This document shows, piece after piece, positions 1 through 64,000 of a stretch of DNA of 64,000 bases (position 1 is the first letter of the stretch; each line of letters opens with the position of its first letter). A program made the position numbers and the translations under genes. The stretch spans positions 39,353 to 103,352 of the forward strand of contig MLAK01000582.1 in assembly GCA_001839685.1 (NCBI GenBank), read 5' to 3'. Source of the DNA: Tritrichomonas foetus. Its lineage: Eukaryota; Parabasalia; Tritrichomonadida; Tritrichomonadidae. The notes under the pieces are model-generated. The model was not told the origin of the DNA, made no database searches, and saw only the letters and a program-made list of their open reading frames with translations.

Positions 1-285
1 AATTTGTAGTTTTGATACTAATTCGTCTTCGGGCTGAGAGAGGAGCGCGAGTGTACATTGAATAACGTACTTTTCTATGAAAAGTATAAGGTGAATTATA
101 TGGTGATTTCTCAAGGCGAAATCATCATTCAATTCATATTTGTTCACTCAAATTGTAGAATGAATCACTTTATCTCTAGATATTTGATGAGATGAGGTCC
201 AAAACAAGAGAATTCATGAAAAGAAAGTTTTTATATTTATTAAAATAATATATATATTTATAAATCCCAATTAATTTGAATCAAA
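1..285. other. Intergenic, 3' side of the transporter gene
   Basis: No gene is seen. The stretch contains GGTGAATT at about 90-97 followed by a second GGTGA about 10 bases on, the same doublet found upstream of the helicase and PUM3-like genes. It may belong to the promoter of a gene to the left of the window. Confidence 0.4.
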
Positions 286-1776
286 TTAATTTTCGTCTTG
301 TATAAGTGGTGCATCATTAATCACTTCTTCTTCTTCAGAGATTGATCTCTTCATGAATATCATCATTACACCTAAAATAAGATGACATGTTGATGAGATG
401 AAAAATGTTATCATTATTCCATTTTCATTCAGTTTCAGTAAAATTGGCATAGCAGATGCTGAAGCGATAATTGATCCAATTTGTGCTATTCCAAATGCGA
501 ATCCATATTTATCATTTCCAAACACATCAGAAACAAGTGCTGGTATCTGAGTAAGTCCAAATCCGAATGGAATTCCCATCATTGATAAAAAAACACCAAA
601 TAATTTTTCATCGTCTGTTGATTTATATAAAATTCCATTGGCTAAAGGAATCACACCAATCACTAGCCAAAATAGACCGAAACCTTTGTTCCTTGTGAAA
701 TTCGATGAAATATTTGTAGATTTGTTTGCATTAGTTGTATTTGCACTTGGTGAATTTGTGTCTGTTGTTAAAGTGCTTTCATTTTTAATTTCGATAGAAT
801 ATTTATTTTCTGGTGAAGCTGTTTTGTTACATTTTGCGATTAATAAATCTAAAATTGCTGATAAAGCAATTGTCATTATACAATTAATTACAGAAAATAC
901 AATTCCCCAATCAGATGCACCATTTGGATATCCTTTTCCATATAATTTCCAAACATGATCACCTGCTTCAAGAACAATCATTCCATCAAAAACAGTCACA
1001 AACATTCCAATCAAGAAAGTGTAGAGTTTTACATCTTTGAATAAATCCCACGACTTTTTTGATGGTTTGTTTCCAACTTGAGGGAAACCTCGATAGAAAA
1101 AGTAAGCTGATGGAGCACCAACTATAATCATCGAAATAACAACAATAGATACTAATTGAAAGGAGGAAAATACGCAATCTTCACCTTTACATTTAAATGC
1201 ATTCTTTCCAGCTTTATAAATTTCCAAAAACATGCCAAAAGATAAAGACAAAGACGCGCTAACAATTAAGCCACTTACTCCCTTGATTTTAGGTGGTGCC
1301 CTTGAGAAAACTAATTGAAGGCAGACGATAAAAAGGGAAGAACTACCAAAAGCCATAAGTAAATATAAAGTGATGAATAACCAAGAATAATCACCGCAAA
1401 AAGGAAGAGCTATATATGATGCTATAGTTAAAATAGCTGAAACTAACAATGTTATGTTTCCTCCAAAATGATCCATAAATATTCCCGCTGGTAAAGAAAG
1501 GTACATAATCATGACACCACCTGTAAGCATGAATGTACCAAGCCCATCCGAAATATTCAACGCTTTGATTATGGAATCGCGTTGTGATGGATATAAATTG
1601 ACTGAGCCTGTTGTAAGACCAGTCACAGCAAGAAAAACAACAGCTAAAATCCACTTGTAGAATGGAAGATTTTGAGTTGCTTGAGAATTATGTGCTGCTG
1701 TCTGGGATAGTAATCTTTCTTCCATGGTGGAACTATAGAAAAATTTTGAATGTATTGAATTCCTGGCATTTGCCAT
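286..1776 (-). CDS. Major facilitator superfamily transporter
   Basis: A polytopic membrane protein of about 496 residues that should move a small solute across a membrane; the substrate is unknown. The N-terminal half has a run of hydrophobic helices with a short loop containing GIFMDHFGG, which resembles the MFS loop between helices 2 and 3. A hydrophilic Asn/Thr/Ser-rich loop of about 60 residues separates the two six-helix bundles, as is usual for MFS. The C-terminal bundle is followed by an acidic tail. The reading frame is open upstream to 1800 but only through a TTG. The first ATG is at 1776 and another at 1725 (MEERLLSQ); no clear Inr decides between them. The general layout recalls SLC43/nodulin-like carriers, but that is only an impression. 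Confidence 0.8.
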   Translation of the reverse strand: MANARNSIHSKFFYSSTMEERLLSQTAAHNSQATQNLPFYKWILAVVFLAVTGLTTGSVNLYPSQRDSIIKALNISDGLGTFMLTGGVMIMYLSLPAGIFMDHFGGNITLLVSAILTIASYIALPFCGDYSWLFITLYLLMAFGSSSLFIVCLQLVFSRAPPKIKGVSGLIVSASLSLSFGMFLEIYKAGKNAFKCKGEDCVFSSFQLVSIVVISMIIVGAPSAYFFYRGFPQVGNKPSKKSWDLFKDVKLYTFLIGMFVTVFDGMIVLEAGDHVWKLYGKGYPNGASDWGIVFSVINCIMTIALSAILDLLIAKCNKTASPENKYSIEIKNESTLTTDTNSPSANTTNANKSTNISSNFTRNKGFGLFWLVIGVIPLANGILYKSTDDEKLFGVFLSMMGIPFGFGLTQIPALVSDVFGNDKYGFAFGIAQIGSIIASASAMPILLKLNENGIMITFFISSTCHLILGVMMIFMKRSISEEEEVINDAPLIQDEN

Positions 1777-2236
1777 TGAAAGAGAAGTAAAATAATTCAA
1801 TTAACCGTATCACATTGATGAAAGATTGAATGAGTTCATAGAAAATATTGTATGGCCCTTGTTCCTTATTTTCGCCTAATATCATAAGAAGGGATCTATC
1901 GCTGAAGAATGCGATAGCCAATAAAACTCACTAAGAAGTATTATTATTATCTTCTTATGATATATCTTTTGTTAGAATTATCGATTGATATCATCAAAGC
2001 TCTAATTTTGGATTACTACCATGTTTAAATTTGAAATTAATAGTTGCTATAGACAGATATCATAAAATAAAATAAAAAATCTGCTTCTCTTGATGAAAAC
2101 TGATTTGAACAATTTATATACAATTTTCATTAACTATTGATAAGAAAAAAGAGATACCATTGGCAATAGAAAGTTTATTCAAAATCTAATATTACTCATT
2201 TTATATATGCAAAACAATCTCCGAAATAACTTTGAA
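1777..2236. other. Intergenic between two minus-strand genes
   Basis: AT-rich spacer of about 460 bases holding the 3' end of the giant CH-domain gene and the promoter region of the transporter. No coding sequence, RNA gene or clear Inr is seen. Confidence 0.5.
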
Positions 2237-5200
2237 TTAAATTGCAGAAAGCTCAAATGTTTGCTTGGATTTGAGTTCTGGAGTAGGCCACATCATGACC
2301 AATGGATATTGGCCGCCAACATAAGTCACAACTTGGCCATTTTGTTTAGCATATATCATTCCATCTTTATAAACAAAGTGTTGATTATGTCTTCCATGAC
2401 ATGGGAAGAGATAAAATGGAGTTCCTTCTGGTGGGTTCCAATTGTAGTGATCTGCAACATCAAAAACTAATTCTTCTTTTTTAACACTGCTAATAATCGT
2501 GTCATGATCATTTTCACCAAACTTGAATAATTGGTAAATATTTCCTGGATTGTAATCTTCGATTGAAAGCTTCATTCCACATTCATTTAAGAGTCCTTGT
2601 TCGATAAATGTAATAGCCATATTCTTCCTTCTTGTTCCATTTCCTTCAACTGGCACCGAAATCTTGAAAGTGAATAATTTTCCAACGTATCTCTTATTAC
2701 CTCCTTCCATTGGGATTCCACGACAAATATGTGGCTCACCTCGAACAAGTTCTCTTGTATGTGTATGAAGATGTGTAGGATTACTTTGTGAACTGCTTCC
2801 ATCATTTCTTTGTTTCATTAAATCAACAAGTTTACTTTCTGCGTTGATTCTAGCTTCTTTCTCCTTTTGTACTGCTTTCTCAGCGGCTTCTCGTTTTAAT
2901 TTCTCTTGTTCTAAAAGTTTGTTGTCGTTCGATCGAGGTGATGAGTTTCCTCCTGAAGAAGTAGTCTTAAGTCTAACCAATTCTTTTTGAGCATCTTTAG
3001 CTGCGTTTTCTGCATTGATTCTAGCTTCTTTTTCATTTTGTGCAGCTTTTTCTGCTGCTTCTCGCTTTTGTCTTTCTAGTTCTAAAACATTTACATCAGA
3101 TGACCTCGGCGATGATGCTTTAAGACGATTAATTTCTTTTTCTGCTTCTTTAACAGCGTTTTCAGCATTAATTCTTGCTGTTCTTTCCTTCAAGACTGCT
3201 GTTTCAGCTGCTTCTCTCTTTGATCGTTCTAGTTCTAACTCATTTTTATTTGACAGAGGTCCTTTGGTTGATGATCCTGTGGACTGAGGATATAATTTCG
3301 GTGATAACTTCTTTAATTCTTCAATTTGTATCTCGAGGGCTTCTCTCTTTGCCTTTTCTTTGGCAAGTTCGTTTGTAAGTGAATCGACAATGTCATTATT
3401 ATGATCACCATCATTGTTAACTTGATCAAGATCAAGTTGAATATCACGTGATTGAACTTTTGGATTCATTGAGTTAGAGGATGAAGAAGAAGTTGTATTA
3501 TTCTTCTTGGTTGATAATCTACTTCCATTCTTTGGTGCCTTGGGCGATGGTTTTTGTTGATTTTGAATATCAGCAAGTTTGTTTTCGGCCGCTATTCTAG
3601 CGCTTCTTTCTTTAACAATTGCATTTTCTGCGGCTTCCCTTTTTCCACGCTCTAATTCGAAATCCTTGTCTCTAGTTGGTGATTTTGGTAATTGTGCAAG
3701 CTGCTTCTTCAATTCCTCTAATTGCTGCTCTAATGACTCTCTCTTAGATTTTTCACTTGCAAGATCATTGCGAAGATTTTCAATAATAGTTATATAGTAT
3801 TCATTGTCAGCATTACCATTATCGAATAATTGAATATCCCTGGTTTCAAGAACGGGTTTATTTGACTTTGATAATGGGGAGGAATTCTTTGGAGACAATC
3901 CTTTTCCTCCTTTAGATAAGGATGCTCTTTGTAGGTTTTGAAGTTCCGCAAGTTTGTTTTCGGCAACAATCCTGGCACTTCTTTCTTTAATGATCTCTTT
4001 TTCTGCATCTTCCAATTTCTGACGATCAGGAATACTACCTTTATTAGTTGAAGGAGCTTTTCCAGCAACTGAAGTTTTAGTCTTAAGTTCCTTGGTCAAA
4101 GCTTCATTCTTTGCTTTTTCTTCAGCAAGTTGTGTTTTAAGTTGTTCTAAGTCATCTGTATCTATGTTATCAATATCAAGTCTAATACCACGAGATATAA
4201 CTTCTGGATTTGTGTTTGCTATACCAGAAGATGTTTTAGTTCTTGTTCCTCGAGGGCTTGTTTTTCCAGATTCTTTCTTAGAAGTTTTTCCAAGAGGCAC
4301 TTTAGGTGACTTCGACAATTCTAAAAGTTTCGATTCAAGCTCTTTGATCGTTTTTTCGGAAGCAATTCGAACGGATTTTTCTTTAATAACAGCATTTTCT
4401 GCTGCTTCTCTCTTTTTGCGTTCATTGTCAAGTTCATTTTGGAGATTATTGTTGTTGGAGATTTTAGATAATTCGTTTATCTTTGAGTTTAAGGCACTTA
4501 TTTCCTTTTCTGCGATTTGACGTTTTTCTCTTTCACTTTCTAATTCTTTCCTGATTAGTTCGATGATTTCATTCGAAATATTGCCATTTTGCAAAGGATC
4601 TATCTTGAGTTTATTAGAAAGACTTTTTGTTTGTGATATGTATGGACCANTCTTNCCATTGGNNATGCCTTTGTTCNCAATCTTTAGATTCGATGAAAGA
4701 CTACATGTTGGTGATAAATGTGAAACATTCTTGCCATTGGATAAGCCTTTGTTCTCAATCTTTAGATTCGATGAAAGACTACATGTTGGTGATAAATGTG
4801 AAACATTCTTGCCATTGGATAAGCCTTTGTTCTCAATCTTTAGATTCGATGAAAGACTACATGTTGGTGATAAATGTGAAACATTCTTACTTGTTGGTGA
4901 TAATTTAGTATAAACTTTTTCTGCGTGTTCTCTTCGAGCTTTTTCATCATCTGCTCTTGATCTAAATTCTGCTGCATTTTTCTCTGCCGCCACTCTTGCT
5001 TTATTTTCAATATTTGCTTTTTCTTTGGCTTCTAGGAGTTCATTTTCCAAATCTTCTCTCTTTTGTCTTTCAATTTTCAGTTGTCTAGAAAGATCACGAT
5101 AGTCTTTGGTTTCTCTCCTCAATTTTTGAAGTTCATTTTCGGCATCTTCCCTCTTCTTTCTTTCCTTGGCTTCAAGCTCTGCTGATCTAGAAGCCATCTT

Positions 5201-8200
5201 TTGTGCCTGTTCTTTAGCACTTACCTCAAGAGCCAATTTACTCTCGACTTGTTTAATAGAAAACTTGGCGTTGTTTTCAGCTTGTTCTCTCTTCTTCTTT
5301 TCTTCTTCTAACCTCATAAGAGCCTCATCTAGTTGAGCTTTTTCAACAAGATTCGTTATGGACTGAGATGGAGCTTGAGGAGTTATTCCTTGTGTCCTTG
5401 GATTCTTTTGTGATGTTTGTGATCGTGATCCTTTTTGGGGTGCAGAACCGGAATCATTGAGATTGAGATCAACTCCACGTATTTCAATAGGTGGAATATT
5501 TTTCAGGCGCTTTAATTCGTTTTCTGCAAGTTCGCGTTGCTTTCTTTCTTCATTAAGCAATTTTTCATATTCTTCTCTCTTTTCTCTCTCCTGTCTTTCT
5601 CTTGCAAGAACTTCATTGATAGTTTTACCATTATTCTGCTTCTCAGATATTTGACGTTGAGCTAAATTACTGGTTTGTTGTTTTTTCAGTGCTTCGACTT
5701 CTTTGAATGCTTTTTCAAGTTCAGCTTCTTTCTTTTTGAGTTCTTCATGTTTCTTGATTCTTTCTGCTGCCTCAATTCTCTCGCGTTCAGCCTTTTGTCG
5801 TTTAGATCTTTCACGAGCTAGTTTTTGGGCTTTTTCTGCTGCTTCTCTTTCATCTCTTTCTTGAGCTTCTCTTCTTGCCCTTTCCACAAGATCTCTGCGT
5901 TCTCTTTCAGCAACATTTTGAGCAACTTTTTCGGCTTCTTCTCTGAGTTTCTTTTCTTTCCCGATCTGTTCTAATGCTTCGATGAGTTGTTTTTCGAGAT
6001 TTTTACGTTTGTTCTTTTCTACTTCAAGTGCAGCTTGTGAATGTGTGTTTTCAAGTTTCTTAATTTTGTCATTTAACTCTTTCAAAGTTTTTTCATATTC
6101 TGCAATCTTTGATTTGTGCGTTATTTCTCTCTTATCCGCCTCTTCCTGAATCTCTTTCAACTTTGATAATTGATCATAGGTTTTCTCGTAAGCTTCTTTG
6201 CAGGTAGTTAAGCGTTGATTGACCTTCTTATAATCAATTTCCAATTGAGCATATTGCTTCTTTAATGTATCCAATTCATTAGCTAAATATTTCGATGATG
6301 AATTGGAATCATTAAGTTTCTTTTCTATTGATTCTCTAAGAGCTTTTTCTTTGAGAATTTCATTGTTCAATTGTGTTTCTGAAGTTTTATTTGTCTTCGA
6401 TGCTTTATTGGCATCTGTCTTTAACCTCATATTTTCATTCTCTAATTGCTCTATTGTTTTCTTAAGGTTATTATTTTCTTTAGTAAGTTTAGTAAACAAT
6501 TGTTTTTGATCGCTCATTTCTTTTTCAATCTTAATTCTGAGTTCTTTTTCTTTCACAAGAACTATCTGCAATTCTCTATCGAGAGTCTGTTGATCAGTTT
6601 TCGAAGAAGAGCTTGAATTATCATTTTTCTTTTGATCAATCATCCTCTTCATTGCTTCATTCAGCTTTTTGTTATCTGCTTCCAATTCATTTAGTTTTAA
6701 TTGACACTTTTGCCGTTCACTTTCAGATTTTTCTAGTTTCTTCTTCAATTCATCGATTTCTTTTCCGAGCAATGTTGATTTGCTTTTGCATTCATTAACA
6801 GCTTTTTCATTGGCTGCACGAAGAGATTTCTCTTTTGCTAAGAGAGTTTCGGCTTCTTTGATTCTGTTATAGTCACCTTTTAATTTTTCTAATTGATCAG
6901 AAAGGTTATTAGCAATCTGTTTTTGTTCATCACATTGTTTTTCTGCTGCTTCAGTTTTGGATTTTTCGGCTTTAATAGCCTTTTGAGCTGCTTCTAATTT
7001 CTTTTTTTCTGATAGACTTGAATTCTTTAAATCCTCAATAGTTTTTTCAGCAGCTTCACGTTTATCTTTTTCTTGAGCAGCTAATTTATTAAGTGATTTG
7101 GCTTTGTCCTTTTCAGTTGCTAACTCTTTCTCTAACTCTTCTATCTTCGATCTTTCATAGGCAATTTCTTTCTCTAAAGATTCCCTGAGGGCTTTTTCTG
7201 CTGTGTTTGAATCAGATGACTGTGCTAAAGTATTTCTGATGTTTTCAAGTTCTTTCTCAATAGCTTCTCTTAGTTCTTTTTCTTGGTTTGCTGCATTTTC
7301 TGCATTTTCTCGTTTTGATTTTTCTTCTTCCACTATTCTTTCAGTAAGTTCTCTTTTAGATTTCTCATCTTCTATCGCTTTTTCAGAATTTTCACGTTTA
7401 GACTTTTCTTCTTCAATTTCTTTATCTTTTAATTCAGTTTTGCTTTTCTCTTCTTTTAATTCTTTTTGTAGTCTTTCAATTTCTTTCTCGGCTTCTTCTC
7501 TTTTAGATTTNNNNNNNNNNNNNNNNNNNNNNNNNNNNNNNNNNNNNNNNNNNNNNNNNNNNNNNNNNNNNNNNNNNNNNNNNNNNNNNNNNNNNNNNNN
7601 NNNNNNNNNNNNNNNNNNNNNNNNNNNNNNNNNNNNNNNNNNNNNNNNNNNNNNNNNNNNNNNNNNNNNNNNNNNNNNNNNNNNNNNNNNNNNNNNNNNN
7701 NNNNNNNNNNNNNNNNNNNNNNNNNNNNNNNNNNNNNNNNNNNNNNNNNNNNNNNNNNNNNNNNNNNNNNNNNNNNNNNNNNNNNNNNNNNNNNNNNNNN
7801 NNNNNNNNNNNNNNNNNNNNNNNNNNNNNNNNNNNNNNNNNNNNNNNNNNNNNNNNNNNNNNNNNNNNNNNNNNNNNNNNNNNNNNNNNNNNNNNNNNNN
7901 NNNNNNNNNNNNNNNNNNNNNNNNNNNNNNNNNNNNNNNNNNNNNNNNNNNNNNNNNNNNNNNNNNTTTTTCAGAATTTTCACGTTTAGACTTTTCTTCT
8001 TCAATTTCTTTATCTTTTAATTCAGTTTTGTTTCTCTCTTCTTTTAATTCTTTTTGTAGTTTTTCAATTTCTTCTTTCTTTAATTGTAAGTTCTTTTCAA
8101 ATTCCTCCATTTTTGCTTTACCATCAGCAATATCTTTCTCTAATTGATCTTTTATAGCTTTTTCAGCAGAATTTGAGTCTGAAGACTCGGATAACGCTTT

Positions 8201-11200
8201 CTTGAGTTTTTCTATTTCTTTCTCGGCTTCTTCTCTTTTAGATTTTTCAGTTTGAGCCTCTTTCTCTTGAGCTTCTCTTTTTTCTTTTTCATATTTCACT
8301 TCCTTTGTGAGTATTTCGTATTGTTCTTTAATAATAATCAATTCTTTTTCTAGCACCTCTTTTTGCTCTTTTTCTGTTCTAATAATTTCTTCAAATTTGG
8401 TAATTGTAATTCTGAGTTCGATGATCTCTTTTTCCACAATTTCTCTTTTAGTTTTCTCTTCAGTTTTTTCATTTTCAATGCTTTCTATTAGTTTCAATAA
8501 TTCTTCTAGTTGTGTTTCGGTTTCCTCTCTTTTGGTTTTCTCCGCGGCTGCAGCTTTTTCTGCGGCCTCACGAGATTCTTTTTCTTGAGAGCAATATGGG
8601 CATACTTTACTTTCATCATGTTTAAGATTATTCAGGAGTTCTTGAATCTTTTCTTCTGCAGTTTCTTTCAATTTCTTTTCGTCTTCTTCTCTCTTTTCTG
8701 CATCTTCTCTTTTTTGAATTTCTTCTGCTAATCTATTTTCAAATTCTTGCTTCATCTTTTCTAATTCATCATCATTGATATTGAGTTCAACATCTCGTGA
8801 AACAATTTCTGGTTCATCAGAAAATGCATTCTTGATTAAAGCAAGCTGAGAGCAAAGAATTCCTTCGTCAATCGGTTTCAATAAATCATCAGGATCAAAT
8901 AAGCATGGAATTCCATTGTCTTCAAGTACTTTACAGACAAGCTCTGCGTTTGCTTTATCATCATCTTTATGAAGTGACTTGAAATTAACTTGATCTGGAG
9001 CATATCCGTTAAGGTATGCACATAGAGCAAGTGGAACTTTCTTGAAGCCATGCAATTCTAAGTAATTTTTAATTTCATCATTAGCAAAATGCATCAGTTT
9101 TAATGATTCACTTGCACTTTCAATTTCTGGTGGTATTTCGCCTTCAATAGAATTCAGATATGAAGAATTGGCTTTAGAAATAGAATATTTTTGAATTAAA
9201 GTCGAAATTAAGCTAAATATTGATGTTGTGTTTTGTTGGGTTATTTTCTTTGCATTTACAATAGGACTAAATTTCGCTCCATCTCTCTTGAATAAGTTTA
9301 TTCCAGTTTCATTATTTTTAACCTTTTGAGTATCATTACTTGGATTTTGTTCAAATGATACATTATTTTTCGTAAGAATCTCAGACAGGATAACCAATAC
9401 AGTTCCATCATTGAGATCTTGTGTTACATCATCAATTGAAATTGAGCGCTGTGATATAATGGAATTTACCCATTTGGTATAATATTTAATTAAATTAGAA
9501 CGAAGGACACATTCTTTCTTGATTAAAGATATTTGTGTAATAAAAGCTCTTTCGTCAACAAGAGAGGCTAAATCATTAACATCTAAAACTGCAGGAACTC
9601 CGATTTCATTCATAACTTGGACGGCAACTTCTGAACATTTTCGATCATCAGTTTTATCTAATGATGAAAAGTTAACTTGTTGTGGTGCATATTCGTTCAA
9701 AATAGCGCATAATGCAAGCGGAATGGATTTAAATCCTCTTACTTCTGGATATTTTTGCACAATTGAATATGCCCATTCCAATAATTTTTGTGTACCGTTC
9801 CCATATTCCTCATTTTCATGTGAATCCAAAGAATTGGCTGAATCAATTGAATATTTTAATATCAAAGACCAAATCATGTTTAAGATCATTACAACATTTC
9901 GATTAATAATTTCAGTAGATTCGATTTGATCAATAAATGTAACTTTGTCATACTTAAACAAATTAACAGATAAATCAATATTTTGAGCCATTTGTTTTTC
10001 ATCTTTAGGTGCAATCTCCCATTTATTTTCGGGTATCAGATGAGTTAAAACTTCAGCAAGATTAACAAGAACTGTTCCATCATGAACATCCTTAGTAATA
10101 TCAGTAATGGTGATATTTCTTGAAGCAAGTTTGCTTTGAGTCCAGCGGGAAAACACTTTGATAAGTAGATTTCTGAACATAAACTCAGTCTTGATCAATG
10201 CAAGTTGTGCAGCAATAACTTTTTGATTTTCTAACTTTCCAAAATCTTCCCAGTCAAGAAGAAGAGGAATACCATTATTCGTGCATGTTTGACAAATGAG
10301 TTTAGATAAGGCTTTTTGATCATTCTTGTTAATTGAAACGTAATTGATTTGCTTTGGAACAAAAGTATCCAAAATGGCAACAAAAGCCAATGGTGTTGGT
10401 TTAAAATCATTAACCTCACTATATTTGTTTGTTGCTCTTTTTGCCCAAGCTAATAATTTTCCAGGTTCATCTAAATTTTGATCATTCGAATCTTTTTGAT
10501 TAATATCAAATGAATTTGCTGATTTTATAGAATATTTAACAATTAAAGACCAGAAAAGTTCAAGGATAACTTGAACATTTTTTTCAGTGATTCCCTTTCC
10601 TTCAACACTTTCATCAAAGGATACACCATCACGTTTGAATAATTCAATTGCTGTATTACAATTGTTAAGTTTTTGATCATCAGTTGTTGGTTTTGGTTCC
10701 CATTTTTGACTCATTTTTGTTAGAATTTCAGCTAAATTCATCATCACCGTACCATCATGAGTTTCTTTTGTAATATCTTCAACAAGAATATTCTTTGGTA
10801 ATAGTTTATTGCTTGTCCATCTGGAAAATACTTTAATGAGAATGTCATCATTTGATTCCTGGGAAGCCTGTTGTAGTAGTGGAGTAGGACCAGGACTTTG
10901 AATTGGTGTGAAAACTCCTATATTTCCAGCAGCAGAACTTGATGCTGAAATTCTTCTCTTGAATTCTTTCTTCATCATTGAAATTTGAGTACAGAGTGTC
11001 TTTTCATCGACTTGGCCAACAAGATCTTCCCAATCAAGAAGTATTGGTATACCAATTTTCTCACATGTATTGCAAACAAGCTTGGCGCACGCAGGAAGAT
11101 CAGTCCTATCTAATGTTCCAAAGTTTATCATATCTGGAACATAATTATTTAACAAAGCACAAAAAGCAACTGGCAATGGTTTGAAGTTTTCAACACCTTC

Positions 11201-11656
11201 ATATCCAGCAGTAGTTTTCAGAGCCCATCCCATGAGTTTTTGTGTGGCAGATTGTCGGACACTTCCTGAACCATCTGAATCAATGTCATTAACCATTTGG
11301 ATAGAATACCTTAAAATTAACATCCAAATTAAACCGAGTGTAAGTGTGACATTTCCATCACTGATATCCTTTCCAGAAATTCCAATGATTTTAACACCGT
11401 CGGCTGTAAACATCTCAATAGCTAAATCACAATTTTGAACTTTTTGCATAGCAAACTTTGGTGGATTGGTCCATCGGCGTGGAGGTGTCTTTCCCGTTAA
11501 AATTTCAGCAAGATGCATTAGAATCGTTCCATCAAGGAGATCTTTCGTTACATCAGTGCAGGGAATTGAGCGCACCATCAATTTGTTCGCCGTCCAACGG
11601 GAGAAAACTTTGATTTGAAGTGGTACATAATCTGCATTAATTTTGCCTAAAGACAT
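2237..11656 (-). CDS. Giant calponin-homology / coiled-coil / ricin-like protein
   Basis: A cytoskeletal protein of about 3,139 residues including a gap. Residues 14-945 hold four tandem pairs of calponin-homology (CH) domains: about 14-232, 273-494, 497-716 and 721-945. Each pair starts with a (L)IKVFSRWT-like block and carries a GLIWMLILRYSI-like segment, as in filamin/cortexillin actin-binding domains, so actin binding is likely. Residues 950-2900 are highly charged coiled coil built from KSKREEAEK-like units, interrupted by Ser/Pro/Gly-rich linkers. A CPYC motif lies at 1019-1022. About the last 180 residues (GGNKRYVG... to FELSAI) resemble a ricin-type beta-trefoil. The ATG at 11656 is the first in frame. 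An assembly gap (7511-7966) keeps the frame, and ambiguous bases sit in a tandem repeat near 4650-4677. The CH call is firm; the trefoil call is tentative. Confidence 0.85.
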   Translation of the reverse strand: MSLGKINADYVPLQIKVFSRWTANKLMVRSIPCTDVTKDLLDGTILMHLAEILTGKTPPRRWTNPPKFAMQKVQNCDLAIEMFTADGVKIIGISGKDISDGNVTLTLGLIWMLILRYSIQMVNDIDSDGSGSVRQSATQKLMGWALKTTAGYEGVENFKPLPVAFCALLNNYVPDMINFGTLDRTDLPACAKLVCNTCEKIGIPILLDWEDLVGQVDEKTLCTQISMMKKEFKRRISASSSAAGNIGVFTPIQSPGPTPLLQQASQESNDDILIKVFSRWTSNKLLPKNILVEDITKETHDGTVMMNLAEILTKMSQKWEPKPTTDDQKLNNCNTAIELFKRDGVSFDESVEGKGITEKNVQVILELFWSLIVKYSIKSANSFDINQKDSNDQNLDEPGKLLAWAKRATNKYSEVNDFKPTPLAFVAILDTFVPKQINYVSINKNDQKALSKLICQTCTNNGIPLLLDWEDFGKLENQKVIAAQLALIKTEFMFRNLLIKVFSRWTQSKLASRNITITDITKDVHDGTVLVNLAEVLTHLIPENKWEIAPKDEKQMAQNIDLSVNLFKYDKVTFIDQIESTEIINRNVVMILNMIWSLILKYSIDSANSLDSHENEEYGNGTQKLLEWAYSIVQKYPEVRGFKSIPLALCAILNEYAPQQVNFSSLDKTDDRKCSEVAVQVMNEIGVPAVLDVNDLASLVDERAFITQISLIKKECVLRSNLIKYYTKWVNSIISQRSISIDDVTQDLNDGTVLVILSEILTKNNVSFEQNPSNDTQKVKNNETGINLFKRDGAKFSPIVNAKKITQQNTTSIFSLISTLIQKYSISKANSSYLNSIEGEIPPEIESASESLKLMHFANDEIKNYLELHGFKKVPLALCAYLNGYAPDQVNFKSLHKDDDKANAELVCKVLEDNGIPCLFDPDDLLKPIDEGILCSQLALIKNAFSDEPEIVSRDVELNINDDELEKMKQEFENRLAEEIQKREDAEKREEDEKKLKETAEEKIQELLNNLKHDESKVCPYCSQEKESREAAEKAAAAEKTKREETETQLEELLKLIESIENEKTEEKTKREIVEKEIIELRITITKFEEIIRTEKEQKEVLEKELIIIKEQYEILTKEVKYEKEKREAQEKEAQTEKSKREEAEKEIEKLKKALSESSDSNSAEKAIKDQLEKDIADGKAKMEEFEKNLQLKKEEIEKLQKELKEERNKTELKDKEIEEEKSKRENSEKXXXXXXXXXXXXXXXXXXXXXXXXXXXXXXXXXXXXXXXXXXXXXXXXXXXXXXXXXXXXXXXXXXXXXXXXXXXXXXXXXXXXXXXXXXXXXXXXXXXXXXXXXXXXXXXXXXXXXXXXXXXXXXXXXXXXXXXXXXXXXXXXXXXXXXXXKSKREEAEKEIERLQKELKEEKSKTELKDKEIEEEKSKRENSEKAIEDEKSKRELTERIVEEEKSKRENAENAANQEKELREAIEKELENIRNTLAQSSDSNTAEKALRESLEKEIAYERSKIEELEKELATEKDKAKSLNKLAAQEKDKREAAEKTIEDLKNSSLSEKKKLEAAQKAIKAEKSKTEAAEKQCDEQKQIANNLSDQLEKLKGDYNRIKEAETLLAKEKSLRAANEKAVNECKSKSTLLGKEIDELKKKLEKSESERQKCQLKLNELEADNKKLNEAMKRMIDQKKNDNSSSSSKTDQQTLDRELQIVLVKEKELRIKIEKEMSDQKQLFTKLTKENNNLKKTIEQLENENMRLKTDANKASKTNKTSETQLNNEILKEKALRESIEKKLNDSNSSSKYLANELDTLKKQYAQLEIDYKKVNQRLTTCKEAYEKTYDQLSKLKEIQEEADKREITHKSKIAEYEKTLKELNDKIKKLENTHSQAALEVEKNKRKNLEKQLIEALEQIGKEKKLREEAEKVAQNVAERERRDLVERARREAQERDEREAAEKAQKLARERSKRQKAERERIEAAERIKKHEELKKKEAELEKAFKEVEALKKQQTSNLAQRQISEKQNNGKTINEVLARERQEREKREEYEKLLNEERKQRELAENELKRLKNIPPIEIRGVDLNLNDSGSAPQKGSRSQTSQKNPRTQGITPQAPSQSITNLVEKAQLDEALMRLEEEKKKREQAENNAKFSIKQVESKLALEVSAKEQAQKMASRSAELEAKERKKREDAENELQKLRRETKDYRDLSRQLKIERQKREDLENELLEAKEKANIENKARVAAEKNAAEFRSRADDEKARREHAEKVYTKLSPTSKNVSHLSPTCSLSSNLKIENKGLSNGKNVSHLSPTCSLSSNLKIENKGLSNGKNVSHLSPTCSLSSNLKIXNKGXXNXKXGPYISQTKSLSNKLKIDPLQNGNISNEIIELIRKELESEREKRQIAEKEISALNSKINELSKISNNNNLQNELDNERKKREAAENAVIKEKSVRIASEKTIKELESKLLELSKSPKVPLGKTSKKESGKTSPRGTRTKTSSGIANTNPEVISRGIRLDIDNIDTDDLEQLKTQLAEEKAKNEALTKELKTKTSVAGKAPSTNKGSIPDRQKLEDAEKEIIKERSARIVAENKLAELQNLQRASLSKGGKGLSPKNSSPLSKSNKPVLETRDIQLFDNGNADNEYYITIIENLRNDLASEKSKRESLEQQLEELKKQLAQLPKSPTRDKDFELERGKREAAENAIVKERSARIAAENKLADIQNQQKPSPKAPKNGSRLSTKKNNTTSSSSSNSMNPKVQSRDIQLDLDQVNNDGDHNNDIVDSLTNELAKEKAKREALEIQIEELKKLSPKLYPQSTGSSTKGPLSNKNELELERSKREAAETAVLKERTARINAENAVKEAEKEINRLKASSPRSSDVNVLELERQKREAAEKAAQNEKEARINAENAAKDAQKELVRLKTTSSGGNSSPRSNDNKLLEQEKLKREAAEKAVQKEKEARINAESKLVDLMKQRNDGSSSQSNPTHLHTHTRELVRGEPHICRGIPMEGGNKRYVGKLFTFKISVPVEGNGTRRKNMAITFIEQGLLNECGMKLSIEDYNPGNIYQLFKFGENDHDTIISSVKKEELVFDVADHYNWNPPEGTPFYLFPCHGRHNQHFVYKDGMIYAKQNGQVVTYVGGQYPLVMMWPTPELKSKQTFELSAI
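4577..4888 (-). repeat. 78-bp in-frame tandem repeat in the giant CH gene
   Basis: Three near-identical 78-bp units (26 codons, with the core SHLSPTCSLSSNLKI) and a fourth diverged unit toward the C-terminus. The spacing is exactly 78 bases between matching positions 4683, 4761 and 4839. Ambiguous bases at 4650, 4655, 4663-4664 and 4677 fall at the border with the diverged unit, as expected if copies were collapsed or vary between alleles. Confidence 0.9.
7511..7966. other. Assembly gap (456 N) inside the giant gene
   Basis: A run of N bounded on both sides by almost the same coding repeat (KELKEE, then TELKDKEIEEEKSKRENSEK). The gap therefore sits in long coding repeats, and the true length and copy number are unknown. 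Because 456 is divisible by three, the frame appears continuous. Confidence 0.95.
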
Positions 11657-13240
11657 GTTTTTGGAGACGTAATAAAATTTTTATTTTTGAAATAATTTTT
11701 CTGTACATTGATCAAAGAGAACTTTTTATGAGGATTCATAATTTGAAAGATAATAAAAATATTATATTTAAAAAGTAGGTGATGTGATATCGTTTTTCAT
11801 TGAAAAAATATTTGTGAGAATTTATGCAAAATTCAAAGATTCTTATGACCAAATATTCATAGAAGAAGTGCAAAACCGATAACAAAAAGATATGACTGAG
11901 CTTGAATATCAATTATTTGAGATTTCTTCTAAAAGGAACAATTTTGAATCAATCTAAAAAATAGGAACAATCAAGAATAAACGACATTATTCTAGTGTTT
12001 TCTGAGAAAACGATGAATACTCGGTCTAATTCGACTTCACTTTTTCATAGTGAATTCAATTGTCCCTTTCTGTACATTGAGGCTTTCATTGAAAATTTTT
12101 CAATATTTTTTGTTAACTTCCGGAAAATTTGTATTAATTGTAAACTCTAACAAAACTTCCTTTCAAAAAGCTTCATGGGGTTAAAAAAGTGATATAGCAA
12201 TTTCTTCATGAACGGAATTTGTCGACCAAAAAATGTGAAAATGAGGTAGTATTTTCTTGATTGTCCTTGTTTTCATTATTTATGAATATAAAGGAATTCC
12301 TCATCGTTCAACTTTTGCGAATTCGCGCGCAGGAGCATGTAAAAGCTATTCCATTCCATTTTCAAGGTCATATATGAATCAAAACGACATAAAATGATGG
12401 TTATCAATGACCAGTGACCAATAATATATTCCAATTTCACTCCATCTATGTTATTGCATATATTTATTGTCTACTTACAGACACAATAGATTTTATATTC
12501 GCCCTTCAGATTTAGACCCTGAAAAAAGTGAAAAAAAAAATCATGAAATTTTTATGAAGCACAAAGGATGGCAAACCGCTTTCTAATTCTAAAATTATCA
12601 CCTATTTTGATGCTATATCAATTTTCTCAAGGGCATTTCAGATTTATGTGATTTTTTTTTTCAACGCTTCTTTTGAAATCTGGCCCTCTCTGTAGAGTAT
12701 TTATGCATAGATTCAATTCATTTCTATCCGACGATGAAGCAAAAAATACATTTTGTTTCTTATCAGTTTGGTATAATTTTATTTCAACACACTCAAATGT
12801 TAGTCACAAGCATTTGTTCATTAATGGAAAAGTCGACACTGATGTCAGAAAGCTAATCACTTTCCATCCAGTTATTAAAAATATTGTTATTGATTCAAAT
12901 GTCTTTCATGTATTATTTTAAGTGAAGATTGTGTTTTAGATATCAGAAGTGAGTTGGAAATAATCAATAAAATGTTAAAAAAAAATTATTTGATTTGTAA
13001 CTCATTTGTTAGCAAAAAGAAACATAGAAACACAATTGGCCTTGATGTTTCCCAATTTACCTAAAAAACCGGTTATTGTTTTCTATAGTTTATATTTCTA
13101 TTCTTTAAGAAAAAGTGAGATGAATAAGAGTCAATGAAGGTGAAATTAAGGTGAATTTTGAAATTTTTGAGTATTGAAAATCTGAATGTTGTTCAGAAAT
13201 TCAATTCACGACCACAAATTCTTGAAAAAATCACATTTTC
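11657..13240. other. Intergenic, divergent promoter region
   Basis: About 1.6 kb between the giant gene (-) and the helicase (+). TCATAAAAAG, read on the minus strand at about 11721-11730, is a possible Inr for the giant gene. TTTCTGTACATTGA occurs twice (11698-11711 and 12067-12080). Near the helicase, AGGTGAAATT (13138-13147) and AGGTGAATTT (13149-13158) form a doublet. A frame of about 70 codons from the ATG at 12703 to 12921 has no recognisable content. Several poly-A/T runs are present. Confidence 0.5.
13231..13240 (+). promoter_or_regulatory. Initiator (Inr) of the helicase gene
   Basis: TCACATTTTC lies directly against the ATG at 13241 and fits the trichomonad Inr consensus (TCA, pyrimidine, A/T). 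It supports 13241 as the start codon and implies a very short leader. Confidence 0.75.
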
Positions 13241-15025
13241 ATGTCGAAAAGAGACCAAAAGCCCCAAAAGAAAGTTGAAGAAGAAAAAGAATTCGAAGAA
13301 GAAGTCGAGTTTGACGAAGCGATTTTCTCAGAAGTTGATCCAAACACTTTAAATCTCAATGATCGAGTACTTTCAGCTTTAACGGGAAAAATGAAAGTGA
13401 AACGTTTGACAAAAGTTCAAGCCGGATCATTCCAACCAATTATCGACGGCAAAGACGTTCTTATGCGTGCTGATACTGGCAGTGGAAAAACATTATCATA
13501 TTTATTACCAATCATGCAAAGACTTACAACCGACTTTGATAAAATTACTCGAGATCTTGGACCAATATGTATTATCGTATCACCTACACGCGAGCTCTGC
13601 CTTCAAATCTCGACAATTTTGAATCACTTCAAATCGCAAATGCCGTTCATCACGCCAGGCACTCTTCTTGGTGGAGAAAAACCACAATCAGAAAAGAAGA
13701 GGATTAGGAAAGGAATCAATGTTTTGATTGCAACGCCAGGTCGACTTTTATATCATCTTCAAAATACACAAAATTTGACAACTTACAATCTCAAATTTTT
13801 AGTGCTTGATGAGGCCGACCGTTTACTTGATATGGGTTTCCTCAACAAAGTCACAGAGATTATTAGTTGTCTTCCACCAAGACAGACCATTTTGGTATCA
13901 GCAACACTTCACAACCAACTTCAGGAACTTCAAGACTTGTCTTTGACTGATCCAGTGACAGTTGGAGAATTGAAAGATGAAGAATTTTCTGTTCCCGCAA
14001 CTCTCGTTCAAAGATATGTTTTCGTTGAGCCGAAATGGCGTCTCCCAGCACTAGCTGCACTTTTGAGCCGTTGTGTAACAGATATTCCGAACATGAAATG
14101 TATTGTTTTCATCAATTGTTGTCTTGCTGTTGATTTTTACTATACTTTCTTCAGTTACTTCAAATATATGACTCCTGCTGAAAGAAGAAGTCGACCAAGA
14201 CCGCCACGTCAGCCGCGTGATCAAAATCAAGAAAATGAACAAAATCAAGGAAATTCTGGATCTGGAACAGGCACAACCATCCAAGATATTCACGCATCTA
14301 CAGATAATGATGAAGTCGGAGCTACTTCGCCGTATTTGAAATGTGAAATTTTCAGAATTCATGGAAATGTTGAACAAATTGATCGAGCTAAATCAATTGC
14401 ACGATTTACTGCTGCAGAAAGTGCTGTTTTATTCTGTACAGATGTTGCTGCTCGTGGATTAGATATTCCAGATGTTACAACTATCATTCAATTTGATCCA
14501 CCAATCGACACTGAAGATTATGTTCACAGAGTTGGACGAACTGCCCGTATTGGAAAAGATGGAATTGCTTATCTCTTCCTCCAAGGCTTCGAAGAAAAAT
14601 TTGTTGATCTTTTAACAAAAATGAATATTGAAATTAAAGAGTATTCATATAAGAGACTTGTTAAGCGTGCTGTTCAAGCAATGGGTGGTGATGATGATGA
14701 TCTTTGTATGGCTGCTATGAGAAAAGAAACATTTTCAACTGTAATTGATAATGAACTTGAAAATTTGGCTACACGAGCTTGGGCATCTGCAATTAAAGCT
14801 TACACAAGTCACAGAAAGGAAACACGCAAGATTTTCGATAAAAGATATCTTCACCTTGGTCATATGGCTGCTTCCTTTGGACTTGAAAAGACACCAGCCG
14901 AGCTTTCAGCGACACTCGCAGAGGAACGAGAAATTTTGAAGAAGTCAAAGAGACCTGATGAAGAAGATGCTAAAGATAAGAAATATCTGCCAGCGTTTGA
15001 AGATCGTACATCTGAATTTCTGTAA
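13241..15025 (+). CDS. DEAD-box RNA helicase, Dbp7/DDX31-like
   Basis: An ATP-dependent RNA helicase of 594 residues, probably nucleolar and acting in large ribosomal subunit assembly. All core motifs can be read: ADTGSGKT near residue 78, PTRELC, TPGR, DEAD near 191, SAT near 220, ARGLDIPD and HRVGRTARIG near 429. A low-complexity Arg/Pro then Gln/Asn insert lies at about 317-345 in the second RecA domain. The C-terminal part, with KEYSYKRLVKRAVQ and YLHLGHMAASFGL, matches the extension typical of Dbp7/DDX31 and sets it apart from other DEAD helicases. The stop codon is part of TAAA. The promoter has a GGTGAA doublet 80-100 bases upstream, shared with the PUM3-like gene. Confidence 0.88.
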   Translation: MSKRDQKPQKKVEEEKEFEEEVEFDEAIFSEVDPNTLNLNDRVLSALTGKMKVKRLTKVQAGSFQPIIDGKDVLMRADTGSGKTLSYLLPIMQRLTTDFDKITRDLGPICIIVSPTRELCLQISTILNHFKSQMPFITPGTLLGGEKPQSEKKRIRKGINVLIATPGRLLYHLQNTQNLTTYNLKFLVLDEADRLLDMGFLNKVTEIISCLPPRQTILVSATLHNQLQELQDLSLTDPVTVGELKDEEFSVPATLVQRYVFVEPKWRLPALAALLSRCVTDIPNMKCIVFINCCLAVDFYYTFFSYFKYMTPAERRSRPRPPRQPRDQNQENEQNQGNSGSGTGTTIQDIHASTDNDEVGATSPYLKCEIFRIHGNVEQIDRAKSIARFTAAESAVLFCTDVAARGLDIPDVTTIIQFDPPIDTEDYVHRVGRTARIGKDGIAYLFLQGFEEKFVDLLTKMNIEIKEYSYKRLVKRAVQAMGGDDDDLCMAAMRKETFSTVIDNELENLATRAWASAIKAYTSHRKETRKIFDKRYLHLGHMAASFGLEKTPAELSATLAEEREILKKSKRPDEEDAKDKKYLPAFEDRTSEFL

Positions 15026-15262
15026 ATTTAAATATTATTTATTATTGTTCATCTATACATTACATTTTTATTTTCACATTTTTGATATAAAAAGTTTTTA
15101 AACCTTTTGAACGTTTCTTTTCCTGGCGTGTGACATTATTCGATAGAAATAATCTTAATAAAGAAGGAAATCAGTAAAAAGAACATTTTATTATACAAAG
15201 CTTATTAAAATAATGTATTCCATATAATATAAGAGAAGGTGCTCTCTGAAAATAATATATTA

Positions 15263-15622
15263 TCAACTTTCAAGAGCAATCATAGCTTTCTCTTCATTAT
15301 CATAAAGATCAAACCCATCAACAACAACATCAGTTAATATATTGATGAACTCTGCTGTGTTAAAGTGCTTTTCTTTTCCTGAAGCATTTTTGCTATTTTT
15401 TTCAGTAGTTTTGGCCATTTCTCTTGTTCTTAGAGCATCGACTGTATCTCCACACTCTGCTCCAAATTTTTTATTCATAATTTGCTTCGCTTTATTGATA
15501 ACCTGTTGATTCATCTCTTCCGATTGAAAAGTACACATTTCTACGCATGAAATCACTGGATGTTCTAATTGTGGAAGATTGGTTAAAACTTCTTGAAGTG
15601 CATTATCCCTGATTTCTTCCAT
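15263..15622 (-). CDS. Small conserved-looking protein of unknown function
   Basis: A soluble, mostly helical protein of 119 residues with no signal peptide or membrane segment. I do not recognise the family. The N-terminal half contains three cysteines (ISCVEMC, FGAEC); a Lys/Ser-rich linker near 75-85 separates it from an acidic C-terminal helix. It is convergent with the helicase gene and shares a 249-base divergent promoter with the PUM3-like gene. An Inr-like TCATTTAAAT lies 28-37 bases upstream of the ATG, which supports a real gene. Confidence 0.6.
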   Translation of the reverse strand: MEEIRDNALQEVLTNLPQLEHPVISCVEMCTFQSEEMNQQVINKAKQIMNKKFGAECGDTVDALRTREMAKTTEKNSKNASGKEKHFNTAEFINILTDVVVDGFDLYDNEEKAMIALES

Positions 15623-15649
15623 TCTTCTTAAGCCTTTTGAATTGACCTT

Positions 15650-15659
15650 ATTTAAATGA
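15650..15659 (-). promoter_or_regulatory. Inr-like site of the 119-residue protein gene
   Basis: TCATTTAAAT read on the minus strand, 28 bases upstream of the ATG at 15622, fits the Inr consensus. Confidence 0.5.
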
Positions 15660-15733
15660 GATTTTAGAATTCAACCTCAATTTGGTCGAAAGTCAACCAA
15701 ACTTAGTGAATAATTGACCCTAATGGAAATTGT

Positions 15734-15829
15734 GGTGAATTAACTGAGGTCAATTCCCAAAATCTCCATTTTATTAAGGTCAATTAACAAGGTAAAAAAA
15801 GTGATGCTTTGGTGAATTATGGTGAATTT
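15734..15829 (+). promoter_or_regulatory. GGTGAATT / AGGTCAA motif cluster upstream of the PUM3-like gene
   Basis: GGTGAATT occurs at 15734-15741, 15811-15818 and 15821-15828, and AGGTCAA at 15747-15753 and 15777-15783, all within 140 bases of the likely ATG at 15872. No clear Inr is present. The GGTGAA doublet also occurs upstream of the helicase gene. The role is inferred from recurrence only. Confidence 0.4.
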
Positions 15830-15871
15830 ATTTTCTATATAGAAAAATCCTTGGTCGTGAAAATCTTACGA

Positions 15872-17494
15872 ATGGAAGAAGAAGATGTCCTTTCGCTCCA
15901 CAGGCTTTTTGAAGCCGCCAATCCACGTTCAGTCAAGGGAGAAAACCTTACAAAAGCCTTAGACGAACTTTACCAAGCTGTCCAGAAAAATTTCGATAAA
16001 TTATATAAGCGGCCAGACGGCTCGCGCGCTTTCCAGCTTCTTTTCCGTCGAGGAAGTGAAGAACTTCGAAATCAGCTTTTAGATGACTTCAAATCCAAGC
16101 TTCTCGAGCTCTCAACAACAAAGTTTTCATATCACATTGTCGCATCAATGATTAAGAATGGAAACTCCGCTCAAAGAGGACGAGTTTTTGATGGCCTCAA
16201 AGGAAATTTTGACACTTTACTTTCGCATAAAATTGGATCAAAAATCATCGACGTCCTTTTCGCAAATACAAACCAGGAACAGAAAACAAAAATGTTCCTC
16301 GACTTTTACGGCGCTCAGTGGAAGAAGCAGACAAAAGTTTTAACATTAGAAGATATTTGCAAACAAGGAGGAACTGTCAAATCAGCAGCAATTAAATCGC
16401 TAGTCGGTCACCTCCGTCGTGCAATTGACAAGGGATTCGGCAGAATGAAAATTACTCAAAAATTATTGATGATTCTTGGACAGAACGAGCCAAAAGAACT
16501 AGGCGCCTTTGCAACAGATTTCAAGGAGTATGCCTGGTCTCTTGATGGTTCCCAGGCCGCAATCATTGCCATACAGAATGCCAGACAAAACGAAATTAAA
16601 ATGTCACTCAAATTACTGGATGGAGCACCACGAAAGTCGGTTATTCCAACTGGCATGGAAGGAGTAGCGGTACCAGAAGCAGCTGCTGTTGAAGAAGAAG
16701 AAGAAGAGGAAGAAGAAGCTGCTGAAGATAATGGTGAAGAAGATCAAGGTGAAAACGAAGGTCAAAATAATGGTGAAAATGAAGAAGAAGTTGTTGATAC
16801 TGGCAACACGACAACTCAACTAGCAATGGATAATTTTGCATGGAGAGCATTATTATGTGCTATTTCTTATAATGATGACTTTCAAGTTATCAAAGATGAA
16901 GTCTTGCCAAATTTATTTGATTATTGGCATTTACTTCACTCAAACAAAAATGCTCTAAAACTTTTCTTACGCTTAGTTTCAGACCAGCCATCAGTTTTCC
17001 ATGATATGACTTTCACTAAAGGTGCACCACCCGAAGAATTAGTTAATTGTGTTCTTCCAACTCTTTCAGATCACATGTTAGGAAGCATTAAAGAACTAGG
17101 AAATAGTCCAGATGGTCGTGCACTTATTGCAACAGTCATGAAAGTTCTTGAAGCAGATCCAAAATTCGCCAGATTTGCAGAGAGTGTTTTCATTCCAGAA
17201 TATGTTGTTGATAAGGTTTATCATAAACTTATCCGATCATGCATCCAAATTATTGGTAAAGAAGCTTCAAAACTAGCATTAGATACTGTTAATCAAGCTG
17301 GCCTTTCAGAAGTTTTGAAGACTCCTGGAGCATGGATCGTGAAAGAGATCATTCCTGGAAACAAAAAGCTTGAATCACAGGCAAAATCGATTATCAAGAA
17401 AGAAAAAATCGAAGGTCCTGCAATTCAAAGCATTTTGCATCCAAGTCAACAGAAGAAGGAAGATAAACCAAAGAAGCGCGGTCCAAAGAAGTAA
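15872..17494 (+). CDS. PUM3/Puf6-like nucleolar RNA-binding protein
   Basis: A protein of about 540 residues resembling PUM3 (KIAA0020)/Puf6. The N-terminal half has helical repeats of the degenerate Pumilio type (DGSRAFQLLFRRGSEELR, FSYHIVASMIKNGN, HKIGSKIIDVLF). A Glu-rich acidic stretch lies near residues 275-320, and the C-terminal half resembles the CPL region. The tail is Lys-rich (KKEDKPKKRGPKK), as in nucleolar proteins. The likely role is pre-rRNA or large-subunit processing. The frame is open upstream to an ATG at 15809, but the 21 extra residues look unlike the family and contain the motif region, so the ATG at 15872 (MEEEDVLSL) is preferred. The gene converges with ORC2. Confidence 0.72.
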   Translation: MEEEDVLSLHRLFEAANPRSVKGENLTKALDELYQAVQKNFDKLYKRPDGSRAFQLLFRRGSEELRNQLLDDFKSKLLELSTTKFSYHIVASMIKNGNSAQRGRVFDGLKGNFDTLLSHKIGSKIIDVLFANTNQEQKTKMFLDFYGAQWKKQTKVLTLEDICKQGGTVKSAAIKSLVGHLRRAIDKGFGRMKITQKLLMILGQNEPKELGAFATDFKEYAWSLDGSQAAIIAIQNARQNEIKMSLKLLDGAPRKSVIPTGMEGVAVPEAAAVEEEEEEEEEAAEDNGEEDQGENEGQNNGENEEEVVDTGNTTTQLAMDNFAWRALLCAISYNDDFQVIKDEVLPNLFDYWHLLHSNKNALKLFLRLVSDQPSVFHDMTFTKGAPPEELVNCVLPTLSDHMLGSIKELGNSPDGRALIATVMKVLEADPKFARFAESVFIPEYVVDKVYHKLIRSCIQIIGKEASKLALDTVNQAGLSEVLKTPGAWIVKEIIPGNKKLESQAKSIIKKEKIEGPAIQSILHPSQQKKEDKPKKRGPKK

Positions 17495-17738
17495 TGCTTT
17501 TTATATATCTTTACAATCATTTTATAAAGGAATTATTAAAATTTATAAAATAAGTTATCTGTTTTTTTCTACCAGCTTTATTCTTTTCTGATAATTTAAT
17601 TCTTTTCTTGTTATTTTATTCATGCTATAGTTTTCCCTTATTTGATTATAAGCATAATAAAGATGGAATTTATCAATCTGTAGCAAAAAAACAAAGATAA
17701 ATATGTATATTGAAAGCTCTATATTATTTTATTATTAA

Positions 17739-18701
17739 TTATTCACCATCTAACTTAGAAAGCAATGTCTTTAGTTGGAGTGGCTGCAGTGGGATTGTAT
17801 AGAAATCACCACCTTTCTTTTCTGTAATAAGTTTATGATCAAGGAATTCTGTAACATTTGTAGTAAATGTTCCCTTCATCTTCACACAAAGTTTAGTTGC
17901 TGCCATATCTGTCCATTCATTTTTGTTAAGTCCATCACCAGTCGATATTTGATGTTTTAACAATACACGATAGATTCCATTTGCAGTGTCAGTAAGTGTT
18001 TTCAAGACACTCACGAATCTATCAATGGAATCCAGTGAACTACCAGATTTAGTATTATTAGAAAATCCAATTTCTTGTGTGTAATAGCGATCTGTCTCTA
18101 CTTTTATTGGAAAGAACTTCATTCCACTCAAAAAGCGTAATGGTAAAAGTGGAGTTCGATCAATACTTGCAATAATATGAATAACGCCAGATTCAGCACA
18201 TTGAATGAGATTATTTTGAAAATCATGCTCATTTAGTGCTTCATGATCAATAGAATGAAGTACAATAAATGCTTTTTGATTCCTTGACTTTAAATTTTGT
18301 ATAAGTGACGTTAATGTGTTGTTTTCGGCAAAAGAAACATCACAAAGGGCAGTAATAGTTGAATTGAAAAGTTTAGATTGACCACTAAACATATCAGCTT
18401 CAACAACATAACCAAATTTGCCGAGATAGTTTTTTGAAAAATGTCGCAATAATTCGATTTTGGAACCAAGTCCATAAAACAAAAGAGAGAATTTTTGTAA
18501 TATTAAACTCCATTTTGGATAACTTTTTTCGAATTCTGTTGTATCTAATGGTTTATTGGACTTCACAGGAACAGCCTGACGTTCAAATGCTCCTGCTATT
18601 TCGCTAATATCTGTTTTTGAGTTTGTACTTCTCGGTCCTTCAGCTACCATATAAAAATATTTTTCGTAGTCACGAGCATCAGCGATTAAATCAATTTCCA
18701 T
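17739..18701 (-). CDS. ORC2: Origin recognition complex subunit 2
   Basis: A 320-residue homologue of ORC2, which helps mark and license DNA replication origins in the nucleus. YPKWSLILQKFSLLFYGLGS near residue 55-75 matches the conserved start of the ORC2 AAA+-like domain. It is followed by a degenerate P-loop region, HSIDHEALN and the IIASIDRTPLLPL block. The C-terminal winged-helix segment ends with TEFLDHKLITEKKGG, which is very ORC2-like. The long disordered N-terminus of animal and yeast ORC2 is missing. The start is the first ATG, with an Inr 7 bases upstream. The gene is divergent from the HMG-box gene, about 200 bases apart. Confidence 0.85.
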   Translation of the reverse strand: MEIDLIADARDYEKYFYMVAEGPRSTNSKTDISEIAGAFERQAVPVKSNKPLDTTEFEKSYPKWSLILQKFSLLFYGLGSKIELLRHFSKNYLGKFGYVVEADMFSGQSKLFNSTITALCDVSFAENNTLTSLIQNLKSRNQKAFIVLHSIDHEALNEHDFQNNLIQCAESGVIHIIASIDRTPLLPLRFLSGMKFFPIKVETDRYYTQEIGFSNNTKSGSSLDSIDRFVSVLKTLTDTANGIYRVLLKHQISTGDGLNKNEWTDMAATKLCVKMKGTFTTNVTEFLDHKLITEKKGGDFYTIPLQPLQLKTLLSKLDGE

Positions 18702-18707
18702 GTTTTT

Positions 18708-18715
18708 GAGAATGA
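18708..18715 (-). promoter_or_regulatory. Initiator (Inr) of ORC2
   Basis: TCATTCTC read on the minus strand lies 7 bases upstream of the ATG at 18701, typical Inr placement with a short leader. Confidence 0.7.
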
Positions 18716-18882
18716 AATACTAAGTAAAAAACTGGCCATTAATAAACGTTCACATCATTCACTAGTGATAGCTTTTTCACACGAAATTTGGTCAACAATT
18801 GACTTAATTATGGTGAAAATTGATCTTGTAACTTTTCCCGCCAATTTCATTTTCACTTTCAAAAAGTTGAAAATTTTCGATA

Positions 18883-18890
18883 TCATTTCC
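18883..18890 (+). promoter_or_regulatory. Initiator (Inr) of the HMG-box gene
   Basis: TCATTTCC lies 14 bases upstream of the ATG at 18905. A second candidate, TCACTTTC, is at 18853-18860. Confidence 0.6.
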
Positions 18891-18904
18891 ATTTGAACAC
18901 AACA

Positions 18905-19444
18905 ATGGAGACCCTTCGCGGACTTTGTGAAAGAGCAGAACTTGAAGAGGTACCGAATACGATACCTTCTATTACACCAATTGAAGAAACCAAAAACACT
19001 CGCGCGAAAAAAACAATTCCAGGGAAAAAAGCTGAAAATAATACAATTAAAACAAGCAAAAACAAATTCAAACGCCCACCAAATGCTTATGTTATGTTTT
19101 GTAATGAAAACAGAAGCCGTGTTCGAGATGAAAACCCAGAATTGTCAGTTATTGAAATTAGCAAAATATTATCCAAAATGTGGAAGGAAAGCGACGCATC
19201 AGTGATAGAAGGATATAAATTAAAGGCGAAAGAATCATTAGAGGAATTTAAAAAACAGAACCCGAATTCTAAATATCACAAGCATAATCTCAAAGAGAAA
19301 AAGTTCCCAAAAAAGAGCCAATTTGATACACTACAGGTGTTCAACCACTTATTTCAGACAAATCCATTTCTCTTACAACAGATTCTTGTTGAAAAAGATA
19401 GCAAAGGCCGGCCTGATGTCTCAAAAATGTTTTGTATTGACTAG
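18905..19444 (+). CDS. HMG-box protein
   Basis: A nuclear DNA-binding protein of 179 residues with one HMG box at about residues 54-120. The box opens with FKRPPNAYVMFCNENR and continues with ISKILSKMWK and YKLKAKESLEEFKK, the expected three-helix pattern with conserved aromatic and basic residues. The N-terminus is Lys/Thr-rich. The C-terminal part (FNHLFQTNPFLLQQIL) is not recognised. It could be an architectural chromatin protein or a sequence-specific HMG factor. The ATG at 18905 is preferred to the in-frame TTG at 18893. It sits in a divergent pair with ORC2. Confidence 0.85.
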   Translation: METLRGLCERAELEEVPNTIPSITPIEETKNTRAKKTIPGKKAENNTIKTSKNKFKRPPNAYVMFCNENRSRVRDENPELSVIEISKILSKMWKESDASVIEGYKLKAKESLEEFKKQNPNSKYHKHNLKEKKFPKKSQFDTLQVFNHLFQTNPFLLQQILVEKDSKGRPDVSKMFCID

Positions 19445-20185
19445 CCAAACGAAAAATGTATATATATGTTATTAAACCCATTTTTATTCTCCGATAGTAT
19501 TCCAAATCCTTTCGTATAATTTTTTCTTCATATTCTGAGTTGTAAGTATATATCATGTATTCTTCTTTTTCAATTAATATCATTTTCCAATTTATACCAT
19601 GGAAAATGTGAAAAATATAAAATTTCGAAAATGTTGATCAATCAGGAAATCGATTTGAGTACATCAGATATGAAAAAATAGATAAATAATATGAGTTATT
19701 AACTAATGTCAAAATGAAATTAAGTCTTTTTTCTATCTTTTCTTTCATTAATACATATTTATCGATTATAATATCAGCACGAGATAAAATCCATGAGGTA
19801 TTTCCATACTACATGATAATAAAAGTGGTATTTGCTTGATTTCTTTTGTTTATTTACCAAGCTTTAAGTCATTTTGCTCCATTTTTATAGATTTAAATGA
19901 TCATTTCCATAAATTTTGAATGCTGATTTACAGAATGATGAAGTGCTCTTTTGAGTATTTTCTTGTCGAACTGGCCAATGACGTTCAGAAAAAGTCACCT
20001 GGTTTTAGAATAATATTGAATTTCTATGTTATTATTTAAGAAAATTTTGTTAGGCTGAGATGAATGAAATGAATAAAATCGCCAAATTAAAGGTCAATAT
20101 TTTAATGATTAAACGGTTTCTCAAATCGACCTTCAAAATAATTAGATAATATATTCAAAAATAAAAAGTAGGAATAACACTATTA
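19445..20185. other. Intergenic, promoter region of the P-loop gene
   Basis: About 740 bases of AT-rich DNA without a credible coding frame. AGGTCAA at 20091-20097 lies 89 bases upstream of the ATG at 20186. No clear Inr is seen close to that ATG. Confidence 0.5.
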
Positions 20186-22222
20186 ATGTCAACAAAAGGA
20201 GCCGTCGCCTACAATTTTGTTTTACTTAAGGTCAAAGGAAAGAATGGCCCAGGTAAAAAAGCCCTTATTCCACCCACCTTAGCAGCGCTTCGTAAAAATG
20301 CATCGCGAATTTTAAATTTCCCAGATGATAAACCAGTCCGATCACTTTACGACGAGCAAATGCAACTCATCAAAAATATTTCAGATATAGTTCCAAACAC
20401 TACAGTTTATGTTTCTTCAGAGGTAACAGACGACGAAATGACATCTGGAGCGCAAATCACCCAAAATATTTCAACTTCTCCAAGCGGAAGAGTTCCACGT
20501 TCAGTCAGCCCAACCACCAGCTCACCTACAGTTCGTATTTCTCAGAATGATTCGAAAGCCGGTGGAATGGTATCAATCGCCAGTAAACCAGGAAACTTAA
20601 GCCCAACTCAAGGAAATTTGTCGCAACTTCAATTAACATCATCCGGCCTTCGCTCCTCTCTCACATCCAGGCCAGTATCCACATTGAATACAACAGGTGG
20701 TCTCCGCCCGCCATCAACCCTCCAAAGCCGCCCAGGATCACGCTCGCCGTCCTCCCTGATGATCGTCGTCAATGATGAAAACGGCGGATCTGGAATGCCT
20801 CGCGCTCGAAGGAGGGCCAACAACGACGATTTCGGATTAGATGATGCTGATCAATTTGAAAGCGAAGATAATGATACAAAACGTTTCGCTCAAACTGGAA
20901 TCAGCCATCGCGCTCTTGAGAAACTTTTGGCCTTTTTGCCAGCCGAGCTGACATTAGCCGGCGAAGGCCTTGAAGCAATCATTGAGCAACTCTCACCTGT
21001 TGTTGCCCGCTTTGGCTCACACGCGCAAAAGCTTCAGGCTGCTCAAGAAGCTTACATTTACAAACACATTGGACAACGCCTTCGCGAAATTCCAAAACAC
21101 TCATCACTTATTGATGAACGTGCTGTTGAACTCGTCAATGCTGCTACATTTGGCACATCATGTGGTGCAACAACCCACTTCAGAGGAGTCGTTGTTGGTC
21201 CATCTAAATGTGGTAAATCACTTTTCCTCCAAGTTCTTGCAAATGTAACACTTTTGAGAATGGTATCATCTGGACAATACAAGCGTACACTCTTCTTCAA
21301 TTTCGACTTCAACGATTTCGCTGAAGAAGCCCAAAACCCACTTCTTTTCTACAACAAGTTCGTCAAGCTTGTATTTGAACAGATTTCAAATCAACGTCTC
21401 GATTTCGCTCCATTCTTGGATTCAATCGTAAGTTACTTCCAGAGGATTCCAAAACTCGACAAACTTCCTGTCCTTCCACAGAAATTCACAGTTGTTGATG
21501 AATTCAGAGGTGCTACAGCTGTCCTCCAAGAAATCGCCCAGAACGTCTTTGATTGCGTAAATGAAGTTCGCTCTTTATCAGTATTCCTCACATTAACAGT
21601 CATGCTTCCTCGTTATTGTGCACTTGCTTTTGGATTCAGTGGTGTTCATTTTGTGATCGATCATGTTGATGCCTCAGACTTCGACATTACGCCAGAAGCA
21701 CCATTTGATGCCGATCCACTTGTCGTCACTTTCATCGAGCACATTAAGTTCATGCTCAGTAACGACAGTTTCGTAATCAGTGGTACTAATTCCGAAAAGC
21801 TCGTTGATGCACTTGACCTCATCACAGATGATGGAGTTGATCTTCGCGATGGTACAGAAATCATTCCAGTCACTGATCTTGATGATGGACACAGCAATGC
21901 ATTCGAATTTGCATTAACTGTAGATGGCTTGACACATCCGGCCAAGCTTCGTCTCATTGACTGCGGAGGATGCAGTGGATACCTCATCAAGTGGGACGAG
22001 ATCATCGAACAAGCACGCCTTCTCAACCTCGAAGAAAACAAGGACAGAAATGCAAGATCTGCAAAAGAGTGCAGGCTGGCCCTCCTCGCAAAACTAAGAG
22101 AGCTAGCACCACTTGTTCTTGTCACTATCAACCCAGACGACCAAACAGCGTCGCCTCTCACCGGCACAATTAGAGACTTTGTGATTAACCAAATCGATAC
22201 AGATGAGGAACAATCTGACTAA
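20186..22222 (+). CDS. Doublecortin-like domain / P-loop NTPase protein
   Basis: A 678-residue protein of unknown process. Residues 8-78 resemble the ubiquitin-like fold of doublecortin domains (KVKGKNGPGKKALIPP, then PVRSLYDEQM and TVYVSS), which can bind tubulin. A Ser/Pro/Arg-rich disordered linker spans about 90-210. A helical part is followed by a Walker A motif, GPSKCGKS, at 338-345 and a Walker-B-like HFVIDHVD near 487-494, so nucleotide binding is likely. The C-terminus contains an acidic DEEQSD end. The coding DNA is visibly more GC-rich than its flanks, suggesting high expression. The stop forms TAAA. The NTPase clade is not recognised; a STAND-like ATPase is one possibility. Confidence 0.72.
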   Translation: MSTKGAVAYNFVLLKVKGKNGPGKKALIPPTLAALRKNASRILNFPDDKPVRSLYDEQMQLIKNISDIVPNTTVYVSSEVTDDEMTSGAQITQNISTSPSGRVPRSVSPTTSSPTVRISQNDSKAGGMVSIASKPGNLSPTQGNLSQLQLTSSGLRSSLTSRPVSTLNTTGGLRPPSTLQSRPGSRSPSSLMIVVNDENGGSGMPRARRRANNDDFGLDDADQFESEDNDTKRFAQTGISHRALEKLLAFLPAELTLAGEGLEAIIEQLSPVVARFGSHAQKLQAAQEAYIYKHIGQRLREIPKHSSLIDERAVELVNAATFGTSCGATTHFRGVVVGPSKCGKSLFLQVLANVTLLRMVSSGQYKRTLFFNFDFNDFAEEAQNPLLFYNKFVKLVFEQISNQRLDFAPFLDSIVSYFQRIPKLDKLPVLPQKFTVVDEFRGATAVLQEIAQNVFDCVNEVRSLSVFLTLTVMLPRYCALAFGFSGVHFVIDHVDASDFDITPEAPFDADPLVVTFIEHIKFMLSNDSFVISGTNSEKLVDALDLITDDGVDLRDGTEIIPVTDLDDGHSNAFEFALTVDGLTHPAKLRLIDCGGCSGYLIKWDEIIEQARLLNLEENKDRNARSAKECRLALLAKLRELAPLVLVTINPDDQTASPLTGTIRDFVINQIDTDEEQSD

Positions 22223-22529
22223 AGGTCGATCTTACTTTGGATATTCCACTTTCTTTCTATCTTTTTATATTTTATTCGATATGTATTTAGGTTTCATGTC
22301 AAAATTTTGAACTCAATATTTTTCTTATCTTCAATCTTCACACGAGTCCTTTTTATAGTATTTCTGATGTATTCAGAGAGGATGGCAGTATTAAGAGATA
22401 ATGATATTTAATGACTGACAAAGAAAAACCGAAATGTGAGATGAAATTCAAACTAAAATGATGTCGCACTCAGAATCTTTATATTCATTGAAAAATATCA
22501 ACTTTTTCAGTGAAATTCATTTTTCCAAA
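22223..22529. other. Intergenic, promoter region of endonuclease V
   Basis: About 300 bases. The reading frame of endonuclease V is open back to an ATG at 22458, but an Inr at 22517 places the transcription start inside that extension. Nothing else is seen. Confidence 0.5.
22517..22526 (+). promoter_or_regulatory. Initiator (Inr) deciding the endonuclease V start
   Basis: TCATTTTTCC lies 3 bases upstream of the ATG at 22530. Transcription from it would skip the upstream ATG at 22458 and leave a protein that begins like the family. Confidence 0.7.
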
Positions 22530-23279
22530 ATGACTGCTGATCATCTTGCAGCTGAAAAAGAACGGCTTTGTGCACTTCAGCTTGAAATGAGAGACCAAAT
22601 CAACCACTCTGTAAGTATGGATCATCCAGCTCGTTATGTTGGTGGTGCTGATTTAACAGTTGAAGATGATTTGTATGTTGGGTGTTTCGTTGTTGTTGAT
22701 TGCGAAAATGATTTAAAGCCAATTTATGAAAAATGTACAGAAATGAAAGTTGATATACCTTATATTTCAGGACTTCTCTGTTTTCGTGAAGGTCCCGTCA
22801 TTTTCAGACTTTTGGAAGAATTTCAAAAGGATCTTCCTGATATCAAACTTGATGCTTTACTTGTTGATGGAAGTGGTGAATGGCATCAAAGAAGATTTGG
22901 CTTGGCTTGCTATGTTGGCTTGAAGACAGGAATTCCAACAATTGGTGTTTCAAAAACTTTTCTCTATGTTGGTTCGGAACATTCTGGAAAAGGTGTTCAA
23001 AATGACGCACAAAGTGCTTGTCCTGAAGTTGGAGACATTATGAAGATATCACATACGTTTGATGATGGTTATGAAATTGCATGCGGTGTAATGAGAACAA
23101 CGAAAAGTTCACCATTCAAACCGATTTTTGTGTCGACTGGGCATATGATTGATTTTGATAGCGCGGTGAACATAGTGAGAGGATTGTGCCACTTTAGAGA
23201 ACCAGAACCATTAAGACTTGCTGATAGGGTTTCGCGTGAATATGTAAGGAATAAGAAAAATCCACCAAAGAAAAAATAA
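22530..23279 (+). CDS. Endonuclease V
   Basis: A 249-residue nuclease that cleaves one base 3' of inosine in nucleic acid; eukaryotic forms prefer inosine in RNA. The family motifs are all present: YVGGADLT (Asp41), IPYISGLLCFREGP (Glu87), LLVDGSGEWHQRRFGLA (Asp113, His119) and GIPTIGVSKTFL (Lys142), followed by STGHMIDFDSA. The Asp-Glu-Asp metal site therefore looks complete. The C-terminus ends in a Lys-rich tail (NKKNPPKKK), possibly a nuclear signal. The start is placed at 22530 because of the Inr just upstream. Confidence 0.92.
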   Translation: MTADHLAAEKERLCALQLEMRDQINHSVSMDHPARYVGGADLTVEDDLYVGCFVVVDCENDLKPIYEKCTEMKVDIPYISGLLCFREGPVIFRLLEEFQKDLPDIKLDALLVDGSGEWHQRRFGLACYVGLKTGIPTIGVSKTFLYVGSEHSGKGVQNDAQSACPEVGDIMKISHTFDDGYEIACGVMRTTKSSPFKPIFVSTGHMIDFDSAVNIVRGLCHFREPEPLRLADRVSREYVRNKKNPPKKK

Positions 23280-23567
23280 TCGTTTTGATTTTTTCATAAG
23301 TTAATTGTTTATTCTAAAAAACATGATTAATCATTGGTAAAATTATATCTAAATTTCGAAATCAAATCATTGACTCGCTCATTTTCAAAAATAATTCAGG
23401 TTTCGCATGGGTTCTATTCGGTACAATCAAGAAATCAAAATATTTTATGATTAAGATGGAAAAAAATATTTTTTCACATTACATTAATTTGTTAGATATT
23501 CGGAAAAAGTAGATAGAAAATGATAAACTCATATTTAATTAATATATCGAATCTAAATCACAATAAG

Positions 23568-26213
23568 TTAATAAATTGACTTCTTTGCAGCCTTCAACTC
23601 GTTAGATAAAGTTTCAATTGTATTCTTTTGGTTTGTACATCTCTTTTGAAGTTGATCAACGAGATTTTGATATTCTTTGATTGAATCCATTTTGGCTTCT
23701 TTAATTTGTTTAATGAAAGCTTTTCTTTCTTCTTCAATTTGTTTTTGTAAAGCTGCAATTCGAGCTTCTAAATCTTTAATTTTCTGTACTGACTGAAGAT
23801 TTGCTTTAGCAGATTGTGGCAGCAATTCTTGAACCTTTTGAAGTCTTCTTTCTAATTTTGCTGCCCTTTTTTCAGATTTTTCTAACTTATCTTTAAGTTT
23901 ATCAATTATTTCCATCTGCTTATTTTCAAGAGATGGTATTTTATCAGGAACAACTGCATTTTGTTCTCGAAGAATACTGATTTCATTTTGGGTAATATCT
24001 CTTTCATGTTCAACTTCTCTTAATTGATCTTTTAATTGATTATAATTACTGTTTCCATTTTTCACATCTTCTAATTCTTGTTCAAGAAGCCTTACTCTTG
24101 TTTTAAGAGTATTTATTGTGTTTTCATATTCGGTTTTACTGTAGTTTTCATTTTTAATATTTCTTAATTCATTCATTAAAAAATCTCTCTCATCATCTGC
24201 TTGATGAACTTTAGTGCTTAAATCATCAATTGTTCGATTTCGATATTGTGTGTTCAAGTCAGTAATTTGAGTTTCTTTTTCAGTGATTATTCTCTTCATT
24301 CTTTCAATTTCTTTTTGTGCACCGAATAATTTGCTTTGTGTATCGTTGTATAATTTCTTAACTTCGCCGAGTTTCTTTTCAGCTGTGATTTTTCCATCTT
24401 TGGCAACTTTGAGTTGATTTTCATATTCGTTGATTTGACTCTTTTGTACTTTGATGTTTTCATGAAGAGCTTTCGAATCACTATCACATGTAAACACTTC
24501 ATTTGTGAAGAATGATAAAGAAACTTGCCTTTTCATTATTTCTTTCTTTAATCTCTTATTTTGTGATTTAATTTCATCAATTTCTACTGATTTACTCTTC
24601 GTGTCTTCTTGTAAAGATGATAATTTGTCATAAGGGAAGGATATTTGTTGTAATCTGATTTTAGATTCAAGATCTGCAATTGTTGATACATATTTCTTAA
24701 TTCCATTCACAATATCAACTTGGAGATCATGAGAGCTGTAAATTTCTTCATAATCAACAGCACGATTTAATATAATTTTACCGATTTCTGACATCATTGA
24801 ATTCATTGATTTTTGTTGTTTTTGTAATTTATTTTGATATTTCGAACGGAATGATTCAAGATGTTGCTGATGAGCTGAATAATAGGCGCAAATAGTTTTC
24901 AGAGTATTTTTGATTTTGGCTTCGATTGGCATCAAATTATTTTCAATTACATCTGCTAGGCTAACTTGCAATTCTTTTGGAATTTCAGGCGATGATACTT
25001 GATCCCAGTGAATGACTGGTTGGACTTCAACTTGTACTGGAACTTTGCTAAGTGATTTAATTTGAGCTTTAAGTTCTTTAATTTTATTTAATTTTTCTGT
25101 GTTTTCGGATTCTAATTGTGCAATTTTAACAACTTGTTGAGACTGAAGATCAGTGAGGTGATTTAATTTATCTTTGTCACCTTTCGCTTCACTCCTTTGA
25201 TTTTCGATGATCATTTTTTGATCACACAATTGGGATTTTAATTCTACAACTTGTTTTCCTTTTTCTGCTTCGATTTCAACTTGTTGTTGAACTTGAGCAA
25301 GTTCATTTCTAAAGTTTTCTTCTTTTTCAGTCATTTGAATCATATTTCTTTGAATAACAGATTCGAGGTCTTTGATTTTTCGTTTTGATTTTTCCAACTC
25401 GATTTTCATGCAGCATGTTTCATCAAGCTTATTTTGTGTATTCGCTTGACTAATACGAAGCTGAGCGATTTCTCTCTTGAGGCAATCATTATCTTTAGAT
25501 AAAGCTCTGTTCATTGCCTCTGAGCATGTCAGTGATTGTTGAATATCATCAATTTTACTTTTCAGGCATTGAATTTTGCAGCATTGCTTTTTCATTTTCT
25601 TCACATCATTGTGATGAACAACATCAGCTTTAGTTGGTGTGAATGGCTTTGATGGTGAAAAAGTTATAACTCTATCAATAATTGGATTGGATTCACAATG
25701 CTGCTGTAATGATTTAATTGATGGGAAAAATGTATGGAAATAATTTCCAGCTGCAACAAGAGCATCATGTTCAGCACTTTTGACTTTTTCTAATTCACTT
25801 GAATAACGGTTAGAATTATCTCGATTTTCTTGATCTTGCATTTGGATAATTTTTTTCAAATCTGAAATTGACTCTTTTGCAACTTGCAGTTCGGCCGATA
25901 ATTCCCTAATTTTGTAATTGTAAAAGTCACGATCGTATAATTGAGTTGCTTTGAACTTTGCTTCATCATCTTTTTTATTTTCGACAATTTGACAAATTCT
26001 ATGCGATAAGTTGTCAACTTTATCCATAAACTCTTGTTTAGCACGAGAATCATTCCGAATGCGCATTAACTCATTTTCGTAACCTGTACATTTTGTATTC
26101 AATTGATTATTTTGACTCTTCAAAGAATCGATTTGCTGTTGAAGTTGTTTGTTTGAATCTTCTAGTTGGGTGTACTTCTTCCCCAACCTTTTTAATTCCC
26201 TCTTCTGATCCAT
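23568..26213 (-). CDS. Long coiled-coil protein
   Basis: An 881-residue protein that is coiled coil almost from end to end, with heptad-rich Lys/Glu/Gln segments from about residue 1 to 130 and 210 to 875. A short less-helical region lies at about 155-200, with FHTFFPSIKSLQQHC and ITFSPSKPFTPTK. Cysteine-rich spots occur near 205-215 (KKQCCKIQC). There is no membrane segment or catalytic motif. It is probably a structural cytoskeletal or basal-body component, but no specific family is recognised. The ATG at 26213 is the first in frame; a stop lies 8 codons upstream. It is divergent from the next coiled-coil gene, with 182 bases between. Confidence 0.75.
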   Translation of the reverse strand: MDQKRELKRLGKKYTQLEDSNKQLQQQIDSLKSQNNQLNTKCTGYENELMRIRNDSRAKQEFMDKVDNLSHRICQIVENKKDDEAKFKATQLYDRDFYNYKIRELSAELQVAKESISDLKKIIQMQDQENRDNSNRYSSELEKVKSAEHDALVAAGNYFHTFFPSIKSLQQHCESNPIIDRVITFSPSKPFTPTKADVVHHNDVKKMKKQCCKIQCLKSKIDDIQQSLTCSEAMNRALSKDNDCLKREIAQLRISQANTQNKLDETCCMKIELEKSKRKIKDLESVIQRNMIQMTEKEENFRNELAQVQQQVEIEAEKGKQVVELKSQLCDQKMIIENQRSEAKGDKDKLNHLTDLQSQQVVKIAQLESENTEKLNKIKELKAQIKSLSKVPVQVEVQPVIHWDQVSSPEIPKELQVSLADVIENNLMPIEAKIKNTLKTICAYYSAHQQHLESFRSKYQNKLQKQQKSMNSMMSEIGKIILNRAVDYEEIYSSHDLQVDIVNGIKKYVSTIADLESKIRLQQISFPYDKLSSLQEDTKSKSVEIDEIKSQNKRLKKEIMKRQVSLSFFTNEVFTCDSDSKALHENIKVQKSQINEYENQLKVAKDGKITAEKKLGEVKKLYNDTQSKLFGAQKEIERMKRIITEKETQITDLNTQYRNRTIDDLSTKVHQADDERDFLMNELRNIKNENYSKTEYENTINTLKTRVRLLEQELEDVKNGNSNYNQLKDQLREVEHERDITQNEISILREQNAVVPDKIPSLENKQMEIIDKLKDKLEKSEKRAAKLERRLQKVQELLPQSAKANLQSVQKIKDLEARIAALQKQIEEERKAFIKQIKEAKMDSIKEYQNLVDQLQKRCTNQKNTIETLSNELKAAKKSIY

Positions 26214-26395
26214 CGAGAACTTTTTGCCGATTTTTCAGATGATTAATACGTTTAAATCTTTTTCTGAAAAGACGTTTAACACTAACGTCCATTAGAACTT
26301 TTTCAATTGAGCTTTTCTGAAAAGACATTTTTTAGATAACAATTCCTTTACAATCTGCACGTTTAACTTTACAAATTTTTGAATAATTCAAAATC

Positions 26396-27463
26396 ATGGA
26401 AGAAATCGAAGGATTGGATTATTTGTCCCCTAATGAACGAGAACGATATATTCAGGAACAACGTCAAAGCGCACGAATTGAAAGAATTAAAGCATCGCGC
26501 CAACAATTTGGAAATTTTTATAAAAACAGATTGAATCGATTTTCAGAGCAGAAAAAGGCACATGAAGAAAAGAAGAAGAAGAAATCAGAAGAAGAAAAAC
26601 AAATGAAGAAAAGACAAATCGAAAATTTCAGATCAAGATTGGCAGTTGCACAAAAAAATATGGGTACAGCCCAAAGTAATGCGGCCGATGCAATGCTTGA
26701 AGAACAGCAATACAAGGCGCAACAAAAAATTGAACGAAAAGAACAACAAAGAATTGCTCAAGCAAGATTCGCCGAAGCGATGGGTGTTGTCAGGGCCAAC
26801 GACCCGCGAATTCCTCTTCAAGAAAGAGCAAATAAAATTGTTTCAGCCAGAGATGTCGCTAACAAGCGCGAAGCAGCCGCAATAGAGAAATTTAATAAGA
26901 TGATGAAAGAGCAGAAGGAACAAGAAAAATTGGCTCAGGAAGCTCTCAAAGCACAGGAGGAAGTTTTCCTGCATCCAAAGCTCAATCCAGAAGACTTCGC
27001 TAATACGCATTTCCATGCTGGTATTGGAATCATTCCAGTTACACATGATGCTGTTAACTATCAGAAAGAATTAGAAAAGTCTGAGCAAGCTGAAAAAGAG
27101 CAAATGCAGAAAAGAAAGAACGACATCATCAAGCGCACAAAAAGAGCTGCATTCCAACATCAAATTGAAAAAGACACTGAAAATCTTGCAAAAGAACTTC
27201 AAGCCATCCATCAAACTGAAGTTGATGAACAATTGGATGCAATTAAAAAACATCCACAGAGAGAGCTCATTGCTGGAACGACATACAACCTTGTGGATCG
27301 CGACGCAAAGAAACAGGCACGCATCCAAAGGTTCCTTGCATTTAATGATGATGCCCCAAAGCCAAGAGGCCCTGCGCCACAACCACAACCACTTCACATG
27401 ATTCCAACATCACCTGTACAAAGTGATGATGAAATAGACGAAGATGATTTTTTATATAAATAA
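26396..27463 (+). CDS. Charged coiled-coil protein
   Basis: A 355-residue protein with a long Arg/Lys/Glu-rich helix at about residues 10-190 (including EEKKKKKSEEEKQMKKRQ). A short ordered segment near 195-220 (HPKLNPEDFANTHFHAG) is followed by a second coiled coil, a Pro-rich patch (PKPRGPAPQPQP) and an acidic C-terminus. No family is recognised. It shares a short divergent promoter with the 881-residue coiled-coil gene, so the two may be expressed together. The stop forms TAAA. Confidence 0.72.
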   Translation: MEEIEGLDYLSPNERERYIQEQRQSARIERIKASRQQFGNFYKNRLNRFSEQKKAHEEKKKKKSEEEKQMKKRQIENFRSRLAVAQKNMGTAQSNAADAMLEEQQYKAQQKIERKEQQRIAQARFAEAMGVVRANDPRIPLQERANKIVSARDVANKREAAAIEKFNKMMKEQKEQEKLAQEALKAQEEVFLHPKLNPEDFANTHFHAGIGIIPVTHDAVNYQKELEKSEQAEKEQMQKRKNDIIKRTKRAAFQHQIEKDTENLAKELQAIHQTEVDEQLDAIKKHPQRELIAGTTYNLVDRDAKKQARIQRFLAFNDDAPKPRGPAPQPQPLHMIPTSPVQSDDEIDEDDFLYK

Positions 27464-27595
27464 ATTATTCGAATAATCATATATTTAACTAACAATATAA
27501 TGATGTTATCTAATTCGTCTTTTTGAATGCTATAACATAATATCTATAAAATGTTATCTATTGTCAGATTTTGATGGTGTTGATGATAGATTATA

Positions 27596-27948
27596 TTGTT
27601 TCTTTATAGTTGATATTGTTTCTTNNNNNNNNNNNNNNNNNNNNNNNNNNNNNNNNNNNNNNNNNNNNNNNNNNNNNNNNNNNNNNNNNNNNNNNNNNNN
27701 NNNNNNNNNNNNNNNNNNNNNNNNNNNNNNNNNNNNNNNNNNNNNNNNNNNNNNNNNNNNNNNNNNNNNNNNNNNNNNNNNNNNNNNNNNNNNNNNNNNN
27801 NNNNNNNNNNNNNNNNNNNNNNNNNNNNNNNNNNNNNNNNNNNNNNNNNNNNNNNNNNNNNNNNNNNNNNNNNNNNNNNATTGTTTCTTAATAGTTGATA
27901 TTATTTCTTCATAGTTGACATTGTTTCTTAATAGTTGATATTGTTTCT
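27596..27948. repeat. 20-bp minisatellite with assembly gap
   Basis: Tandem units close to TTGTTTCTTAATAGTTGATA flank a 255-base run of N (27625-27879). About 1.5 units are readable on the left and 3.5 on the right, so the gap is filled most simply by more of the same repeat. A 20-bp unit is not a multiple of three, so the open frames across it are not genes. It lies between the 3' ends of two convergent genes. Confidence 0.9.
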
Positions 27949-28006
27949 CGTATGATGAATAATAAAATACAAAAGCGAACGCCATTTAATAAATACAAAC
28001 ATTTAG

Positions 28007-28690
28007 TTAATATCTTCCTTGAATTTTTGGTCCTGTTGGATTCTTCTCTCTTCTTTCTCCATAGAGAGCCTCTATCGGTGTTGTTCGAATGCTCGTCTTG
28101 TTCGACTTTCGAAACGCCCTTGCAAACTTTCTGTTTATTCGCGGGAAGCAATCATCCATGATTCCATTGGATGGATTGTATGGATGGATGAAATTGCAGC
28201 TGTTTCCTTGAGTGCATGCTTCATCTTCGTTTACACGACAAACAGCAGAAGATAGCCTGATTATTGGTGAAAAAGTGATTCGAATTTTTCTTCCTGCATA
28301 AAATTGACCATTTAATGCTAAATAGGCAGCAGATGCTGCATCAACTTCCCGAAACATGGCAAAAACATTTCCATTCAATGTGTCGTTTTTATTTGAAGCA
28401 ACAACAACATCATCAAGTGGGCCAAATTGTTTCAGCATGGATACAATATCAATATAAAACGCATTAAATAAATTTTGTTTATCGTCATCTGTGAGTTGAA
28501 CAACTGATGGGTCATCAAGAGAATTAATAAAAAGGTCTGGATCTGGATACATTTGATGAAAAATTAAACAGCGATTTATTTCAGCGTTACGATGGGTTTT
28601 ATTGCAAAGATCTTCTTTATTGCAGCATCCGGTTTTGTCGTAAAAAGGGCATAAGGATTTATCTAATTCTTCAAGATTGGTAATTCTCAT
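28007..28690 (-). CDS. U2AF1: U2AF small subunit (U2AF35-like splicing factor)
   Basis: A 227-residue homologue of U2AF35, which recognises the 3' splice-site AG with its large partner in the nucleus. Zinc finger 1 uses C14, C23, C29 and H33, and zinc finger 2 uses C151, C159, C165 and H169; both have exactly the CCCH spacing of the family. Between them is a U2AF-homology RRM at about 60-150 (GNVFAMFREVDAASAAYLAL, GRKIRITFSPI). The C-terminus is a short basic tail without the long RS domain of animals. The first ATG is used; no Inr is evident, but AGGTCAA lies 19 bases upstream on the opposite strand. Confidence 0.9.
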   Translation of the reverse strand: MRITNLEELDKSLCPFYDKTGCCNKEDLCNKTHRNAEINRCLIFHQMYPDPDLFINSLDDPSVVQLTDDDKQNLFNAFYIDIVSMLKQFGPLDDVVVASNKNDTLNGNVFAMFREVDAASAAYLALNGQFYAGRKIRITFSPIIRLSSAVCRVNEDEACTQGNSCNFIHPYNPSNGIMDDCFPRINRKFARAFRKSNKTSIRTTPIEALYGERREKNPTGPKIQGRY

Positions 28691-29007
28691 GTAATAGCGA
28701 TAAGATTTAGGTCAATTTTTTTGGAGTAGGTGAATTAATTTCGCCATCCCCAAAATGATTTAATTTCTTCATATTTGATCCTCTATGTTTCTATTTTTCT
28801 ATTTATATATACTTTATTAAATAGAATTAATTGTAAACTATGTATATTAAATAATAAATAAGTTTTTAAATATTTGACTTTAGTTGTTTCTTCAGTTAGA
28901 TATATGGAAAAAAAATGATATTTTAAATCACTTGACTATTATAGGCAATTCAATTAATTCAGAGGAATCATGCCAAATAATTGAAAACAAAGGTCAAAAT
29001 TAGATGG
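28691..29007. other. Divergent promoter between U2AF35 and the Med12-like gene
   Basis: AGGTCAA occurs at 28709-28715 and 28991-28997, and AGGTGAATTAATT at 28728-28740. TCACTTGACT at 28928-28937 is an Inr-like site for the plus-strand gene; an ATG at about 28970 opens only a four-codon frame before the likely start at 29008. Confidence 0.45.
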
Positions 29008-30138
29008 ATGAATGAAAACAAAATTACTTCTCAGTTTGCGCTTTGTCCATATCTTTGCCCTGAACCAAGGGAGCTACAGCCAGACCTTGATTTTAAAATC
29101 GAAGACACTTACAAAACTCTGATTACAACAACCCCGGCAAAAGAAGATCAATCCAGGCGATTTAGAGACAAATTATTTCATGAATTAGAAACAAATTTAT
29201 CTAAAATTTACAATTTCCAAGATAAAATTTGTACAAATTTCGAAAATGATCAATATAATATTCATGGCGGTTCTCTTCCAATTTTCCTTCAAAAATTGTG
29301 TGACCCTTCTGTTGCGATTTCTACTATTCTTCCTGTGCCACAAATGGAAAATATAGATTTTTCTGAACTATTTGAGCATATTATTGTTGTGAGAATTCCA
29401 CCTGATAGAGCTTCCTGGGTGGTTCATCATTTCATGTTTCAATGTAAATTCACAAAATCACAAACCACAGATTTTATTAAATCGTATGAGCCTATTCCTA
29501 CCAATTTAAACGATTATTTTGTGAAATTAATTTATTCACTTTATTCGAAAAATTTAGTTCATAGAAATTCTATACTCGAATGGCTTATTGAAAAATTCCA
29601 CCCAGCACATATGTCACCATTTCGAACAGAAATATTTAATTCTTACAGACATTTATTAATGGTGTTGAATTCACCTTTAATGGTTGGTTATTTTGAAATG
29701 TTAAATTCCGAGCTTTTATTTAAACCATCTCAAATTGTTCATCTTTTGATCACAATAGAATACTATTTGCCAGAATCAAAAGAGAGGTTAGAAAATGTTA
29801 TTTTTCGTTTTGCAAATAATCAAATTCTTTCACGGGCAGGATCCATTTTAAAAGTGATTAAAAATGATTTCATTTCATTTTATTCAAATGTTCATCGAAT
29901 AATTAGTTTGAATTTTCCATATTTTGACATTCCCTCTCTTTTATCTGAATTTCAACAACTGATTTATTTCAGTACTAATAATGAACAAACTTCTGAAATG
30001 ATCGAATTATTTTCACTTGTTATTGATTTTCCAAATGAACATGAATCAATTGCAGCAGTTTTGGTTGAATTCATCAAACAATTCCGAATTAAATTTCCTT
30101 TAGAAAAATTCGTCCATTTTTTATTTTCTCTAAAATGA
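29008..30138 (+). CDS. Mediator subunit 12-like, N-terminal part
   Basis: A 376-residue frame resembling the N-terminus of Med12/Srb8, the kinase-module subunit of Mediator. The start has a Pro/Glu-rich segment (CPYLCPEPRELQPD). It is followed by LPIFLQKLCDP, FSELFEHIIVVRIPPDRASW, matching the Med12 block ending in VP-x-x-RA-x-W, and LYSKNLVHRNSILEWLIEKF, matching the Med12 segment before the LEWL motif. The frame stops at 30136 (TGA) after LFSLK. The next frame, 10 bases further on, continues in helical sequence of the same style, so this is probably the first part of a broken gene or of two separate genes. The in-frame TTG at 28981 is rejected as start. Identification is by motif pattern only. 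Confidence 0.55.
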   Translation: MNENKITSQFALCPYLCPEPRELQPDLDFKIEDTYKTLITTTPAKEDQSRRFRDKLFHELETNLSKIYNFQDKICTNFENDQYNIHGGSLPIFLQKLCDPSVAISTILPVPQMENIDFSELFEHIIVVRIPPDRASWVVHHFMFQCKFTKSQTTDFIKSYEPIPTNLNDYFVKLIYSLYSKNLVHRNSILEWLIEKFHPAHMSPFRTEIFNSYRHLLMVLNSPLMVGYFEMLNSELLFKPSQIVHLLITIEYYLPESKERLENVIFRFANNQILSRAGSILKVIKNDFISFYSNVHRIISLNFPYFDIPSLLSEFQQLIYFSTNNEQTSEMIELFSLVIDFPNEHESIAAVLVEFIKQFRIKFPLEKFVHFLFSLK

Positions 30139-30304
30139 ACAAATATAATACAATAAAATAACATCTCCAAATTCTCAGCATGAAATCAATTCCAACAATA
30201 ATATCAAACAAATTTATCATCAAAATAACCAAAACAGCAAAAATTATGATAAAATTTATAAAAATATTGATAGAAATTGTGAAAATGGAGCAATAAATGG
30301 TTTC

Positions 30305-32590
30305 ATGATGAATTATGATAAGCTGAAAGAATATACTATCTTTTTTTACGAATTGCAAAGTCACGGAATTATTGTTTATGATGACTTTTTCAGATTAGTG
30401 ACACATTTTGGACTTCGAGATCCGGAAACAATGACTCAATTGTTGTTGATCTTACCACCAAATAATTATACACAGATTATTCGAAAAAAAATCCAAATGA
30501 TTTTTTTGAAGTCGAAAGAAGCAAATGAAAAAGAAGAACTATTTAAAAAATACTGTCAAGATATTGAAAACTACTATGAAGAAGCAATTCACACCCTTCC
30601 ACCTTATTTTTTATATCAAATTGGATATTTAATCTTGAATAATAAAGAATTCACTTTTTATCAAAAATCAAAAATGCTTTCACAAATGAATTTGCTACAT
30701 ATGATCATTCCATTATTTAAAACGGAAGAAAAGCCAATATTTACTGTTTTGTCTGTGCTTCAAATGAGGCATTTAATTCCTTTATTATATTCTTATAATT
30801 GTATAAATAAATTTTTAGAACTTGTAATTAATGATTCTACTTCAAGATATGTAGAAATTTGTTTCCTTATGAATCAATTTAAAAAACCTTCATCTTACTT
30901 TAAAAAATATGAAGAAAAAATTATAGAAATTAGAGATAAAGTTAAATTAGATGTTTCTATTAAAACTGTTTCCGAATTATTTACAGAATTCTCATATTTA
31001 TGTAATGTTCATATTCTGAATGATTTTTATAATGTCAGAACTGTTTCAGATTTGCAAAAATCGCTTCATTGCTTCTTATCGAACCTGCTTACTTTCAATT
31101 TATTGAATGTTGATTATTTATGGAAATTTTATCTTGCGTTTATTGAATCTTTATGCGTTTTACCACAATCTTGGAAATTTTTCATAGAAGTTCTTTTCTA
31201 TGTTTTGTTGTTTGATTATATTGAAATCACTGAAAAGATCAAAAATGTAATCTATGAGTTTATTTATCGTGTTATTAGCAAACGAATAATTAATGGTTGT
31301 GAATATTTAAACTCAATATATGATATTTTCGTTTCAGTTCGTATTGATATTGATAATTGTGAAAATGCAAATTTCTTATTTGATATACTTCGAGATATTG
31401 TCCAAGAGCATAGCTATTTATTCACTTTAACTAATTTACTCTCAGATTCAGTAGCTAATTGGTTAACTGTTTCACATCAATATATCCGAGATATTATTTC
31501 ACCGCTCTCTAACCGCCCAGTTATTATCACTGAATCTGTAAAACATAATTTGCTTGGTCCTCCCTCCAATTTTAGTGCTCTGGTATTTTTATTAGTTCCA
31601 AAAGAATTAATGGTGCCAAATATGAAAGATGTTTTTACTTATTATCGCATGAATATTACCAATCAAACAATGATCTTATGGACCATTTTCCTTCGAAGTC
31701 GACCTTTATATATTTTTGAATCCGTTCACGAAAAACGAATTGTATATTATGTTGATGGAATTAAATACCCAGAAGGCGTCGAAGTTGATGTTAAAAGAGA
31801 TATAATTAAACCAAATCATGTCTTACCTGAATATCCAGATGATTATCGAACGAAAATATCGGTTGCCTTTTATAAACTTACAAATATTCCTGAAAACAGT
31901 GATCCTACTAAAATGAATATTTACTTAGAAGCATGGAGAATCCTATGTGAAAACCAAAAAATCGCATTATTAAGCGAACAGCATTTAATCAAAGATTTAG
32001 GAAAACCCGATTTTTCGTATTCTCCAGCTAGTTTCAATTCATTAAGGCAAATGTTTTCACACCTTAATGAAGTTAAATATGAAGAAGTGTGTAAAATATT
32101 GTTTTCTGCAAATGTTGACATTCGATTTGAAAGTGAACTCGCTGATTCACAGCTCAAATTTATTGCTTCTTTCTTTTTAATGTATTTTGCTAAATTTGGA
32201 GCAAGTAGTTCATCTTCGAACTTCATAATTGCTTCTGAAAAGTTATTGAAATGGCTTCCTGAAATGTATGAAGGACAACTGAAGAGTACACAATTTGTTC
32301 TTGACTGCTTTAATTTTTTTACAGCAGCTACAGCAAATAGAGATAACGCATTTCAGGAAAGAGTCAGAAAATCAACAAAAGAAAGTATCAAAAAAATTAA
32401 AGGGAAACTCAGAAATATTCTTTTATTAAATAATCCACCACAAAAATATATCAGTAAAACAGAACCACTTTATTTGAACCAAGAACCGCCAATCAGTACT
32501 GGTGACTTATCAAGCATGAACACATCGAACTCAAACCTCAATGACATATTCCCTCTCGATGATGATGATGACACACTTTGGATGTGTTGA
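30305..32590 (+). CDS. Mediator subunit 12-like, C-terminal part
   Basis: A 761-residue frame beginning at ATG 30305. The same frame is open without a stop from 30149, through an Asn/Gln-rich stretch that could be a coding linker. It is all-helical, with YTIFFYELQSHGIIVYDDFF resembling the Med12 segment that follows the LCEWAV region. The middle resembles long HEAT-like helices and the end is acidic (DIFPLDDDDDTLW). It lies in frame 2 relative to the upstream part (frame 1). Joining the two needs at least one stop removed and a frame change, because both frames are closed between 30136 and 30148. It could also be a separate gene, but no clear Inr is found before 30305. Confidence 0.5.
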   Translation: MMNYDKLKEYTIFFYELQSHGIIVYDDFFRLVTHFGLRDPETMTQLLLILPPNNYTQIIRKKIQMIFLKSKEANEKEELFKKYCQDIENYYEEAIHTLPPYFLYQIGYLILNNKEFTFYQKSKMLSQMNLLHMIIPLFKTEEKPIFTVLSVLQMRHLIPLLYSYNCINKFLELVINDSTSRYVEICFLMNQFKKPSSYFKKYEEKIIEIRDKVKLDVSIKTVSELFTEFSYLCNVHILNDFYNVRTVSDLQKSLHCFLSNLLTFNLLNVDYLWKFYLAFIESLCVLPQSWKFFIEVLFYVLLFDYIEITEKIKNVIYEFIYRVISKRIINGCEYLNSIYDIFVSVRIDIDNCENANFLFDILRDIVQEHSYLFTLTNLLSDSVANWLTVSHQYIRDIISPLSNRPVIITESVKHNLLGPPSNFSALVFLLVPKELMVPNMKDVFTYYRMNITNQTMILWTIFLRSRPLYIFESVHEKRIVYYVDGIKYPEGVEVDVKRDIIKPNHVLPEYPDDYRTKISVAFYKLTNIPENSDPTKMNIYLEAWRILCENQKIALLSEQHLIKDLGKPDFSYSPASFNSLRQMFSHLNEVKYEEVCKILFSANVDIRFESELADSQLKFIASFFLMYFAKFGASSSSSNFIIASEKLLKWLPEMYEGQLKSTQFVLDCFNFFTAATANRDNAFQERVRKSTKESIKKIKGKLRNILLLNNPPQKYISKTEPLYLNQEPPISTGDLSSMNTSNSNLNDIFPLDDDDDTLWMC

Positions 32591-32641
32591 ATATATATGA
32601 ACATAGTATGAATATATATGAATATAGTATGAATATAGTAT
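32589..32641. repeat. 21-bp short tandem repeat
   Basis: Two and a half units close to GAATATATATGAACATAGTAT directly at the stop codon of the Med12-like frame. It is AT-rich with no sign of coding use. Confidence 0.6.
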
Positions 32642-32952
32642 TAATAATATGGATATAATATTACTATATAATTGTTTTGTATGATTTTGTTATAGATAAA
32701 TATAATATTATGATTATTTTTCCCACTATTATTTTTATTTATGAAGCCAGTTAAATATTTCTTTAGAAGTTAATTATAAGCATAAATATGAGATTTTAAA
32801 ATTTGCAATTTAGGAATACTCCTATTTTTTGGAATGATTTAGGCGATATTGAAAAAGTTGTGTTTATTCCGAGTTAGGTCAATATATTATCGTAAAAATA
32901 ATCGTTTGATTCAATTTTTTCAATGTTGTAAAACAATTTAAATGAAACTTTG
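32642..32952. other. Intergenic, promoter of the membrane protein gene
   Basis: AT-rich stretch without a coding frame. AGGTCAA at 32876-32882 lies about 70 bases upstream of the ATG at 32953. No Inr with the full consensus is seen. Confidence 0.45.
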
Positions 32953-35900
32953 ATGTCGAAAGAGATTTTTTGTTCTCTCTTTCCACTTTTTACAGATATT
33001 CGACTGAAAATCAAACCAAATGATGCCTTGATGTGGTTTCTTTCAATTTTACTTTTGATTCAAAACACATTAGCAGTTTTTTTCTCAGATAAACCAACAA
33101 TTCTTGTAAATTTGAATGTTCGCAAAGATCCAGGCGTTCATGCACTACTAGCATTTCTTTTTATTCCTTGGTATAATTCTACTGAATTTGTTCTTTTTGA
33201 TGTTTCGATATTATTATTTTTACAAATTTCTTTATTTATTTTCATTTGGACTGCTGTTTACAAGAAACGGTTTGGTTTTTATGTTTCCATTGTTCATTTA
33301 TTAATTATTTATCATTTAACTCTATTTTTATCTTATGGAATGTCTGTTCCACTTTATTTTCGATTTTCACACTCAATAGCTTGTATAATACGAGACAAAA
33401 ATATTATTTCTATTTTTTCTTTTGTCCTTGTTATTTTATCTTTAATTTTACACTTTATTGTGATTTATTTGAAATCTGTTTTCTTAGATCAATTTGACTT
33501 TATTCCTGAATCAACTTTCTCTTTATATGAAGGTAAAAGTTCTCCATTTTTTCGTGTTATTCATTCTGTTTCACTGTGTTCATGTTTCATGATACCTTTA
33601 ATTAGTAATTTAACAGTTCAACAAGGTGTTGCTTTTTTAACTCTAGCAATTAGCCTTATTGGGTTTTATTTTCGAGTTCTTCCATGTCCGCATTATTCAA
33701 TTGTCGGACAATTCATGGACACTTCATTTTTATTCTTTACTGCACCAATTCTAATTACTCGCTCTTTTTTACAATGTTTTGAAAATTATTTCATTTTAAT
33801 TTTTATTTTTCTGAACATTATTTGTTATTTGGTACTTTTTATCATGCGAAAACAAGTTGCAAAGAAATCAATCGAAATGTTTAAAATTTTTGCCAATTTC
33901 CCGGTCAATAATTCGGCCTTTAGCTCAAGGACTGGAATTTCTCCTCATAATTATGTAACAGTTATTCGAGTTTATGCATTGAATATTGCGGATCCTGTTG
34001 TTTTTGAACGATTTAGAAAAATGCAGCAACTTTTTGATCTTCGCGCGTCAATTCAAATTGAAATTATTAGATTTCTAGGTCTATTTCCATCAAAAAGAGC
34101 ACAAATGTTAGATGAGATACAAAATATTTCTTCTAAAAGCGTATACAATCGATTTATGTTACATTTATTTTCTGATAAATTGAGTGCATTAACAATGCAA
34201 TCTACAGATGCTGATCGATCTTCCGCTTTAGATTTATATTCTGCTTTAGCTTCGCGAATATGTAAATATTGGAGATGTCGCTCAAGAAATAAAAAATTTA
34301 AAGCTTTTCATTATGGATTATTATCTACAACTTTAAGAATAGAATTGAAACATGAATTAAAAGCATTAATTGCTAAATTTCCATTTGATCCCAAAGTTCG
34401 AAATCTTTATTTCAATTTTTTAGTGATTTCAAACGGTGACCCTGAAGAAATAAAAAACCAAAAAAATATTTTGAGAGAATTAACGAATAAAACTATTGGA
34501 ATAACTGATCCACTTTTGCATAATGTTGCTGGTTATAATCCTCGTATTTTAAGATATTTGACAAAAAGTGAAAAAGAAACATGTAGCTGTATCACAACTA
34601 TTCGAATTAAGCCAACATTTGGAAAACAAGTTGAAGAGAATGAAATTTCTCAATTTCTTATCAAACCGCAACGTACTTGTGTGTTTTCAACTTTATTTAC
34701 TTCTATTTTCATAGCTTTATTATTAATTGTTTTTATTTCTTTATTAATCGAACATGAATATCGTTCTTCTATAATTTCTGATCAAACTTTTGATGTTAAT
34801 AATCAAACAATTGATCGATTTTATATAAGTTCTGCTACATTTATTATAGCTTTTACAAATTTAGGAAAAATGATTAATACCAGTGAAATTATTCCTTTGG
34901 AAACTGATGAAGAATGTTTTAATTTCTTTTTGGAACTTGAAAAAAATGAACGATCTTTTTATCACAAAAATCCAAAATTATTTGACTTTGCAGCTTATGC
35001 AACTTCTTCGTTAATTGAAATGTATCTTAAATATCGAAATTATAGTTTATGTGAAGCAGCGAATTATTTAAATGAAAATCCAGCATTAGATACCATAGTT
35101 TCATTTGAAAGCGCAGTTGAATCCATTTCACAAACTAGAAATCAAATTCAACTTGAATTAAGAAATTTCACAAAAATGGATCGTTTCATTTTATTAATTA
35201 TTTTATTTTGGGTTGGTTTTGTTTTGATTACTTTTCTTTATTTTTTTGGTTTCTTTATTTTTCTGAATCACAAAATGAAAAAATATAAAAAATACTTCAA
35301 TTTTCTTGGTTCTGAAAGTCGAAAAGATTTAATTGAAGAAGGCCGAGCTGAAGATTCATGGGAATTACTCAAAGATGAAAATTCACGATCACCCGAATTT
35401 GAAGAAGTTTCAATGCGATCGAAAAATGTTTATTTTGGATTAAAGCCTTTAATTTTTCATTTTCTTGTTCCTTGGATCATCAGTATTTTAATTTTGCTTG
35501 TCATAACAATTCCACATTTTTTACGAGTGAACCTTCAATCAGAAACTCATAAAAGTTTTGATCTGACTTATTATTTAGTCAAAGATGTCATCCATTTATT
35601 AATTAATATACTAACATCAATACTTGGAACACCAATTGATCGAGATGAATCCTCCCTTCTTGCAAATAAAATCAAAAATTCAACACATGCGATTTCTTCT
35701 TATTTTACTGAACATTTATATGTAACAAATGATAAAAAATCTATATCAGCATATATGCTTATTGAGAAATATCTTTCTGGCCAATCTGAACCATTGTCTG
35801 AAACTTATTTAGAAGACGTTTTTGTTCCAAATCTTTTTGATTTCGCTCGTTATTCTGTCATAACTGTTTTTGTTCAAGAAGCTAACACAAGAGAAGTTTT

Positions 35901-36975
35901 TCATATTGAAGCAGTGATTTCCTTTTGCATTGTAATTTTCGCAGTTGTTGTAATTTATATCATTTCTGGTTATCATCATTTCAGAACAATCAATAACTCA
36001 ATTTCAAAATTATTCATTTTTCCGACAAGATATATTGATGAAAAAGACAATAAAGGAGATCGAAAAGAATCACCAATTCCTGATAATTTGCTAGTAATTA
36101 CAATTATTACTGATACTAAAAAAATTTATTCAGTTTCTGAAAATTCCATTCATATTATTAACAAAAATTCATCATCTTTAATAAATACAAACTTTTTTGA
36201 TTTATTTTCTAATTCACCTGACAATGATCCAAACTTTTTAATCTTGAAATCAACAGATAAAAAGAAAAGTCGTGTTTTTAAAGTAAATATAATCGAAAAA
36301 GGTCAAGTTACTCATTATTTATTACTTGATGATTCATCCAAAGTATTATCCAGTTCACCAAACACTTCACTTTCAACACAGCTTTCCAATTTTATGACAC
36401 AATTCTTCGCTGATCAATTTTCTCAAGAAAATGTGAAAACTGTAATGTTAAATAACACTTATTTTATCTTTTTATTAATTAAAATGAGTGAAATTGATAT
36501 TAATACTGTTGAGTCGGTCTATAATAATCTCTTTTCACAACTAACTAAATCTTTTTCGAATGTTCATTGTATCAAAGTTGATGGATCTTTGATAGAATTA
36601 GCTATTTCTAATTCTTCATCGATATTGAATGTTTTATTTCTTCTTCGAGATTTAGTGAATAATCCAAAACTTGTTGTTGGGATCCAAGCTGTTTTCATTG
36701 ATCATTTTGATGAAATTCGCTTCACATTAAATACAGTTGACGAACCTTGTGTTGAATGTGAAAATGAAGATGTTGTGAAAGATGAAAATGTAGTTTATCA
36801 ATTAAAACAAAATCACATTGTTTTTCATTCTTCCCTTCTTCAAATGCTTCCTGAACCACTAAAAAATGGAACAACACAAAAAATACCAACAGATTTTTGC
36901 GGACAAAACACTATGGAAGTAGTGCTATATACAATTAGTGATTATTTGTATCTAATTTCTAAGGCTTTTCACTGA
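32953..36975 (+). CDS. Multi-pass membrane protein with degenerate PAS/cyclase-like region
   Basis: A 1,340-residue membrane protein. Residues 25-310 hold about nine hydrophobic segments. A cytosolic helical region (about 320-570) is followed by more membrane segments near 576-600, 742-773, 838-858 and 984-1010, with large soluble loops between. Residues 1041-1130 look like a worn PAS domain (NLLVITIITDTKKIYSVS), and 1146-1316 occupy the place of the class III cyclase domain but lack any recognisable metal or nucleotide motif. The layout matches the membrane protein at 44746-49188 and the receptor-like cyclase family that is expanded in trichomonads, so it is probably a signalling or scaffold pseudoenzyme. 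The ATG at 32953 is used rather than the TTG at 32950. Confidence 0.7.
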   Translation: MSKEIFCSLFPLFTDIRLKIKPNDALMWFLSILLLIQNTLAVFFSDKPTILVNLNVRKDPGVHALLAFLFIPWYNSTEFVLFDVSILLFLQISLFIFIWTAVYKKRFGFYVSIVHLLIIYHLTLFLSYGMSVPLYFRFSHSIACIIRDKNIISIFSFVLVILSLILHFIVIYLKSVFLDQFDFIPESTFSLYEGKSSPFFRVIHSVSLCSCFMIPLISNLTVQQGVAFLTLAISLIGFYFRVLPCPHYSIVGQFMDTSFLFFTAPILITRSFLQCFENYFILIFIFLNIICYLVLFIMRKQVAKKSIEMFKIFANFPVNNSAFSSRTGISPHNYVTVIRVYALNIADPVVFERFRKMQQLFDLRASIQIEIIRFLGLFPSKRAQMLDEIQNISSKSVYNRFMLHLFSDKLSALTMQSTDADRSSALDLYSALASRICKYWRCRSRNKKFKAFHYGLLSTTLRIELKHELKALIAKFPFDPKVRNLYFNFLVISNGDPEEIKNQKNILRELTNKTIGITDPLLHNVAGYNPRILRYLTKSEKETCSCITTIRIKPTFGKQVEENEISQFLIKPQRTCVFSTLFTSIFIALLLIVFISLLIEHEYRSSIISDQTFDVNNQTIDRFYISSATFIIAFTNLGKMINTSEIIPLETDEECFNFFLELEKNERSFYHKNPKLFDFAAYATSSLIEMYLKYRNYSLCEAANYLNENPALDTIVSFESAVESISQTRNQIQLELRNFTKMDRFILLIILFWVGFVLITFLYFFGFFIFLNHKMKKYKKYFNFLGSESRKDLIEEGRAEDSWELLKDENSRSPEFEEVSMRSKNVYFGLKPLIFHFLVPWIISILILLVITIPHFLRVNLQSETHKSFDLTYYLVKDVIHLLINILTSILGTPIDRDESSLLANKIKNSTHAISSYFTEHLYVTNDKKSISAYMLIEKYLSGQSEPLSETYLEDVFVPNLFDFARYSVITVFVQEANTREVFHIEAVISFCIVIFAVVVIYIISGYHHFRTINNSISKLFIFPTRYIDEKDNKGDRKESPIPDNLLVITIITDTKKIYSVSENSIHIINKNSSSLINTNFFDLFSNSPDNDPNFLILKSTDKKKSRVFKVNIIEKGQVTHYLLLDDSSKVLSSSPNTSLSTQLSNFMTQFFADQFSQENVKTVMLNNTYFIFLLIKMSEIDINTVESVYNNLFSQLTKSFSNVHCIKVDGSLIELAISNSSSILNVLFLLRDLVNNPKLVVGIQAVFIDHFDEIRFTLNTVDEPCVECENEDVVKDENVVYQLKQNHIVFHSSLLQMLPEPLKNGTTQKIPTDFCGQNTMEVVLYTISDYLYLISKAFH

Positions 36976-37508
36976 TTGTTAATAATTTTGTAATATTTAT
37001 ATTAATAAACTGTTTTGTATTTTCTATTGTTTGTTTTTGTTTCTGACATATAACTTCAATTCAACAGGTAATTTTCGAATAAGTAGTTTTCACCCATAAA
37101 TGTATCATTTTTTGATGAAACATAAATTTCATTTATCACCTCTTTTTTGGATCAAACCAGTCTGAAAAACATTTTTTATGACAAAACATCATATTGGCTT
37201 AAATATCATCTAATCAACCCGCTGTATAAACTCCATTTTTTACCATTTATTTCCCTCATCAACGCTATGATAAACCTTTCTTTAATAAAAGACTTGAAAA
37301 AAATGATGCTTTCAAAATGGCATTCATTGGAAACTATATTAAGCTATCAACACCAAAAGCCTCGTCACAACAGATTCATAACTTCTAAAAAAAGGAAATG
37401 GAAAACAATGAAAATATAAAAAGGAATGTGGAAAAAAAGGAAAGTAGACAAATAAAAAAAAAAAAATAAAAAGGTTCAACAATAAATTCTTTATTCACGG
37501 AATCGCAT
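36976..37508. other. Intergenic, 3' ends of two convergent genes
   Basis: About 530 bases between convergent genes. A frame of 90 codons from a TTG at 37147 is Lys- and Leu-rich without any recognisable domain and is not accepted. A poly-A run lies near 37457-37468. Confidence 0.5.
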
Positions 37509-38408
37509 TTACTGCTTGAACACCTCTGAGTGGAATGCGCAAGCTGATGCTCCGACAAGTCCAGCGTCCTTGTTGTAGTATGGACGGCGGATGACTGGTG
37601 GCTCGATGTATCCATTGATGATCTTCTTCAGGTGCTCGTTTGCAAGGTCGTAAAGGTATCCGCGGTTGTCGCCAGTCATAATTCCACCGCCGACGACCAG
37701 AACGTCAATTGCGTAAGCGTAAGCAGCAGCAGCAGCAGTCTCAGCCACGTAGTACGCGAAGAGATCCCAAATTGGGTCATCGACTGGAACATCAACAAGT
37801 TCCTCGTGCGAGATATTTAATCTCTTTGCGAGGGCTCCTGTTGCAATCAGACCTTCAATGCAAGGTCCGTGGAATGGGCAGGTTCCTTCGAAGTGGTCGT
37901 CCTTGCGCGGGGCGATCAATGTATGACCAAATTCTGGATGGAGCCTTCCGTGAACCATGCGATCGTCAAGGAATGCACCGAGTCCGACACCAGTTCCGAT
38001 TGTAAGGTAGGCGACTGATGAAATGCTTGGATCTTCTTTATGTAAGGCCAAATATTCGGAATAGGCCGGAGCGTTCACGTCTGTCTCGAAAATGATTGGG
38101 ATATCGTTACCGAAGTACTTGCGAAGTTCAGAAATGAATGGAAATTGTCTCCAGTTTGGCTTTGGAGTATTTGCAATTTTTCCGTTTTTGATGTCGATTG
38201 GGCCAAAGGAAGCAATACCAATGGCCTCGAATGGGATATTTGGTTCCTTCAAAGCTTCAGCGATCTCCTTGACGGCCTCGGCGGCATCTCTCGGTGGAGC
38301 TGTGTTGATTCCCTTCTTCTTGTAGAGGAAATTTCCTAACTCATTTGTGATGGCGACAGAGGCAGAGGTTCCTCCGAGTTCGATTGCAGCGACAGTTTTT
38401 CCTGACAT
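37509..38408 (-). CDS. ROK-family fructokinase
   Basis: A 299-residue sugar kinase most like bacterial ScrK-type fructokinases, which phosphorylate fructose with ATP. The phosphate-binding start is AAIELGGTSASVAI. The likely catalytic Asp110 lies in FETDVNAPAYSE, and GTGVGLG follows near 138. The ROK zinc site reads His157 (HPEFGH), then Cys177, His180 and Cys183 in CPFHGPC, the fructokinase version rather than the CxCGxxGC of other ROK proteins. A second glycine motif (VVGGGIM) is near 240. The DNA is clearly more GC-rich than its surroundings. The gene is probably of bacterial origin by old transfer (inference). The start is the first ATG, with an Inr upstream. Confidence 0.85.
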   Translation of the reverse strand: MSGKTVAAIELGGTSASVAITNELGNFLYKKKGINTAPPRDAAEAVKEIAEALKEPNIPFEAIGIASFGPIDIKNGKIANTPKPNWRQFPFISELRKYFGNDIPIIFETDVNAPAYSEYLALHKEDPSISSVAYLTIGTGVGLGAFLDDRMVHGRLHPEFGHTLIAPRKDDHFEGTCPFHGPCIEGLIATGALAKRLNISHEELVDVPVDDPIWDLFAYYVAETAAAAAYAYAIDVLVVGGGIMTGDNRGYLYDLANEHLKKIINGYIEPPVIRRPYYNKDAGLVGASACAFHSEVFKQ

Positions 38409-38423
38409 TCACCCAAGCCAAAT

Positions 38424-38431
38424 AAAAATGA
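38424..38431 (-). promoter_or_regulatory. Initiator (Inr) of the fructokinase gene
   Basis: TCATTTTT read on the minus strand, 16 bases upstream of the ATG at 38408, matches the Inr consensus. Confidence 0.65.
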
Positions 38432-39292
38432 AGTCCTTCTTTTGGTTGTTTTCAAATATTTTGAATATTGTTTTTGGAGTGCGACTTTTTGTGAAGATAT
38501 TCATTTTTGGAGAAAATATTCGATTTTGTGTTTCTTTCATTTCTTCATTATTCACATACTAAATAACTAATAAGAGATATCAAATGTTCTTTGGAAATAC
38601 AGCTTGGAATTTCCAATAGAAAATATTCAATTTGTCACAGTTTGAGTATATATCGTTTTCTATAAAAAAATGGTAATATCTTTGATTTTTTGAATTTTTA
38701 TATCTTCTTTTGGGAATATATACCATAGTATGTATTTTCTTGAGTTCATACAAAAGTATATTCCCTTTTAACTGGATTTAGTAACCCAAATCAAGATAAA
38801 TTTTTGTACAAATATTCATCGGACACTTGGAAGATCAGATTCCTTTGAAATAATTTTCTTTGAATTTTTTGGGAAAACTCTATAATCTCATCAAAAAGTT
38901 ACATCTGAAAAATTATTTTGAAATTTAAATGTACTCATTGAAAAAGTTTTTCTCATTTTAACAAAAAGTTGATTCGTTTATCAAAAAGTCAAACTCATAT
39001 TTTTACATCAATCATTTAGATGTTGATTCATTATAATTATCGACTTTATCTTTGAAAAAAGGCATATCTATATGGTTTATGCAATGATAAATCGGATTCG
39101 AAGCAAAAAAAGACATGAAAATCATGTAAATAGGATTAGAAGCCACAATTCTCTTCCAAAATCGTTTATGTGAATTATTTGAATACAAGTTATTCTAGAT
39201 TCCATTTTTCACTTTCACTGTTAATCTAAAGATTGCTATTTATGTGATTTATTGGAGAAACGATAAAAATTACCATTTCATATCACAAGTCC

Positions 39293-39302
39293 TCATTTTT
39301 TG
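39293..39302 (+). promoter_or_regulatory. Initiator (Inr) of the 64-residue protein gene
   Basis: TCATTTTTTG lies 18 bases upstream of the ATG at 39321 and matches the Inr consensus. Confidence 0.55.
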
Positions 39303-39320
39303 AGGAAAGTCAGTTTTTTA

Positions 39321-39515
39321 ATGAAAGAACAACTGAATATCTTAATTAAGCGTGATCATCGATTCAAATATCCCTTTTCTTTACGATTCGGATGCACAGA
39401 GTACACAGATGAAGAATACTTCACCAAGAAAAAAGAATTATTCCAGGCGCTCGGTTTGTTCTTATTCACGTCCGCGGTCTCAATTGGCTACAGCATTGTG
39501 CACAAACCCACATAG
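39321..39515 (+). CDS. Small tail-anchored-like membrane protein
   Basis: A 64-residue protein with a charged N-terminal part (residues 1-44, including RFGCTEYTDEEYFTKKKELF) and one hydrophobic segment near 46-60 (ALGLFLFTSAVSIGYSIV) followed by a very short tail. This shape suits a tail-anchored membrane protein or a small subunit of a membrane complex, possibly hydrogenosomal, but there is no family match. It has a good Inr and its second half is more GC-rich than the flanking DNA, both favouring a real gene. The TTG at 39300 is not needed as a start. Confidence 0.5.
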   Translation: MKEQLNILIKRDHRFKYPFSLRFGCTEYTDEEYFTKKKELFQALGLFLFTSAVSIGYSIVHKPT

Positions 39516-40013
39516 GCCACGTTTCCCCTTCAAACGGCTTTTTATTTCATAAACCACATATTTCCAATATCAAGCACGAATCCCTGAATGTTTTCTGATC
39601 CATACTCAAACAAGTCAGCTTTTATGAATTTAATAAATATTATTTTATCGAATATTTTAGTTGACATTGAATCGTGAAAAAATCGTTGACTCTATTTTTT
39701 TTTTATTTAATGTTTTACCCTTTTTGTTGGAGCATCATCAGTCTTTTTGACTTATTTCCGATATCACTTGTGAAAAACACAATCCGATTTGATTAGAAAA
39801 CATTTTGCTTCTTTATATTGAGAAGATTGTGTGCGACAGACACATATATATTTATGCTTATTAAATTACTTTTATTATTTCTCACGAGTATTCATTGCTA
39901 ATCATTTTTTCATTCGAAGATATTCTTTGGCATTTTAGACTTTTTGAATATAACTTTTGTATACATGAATTGTGAAATAAAAAATATAATCATAAAATTT
40001 TCTATTTGAAAAA
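39516..40013. other. Intergenic, promoter of the methyltransferase
   Basis: About 500 bases, AT-rich, with no coding frame. TCATAAAATT at 39990-39999 is an Inr-like site 14 bases before the ATG at 40014. Confidence 0.5.
39990..39999 (+). promoter_or_regulatory. Inr-like site of the methyltransferase gene
   Basis: TCATAAAATT fits TCA, pyrimidine, A/T and stands 14 bases before the ATG at 40014. The same ten bases stand before the open frame in the 1096-bp transposon. Confidence 0.5.
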
Positions 40014-40898
40014 ATGTCAGCTTTCCGCGAACTTAATTCTGTCGAGGATACAGCCATGGATGCCGCTAACGCCAAAGCCAGTGCCGTTTCCCAAGGATAC
40101 TATGAAGATCCATATATTGAATATTTTGTTCCAAGCCGAGTCCGCCAACTCCCGCCGATGAACCTCGGCTACTTCGCTCGTATGCTCTCCATGTATGATG
40201 CTGTTGTCAAATTCCACAAAGTCCATGGGGATTCGATCCAGGTTGTCATCCTCGGGGGCGGCTACGACACTCTCTTCTGGCGCCTCAGGGACCTTAACAT
40301 CAACGTCGCTCGATGGTTTGAGCTCGATCTTCCTCACGTCGTTCAAAAGAAAGGATATGTTCTTCAAAATGCGATATTCGAACCTCTCGACAACTACGTT
40401 CTCGCCGAATGCGACCTTGGAAAAGTCGGACAGCTCGAACAGGTTCTTGCCGCTAACAAATTCAACAAGGACCTTCCTACTGTCTTCGTTGACGAATGCA
40501 CGTTAATTTACGTCGATCCAGATTCAGTTGATGACATTATCAAATTCGCAGCTTCGCTCAGCTCCAGTGGCTTTATCTCATACGGCATGATTACCCCGAA
40601 CGACCAGTTCGGAAAGATGATGGTCCAGAATTTCAATTCCTTTGGAGCACCCCTAAAGGGCATCGACCGTTACCCAACCGTCAAGTCCCACATTGAGCGC
40701 TTCAAGAACGCGGGCTACCAAAAAGTGAAGGCAGCAGACATGAACGTCGCAATGAGATCCGTCCTTTCGCCCGAAGAGAACCGCCGCATTCACCGCCTCG
40801 AGATGCAGGACGACCCAGATGAACTCGCCTTCATGCTCTCGCATTACGTGCTCGCTCTTGGCTCGACCGATGACGAGTTCCTCACAATCCTGCCGTGA
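40014..40898 (+). CDS. Leucine carboxyl methyltransferase
   Basis: A 294-residue SAM-dependent methyltransferase of the LCMT1/PPM1 family, which methylates the C-terminal leucine of protein phosphatase 2A catalytic subunit and so steers holoenzyme assembly. The N-terminal TAMDAANAKASAVSQGYYED then PYIEYFV matches the family start. PPMNLGYFARM follows, and VVILGGGYDTLFWRL near residue 76 is the SAM-binding loop. FELDLPHVVQKK and VFVDECTLIYVD supply the next two motifs. Length is near the family's usual 300-330. The coding DNA is strongly GC-richer than its flanks, suggesting high expression. Confidence 0.87.
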   Translation: MSAFRELNSVEDTAMDAANAKASAVSQGYYEDPYIEYFVPSRVRQLPPMNLGYFARMLSMYDAVVKFHKVHGDSIQVVILGGGYDTLFWRLRDLNINVARWFELDLPHVVQKKGYVLQNAIFEPLDNYVLAECDLGKVGQLEQVLAANKFNKDLPTVFVDECTLIYVDPDSVDDIIKFAASLSSSGFISYGMITPNDQFGKMMVQNFNSFGAPLKGIDRYPTVKSHIERFKNAGYQKVKAADMNVAMRSVLSPEENRRIHRLEMQDDPDELAFMLSHYVLALGSTDDEFLTILP

Positions 40899-40960
40899 AC
40901 GCGGATGTAAACTGCTCGCTTTTTGATTGATAAACAGTGGATGCACTACTCTTTTGTATT

Positions 40961-41986
40961 TATAAACTCCTTTCAACAATTCGGGATGATTTTGAATATG
41001 ATGAGATTTTTTCTACAGAAAAAAATATATTGCCATTGTTTTTTACTTTAAAGTTATTTCTGTCGTCACTCAAAATCATCCCGATTTTTCGTATATGATT
41101 TCAGAGACCTCACAGAAAAAAAAATATTTTAGCTTTTCGCGCTAATTTCCTTCTTCATTGATTTAATATAGTGATTTTTGATATCACCCGCTGATCTTCC
41201 TTGTAGTCTTTTCTTAATAATTTTCCATTTTGGTCCAATATCAAAGACTGCCAACAATATAATTTCTTCTTCATCTTTACTGAATACATTCGTTGTTGTG
41301 ATATCACTGATTAGTTCTGAAAGTCAATGAGTGGAACTGAAATCATGTCATTGTATGATAAAATGGGACCTTCAAAAGGAGATTGAGCAAAATTTTCCTG
41401 CGAAGTTGTATGACGTAGAAAAGGCTGGGTACTGACCCTACAATGTAAAAAACCCAAATGAAGTCGATTTCGAAAAATAACATTTTCTCTCAGGAGTGAA
41501 TTTATTCGGTATACCACGTATTGCGGATTCTGGAATTATTTTTGTTTCTAGGAAAGTATTTATTACCTTATTCATCCTTGTAGAGCCAGTATGAGTCGCT
41601 TCTTTTGGGTTTTGTTTGTTTCCATATAAAATAAAAATNTACTATTTGTTTTCGAATTTTGGAAACAGTAAAACCGATTGTTCTGGTGTGATTTTGTGCT
41701 TTANAATAGTTTGAATACTNGATTTCCAATTTTCTGGAAGGATTCAAAGCCTTTTGATATTGACATTTTGAAATATTTTTAATGTATTCATCACTCAGAA
41801 AATCTGACATTGAACTAAAGTCACTTTATCTTTTTTAAAAGACNAGTANTATNAGTTAAAATAGTGGGAAANGANATATCTTTATTCATACTATACATTG
41901 TTCCATTTCACTCTAAAATGTATAAAGAAGAACAATTAAAAAAACAAAAATAAGTAAAAATCCCGAATTGTTGAAAGTAGTTTATA
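40961..41986. mobile_element. 1-kb element with 27-bp terminal inverted repeats
   Basis: Positions 40961-40987 and 41960-41986 are inverted repeats that agree at 26 of 27 bases; the core is TTTCAACAATTCGGGAT. Inside are remnants of a SANT/Myb gene and eight ambiguous bases (41639-41875), which suggests several near-identical genomic copies. The ends could be flanked by a TA duplication as in Tc1/mariner elements, but the palindromic context prevents proof. Harbinger elements also carry Myb/SANT proteins. No transposase is visible. A further 15-bp inverted pair (40981-40995 and 41070-41084) lies at the left end. Confidence 0.6.
41129..41810 (-). pseudogene. Degenerate SANT/Myb protein gene
   Basis: Three minus-strand frames give pieces of one likely protein. 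Frame 41810-41568 starts MSDFLSDEYIKN and holds RKQIV?FYFIWKQTKP, where ? is an ambiguous base. This resembles the end of SANT domains in ELM2-SANT/CoREST proteins (IV-x-FYY-x-WK-x-T). Frame 41517-41311 ends ISVPLIDFQN. A third frame, shifted by one, runs to a stop at 41129 and carries FSKDEEEIILLAVFDIGPKW then IIKKRLQGRSAGDIKNHY, a clear Myb/SANT repeat. At least one stop and one frameshift break the gene, and ambiguous bases add doubt. It lies wholly inside the inverted-repeat element. Confidence 0.6.
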
Positions 41987-42259
41987 TTATTTATTATGTG
42001 GAGTGTGTGAGAAGAAGTCACTCCAACTCATTATTGCCTGACAGAAAAAATACTGAACCAAAAACAGTTTCGAAAGATTCATCTGAGAAAGTAATGAACG
42101 ACAACTTCGGAGTTGGCAACACGGAGGTTTGTGATGTGATTAAGAAATGTTATATGAAATCACTCAATTTCACTTCACCAGTGAAATGCAATCAAAAAAA
42201 GATAAGAAGTAAAATAAGAAAAAGCAGAAGTGACAAATATGTAAAGGCATTGAATGTAT

Positions 42260-43600
42260 TTACTCTCCCTTGAGTTGCTTAAGTTCCGCTTCAAGTTCGG
42301 CGATACGAGCTTTGTTGGCTTCGATTGTCTTCAAAGCTTCGTCAAGCTTTTCTCTAACGACAGCTGGGTCTTCCTGTTCTTGAACTTGGAATGATCCGGC
42401 AGCTTGTGGTCTTTCGTAGTTCTCGAGGCTGATGAGCTTCAATTGAGCATCTTCACCACTCTTCCAGGCATCAAGTTCAATTGATGGTTCTGGGGCGAGT
42501 GTGTCTGGATAGATATCTGATTGGAAGCATTCTGCATTTCTCCTTGGGACAATCATTGGGAGATGGATAAGGTGCTTTGAGTTTGTGACGGCATAGAAGC
42601 AGTCGATTTCGCAGATTGATGTGTCGCAGCATGTCTTTGGAGCAAGAGCGACGGCACGGATGGATTCTTGGAGGGAGAATCCGGCAAGTGACATGATTGG
42701 TGGGGCATCTTCACGGAGTTCGTAGTACTTGGCGCCTGTGTCACCACGTCCAAAGCAGAAGACGACACCAGAGTCTGAATCCATGAATGGGATGAGCATA
42801 CCAGCATTGTAGTCAACATCTTCTGTTTGGAGGGTCTTTTCTGGGTTACGTTCATCACGGAGAATGATTTGACGAGCAGCTTGGCTTGAGAAACCTGTTG
42901 TGAAGATGTAGTGTAATTTGTCATAGAAGACAGCACGTGATCCCTTGATGTTTGGATGGGATGGAACGGCAAATGTTTCTGTTCCGGCACGGGCATCATA
43001 AACGTGGAGCTTCTTATCCTTGGCTGGAAGAACAAGACGGTTACCATCTTGTGACCAGTTGATATCAAGGAATTGTTGGTTGGTACCCTTGATTGTTGAA
43101 ACAGCGACACCCTTTGAGATATCCCAGATTTTGACGGAGTTTTCAAAGCCGAATGAAGCAAGGCAGTTGTTAACAACGGCGTTGAAAGCAAGGCGGCAAA
43201 CCTTACGTCCGTGGCCAGTTAATGAAGCAATTTGCTTGTCGTGTTGTGATTCAACCTTGCCATTGTTTTCTGTGATCTTCCAAAGGCGGATTGTGGCATC
43301 TTCTGAAGCTGAGGCGATGATGTCTTCGTTGAATGGTGAGAAGGCAACATCAAGAACTGGAGCCTTGTGGCCTGAGAATAATGGAGCGTTTGTGCCAACC
43401 TTGCCGGATCCACCAACCTTTAAAACGCCAAATGAACCACCACCACGGGATTCGAATGGGAAGGCAAGATAACGTGAGTTAGCAGCAAGCATGTTTGTAT
43501 CTACTTGATTTGTTGAGACAAAAACATCGCCATAACCATCTTCATTCTTTTGGGCTTCTGTGTAGACGTGACGGTAAAGAGAAACGCGACCTCCTGACAT
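42260..43600 (-). CDS. Coronin
   Basis: A 446-residue actin-regulating WD40 protein. The N-terminal SGGRVSLYRHVYTE is a coronin variant of the usual start. WD repeats follow with PLFSGHKAPVLDVAFSPFNE, IIASASEDATIRLWKI and LTGHGRKVCRLAFN, completing a beta-propeller to about residue 390. The C-terminus has a short coiled coil (about 405-446) with regular heptads (ARIAELEAELKQLKG) for oligomerisation. Length and order match short coronins. It should bind F-actin and Arp2/3 at the cell cortex. The DNA is GC-richer than its flanks. An Inr lies just upstream of the ATG. Confidence 0.93.
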   Translation of the reverse strand: MSGGRVSLYRHVYTEAQKNEDGYGDVFVSTNQVDTNMLAANSRYLAFPFESRGGGSFGVLKVGGSGKVGTNAPLFSGHKAPVLDVAFSPFNEDIIASASEDATIRLWKITENNGKVESQHDKQIASLTGHGRKVCRLAFNAVVNNCLASFGFENSVKIWDISKGVAVSTIKGTNQQFLDINWSQDGNRLVLPAKDKKLHVYDARAGTETFAVPSHPNIKGSRAVFYDKLHYIFTTGFSSQAARQIILRDERNPEKTLQTEDVDYNAGMLIPFMDSDSGVVFCFGRGDTGAKYYELREDAPPIMSLAGFSLQESIRAVALAPKTCCDTSICEIDCFYAVTNSKHLIHLPMIVPRRNAECFQSDIYPDTLAPEPSIELDAWKSGEDAQLKLISLENYERPQAAGSFQVQEQEDPAVVREKLDEALKTIEANKARIAELEAELKQLKGE

Positions 43601-44745
43601 CTTTTAAAAAAGTGATCTATTCTTTGAAATTATTTCTTATAAAACGATAAAAGTGACAATAGAAAAGGACAAAAGCATTTGGTTAATTGAAAGTCTGGAT
43701 TGCTTTTAGAGCATAAAAAAGCATCGTGGTGAATAGAAAAACACCTAGCAAGTGAGTACGCCTTGAAGTTAATGCATGAGTAAGTCCTGAAAGAATGATT
43801 TTCAGTAGCTTCTTAGATTTTGCGATTCGTTCTGTTTATTTGAGAATATTTTCAGTATCATTGTTTCTGAAGTTCTTCAGAATTGTTCTTTATTATTTCA
43901 ATTGAAAATAATTTCTATAATCAGAAAAATTGAATAATGAAATAAAAATAATTCAATTTGAATATTTCACTCTGAAATATCGAATCTAAAATATCTTTGA
44001 GTTTATAAACAAGCGCGAGACATAAAAAGGCTTCGAGATAATAGCTTGATCCCTATTCATATATGAGTCATGAGTACACATGATGCCAATATATATTTCT
44101 TGAAAATGGGATTTTGCTGCATATTGCACCAAAATTAAAGAAAATTTGATATTGTGTACAATGGTGTCATTCGGAAAAAATGACAAAATAAATGGTTTAT
44201 ATCAAAAAGTCGCGATTGAGTGAAATAAAGAATTGAAATGATACTACTGTTTGCTATTGATTAACCCTCTTTCAAATAAACGTTCTCTTGATGACTTTTT
44301 CTCCCATCAAAAAGTAACGAATTTTTTAAAATACAATGATATGGTGAAAAAATAGGTCAAATGTTATTCATTCCATGATTGTTTTTTGATCATAGAATCG
44401 TGCCAGTTTGTCTACTGAGGAAAATTTAAATCATATTTTTAGTGATATGTGGTTTTCTATTCTTCATTTTAACAACTTTTTAGAAATCTGGAAATTCTAT
44501 CAAAAATCGGTGCAATTTGAAAGTTTTGTGATTGAATTTGCTTAATAATCCTAATTTGTAGCTCATTATATAATTTGTGGCGTAATACCTCAAAGTTTTT
44601 TTTCTCTCATTAATATTCCTAAAACTGCAAAAAAAAATCCTAATTGGTGACTCTAAATAAATTTGTATTATCATAATTCTATGAAATTTTGGAAATCTGG
44701 TGATTTTTAAAATTATCAAATATTTCAATTCGCCATTTTATCCGG
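43601..44745. other. Intergenic
   Basis: About 1.1 kb between coronin's promoter and the 3' end of the large membrane protein gene. AGGTCAA occurs once at 44354-44360. No convincing gene, RNA or repeat is found; short open frames here are AT-driven. Confidence 0.5.
43606..43615 (-). promoter_or_regulatory. Initiator (Inr) of coronin
   Basis: TCACTTTTTT read on the minus strand, 5 bases upstream of the ATG at 43600, fits the Inr consensus. Confidence 0.75.
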
Positions 44746-47700
44746 TTATTCGGGAAATCCTGACATTCCTTCATCCATTGCATCACTGTTAACTTCTGCA
44801 GAAACAATGTAGTAGGTTCCAACAAGATTATTCTTTTTCTTTATAAACGGCGCTTCAATTGTTGCCACATTGCGGTAAACCTTCTCTGACATTGCAATTT
44901 CACCATTTTTGCTAATCCTCATTAACTGTTTGGCACTTCTAACAGCAATGCTATTTGCAAATATGTGAATTCTATCATTATTGATTAAATGTAATGAAAT
45001 TGGACCAGTTTCAATTCCAGCTACATAATCGCCCATAAATGCTGGATCTTCAAAAAGATCAGTTAATTCAATTGAAAACAAAAATGCTTCTTTGGCAACA
45101 TCTGCAATTAGAGATGGGCAATCCGGCTTTCCAACTACAATATATTCACCATTATTTATTGTAATTCTATGTAATGTTGGATGATTTTCAAGAAGCTTAT
45201 CAAAAAATGAAAAAATTGTTTTTCTTTGATTGAAATATATTCCTGGTGTTAAATTTCCACCATACAAGACTAATTTCAAATATAAAACTACTCCTATTTC
45301 GAGATATAAAGAATTATTTTCCGTTAAAATGCTTGGAATGATTCTTTCGATGAAAGTATCATTTTTATCCTTCAATTCTTTGCACGTTTTGATTTTGGAT
45401 AGAATATTTGACATATCAATAATAATTATTGCATAATTCTTTTGTGAATCCTCTTCATCTGTCAGAGGTATTGGTAATAAAACAATTTCGCAATTTAAAT
45501 ATGATTTATTTTCTTTTTTGATGGCAACAGGACATCTCTGAGGATCATTACTTTTTTCTAAAACCTTTGTAATGTCTTGATCTTCTATTAAATGTTCCGG
45601 ACTTTGTCCAATAATTTGACTCAGATCATATCCAAACACGAGTAGAAAAGCCGGGTTGACATTTTCAATTGTCTTTTCTTTGTTAAGAATTAATACTGGA
45701 TATTTTGATTCACTAACTACCTTTTCAGAAATTGACATTTTAGATAATTTTTTAGTTGCTTTCTTGCCTATAAACTTAGACATAAATTCACCATGTGCTA
45801 CAGCATCAACTGGAGGCAAACGAAGAATGAAAATATTCATTGCTTTGTTTGTTTGATTGATTAAATAAAGATTCACCAAAGATATAAGAGAAACAATGAC
45901 AAGGATAATCAAAACTACAATGCAAATGATAAGGATTGAAGAATCAAAATTGCGAGAAGTTTCTTCTCCATATTGTAACAAAAGTTGTGATACATTTTTC
46001 ATCATAAAGTAAAGATGTTCATTTACAAGAACAAATGGAGTAATAAAAGAACTTTCAATGATAACATTACAGTCACATTGTTTGTTTTTCAGTTCCCTAA
46101 CTAAATCCAAAAAATTGGAAACACATGAATCAAGTGGCATGCAAGCTATTTGTTCATAATATGTCAAATTTTCCCATGATGATGGACATACAGAATATTT
46201 TCGAATACTATTAATTTCCTTTCCAACATCGCCACTTCCATAATCACCTCTTAAACATGCCTCATGAGCGCTTGCAAAATCAGAAATTGTTTTTGATAGT
46301 TCCGTATCTTCAACTGGAATGTCTAATGAACTACAATAACAATCTCCAAGGTTCATTCGTAAAAAATCAACAAATATTTTTAAAGAATATATGCATCTCA
46401 TAGAAGATTGTAATAACAGTTCATTGATGGAAGTGAATTGATTATGATTTGATCGAACATAATAATAAAAGAGGAAAACGCTTAATATCATGACACATGT
46501 AAGTAAAATATCAAAAACGAACAAAGTTATTGAGGTGTACCCTGATCTATCAATTGATACAAAATTAAAGTTACTACCATAAGTAGTACCCTCATTAATT
46601 GACATAGTGGATGATGCATGATGAATAGTTGATTGATTGAACTGACAGCATAATTTAATGGTTTTCTTAGTATCATATCTGGCGAGAGAATAAATAACGA
46701 TATAGAAAATGATGAAAAAGATGATGCAAACCACTATTACAATGATGGCGATAATCATATGATATTGCAGATCATGATCAACATCTTTACTGTCATTTTC
46801 CATAATAGACTGGGATGCTACTTTAATATAGTCTAAAATTTGTGGGCAGGTCACCGATATTTCGTTAATGAATATTCCACTTACCCAGTCATTAAACATT
46901 TCATATGGACGGGGTGATTTGGTTGCCATTTCAGCAACACATAGATAAAATGTTACAGTTTCCCTGAATCCAGCTTGTTCTATATCAGATTGAATTATAA
47001 TTGGAGCCAATTCTGTTCCAATATTGGCATAAAAAGATATGTTTAAGTTTGTTAATGAAATGGTTTCTATGACTAGATGCATATCGATATCTTGTGAACT
47101 TTGATAATTTAACATGTTGACGAAACTATCCATACAGTCCAAACCCATATTTATATATTCAAAAGCAGCATCGAATAGGTCCATTGATAAATCTATTAAA
47201 TACTGATTGTCATCTTTGCGATTTTCACCAATGATTTTTTTAACTAATACTGAGTCAATAATAGAACCTAACTCTTTCCCTTTTTGCAAATTAATCGCAA
47301 TATTACTAGTTGCAACAGCTTCTCCAATCAATGATGTATTATAAATAAATTCCAAGTTCCTATCACGTGATTCAAATTTTTTGGTGAAAAGGGATACCAT
47401 TACGATCCAATACACTAGAAATCCAACAAATCGTAACACAATGATTAGAAGTAAAAGGTTTTCCCATATACTATTAACATTGGAAAGTACTTTATGAAAT
47501 TGAATTCGAAGTTTTGGTTGTTTAATCATATTTTCCAGTAATTCTTCAGTTTTTTTATTGTCAAGATCATCAATAGAGGCCATTGACTGTCCCATAATAA
47601 GTTTTTTATAATATTGGGGAAAATGATGTAAAAAATGAATAGCTGCACTATCATAATCAAAAGCATACCCACTTTGTAATTTTAACGCCCTGTAGTGCCA

Positions 47701-49188
47701 TTCAGCAGCTTTTTCAAAATCACATTCACATTCAAGTAAATAATGAGAATAATTTTCCGCTACAAGAGCATTTCTTGGATATTTAGATATAGTTTCAATC
47801 CAATGATTTCTAACAAGTGAAATAGTTTGTGATAATTTTTCAAAACTTGAAAACGAAATATTGGGATTTATTTGTGACCATAAGGCCCTCTCAGTGTTTG
47901 AAAGATCTAATGATTCTTTTCTGAGAGTTTGAACTTCTTCTATCGCTGATAAAGGTTGTCGTCCTATTTCTGCACATCGTAATTGATACAATAAAAATGC
48001 ATCACCAAGGTTTAAGTCTGTTGCTGTTCTTAATAGAGCAATTTGTGTTGTGAAAATAGATTGAAATTCTGGGAAAAAACAGGTATATTTCGCAATTTGC
48101 AAACACAAAGAATTGGTCAATTCAAAATGGTCTTCTTTTATAATCTCATCAAATATTTCCCCACTCAAAAAGGATTCACCAGAATATGTCAACGACAATT
48201 GTATTTTTATTGAAGCAAAAAATTGTTTATGCGTTTTCATAATTCTCTTGGCTGTCATACCAAAAATAAATTTGAAAATTATAGAAAATACAACTGAGAA
48301 AACTATGATGGCTACTAATCTCCATTTTAAATCATCAACAAAGAAGGATAAAATATCACCTATTAGAGATCCAATTGAAATTCCTGAAAGTATATAATTT
48401 ACCCAGTTGAACATAAAAGGGGCCATAAAACCACAGAAACATGATATCAGTGCAAAAACAATATGAAGCACAATATCAGCGATAATCATTGAATCTCCTA
48501 TTACCATCATGACAAAAGAAAACATTGAAAGTATCGATTGGCATAATGCAATGAATGTAAACAATCTATGGTGAGCCAATAAATAGTGAGAGTCTAAGAA
48601 AAATACTGTGTTTGCACTAAAACAAAAAGATAAATATAGAACTAACGAATTTAAAATACATGCAATACCGGTAAAAATCAAATAAATATAGAGTTCAGTT
48701 TCTTTTGCCACGTAAGAAGTTGCTATCCCTATTCCAAATTGTGAAAATAATGGAACTGATAATACTGGTGAAATAATAGAAATAATAACATTTTGAATTG
48801 GTAATATCCAATAGAAAACTCTTTGTGAACGAATAAAAATTATCATTGGAATTATTAACATTAACATCAATATAATTGTTCCTACAAAAAAGGAAATGAT
48901 GACAGGCTTGTAAGAAGCCTCTCTCGTTGGTGTAAACAATAGGCATAATGATAAATAGTATTGAAAATCACTTTCTTCGTCTTGATATATGATCCATGAT
49001 GATACTCCACATGCTTGTAATAAAAATAATATAAATGTCAAATGGTGAAAAAAACGAGGTATATTACATTTGCGTTGTAAGAGAGAAATATATGGAAAGA
49101 GTTTATGAGACAGTGGTACTTCTATATTAATTACTCTAAGATCGTTGATAAGATTAATCGATTTTTGTGAAGAAGTTGCACTGCTCAT
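44746..49188 (-). CDS. Receptor-like membrane protein with PAS and degenerate cyclase domain
   Basis: A 1,480-residue membrane protein of the trichomonad receptor-cyclase type. About ten hydrophobic segments lie in residues 40-340, a cytosolic helical region follows, then further segments near 579-610, 806-836, 882-912 and 1081-1109 with large loops between. A PAS domain spans about 1155-1260 (YPVLILNKEKTIENVNPAFL). The class III nucleotidyl-cyclase fold follows at about 1282-1462. It keeps AGIETGPISL and FANSIAVRSAKQLM, matching the I-G-x-x-x-G-P and V-N-x-A-x-R regions, but the first metal-binding Asp region reads LYLKLVLYGG and the G-D turn reads NNGEYIVVG. It is probably catalytically inactive. 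It is similar in layout to the protein at 32953-36975. Confidence 0.75.
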   Translation of the reverse strand: MSSATSSQKSINLINDLRVINIEVPLSHKLFPYISLLQRKCNIPRFFHHLTFILFLLQACGVSSWIIYQDEESDFQYYLSLCLLFTPTREASYKPVIISFFVGTIILMLMLIIPMIIFIRSQRVFYWILPIQNVIISIISPVLSVPLFSQFGIGIATSYVAKETELYIYLIFTGIACILNSLVLYLSFCFSANTVFFLDSHYLLAHHRLFTFIALCQSILSMFSFVMMVIGDSMIIADIVLHIVFALISCFCGFMAPFMFNWVNYILSGISIGSLIGDILSFFVDDLKWRLVAIIVFSVVFSIIFKFIFGMTAKRIMKTHKQFFASIKIQLSLTYSGESFLSGEIFDEIIKEDHFELTNSLCLQIAKYTCFFPEFQSIFTTQIALLRTATDLNLGDAFLLYQLRCAEIGRQPLSAIEEVQTLRKESLDLSNTERALWSQINPNISFSSFEKLSQTISLVRNHWIETISKYPRNALVAENYSHYLLECECDFEKAAEWHYRALKLQSGYAFDYDSAAIHFLHHFPQYYKKLIMGQSMASIDDLDNKKTEELLENMIKQPKLRIQFHKVLSNVNSIWENLLLLIIVLRFVGFLVYWIVMVSLFTKKFESRDRNLEFIYNTSLIGEAVATSNIAINLQKGKELGSIIDSVLVKKIIGENRKDDNQYLIDLSMDLFDAAFEYINMGLDCMDSFVNMLNYQSSQDIDMHLVIETISLTNLNISFYANIGTELAPIIIQSDIEQAGFRETVTFYLCVAEMATKSPRPYEMFNDWVSGIFINEISVTCPQILDYIKVASQSIMENDSKDVDHDLQYHMIIAIIVIVVCIIFFIIFYIVIYSLARYDTKKTIKLCCQFNQSTIHHASSTMSINEGTTYGSNFNFVSIDRSGYTSITLFVFDILLTCVMILSVFLFYYYVRSNHNQFTSINELLLQSSMRCIYSLKIFVDFLRMNLGDCYCSSLDIPVEDTELSKTISDFASAHEACLRGDYGSGDVGKEINSIRKYSVCPSSWENLTYYEQIACMPLDSCVSNFLDLVRELKNKQCDCNVIIESSFITPFVLVNEHLYFMMKNVSQLLLQYGEETSRNFDSSILIICIVVLIILVIVSLISLVNLYLINQTNKAMNIFILRLPPVDAVAHGEFMSKFIGKKATKKLSKMSISEKVVSESKYPVLILNKEKTIENVNPAFLLVFGYDLSQIIGQSPEHLIEDQDITKVLEKSNDPQRCPVAIKKENKSYLNCEIVLLPIPLTDEEDSQKNYAIIIIDMSNILSKIKTCKELKDKNDTFIERIIPSILTENNSLYLEIGVVLYLKLVLYGGNLTPGIYFNQRKTIFSFFDKLLENHPTLHRITINNGEYIVVGKPDCPSLIADVAKEAFLFSIELTDLFEDPAFMGDYVAGIETGPISLHLINNDRIHIFANSIAVRSAKQLMRISKNGEIAMSEKVYRNVATIEAPFIKKKNNLVGTYYIVSAEVNSDAMDEGMSGFPE

Positions 49189-50422
49189 AATCTGATCTTG
49201 GATTGTTACGAAGGTTTCTCAAGAATTTATTTGTGTATATTGAATCATTCTTTTGAGACTTATTGAATCACTTCTTTTCGATATTCAATATTTCATGATA
49301 ATCATATGAATTTTTTCTGCTTATAATATACATATAACAACAACCAGTCTAATATTTTTATTCATGTAAGAAATAAATTTCAATACATCAAATTTAGCGA
49401 AAATAAAATAATGATGTTTTTATATTTCATACCTAGAAGATCGTTTCTTCCTTTGAATTAATGAATAGATTTTCATGATTGGGAAAAATTCCCCTGAAAT
49501 TGTGTTTAGATATGAATATCCAACTGAAATATTTATATTATACATGAAATATTCAGAAAACAATTCTAAAAATGAATGCATGAGTTCCGAAAAATTGAAA
49601 AAAATATTGTTTCCAATCAGATGATATAAATTCCTGATAATTGAAATCATTTATTTAGATTTTAGTTTCAAAATCATAGGAACTCACTGATTGTGGAATG
49701 AAATAATCATATTTTGTTTAAACAAATGAAATTTTCCTATCAATTTTCCATGATACTTTTACTCATTGAGTATTTATTCAGTACCATTGTTTTATTTAAT
49801 CATCAATTCATTAAAATAGAGCAATCATTTATTCACCTTTTTCTTTTCATCAGTATATTTTTATTTTATTACAGAAATGATCATTTTTATATCTTGAGTC
49901 ATTTTTCGAATGAATAAATAATCAAAAATAGTTCTTTGATTTTGTTGTTTCCAAAATTCCAATGTTTTCATCTAAATGACAGAAGATTGTTTTGGCCTCA
50001 TGCTAGTTGAAAGAATGACCAATGAAATACCATAATAATATTGCTTTATTCAAATAACAATATAATTTTCATTTTTTTTCTTACCGAAAGTAATATTCCA
50101 AATTAGTTCTTCGCTTTTTTTTTTTAATAAAAGATGGTAGGAAGTCTCTAAAAGAGATATAGGAAATTTATTTACAATGACGTGTCTTCTCATGAATTCC
50201 TTTTTCGAAAATGATATTTATTCTTTTTTCGTATTTTTTTTACCAGTATCAGTCTAATCATTACATTCCTCATGTATATTCAATAGAACCTTGTGCTATT
50301 GTGAAATGAAAACATGTCAACCAACGAAAATGGGAAATGAATCACTGTTTGATCAATCAACGATAGCTATCGTACGTTAAATTTTGCTGATAACTTTTTC
50401 CATTTCAGAAGATTTTGATCCA
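49189..50422. other. Intergenic
   Basis: About 1.2 kb, AT-rich, between divergent genes. Two weak divergent frames lie in the middle: 49420-49650 (-, 76 codons) and 49726-49917 (+, 63 codons, listed separately at low confidence). GTACGT at 50372 looks like a trichomonad 5' splice site, but no matching 3' site gives a continuous frame. Confidence 0.45.
49726..49917 (+). CDS. Possible 63-residue membrane protein
   Basis: Two hydrophobic segments (SMILLLIEYLFSTIVLF and FIHLFLFISIFLFYY) in a short frame from ATG 49726. TCATATTTTG, 10 bases before it, could be an Inr. In such AT-rich DNA a frame rich in Phe, Ile and Leu arises easily by chance, so this is weak. Confidence 0.25.
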   Translation: MKFSYQFSMILLLIEYLFSTIVLFNHQFIKIEQSFIHLFLFISIFLFYYRNDHFYILSHFSNE

Positions 50423-52363
50423 ATGAGGGCACAGACGACGCCCCGGAGGCTTCAAAATCAGTCGAAAACAGTGCCGCGGACATCAGCGTCTTCTTCCATT
50501 CGTGTCACCAAAGACCAATCAACTGATCAAAAATCGAAATCCCAATCTAATCAATCGTTTTCAAAGAAATCCAAAACTCGTGTCGAATCAATGTTAAATG
50601 ACACTTCTTGTATTCAAATGCGAAAAAGCTTAGAAAAGCAACAGGATTTTTCCCAAATAGATAACGAACAATTAAATCGGCTAATTTCTCATCTCCGAGA
50701 ATATACACAACATTGTGCAATTAAAGAAAAATATAATGAAGCCAGAAGAGCACAAAATTTAGGAGAAAAAGCAAAACTTGTTTTATCCAATCGAACCAAA
50801 AAATTTAAGCAAACAAAATCTATCGTTGATCAACATAATGAGTCCAGATCAAGGTTTGAAAAACGATGGAGAGATCATTTCAATAATTATCAACAAGAAA
50901 CTTTGGAGAAAAGGGAGGAACTTCAAAAGAAACATGCACACGAAACTCGGATTTTCGAACGTCAATGGGCACATGAAATGCCTCATAAATATCGAAAACC
51001 AAGCCAAAGATTACTTCAATTGAAGCAAATAGAAAAATCTCTAGCAATTTCTGGTGAAATTGATCGAGCTGATTACATTCATTCACAAGTTGAAACCCAA
51101 ACTCAAATTGAAATCGAAAATGCACAAGCAAGTTTAATTCATGATTATCAAATCGCTCGAGCGAAACATTTTGAAAGACAAATGCAAGAATTTGAACGTT
51201 TCGAAGAAACAAGAGAAGCAGGAAGACAGCTGTTAGAAGCAGATTATAAAGCAGAACAATTAAGAGTAAAACATAGAGATTGGGTTGTTCAATCTCATAT
51301 CAAAGATTCAATCACTAAAGTTAAATCGGGAGATAATCCACCAACTAGATCAGCAGGAGTACCCAAAAATAGAGATGCAACTATTGGTGCATTACTACCA
51401 CGATTAATAGCTCCAAATGATCCATCTTTATTAAAGAATGAAAAAATGAGAAGAAAACAAATTTATGAGAAACAACAACACTATCAAAAGAAAATAGATC
51501 AATATATAAATGAAGTTCAGTCAAAACAATCACAGAGATCACCATCAGCTACTTCACAAAGACCTCAATCATCATTAACATCTCTCTCAATCACAGACAG
51601 ATCTGCAACATCCCAATCACTAAAAGCTAAAACATTTAATACTATTCCTAGTATTAATGACAATGATGAATATTATTCAGACTATAGTGAAAATGAAAAG
51701 TTAACAGATAAAGAACAAGGAATGATCGTTGGTGAAGCGGTAATTGGAATTAATGATGAAAATCACAATACAGATCAATTAAATCTAAATGTTCAAACGG
51801 ATACAAAGACAGAAATCACCAATCAAAATGTCAAAGACACTCAGAATAACTCACTAGAGATTCTTGAAAAATCATCAAATGAACAAAAGACGAACAAAGA
51901 GATTGCAGAATCAACACATGAAGAAAAACAAAATGATCAGCCAAAGCAACTTCAGTCAATACTTGATAAAATTAGTGATTTAAGTAACAATAATAATACC
52001 ACAGATTCAAATGCAAATAATCATAATGAAGGAAAACTACAAACAGACACGAACCCAAAAGAAGTCATCATAAACTCTTTAGAAGAGCAATCTAAAACAG
52101 AAGAGCAATCTAAAACAGAAGAACAATCTAAAACAGGAGAACAATCTAAAACAGGAGAACAATCTAAAACAGGAGAACAATCTAAAACAGGAGAACAATC
52201 TAAAAAGGAGGAACCATCTAAAAATGAAGACGAAAATAATCAAAATGGAGAAAAGGCACAAAATGGAAAAGAGAATATAAAAACGGGTCAAAAGTCAGCT
52301 GAAGTAAACAATGAAGACGTATATTCTGAATCAGGGAGTTATTATTATAGTGACGAGGAATAA
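50423..52363 (+). CDS. Coiled-coil protein with EQSKT repeats
   Basis: A 646-residue hydrophilic protein. The first 50 residues are Ser/Lys/Gln-rich and disordered. Residues 60-290 form a charged helical domain with many aromatic-basic pairs (ESRSRFEKRWRDHFNNYQQ, HETRIFERQW, ADYIHSQVETQTQ), the likely functional core. A Ser/Gln-rich region near 360-400 and a long acidic Asn-rich tail follow, with seven or eight EEQSKT/GEQSKT units near 555-600. The end is SGSYYYSDEE. No family is recognised. A TTG-led extension to 50384 is not used. No Inr is obvious. Confidence 0.68.
   Translation: MRAQTTPRRLQNQSKTVPRTSASSSIRVTKDQSTDQKSKSQSNQSFSKKSKTRVESMLNDTSCIQMRKSLEKQQDFSQIDNEQLNRLISHLREYTQHCAIKEKYNEARRAQNLGEKAKLVLSNRTKKFKQTKSIVDQHNESRSRFEKRWRDHFNNYQQETLEKREELQKKHAHETRIFERQWAHEMPHKYRKPSQRLLQLKQIEKSLAISGEIDRADYIHSQVETQTQIEIENAQASLIHDYQIARAKHFERQMQEFERFEETREAGRQLLEADYKAEQLRVKHRDWVVQSHIKDSITKVKSGDNPPTRSAGVPKNRDATIGALLPRLIAPNDPSLLKNEKMRRKQIYEKQQHYQKKIDQYINEVQSKQSQRSPSATSQRPQSSLTSLSITDRSATSQSLKAKTFNTIPSINDNDEYYSDYSENEKLTDKEQGMIVGEAVIGINDENHNTDQLNLNVQTDTKTEITNQNVKDTQNNSLEILEKSSNEQKTNKEIAESTHEEKQNDQPKQLQSILDKISDLSNNNNTTDSNANNHNEGKLQTDTNPKEVIINSLEEQSKTEEQSKTEEQSKTGEQSKTGEQSKTGEQSKTGEQSKKEEPSKNEDENNQNGEKAQNGKENIKTGQKSAEVNNEDVYSESGSYYYSDEE
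52083..52209 (+). repeat. 18-bp coding tandem repeat
   Basis: About seven units of GAACAATCTAAAACAGGA or a one-base variant, coding for E/G-E-Q-S-K-T. The first three units share one variant and the last four another, suggesting recent stepwise expansion. Confidence 0.9.
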
Positions 52364-54118
52364 TAAATTGTTAATATATGTGTATTTAATTTGATTTTGG
52401 ATTTTACTGTGTTCATCTTGAATGTGATCGAATATGTTTGAGCGATTCACTATAATTGGAACGAAAGCATCAATAACTGTACTGTGATAATGAGAGTTCT
52501 CTTATTACAACAATTGCTTGATATCAAATACTTATTCTCAAATTTAAGGAAATTTTGGCAGCAGCCTTATGGATAAATATATTAGGTTCTATTCTTTTTT
52601 CTGAATTAGTTACCTAAAAAATGAAATATATAACAGTTAACAAGAAGGAGAACATAATTTTGAATTATAACTAAAGCATATGAAGAACATGCTGCTGGGG
52701 ATATTAATATCAAGATATCTACTCTAAAAAATCATGTTCAAAAATAAATACATGAATATAGGTCAACATATCGAAAAAGCTTGGCCAAAGATACATTAGA
52801 AAGCATAGTGAAATTGAATTCTTACAATATGACATTTTTCCAAAATCTGAGAAAGACTTTGAAGAAACATCATTGAATAGAGCATGTTCAAAAAAGAGTG
52901 TACACCAAAAATGTGACTTTCCTCATTAAATCTATACCTACCAAGAGATATATATTCATGAATATGATTGATTCATAATTATTTACATTATTTCCCCAAA
53001 GATTGTGAATTTTCATCATAAATGCTAATTGTTGATTTTTTTTTTCCTTTCTTGTTCTGGAACATTTTGGTTGGTCTTTTTTAAATGTCCAACATCTCGT
53101 TGTGCTAATAGATCAGGTTGTAGACGATTCTTTCAACTGTTTTTAGAAAACTTTTACTTAAAATTTCAAATTCCAAACCTAATCATGATCGCCGAATTTA
53201 TGCAATTTTGTTGCATGAATGGAAATGATGATGCGAACATGCCTCATCAATGCTGTAGCTATGATATTGTTCAACTTTATGTGATGATGCATGATCCTGA
53301 CTTAACACTCACCATTATACAAAAGTGATTCTTTTGCTCAACCAAGATTGATTAAAAAAATATTCAGCTAAGTTCAACGCGACTAACCCTTTGATGGAAT
53401 TTTGAAAAGAATAATTTATTTAATTTATTTGAATTTTTGAATGATACACGAATTAGTGATTATTCAAAATTCTATCCTTTGCATTTCCATCATATTGCAA
53501 TATTCTTTTTACAAGCAATTGTTACTGATAGCTCTGCTTTTGCGTTTTTTGATTTTTTTTGTCAAAATATTGAAATAGTGAAAACTTGACAGTCTATTGA
53601 AAAAAATAAATTTGATAGGATCAGAATGTTTATTGTCGTGATTCAATGAATCTAGAGATAACTCTTAAGGTATGAAAGTTCATGATAAAATAATGGAATT
53701 TCATAAACATTTAATGATCTAAATTTTATTTAAGTCAGGATTATATTAAACAATAAACAAGTTGTGAGATATATTAGCAACATTTTTATGACACTCTATT
53801 CAAATTTTGAACCAAAATAAGTGATATCACATAAAATCTGACCGTTAATAAATAACTCATTTTTGAATACCTAAAGATTAACGATAGATAATTATTCAGT
53901 TCATGTCAAATTCTCAATTCAAAGAATATTCGGGGAAAAAAACAATAACCGATACGATAGCTCAATTATTGACCATACCGATTAGATTTTCTCTTTTACT
54001 GTAAATACTTTTCTGAAAAATAAAAATTTTATCCCTTTGAAATATAATGTATATAATTATTGAAAAACTGAAAACGTGAAAAATTCATTCAACTTAATAA
54101 GTTTATTAATATTATCAA
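52364..54118. other. Intergenic
   Basis: About 1.75 kb, the longest gene-free stretch of the window. AGGTCAA occurs once near 52758. A frame of about 99 codons (53029-53328) begins with TTG and a poly-T run and is not accepted. No tRNA, inverted-repeat element or tandem array was recognised by eye. Confidence 0.45.
54085..54094 (+). promoter_or_regulatory. Inr-like site of the Initiator-binding-domain gene
   Basis: TCATTCAACT lies 24 bases upstream of the ATG at 54119. If used, the gene for an Inr-binding-type protein would itself be under an Inr. Confidence 0.45.
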
Positions 54119-54952
54119 ATGTCATCAACTTTGTCACCAAGTGGAGGGATTCCAGCACATTGGGAGTTTCTAAATGACGATGACAAAGCTGAGTACATCG
54201 CAATAACCACACGCTTCCACGAGGAGATCGCAAAATCCAAAAGAGGTGAAAGAATCGAAGTTTTCGTTAATCGGTTGAAAACAATACGCGACTACATCAA
54301 CAGAGACGTCAACGATCAATGGAAACGGATCCTCGTGTGCGGAATCATGTTTCTCAACAACGCGTTAGGCATAAATATCCAACAGCTCAGACTGATGATG
54401 GGAAAGTGCAAATCTTCAATCAATGGGTCACTGCAACAACTCGGATATATGGCAAAGCCATCAACCCACGAGATTGATCAAGAGATTACCAAAAAAGTGC
54501 CACTTTTAAAAGACGATCATTTTGAATTGAAAAAATGGACAATCAGATATGGAGCATTTCCAGAAGAGAAAGAGAAAATTCGTATTGAAAAACATATCCC
54601 TAATAAAAATAATTCGCGAAATGCAAATAAAAATGTGAACCAAAATGTCATGAATTCCTTCAACAATAATTTGATTGAGTCTATTCAAACTCAAAATATC
54701 AACATTTTGAATCCACATCAAAATATGTTACAGACTCAAATTCTAATTCAGAATCAGGCTCCACAACAGATATTCAATGTCAAACCAATTCAATTGCCTG
54801 CGATGGAACCGATCGCTTCCCAGCCTTCTTCTCCAATCTCCGCCCAGGAAGTTATTCGGGCAGTAAATAATCACTTCCCCTGCCCAGCTAAGTGCCGCCA
54901 TAAGTTTTATGACCTTATTCATTGTTCTATCTCGATTCAGACTGAAGCTTGA
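54119..54952 (+). CDS. Initiator-binding-domain (IBD) transcription factor
   Basis: A 277-residue protein whose residues 8-125 match the Initiator-binding domain of Trichomonas IBP39, the DNA-binding module that contacts the Inr and is found only in parabasalids. Key blocks are ITTRFHEEIAKSKRGERIEV, FVNRLKTIRDYI, WKRILVCGIMFLNNALGINI and QLRLMMGKCKSSINGSLQQL. After it comes a basic Asn-rich linker (about 165-205), a Gln/Asn-rich part and a C-terminus with CPAKCRHKFYD. It lacks an obvious IBP39-type C-domain that would bind the RNA polymerase II tail, so it is a paralogue that may regulate rather than recruit. The start is the first ATG. Confidence 0.85.
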   Translation: MSSTLSPSGGIPAHWEFLNDDDKAEYIAITTRFHEEIAKSKRGERIEVFVNRLKTIRDYINRDVNDQWKRILVCGIMFLNNALGINIQQLRLMMGKCKSSINGSLQQLGYMAKPSTHEIDQEITKKVPLLKDDHFELKKWTIRYGAFPEEKEKIRIEKHIPNKNNSRNANKNVNQNVMNSFNNNLIESIQTQNINILNPHQNMLQTQILIQNQAPQQIFNVKPIQLPAMEPIASQPSSPISAQEVIRAVNNHFPCPAKCRHKFYDLIHCSISIQTEA

Positions 54953-55847
54953 ATCTTGATAATAAAAAAATACGGAATTTGTTTTATTTGGTAATGTTTT
55001 CATACATGAATTTGTTTAATTTATCTTTATTTGTTAAATTCGATTAAAAGTGGAAGTGAAATAATTTTCAGAAAAGGAAAAATGTTTTGGAAATTGATAT
55101 TTCTCTGGAGAAATAAAAAGTTCATTGATTTCATTCCATTCTGAAAACTGTGTTCTTATTGTAGGAAAGAATTGAAATCATTTCTATTGGAGATATTTTG
55201 GAAATTCTGATTTCCCAGAGAGTTTTATTCATTCCTTTTAACACACAATTACATAGAACAGTCAACGAAATAATAAAAATCTCTAAAACTTATACAATAA
55301 ACCAACATATCGAAGAATACCATATTCATATAAAAAGTCTTATAATTATGTAAATATTCGCTTAGCTCAAAATAATGGAGGGGGATGGACAAATAGCCGT
55401 AGAAAGTGTAAATCATATTGAATTTTAGGCCGTTTTAAATTTATCTAAATTGAAAATTTCACTTCACTTGAATTCTCAATAATAATAAACGTTCTTTTTT
55501 TTTTTTTTTTTTTTTTTGTGGAACTGTTTAGATGTTCTGAGATTTCAATAAAATTCTATTTCTATGTCCTATCGTCGAATGATCGCATATCATGTCATCT
55601 ACAAGGCCAATAAAGGTTAAATAACCGTAAATGTGACATCACTTCATCGTTTTTATTATAAAAATTAAGATGAGATACTTTTTCTGGCCAAAATGGATTT
55701 ATTTTCATCTCAAAGCCACCAATTTAAACTAGATTCCATCAATCATCACATATTCGAATAATTATCATTATTATATCCATAAAAATTAGAATTTTAAAAC
55801 ATATTGAATTAAAAAAAATGTTAAATTTAATCATTTTTAATCATTTC
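54953..55847. other. Intergenic, 3' ends of convergent genes
   Basis: About 0.9 kb with no credible gene. A run of 23 T lies at 55495-55517. AT-rich throughout. Confidence 0.5.
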
Positions 55848-56468
55848 TTATTCGACCTTAACCTTTTCCAATTTTTCAACGAAAGGTTCGATCTGTTTCT
55901 TCACTGCTGGATGAAGAAGAACAGCTGGAAGGATGAGAACTAAGTTAACTAAAATAAAGTTGAGCCAGAATGTTCCTGTGATTAAGAAGAGGAAGAAGAG
56001 GGCAGCAAGGGCACCAAGTGGAACAACAGCGTTAGCGATTGTAAGTGGTCCCTTTGGCTTGGCATGGTCACAAAGGCCAAATATTCTCGATGTGAATAAA
56101 ACAATTGTTTCGCAAACTGTTTGGAGAGGATAGATTGGATATGTTCCTTCTTCTTTGTTTTCGATTGGCTGGAAGAGGAAGGCGGCGATGATTGGTCCAG
56201 CAACTTTGACGACCAATTTAACAAAAACCTTTAATGTTAATAACAAGAAAAGTGTTGGAAGGAATGAAAGGTGGAGTTTACCGATGACGAAGAAGAGCAA
56301 ATTAACTAAAACAAGAACGGCAGCCATGGCAATTGGGTTCCTGAAGTAGAGCATTGCTTGGACTTGGTCAACATATTCTTCGTATGGCTTGAGTTTTTCT
56401 TCGAGAGCTGATGCATCAGTAAGAACCTTTTTGCATGGGCAGCCAGAGCAGCAAGCTTGATCAGCCAT
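55848..56468 (-). CDS. Reticulon-like ER membrane protein
   Basis: A 206-residue protein with the layout of the reticulon-homology domain. LYFRNPIAMAAVLVLVNLL near residue 40 corresponds to the reticulon L-x-W-R-x-P start. A long hydrophobic hairpin (about 48-90), a 60-residue loop and a second hairpin (about 145-185) follow. The end LHPAVKKQIEPFVEKLEKV is typical of the family's C-terminal amphipathic helix. It would shape tubular endoplasmic reticulum. The N-terminus CCSGCPCKK could be palmitoylated or bind metal and is not a reticulon feature. PRA1-type proteins are an alternative. A 1096-bp transposon lies 168 bases upstream of its ATG. Confidence 0.6.
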   Translation of the reverse strand: MADQACCSGCPCKKVLTDASALEEKLKPYEEYVDQVQAMLYFRNPIAMAAVLVLVNLLFFVIGKLHLSFLPTLFLLLTLKVFVKLVVKVAGPIIAAFLFQPIENKEEGTYPIYPLQTVCETIVLFTSRIFGLCDHAKPKGPLTIANAVVPLGALAALFFLFLITGTFWLNFILVNLVLILPAVLLHPAVKKQIEPFVEKLEKVKVE

Positions 56469-56627
56469 TTATTTATTTATTTTTCTTTGAAATGGACTTT
56501 TCTACTTTTTCAATGATTTATTCCATTTAATTTACTTGACATTTCTTATTTTTTTTCTTTGATTTACGAAAAATTCTGTAATCGAGCTATCTTTTTCAAA
56601 AGAAATTCACACATAAATATTTATTTT

Positions 56628-56635
56628 CTAGGTAC
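56628..56635. repeat. Left target-site duplication of transposon copy 1
   Basis: CTAGGTAC immediately left of the element. The same eight bases follow its right end at 57732-57739. Confidence 0.9.
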
Positions 56636-57731
56636 AGATGTATACAAACTAACTAGCTCTAGATGTAGAAGACCATTGAGAGATCTAAATGAATAATTGT
56701 TGATATTATTGTCATCTAAATATTATTTAATTGTAATCCTATTAATAATATATAAATATTATAATTTAAAAATCAAGATACAGAGAAAACCAAATCCAAA
56801 AAAAAATTGTGAGAAAAAAATAAGCCCAACAGAAATTTCTGAGAATTATTGAGATAAAAAGTGATTTTATAGCATTAATATCTTGATTATTTCTTATCAT
56901 AAATCGTTCTTTTTATTATCATATGACCCTCCATCGAAAATTATAATGTTTTCCAAAATACAAAAATGAAGTATAAAAAAAATATTAATAATTTTGATAT
57001 AAATANAAAAAATTTAGGCATCAATGAGAAGATTACGAATGTTTTGCCATCTAATTGGCGAGTCATCAGAAAATTCNCTTGGCATCGAGTCTGGAAAAAA
57101 ACATATTGGATTCCATTTTTCTTGATTTGGTCTTTCAATCGTTGTATCTGTATCCCTGCTTGAGAATGTGCTGTTGAGGACTGCCAGTCTATTTTCTTCA
57201 TATACTAAAATTTTATGACAGAAAAGATTTCAATACATTCATATTTGTTAAATGGAAATTGAATTAATTCAACATCACTGAGTTAAAACTATCAAAATTT
57301 TCGCGATTTTTAATTAAAAATCGATAGAAGAAGTGTAAATAGAATTATGGGAAGCAGTNTTATAATCTTTGTGATTCTTGGAAAAAAATCTTCTCTCAAT
57401 TTTTTTTTAGGCTTTCTCCAAAATCGCTCTTTTTTCGGTTTAATTGTTGCAAAATTTCAAAACTATGAATAAATATGGCTCATAACTATAAAATATAGAT
57501 TTAACAATTGACTGAAAGCTGTTCACCCGAAAACTGAAACAATAGCTTCTTCAGAATCATTTTCGAAATATTTTTGAATTCGACCATTTGCGAAGTTTGC
57601 GATAAGGGAAATTTTCGTCATTCTTTTAGCTATTTGGGTTTTGATTTTTGACTGATGGTATTAAGTAATACTGATGATAAGGATCATTTGAGTGATTTCG
57701 TACGTTAAGACTATTTGGTTTGTATACATCT
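56636..57731. mobile_element. 1096-bp non-autonomous DNA transposon, copy 1
   Basis: The element starts AGATGTATACAAAC and ends with the inverse, GTTTGTATACATCT; 16 of 17 terminal bases match in inverted order. It is flanked by a perfect 8-bp target duplication. A copy of identical length lies at 62905-64000, differing at roughly a dozen sites plus three ambiguous bases here (57006, 57077, 57359). It has only one small frame (86 codons, minus), so it cannot encode a full transposase and needs help in trans. An 8-bp duplication suggests hAT, P or Merlin-type transposition; the superfamily is not settled. Confidence 0.9.
56941..57201 (-). CDS. Element-borne 86-codon frame, copy 1
   Basis: Starts MKKIDWQSSTAHSQAGIQIQ, then RLKDQIKKNGIQYVFFQTRC, and ends in a Phe-rich hydrophobic part (about 60-82) forced by AT-rich DNA. 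The first 55 residues look like normal protein, and TCATAAAATT stands 7 bases before the ATG as an Inr. It may be the N-terminal remnant of a deleted transposase or a small expressed protein. Two ambiguous bases affect this copy. No family is recognised. Confidence 0.35.
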   Translation of the reverse strand: MKKIDWQSSTAHSQAGIQIQRLKDQIKKNGIQYVFFQTRCQXNFLMTRQLDGKTFVIFSLMPKFFXFISKLLIFFLYFIFVFWKTL

Positions 57732-57739
57732 CTAGGTAC
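57732..57739. repeat. Right target-site duplication of transposon copy 1
   Basis: CTAGGTAC immediately right of the element, identical to 56628-56635. Confidence 0.9.
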
Positions 57740-58313
57740 TTATTTTTTTTAAGAAAATATGATAATAAAATGAATAGAACTGACGGTTTGTTTTAAAAAT
57801 GAAATAAAACAACCGTTTTATGTAGAAAAGATATCTTCATTCCAGTCTTTTTCCATCAAGAAATCGTGTTGTTTTTTTGGGCTCGATTTTATTATCATAA
57901 TATAAAAAAATTCAAAGATGTCATTATTTCTTTTCGATATCATATTTTTCGAACACTTTTTTTTCTCATAAATTTCTTGGGAAAAATTTCTGATATATTC
58001 AAACGATAAAAAACCATATCAAATGTGAAGTGTTATTCATCAGTTCACCATTTTGATCGATCATTAATTGTTCAGCCAGCTTTATAACATGATATCAAAA
58101 ACGATTCTGAATAATAGTACAACTCGTCTCAACTTCATCATATTTGACACCATTAAATTTCAATAAGATTCAATTCCATGAGAGGTCTGAATATATTGGT
58201 TTATACGCTTAAAAAGAAAAGAATAGTTGATGTAACACACATAGAGAATAATTCATCAATTAAACTAAAGAAAAGAATAGCAATAAACATATTTACTAAC
58301 ATTTATCAATCAC
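57740..58313. other. Intergenic
   Basis: About 570 bases right of the transposon, AT-rich. A frame of 80 codons from ATG 58178 runs antisense into the next gene and is judged a shadow. Nothing else is seen. Confidence 0.45.
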
Positions 58314-58889
58314 TCATTCATATTCAGAAGGATCAAATGTTGGTATCCATTTTGGGAAAGTTGGATAATAATCGTGATTCATTTCTTCATGACACATTCG
58401 GAGATATCTGTCTTTCATGATTCTGATGTTATAATCTTTGTTCAATTTCTGCTGGTTGATGTCTTCGGAAATTGTTAGATTATCGGACTTCTCATCGTAT
58501 TTGTTTGGGTTTTCATTGCGCTTTTTGAAATGATACAATTTATCATACTGGTCTTTTGGAGTGTATTCTTTGAATTTTTCACGTTTTCCTTTTTTGTCAA
58601 CTATTTTTTGGAAAGAATTAAACGAATGTGGCCTTTTCACATGAATATGATTAAAATTCGTATCGTGGTTTGTTTCATCATGTGGATTAAATTTTTCATG
58701 TTGGGCAATGTCTATCAGAATATGACAAATTCGATTTCCATATAAAGCAAAATCTTCTGGTTTTAATCTATCGATTAAGCCAGATATTTCTTCCAAAGAA
58801 ACACTGATGGTACCTGATTCATATAAATCAACGATAGACTTCATTCGGTTTAAACATCGTATATATTTTTTGTCGGATTTTGCTGTCAT
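58314..58889 (-). CDS. Unknown 191-residue protein
   Basis: A hydrophilic protein from ATG 58889 (MTAKSDKKYIRCLNRMKSIV). The first 70 residues look helical and ordered, including SLEEISGLIDRLKPEDFALY; the rest is His/Asn/Lys-rich and ends in WIPTFDPSEYE. No family is recognised. The frame is open upstream to 58967 through a hydrophobic segment, but only from a TTG, and an Inr-like TCATTATAAT at 58930-58939 would leave the short version. Confidence 0.55.
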   Translation of the reverse strand: MTAKSDKKYIRCLNRMKSIVDLYESGTISVSLEEISGLIDRLKPEDFALYGNRICHILIDIAQHEKFNPHDETNHDTNFNHIHVKRPHSFNSFQKIVDKKGKREKFKEYTPKDQYDKLYHFKKRNENPNKYDEKSDNLTISEDINQQKLNKDYNIRIMKDRYLRMCHEEMNHDYYPTFPKWIPTFDPSEYE

Positions 58890-59961
58890 GAAGAAAAAAG
58901 GGAATTCGAGAAATTTATATACGTTTAATATTATAATGACGATAAGAATGACCAAATATTGATTCAATCAATGATATCATACTAAAACACATAAAGATTG
59001 ATGGACTCGATTTAACATGAAAAATAAATAGATAGATACACCCCCAGTCATTAAAAACTATGATAGGTTAGAGGACATTCATCGGCTATGTCTTTACCGG
59101 TTCCATTCCAATCACTTTTCTCTTGTAATTAGTTCATTATTTTATGGATTGATTTCCTATATGGAATTTTAACTCTTTGAAATCATTGCGTTTGCTTTTC
59201 AATGAATAGTTTTCACATTTGGAATTATTTCAATCATCATAAAAGCTTTGAAACCAATAATAGAGAATATCGTTATACATTTTAAAAGTATTATTTCTTT
59301 ATTTAAGGCTGATTTTCTGCATTTCAACGGAATTTGTGATTTTGTGTTCGAATCACAAATTGACCAATCGATATTTAATCATAATTTGATTAGTTCCCTT
59401 CATATTCTTTAACCTATACTCATATTCACACCTAGATAATCATGAAGATAAAAAATAGTGAAGTGAGTGAATCCGATATCGTTTTTTATTTTGAGACTCA
59501 TATTCCTATATCGTTAGAATCTATCAGATAATAGTGAGAGGAAATACTTCAACCCAAGCTAGCTACCAACGTGTCAACCATTCTACTATTGAAATTTATT
59601 CAAAAAAATATCTCTTTCAATTTTTCGTAGAATTTGAGAGCGCGGAGGAAATATCTGTCCTTTGAAAAACTCATGATTCAATTATTCCATTCAAAATATT
59701 GAATTCATTTATGTTCCTTCAATTCTTTGCCATTCATGGTCTCAAATTTAGTTTTTTGATGAAGTGAAGATATCTTTTCAATTTTCTTTTCACTTTTTCC
59801 TCTCTGAGCATGTTGGTTTTATTCAATCAAAATGTAATATTGGTTATTCGATTTCCCATTTATGAGAATTCTATGAGTATTCTCACTTAAATATTCAATA
59901 TTTCAATTCCTCTCTGAAATTCTCTCAATTTTCTTTTAATATTACTTCACATAGTTCTCTG
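58890..59961. other. Divergent intergenic region
   Basis: About 1.07 kb. TCATTATAAT (minus, 58930-58939) and TCACATAGTT (plus, 59947-59956) are Inr-like sites for the flanking genes. A perfect 11-bp inverted repeat (AATTTGTGATT and its complement) lies near 59331-59360; it mimics a tRNA T-arm, but no tRNA can be built around it. Confidence 0.5.
59947..59956 (+). promoter_or_regulatory. Inr-like site of adenylosuccinate synthetase
   Basis: TCACATAGTT lies 5 bases upstream of the ATG at 59962 and fits the Inr consensus. Confidence 0.6.
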
Positions 59962-61239
59962 ATGATCACTGCAATCGTTGGAGCCAACTGGGGTGATGAA
60001 GGAAAAGGCAAAATAACTGACATGCTTGCCCATGAATCTGATATTGTTTGTCGTTTCCAAGGAGGTGCAAATGCTGGTCACACGATTATCAACGACTACG
60101 GAAAATTCATTTTACATCTTTTGCCATCAGGCGTATTTAATCCAAATTGTACATGCTTTATTGGAAATGGTGTCGCTCTTGATGTTAACGAATTCCGAAA
60201 AGAATTGGCACAAATTGAAGCTCAAAATGTTCCAAAGCCAAAAATTGCCATTTCTGAAAGAGTTCAAATTCTTATGCCATATCATAAACTTCTCGATCAG
60301 TATGAAGAAGAAAGATTAGCAAATAGGCAATTTGGTTCAACCAGATCAGGCATCGCTCCATTCTATTCCGATAAATATGCTAAAATTGGATTCCAACTCT
60401 GGGAAATTTTCGATGATTCATATTTCAAAGACAAACTTCATAATGTTTTAAGTATTAAAAACTTGATTCTTGAACATGTTTATCATAAGCCTACCTTAAA
60501 CTTTGATGGAATATATAATGAAGTAGTCTCATATCGTCCAATTATTGAGCCATATATTGTTCAACCAGTTGAATGGATTCATCAAGCAATTAAAGACAAC
60601 AAAAAGATTCTTCTTGAAGGACAACTTGGTTCATTAAAAGATCCAGACATGGGAATTTATCCATTCACAACATCATCATCACCAATTGCTGGATTTGCTT
60701 CAGTTGGTGCTTCTATCCCACCTTATTTAATCAAAGACATTATTTGTGTTGTTAAAGCTTATTCTTCAGCTGTTGGAGCTGGCGCATTTGTTTCTGAAAT
60801 TTTTGGAGAAGAAGCAGAAGAGCTCAGACAAAGAGGAGGTGATGGTGGTGAATTTGGTGCCACTACAGGAAGACCCCGACGAATGGGCTGGTTTGATTGT
60901 GTTGCAACTCGATATGGATGCATGTGCCAAGGCGCCACTCGAGTCGCTTTCACTGTTCTTGATGTTTTAAGTTACCTTGATGTAATTCCAGTTTGTGTTG
61001 CTTATGAACTTGATGGGCAACAAATACATGAATTCCCAACAACTTCTAAATTGGATCGTTGCAAACCAGTTCTGAAGGAGCTTCCTGGTTGGAAGACTGA
61101 CATTCGTGGAATTACAAAATATGAAGACCTTCCAGAAAATTGTCGGAAATATGTCGAATTTGTGGAATCTCAAATTGAATGTCCAATTAAGATAGTTTCC
61201 AATGGTCCTGCTAGAGCAGATATTATATATCGTGAATAA
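59962..61239 (+). CDS. purA: Adenylosuccinate synthetase
   Basis: A 425-residue enzyme that joins IMP and aspartate using GTP, the first step from IMP to AMP. The start has VGANWGDEGKGK (residues 6-17, catalytic Asp12), followed by QGGANAGHT with catalytic His40. STRSGIAPFYSDK, LLEGQLGS, FTTSSSPIAG and GATTGRPRRMGWFD supply the IMP, GTP and aspartate sites. Length matches bacterial and eukaryotic enzymes (about 430). All key residues are intact. Trichomonads cannot make purines de novo, so it would act on salvaged IMP. The stop is in a TAAA context. Confidence 0.95.
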   Translation: MITAIVGANWGDEGKGKITDMLAHESDIVCRFQGGANAGHTIINDYGKFILHLLPSGVFNPNCTCFIGNGVALDVNEFRKELAQIEAQNVPKPKIAISERVQILMPYHKLLDQYEEERLANRQFGSTRSGIAPFYSDKYAKIGFQLWEIFDDSYFKDKLHNVLSIKNLILEHVYHKPTLNFDGIYNEVVSYRPIIEPYIVQPVEWIHQAIKDNKKILLEGQLGSLKDPDMGIYPFTTSSSPIAGFASVGASIPPYLIKDIICVVKAYSSAVGAGAFVSEIFGEEAEELRQRGGDGGEFGATTGRPRRMGWFDCVATRYGCMCQGATRVAFTVLDVLSYLDVIPVCVAYELDGQQIHEFPTTSKLDRCKPVLKELPGWKTDIRGITKYEDLPENCRKYVEFVESQIECPIKIVSNGPARADIIYRE

Positions 61240-61513
61240 ACATATACACATACATAATTTCTTTTACTTTATATTGAATTTTCATGTCTGATATTCTTAG
61301 TATTCGTTTTTGATGATTATGAGTTTATAATAATAGTGAATGTTCTCTCAACTAGTTTTCATCATAATTAATCGGAATTGTTGACTTTGATGAATATTCC
61401 ACGATTGATATGAAATCTTATTTTTTGATCACACAGAAAAGAAAATTATAAGAAATAATATTTTTTATTCACATATTTTAAAGTTGCAATAAAGAAAAAA
61501 ACAAATAATTTGA

Positions 61514-62143
61514 TTAATTGACACGTGGGCCATATACGTGAAACCTTGTGAGACATGTTTTGAAGTCATCGCCCCAATTTTGAATGACATTTACAACAAC
61601 TTGATCAAAAACAACCTCAGTTTCGAGATCAACTGTGATGGGCTCTGAAAATCCATTTAGAAGGTCAATTACTTTGGATTTCATCATTAATTCATTATCA
61701 TGATAAAATTCAAACCTTAATTGTTTAACGGCGCATGGAATTTCTGGAGTTGGTTCGAATACCAAAAATCTTGCAGCAGTCAACGAAAATGGGCGAAATG
61801 TGAAAAGTGGTGCTGTTTGTTCACCAACCCAACATGTTGGAAAGTCTTCAGGGATGGGAATATCTTTTTTGAAAATCAAATGAGGTTTTTGCAAATTATG
61901 ATATTCTCTTGTTCGAGAAGAATTCACTGAAACTAAAATCAGTTTCTTTTCTTCTTCGCTTTTTTCAATGTTTTCAACGCTGGAATCGAGATTGGCGGGG
62001 TTTAAAAGGCTCAATTTGGTTCGAATTTCTGACAGTTGTTCAAGTTCTTTGTTTATTTGCTCAATCTTCAATGAGAGTTCGCTTTGAATTACATCTAAAT
62101 CGTTTGAAAGTGAAAATACAAGCGAGAGAAGGAAGTAGATCAT
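61514..62143 (-). CDS. SUN-like secretory protein
   Basis: A 209-residue protein with an N-terminal signal-like segment (MIYFLLSLVFSLS). A coiled coil spans about 15-55, then a domain at 98-206 resembles SUN domains. The domain opens with FPTCWVGEQTAPLFTFRPF, has LTAARFLVFEPTPEIP where SUN proteins place the lipid-like beta strand, and ends with NVIQNWGDDFKTCLTRFHVY then GP, very close to the SUN ending N-x-G-x-x-x-x-TC-x-x-R-F-x-V-x-G. It would lie in the lumen of the ER or nuclear envelope. No transmembrane helix follows the signal, unlike classic SUN proteins, unless the N-terminal segment is itself the anchor. Confidence 0.6.
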   Translation of the reverse strand: MIYFLLSLVFSLSNDLDVIQSELSLKIEQINKELEQLSEIRTKLSLLNPANLDSSVENIEKSEEEKKLILVSVNSSRTREYHNLQKPHLIFKKDIPIPEDFPTCWVGEQTAPLFTFRPFSLTAARFLVFEPTPEIPCAVKQLRFEFYHDNELMMKSKVIDLLNGFSEPITVDLETEVVFDQVVVNVIQNWGDDFKTCLTRFHVYGPRVN

Positions 62144-62436
62144 TGAAATTTTTTGAATTAATCGCTAACGTTTAATAATATAGTGAAAAAGTGGATAATT
62201 GTTATCTCTCTCAGGATCTTCCTCCATGATCATTGCTTTAATTTTTTTCACCTTTATTGATTTGTGTAACATTGCTAATGCTTAGCAATATAACTGAATG
62301 ACTCAATTATTTCATTAACAATTTCAAAATAATCATGAAAACATTAGTACAAAATTATGATTGGAAAACATTTACACATAATTATAACATTGGTTTCTCT
62401 AGATTGATAAAATTTGTTCAACAGCAATTAAATCAA

Positions 62437-62784
62437 TCATTTTGTTCCAATGATCAATTTCAAACAATAATCAGGATAATTTGTAAATAGTGAATAATAT
62501 AAAAATACTATTGGAATCAAGTACAGGTAAGCAAATCCACATATCAAGATTACAACAAACGAAAAAAGAAAGAAATTAAGAATTAAATAAACATTCGGAT
62601 TCAATAACCCGTCATTTTGGGTTGTTTTAAAGCAACTATATTTTGGATCCACAACAAAGTTTTGTTGAAATGACATCGAATGTTGAAATAAAATTTGTGG
62701 TGACTGATTTTCTGATTTTTGCTGTTCAAGAATAAATTCAACATGCCGCTGTTCTTGATATCGGACAATACCAAAAGATTTCAT
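62437..62784 (-). CDS. Small membrane protein of unknown function
   Basis: A 115-residue protein with a hydrophilic N-terminal half (about 1-65) and a long hydrophobic stretch at about 66-100 that can form one or two membrane helices. A short tail ends IIGTK. No family is recognised. An Inr-like TCATTAAAAA lies 2 bases upstream of the ATG. The left end of transposon copy 2 lies 121 bases upstream. Confidence 0.5.
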   Translation of the reverse strand: MKSFGIVRYQEQRHVEFILEQQKSENQSPQILFQHSMSFQQNFVVDPKYSCFKTTQNDGLLNPNVYLILNFFLFSFVVILICGFAYLYLIPIVFLYYSLFTNYPDYCLKLIIGTK

Positions 62785-62786
62785 CC

Positions 62787-62796
62787 TTTTTAATGA
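62787..62796 (-). promoter_or_regulatory. Inr-like site of the 115-residue protein gene
   Basis: TCATTAAAAA read on the minus strand just before the ATG at 62784; it fits the Inr consensus. Confidence 0.5.
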
Positions 62797-62904
62797 TAAA
62801 ATCTTTGGTAAATTTACGGTGTGTCATTCTCAATTTTTCATAATGCTCTTCAATTATTTTCAGTATCATTTCAAAATTGAATTGATTTCAAGTAACCTTT
62901 CTAT

Positions 62905-64000
62905 AGATGTATACAAACTAACTAGCTCTAGATGTAGAAGACCATTGAGAGATCTAAATGAATAATTGTTGATATTATTGTCATCTAAAAATTATTTAAT
63001 TGTAATCCTATTAATAATATATAAATATTATAATTTAAAAATCAAGATACAGAGAAAACCAAATCCAAAAAAAAATTGTGAGAAAAAAATAAACCCAACA
63101 GAAATTTCTGAGAATTATTGAGATAAAAAGTGATTTTATAGCATTAATATCTTGATTATTTCTTATCATAAATCGTGCTTTTTATTATCATATGACCCTC
63201 CATCGAAAATTATAATGTTTTCCAAAATACAAAAATGAAGTATAAAAAAAATATTAATAATTTTGATATAAATAAAAAAAATTTAGGCATCAATGAGAAG
63301 ATTACGAATGTTTTGCCATCTAAATGGCGAGTCATCAGAAAATTCACTTGGCATCGAGTCTGGAAAAAAACATATTGGATTCCATTTTTCTTGATTTGGT
63401 CTTTCAATCGTTGTATCTGTATCCCTGCTTGAGAATGTGCTGTTGAGGACTGCCAGTCTATTTTCTTCATATACTAAAATTTTATGACAGAAAAGATTTC
63501 AATACATTCATATTTGTCAAATGGAAATTGAATTAATTCAACATCACTGAGTTAAAACTATCAAAATTTTCGCGATTTTTAATTAAAAATCGATAGAAGA
63601 AGTGTAAATAGAATTATGGGAAGCAGTATTATAATCTTTGTGATTCTTGGAAAAAAAGCTTCTCACAATTTTTTTTTAGGCTTTCTCCAAAATCGCTCTT
63701 TTTTCGGTTTAATTGTTGCAAAATTTCAAAACTATGAATAAATATGGCTCATAACTATAAAAAATAGATTTAACAATTGACTGAAAGCTGTTCACCCGAA
63801 AACTGAAACAATAGCTTCTTCAGAATCATTTTCGAAATATTTTTGAATTCGGCCATTTGCGAAGTTTGCGATAAGGGAAATTTTCGTCATTCTTTTAGCT
63901 ATTTGGGTTTTGATTTTTGACTGATGGTATTAAGTAATACTGATGATAAGGATCATTTTAGTGATTTCGTACGTTAAGACTATTTGGTTTGTATACATCT
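62905..64000. mobile_element. 1096-bp non-autonomous DNA transposon, copy 2
   Basis: Begins AGATGTATACAAAC and ends GTTTGTATACATCT exactly at the last base of the window, giving the same 1096-base length and orientation as copy 1. The two copies differ at about a dozen sites, roughly 99% identity by eye. The left flank is CTTTCTAT (62897-62904); the matching duplication should be the first eight bases beyond the window. This copy has no ambiguous bases. Confidence 0.9.
63210..63470 (-). CDS. Element-borne 86-codon frame, copy 2
   Basis: The same frame as in copy 1 (56941-57201), intact and without ambiguous bases; one codon clearly differs (His for Gln near residue 50). TCATAAAATT at 63478-63487 is an Inr-like site 7 bases upstream. 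Both copies keep the frame open, but at 99% identity that is weak evidence for selection. Confidence 0.35.
   Translation of the reverse strand: MKKIDWQSSTAHSQAGIQIQRLKDQIKKNGIQYVFFQTRCQVNFLMTRHLDGKTFVIFSLMPKFFLFISKLLIFFLYFIFVFWKTL

Follow-up and report, generated by a model that had tools for sequence, protein, structure and literature searches.

Family A of Tritrichomonas foetus is very likely a high-copy, non-autonomous cut-and-paste transposon family, presumably of the DDE type, that probably arose when a longer element lost internal sequence and that in some copies carries a second element, B, nested in its left end, probably through repeated insertion. Taken alone, A is a non-autonomous DNA transposon of an ordinary kind; what makes it interesting is the nesting targeted to its end. 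For its movement we propose that a transposase supplied from elsewhere would bind the 14-17 bp ends and would excise the 1096-bp element, and that a staggered 8-bp cut at insertion would generate the flanking duplication, the latter being observed.

Two copies of A lie in the window (the whole 64-kb stretch of DNA that was analysed, 64,000 nucleotides). In the following features, copy 1 and its duplications were read directly from the sequence and the filler from sequence comparison; TIR denotes a terminal inverted repeat:

56636..57731, plus strand: copy 1 of the non-autonomous family A transposon, 1096 bp
62905..64000, plus strand: copy 2 of the family A transposon, 99.1% identical to copy 1, stopping exactly at the window edge
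56628..56635, no strand: left target-site duplication of copy 1, CTAGGTAC
57732..57739, no strand: right target-site duplication of copy 1, CTAGGTAC
56636..56652, plus strand: left TIR of copy 1, AGATGTATACAAACTAA, 17 bp with one mismatch against the right end
57715..57731, minus strand: right TIR of copy 1, AGATGTATACAAACCAA in inward reading
56642..56649, plus strand: ATACAAAC inside the left TIR, the 8-bp site of B insertion in other copies, uninterrupted here
56941..57201, minus strand: decayed small reading frame, counterpart of the 115-aa ORF in the 2161-bp relative
57122..57157, no strand: 36-bp filler standing in for 189 bp of the 1249-bp form
57158..57731, plus strand: right 574 bp, a 97.4% match to the right end of L090:953-3113
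62897..62904, no strand: left flank of copy 2, CTTTCTAT, whose right partner falls in an assembly gap (L010, N)

The first-pass annotation had described copy 1 as a complete insertion with a perfect 8-bp duplication, and the 1096 bp of 56636-57731 indeed have CTAGGTAC on each side. The 17-bp TIRs with one mismatch that it had reported, AGATGTATACAAACTAA and AGATGTATACAAACCAA, pair exactly at positions 1-14, differ at position 15, match at positions 16-17 and differ again at position 18. The second 1096-base copy, which it had put at about 99% identity, differs from copy 1 at 13 positions, three of them N in copy 1, leaving 10 called differences. Its view of a recently moved, non-autonomous DNA transposon is likewise supported. 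The two copies share one orientation, lie 6269 bp apart with different left flanks, and fall outside the listed ORFs of at least 150 aa; a gene for adenylosuccinate synthetase (59962-61239; Pfam E 1.3e-160) stands between them. The GC content of A is 26.8%, that of the window 32%. As read in the copy L062, the decayed frame of the 1096-bp form is 86 aa long and has been changed by the deletion and the 36-bp filler, while window copy 1 has N at two places within the 56941-57201 frame.

Elsewhere in the window, positions 2237-11656 (minus strand) hold an intronless ORF of 3139 aa that matches the calponin-homology domain (PF00307) five times and has internal repeats of 42-bp and 78-bp spacing (7043-8325 and 4599-4888). 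At 54119-54952 (plus strand), 1.7 kb from copy 1, lies a gene whose product has the initiator-binding domain IBD (PF10416, E 3.7e-38); IBD is not known outside parabasalids and is a marker of parabasalid transcription.

The genome search covered a 63.7-Mb assembly of 1064 contigs, in which the encoded IMP dehydrogenase (L099:1456-2967, 503 aa) shows 503 of 503 residues identical to PDB chain 1ak5_A, the T. foetus enzyme. The 14-bp end of A, AGATGTATACAAAC, occurs there at 544+545 = 1089 places, whereas its reversed control occurs at 0+0; thus the ends are not chance matches, and 1089 exact ends correspond to about 500-550 copies of A. The exact left end including TAACTAG, AGATGTATACAAACTAACTAG, was found 242+244 = 486 times. 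When whole elements were scored, all of the best 40 among 615 candidates spanned positions 1-1096, and the copies read were mostly of one length.

Target-site duplications were assessed on 63 end pairs with differing flanks, de-duplicated by flank; nine pairs with N at a flank, the inner A of the A+B composites L068 and L070 among them, were set aside. Among the resulting 54 gap-free sites, 49 showed a perfect 8-bp duplication, two a 9-bp duplication (L031, TCAAATTAT; L056, GAAGGAAAC) and three none (L006, L048 and L089); in all 49 the match stops at 8 bp. The same termini and the 8-bp duplication recur in other genomic copies, in line with the first-pass annotation. The 8-bp duplications are AT-rich, with a weak preference for T at position 2 (23/49) and A at position 7 (26/49), both being present in 14. 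The 49 comprise forms of 1066-1103, 1249-1260, 1771-1999, 2151 and 2161 bp, with 26 being exactly 1096 bp. Mean pairwise divergence among 35 lone 1096-bp copies was 0.73% (maximum 1.7%), in a sample that leans to close relatives because its members were picked partly as the best matches of the window copy.

An origin of these repeats in misassembly or segmental duplication, and not in transposition, is extremely improbable: the assembly does contain many gaps and some copies end in N, but duplications of 49 different sequences at 54 gap-free sites, together with 1089 ends, argue against such an origin, as do the different left flanks of the window copies and their separate places in the tree.

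Some end sequences depart from the common pattern. At L065:487-528 (C101) three tandem copies of the 14-bp end of A, one of them mutated, adjoin a 49-bp piece of its left end. A variant of the right end, AGATGTATACAG, accounts for 52 of 76 places in a search for A-like ends. Self-insertion of A was considered for this excess and rejected on comparison of coordinates at C108, C110, C162 and C173, where AGATGTATACAG occupies the place of the right end in an element of 1096-1097 bp and is thus an end variant; a duplicated end is the apparent explanation at C161.

The first-pass annotation had further expected longer relatives with the same ends, among them an autonomous one. Longer relatives exist, and most of those looked at are A with B in its end. 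Of the autonomous relative a deleted remnant was found, carrying a 188-aa transposase-like ORF (L090), but no full DDE transposase with the same ends came up in the searches described below. The remnant, L090:953-3113, is 2161 bp long, has A ends and an 8-bp duplication, ATCTAAAC, and combines an ORF-bearing A with a portion of B. It has its right end in common with the window element, over the 574 bp listed above and a further 147 bp at 98.0% identity. On the strand that reads inward from the right end it carries a 115-aa ORF (L090:1476-1823) and then the 188-aa ORF (L090:2065-2631), which is truncated, contains CPYC...HHQC (a CxxC...HxxC motif) and LLLDGTTK, and ends in a few residues of B-derived sequence. 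The region of the 115-aa ORF is retained in the 1249-bp form; a long ORF is lacking from the 1096, 1999 and 2151-bp forms and is present, truncated, in the 2161-bp form. Family A would thus probably have arisen by internal deletion of a longer element, whose coding strand would run from the right end through the small ORF and then the transposase ORF, with L090 as its putative remnant.

We regard the 188-aa ORF as a putative transposase by its position, its zinc-finger-like motif and the mobility of the family, and not by proven homology, because its Pfam, protein and hAT profile matches are not significant. Against Pfam it gave no meaningful match (best E 0.18); in the protein collection no relative appeared at E<=1 (28 candidates; proteins of about 103-329 aa); and no homologues were present in viral contigs. 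A match to an alphavirus protein among PDB sequences (E 0.02) was taken as chance. In the whole assembly the ORF found itself and three partial or decayed fragments, of 74, 44 and 59% identity. This search, together with end spacings among the 100 listed of the 1089 places, yielded no complete transposase with the ends of A, and by coordinates no facing pairs 0.5-10 kb apart occurred among the 14 and 76 places where other families might have an A-like end.

Several candidates for a fuller element were rejected: i) the 1771-1999 and 2151-bp forms, in which the extra 903 bp are B (895 bp) plus an 8-bp duplication, the shorter forms having internal deletions or gaps; and ii) a 3124-bp pair in C55, which proved to be a gap of 2448 bp with a left end on either side.

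As to the superfamily, there is slightly less than an even chance that A and B are divergent hAT members moved by a hAT transposase encoded in this genome. Both families have 8-bp duplications, those of A with the slight T2 and A7 preference given above (a weak nTnnnnAn tendency), the remnant ORF has a zinc-finger-like N-terminus, and the genome does contain hAT-type transposases (11 PF05699 matches). Moreover, LLLDGTTK of the ORF aligns with LILDAGT of the PF05699-positive L098 (26 columns, 31% identity); the comparison profile was built from L098 and three relatives, and its aspartate stretch lines up with that of the L090 ORF. On the other hand, this profile alignment is insignificant (hhalign E 0.14, probability 0.4%), the HMM score of 0.6 bits is lower than the best of 500 shuffles (7.9), and a placement of the L090 ORF through L096-L098 was therefore rejected. 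The ORF has no match to PF05699, DUF659 or zf-BED, and lacks the C-terminal part; a hAT transposase would have catalytic and C-terminal dimerisation domains (PF05699, PF04937). Three of the 11 hAT loci (L096, L097 and L098; about 2.7-3 kb read per locus, half of L096 being gap) have no end within three mismatches of the TIR of A. The hAT end consensus starts with pyrimidine-A-purine-N-G, and the ends of A and B, which begin with AGATG and AAAAG respectively, do not fit it. L098 (C1016:123900-126900) and L097 (C108:102200-104900) themselves hold uninterrupted ORFs of 837 and 644 aa with hAT dimerisation domains, and only three proteins, at 26-31% identity, were found as relatives of L098.

A and B could instead belong, with a probability approaching but not reaching one half, to another superfamily that duplicates 8-9 bp (Merlin, Mutator-like, P, Sola1 or KDZ) or to an undescribed parabasalid one. 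In the searches made, the 188-aa ORF had no recognisable relatives outside this genome, and a zinc-finger-like N-terminus with an aspartate stretch is not unique to hAT; on the other side, the ORF has no Merlin, MULE, P or KDZ match in Pfam. The described parabasalid DNA transposons TvMULE (Mutator-like) and IS481EU resemble A in their short inverted ends, according to their reports (PMC2725143, PMC10045372), but 8 bp (49/54 sites in A) fits neither the 10-14 bp that TvMULE2-4 of T. vaginalis are there said to duplicate (PMC2725143) nor the approximately 4, 15 or 25 bp given for IS481EU, whose ends are TNT...AYA or TGT...ACA (PMC10045372). The remnant ORF also has no MULE domain, and A was set apart from both families by their descriptions, not by their sequences. 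We can thus only infer a DDE or hAT assignment, because the database and profile comparisons of the 188-aa ORF are unconvincing.

Element B also occurs on its own. Among the best 40 of 135 candidates, 10 B copies lay outside A, nine of which were read (C256, at a contig end, was left out). B at these loci is 895 bp long with the ends AAAAGTACACAACC, and seven of the nine showed an 8-bp duplication: TTTATTTC, AGAAAATC, AGTTTACC, TATTATTC, TAATGAAC, GTTTTAAC and, at C919, ATGCTTTC, the last read by eye because the end of B is mutated there. The two loci without a shown duplication are L101, where the flanks differ, and C525, where the right side is unreadable. The base preceding the left end of B was C in eight of the nine loci. 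The end of B matches that of A at 10 of 14 positions (probability for a random 14-mer of this GC, 0.0009). The same right flank follows B in L101 and in C301:3090-3150, while the left flanks differ, one of them being the end of A; recombination between B copies is the likely source of this common flank.

In the 1999-bp form, B sits in the left end of A, in the order AGATGT, ATACAAAC, B, ATACAAAC, TAACTAG, and the length adds up (1096 + 895 + 8 = 1999 bp). The junction AGATGTATACAAACAAAAGTAC was found at 46 exact places in the assembly, all marking one fixed 8-bp site. At 41 of these 46 (the count omits C48, C379, C390, C443 and C712) B had one orientation in 40 cases and the opposite in one, L105, the inner side of which is a gap. 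A junction pattern able to fit either end of A matched the left end 18 times and the right end 0 times, exact matches only being counted. A further 19 inner junctions included 12 left-end junctions, all among the 18 exact ones; in the remainder, foreign flank follows B at C301 and C474, other sequence stands at C490, part of the junction is missing at C392 and C430, and C394 and C492 run into gaps. All 15 composites read at both ends had outer 8-bp duplications. Composites L068 and L070 may be built differently or misjoined, because each has an intact left end of A on the far side of a gap.

Since insertion of B duplicates ATACAAAC, the outer 14 bp of A, AGATGTATACAAAC, stay intact. The outer duplications indicate that the composites probably still transposed, as units, although B landing in an A that was already inserted would give the same outer duplications as movement of the composite. 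We put forward tentatively, with confidence somewhat under one half, that B repeatedly picks ATACAAAC in the left TIR of A and thereby rebuilds the 14-bp end, leaving a mobile host that carries B.

How many insertions lie behind the composites was judged from the orientation, divergence and phylogeny of the copies. Our reading is that a few B insertions at one site were followed by amplification and some exchange; the opposite orientation, the diverged B copies and the tree tests suggest that B inserted more than once. It is possible, but rather doubtful, that a single B insertion was spread by transposition and recombination with no repeated targeting. Such a history would be in keeping with the 18 of 18 exact inner junctions in the left end under a pattern that fits either end, with the one orientation at 40 of the 41 junctions read, and with the right flank common to C301 and L101, a sign of recombination. 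The common composite B also barely differs from the B of L100 and L101 (18 copies; mean divergence 0.24%, maximum 1.6%). Against it stand, besides the inverted B of L105: i) the B elements of L083 and L087, which differ at 27 of 894 positions, versus 11 of 1242 in their A parts (Fisher p 0.00035, uncorrected and post hoc); ii) rejection on the A part of all composites as one clade, with AU p 0.0044 when 12 composites were set against 41 lone 1096-type copies and p 6e-8 for all 15 composites versus 46, a rejection that holds both ways, the inner A of L068 and that of L070 being left out of the lone class; and iii) the weak clustering of the composite label on the tree, with 12 changes versus a shuffled mean of 13.6 (73 of 500 shuffles were as low as 12). 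Resolution of the A tree is low, however, with a star on 1 of its 55 inner branches, and the clade and clustering results could also stem from gene conversion between copies. Repeated insertion remains our preferred account: B, with its similar ends, 895-bp length and 8-bp duplication, would have entered one fixed left-end site of A, probably more than once, and the resulting A+B composites would apparently still have been transposed.

MITEs are usually under about 800 bp, AT-rich and non-coding, with high and uniform copy number. A has 26.8% GC and approximately 500-550 copies, mostly of one length among those read, but is 1096 bp long. Like Ds-type deletion derivatives and MITEs of DNA transposons with 8-bp duplications, it has short inverted ends, no transposase, an 8-bp duplication, hundreds of near-identical copies, and size classes that have the ends of a larger coding element; it differs from them in that its parent is seen only as a truncated remnant and its superfamily is unproven. 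As for the nesting, IS231A in the termini of Tn4430 and multimers of MITEs are likewise cases in which one mobile element prefers the terminal repeat of another; those cases are bacterial or from plants and insects, whereas here two trichomonad families with similar ends meet at one fixed 8-bp site. In T. vaginalis, a TvMULE1 lies nested in another repeat and is suggested to have been copied with that repeat (PMC2725143, PMC10045372). Text searches of the literature found no published description of family A, sequence-based searches, Repbase and supplementary material being outside their scope.

At an estimated 0.9% of the assembly (approximately 540 copies of 1096 bp each in 63.7 Mb), A is relevant to T. 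foetus assembly, annotation and strain typing. According to published descriptions, an early T. foetus draft of 3730 contigs captured under half of a genome of roughly 161 Mb; the KV-1 assembly measures 148 Mb, DNA transposons making up about 30% of it and unclassified repeats 16% (PMC12428144, PMC11415386). The composites amount to a natural end-swap, in which everything inward of left-end bp 14 has been replaced and outer duplications were nevertheless found in 15 of 15. If B does insert into A as we read it, the terminal 14 bp on the left side of A would be enough for transposition, and the transposase may belong to an undescribed parabasalid lineage. Recurrent insertion into the end of another family, if true, would provide a simple hitch-hiking route for non-autonomous elements.
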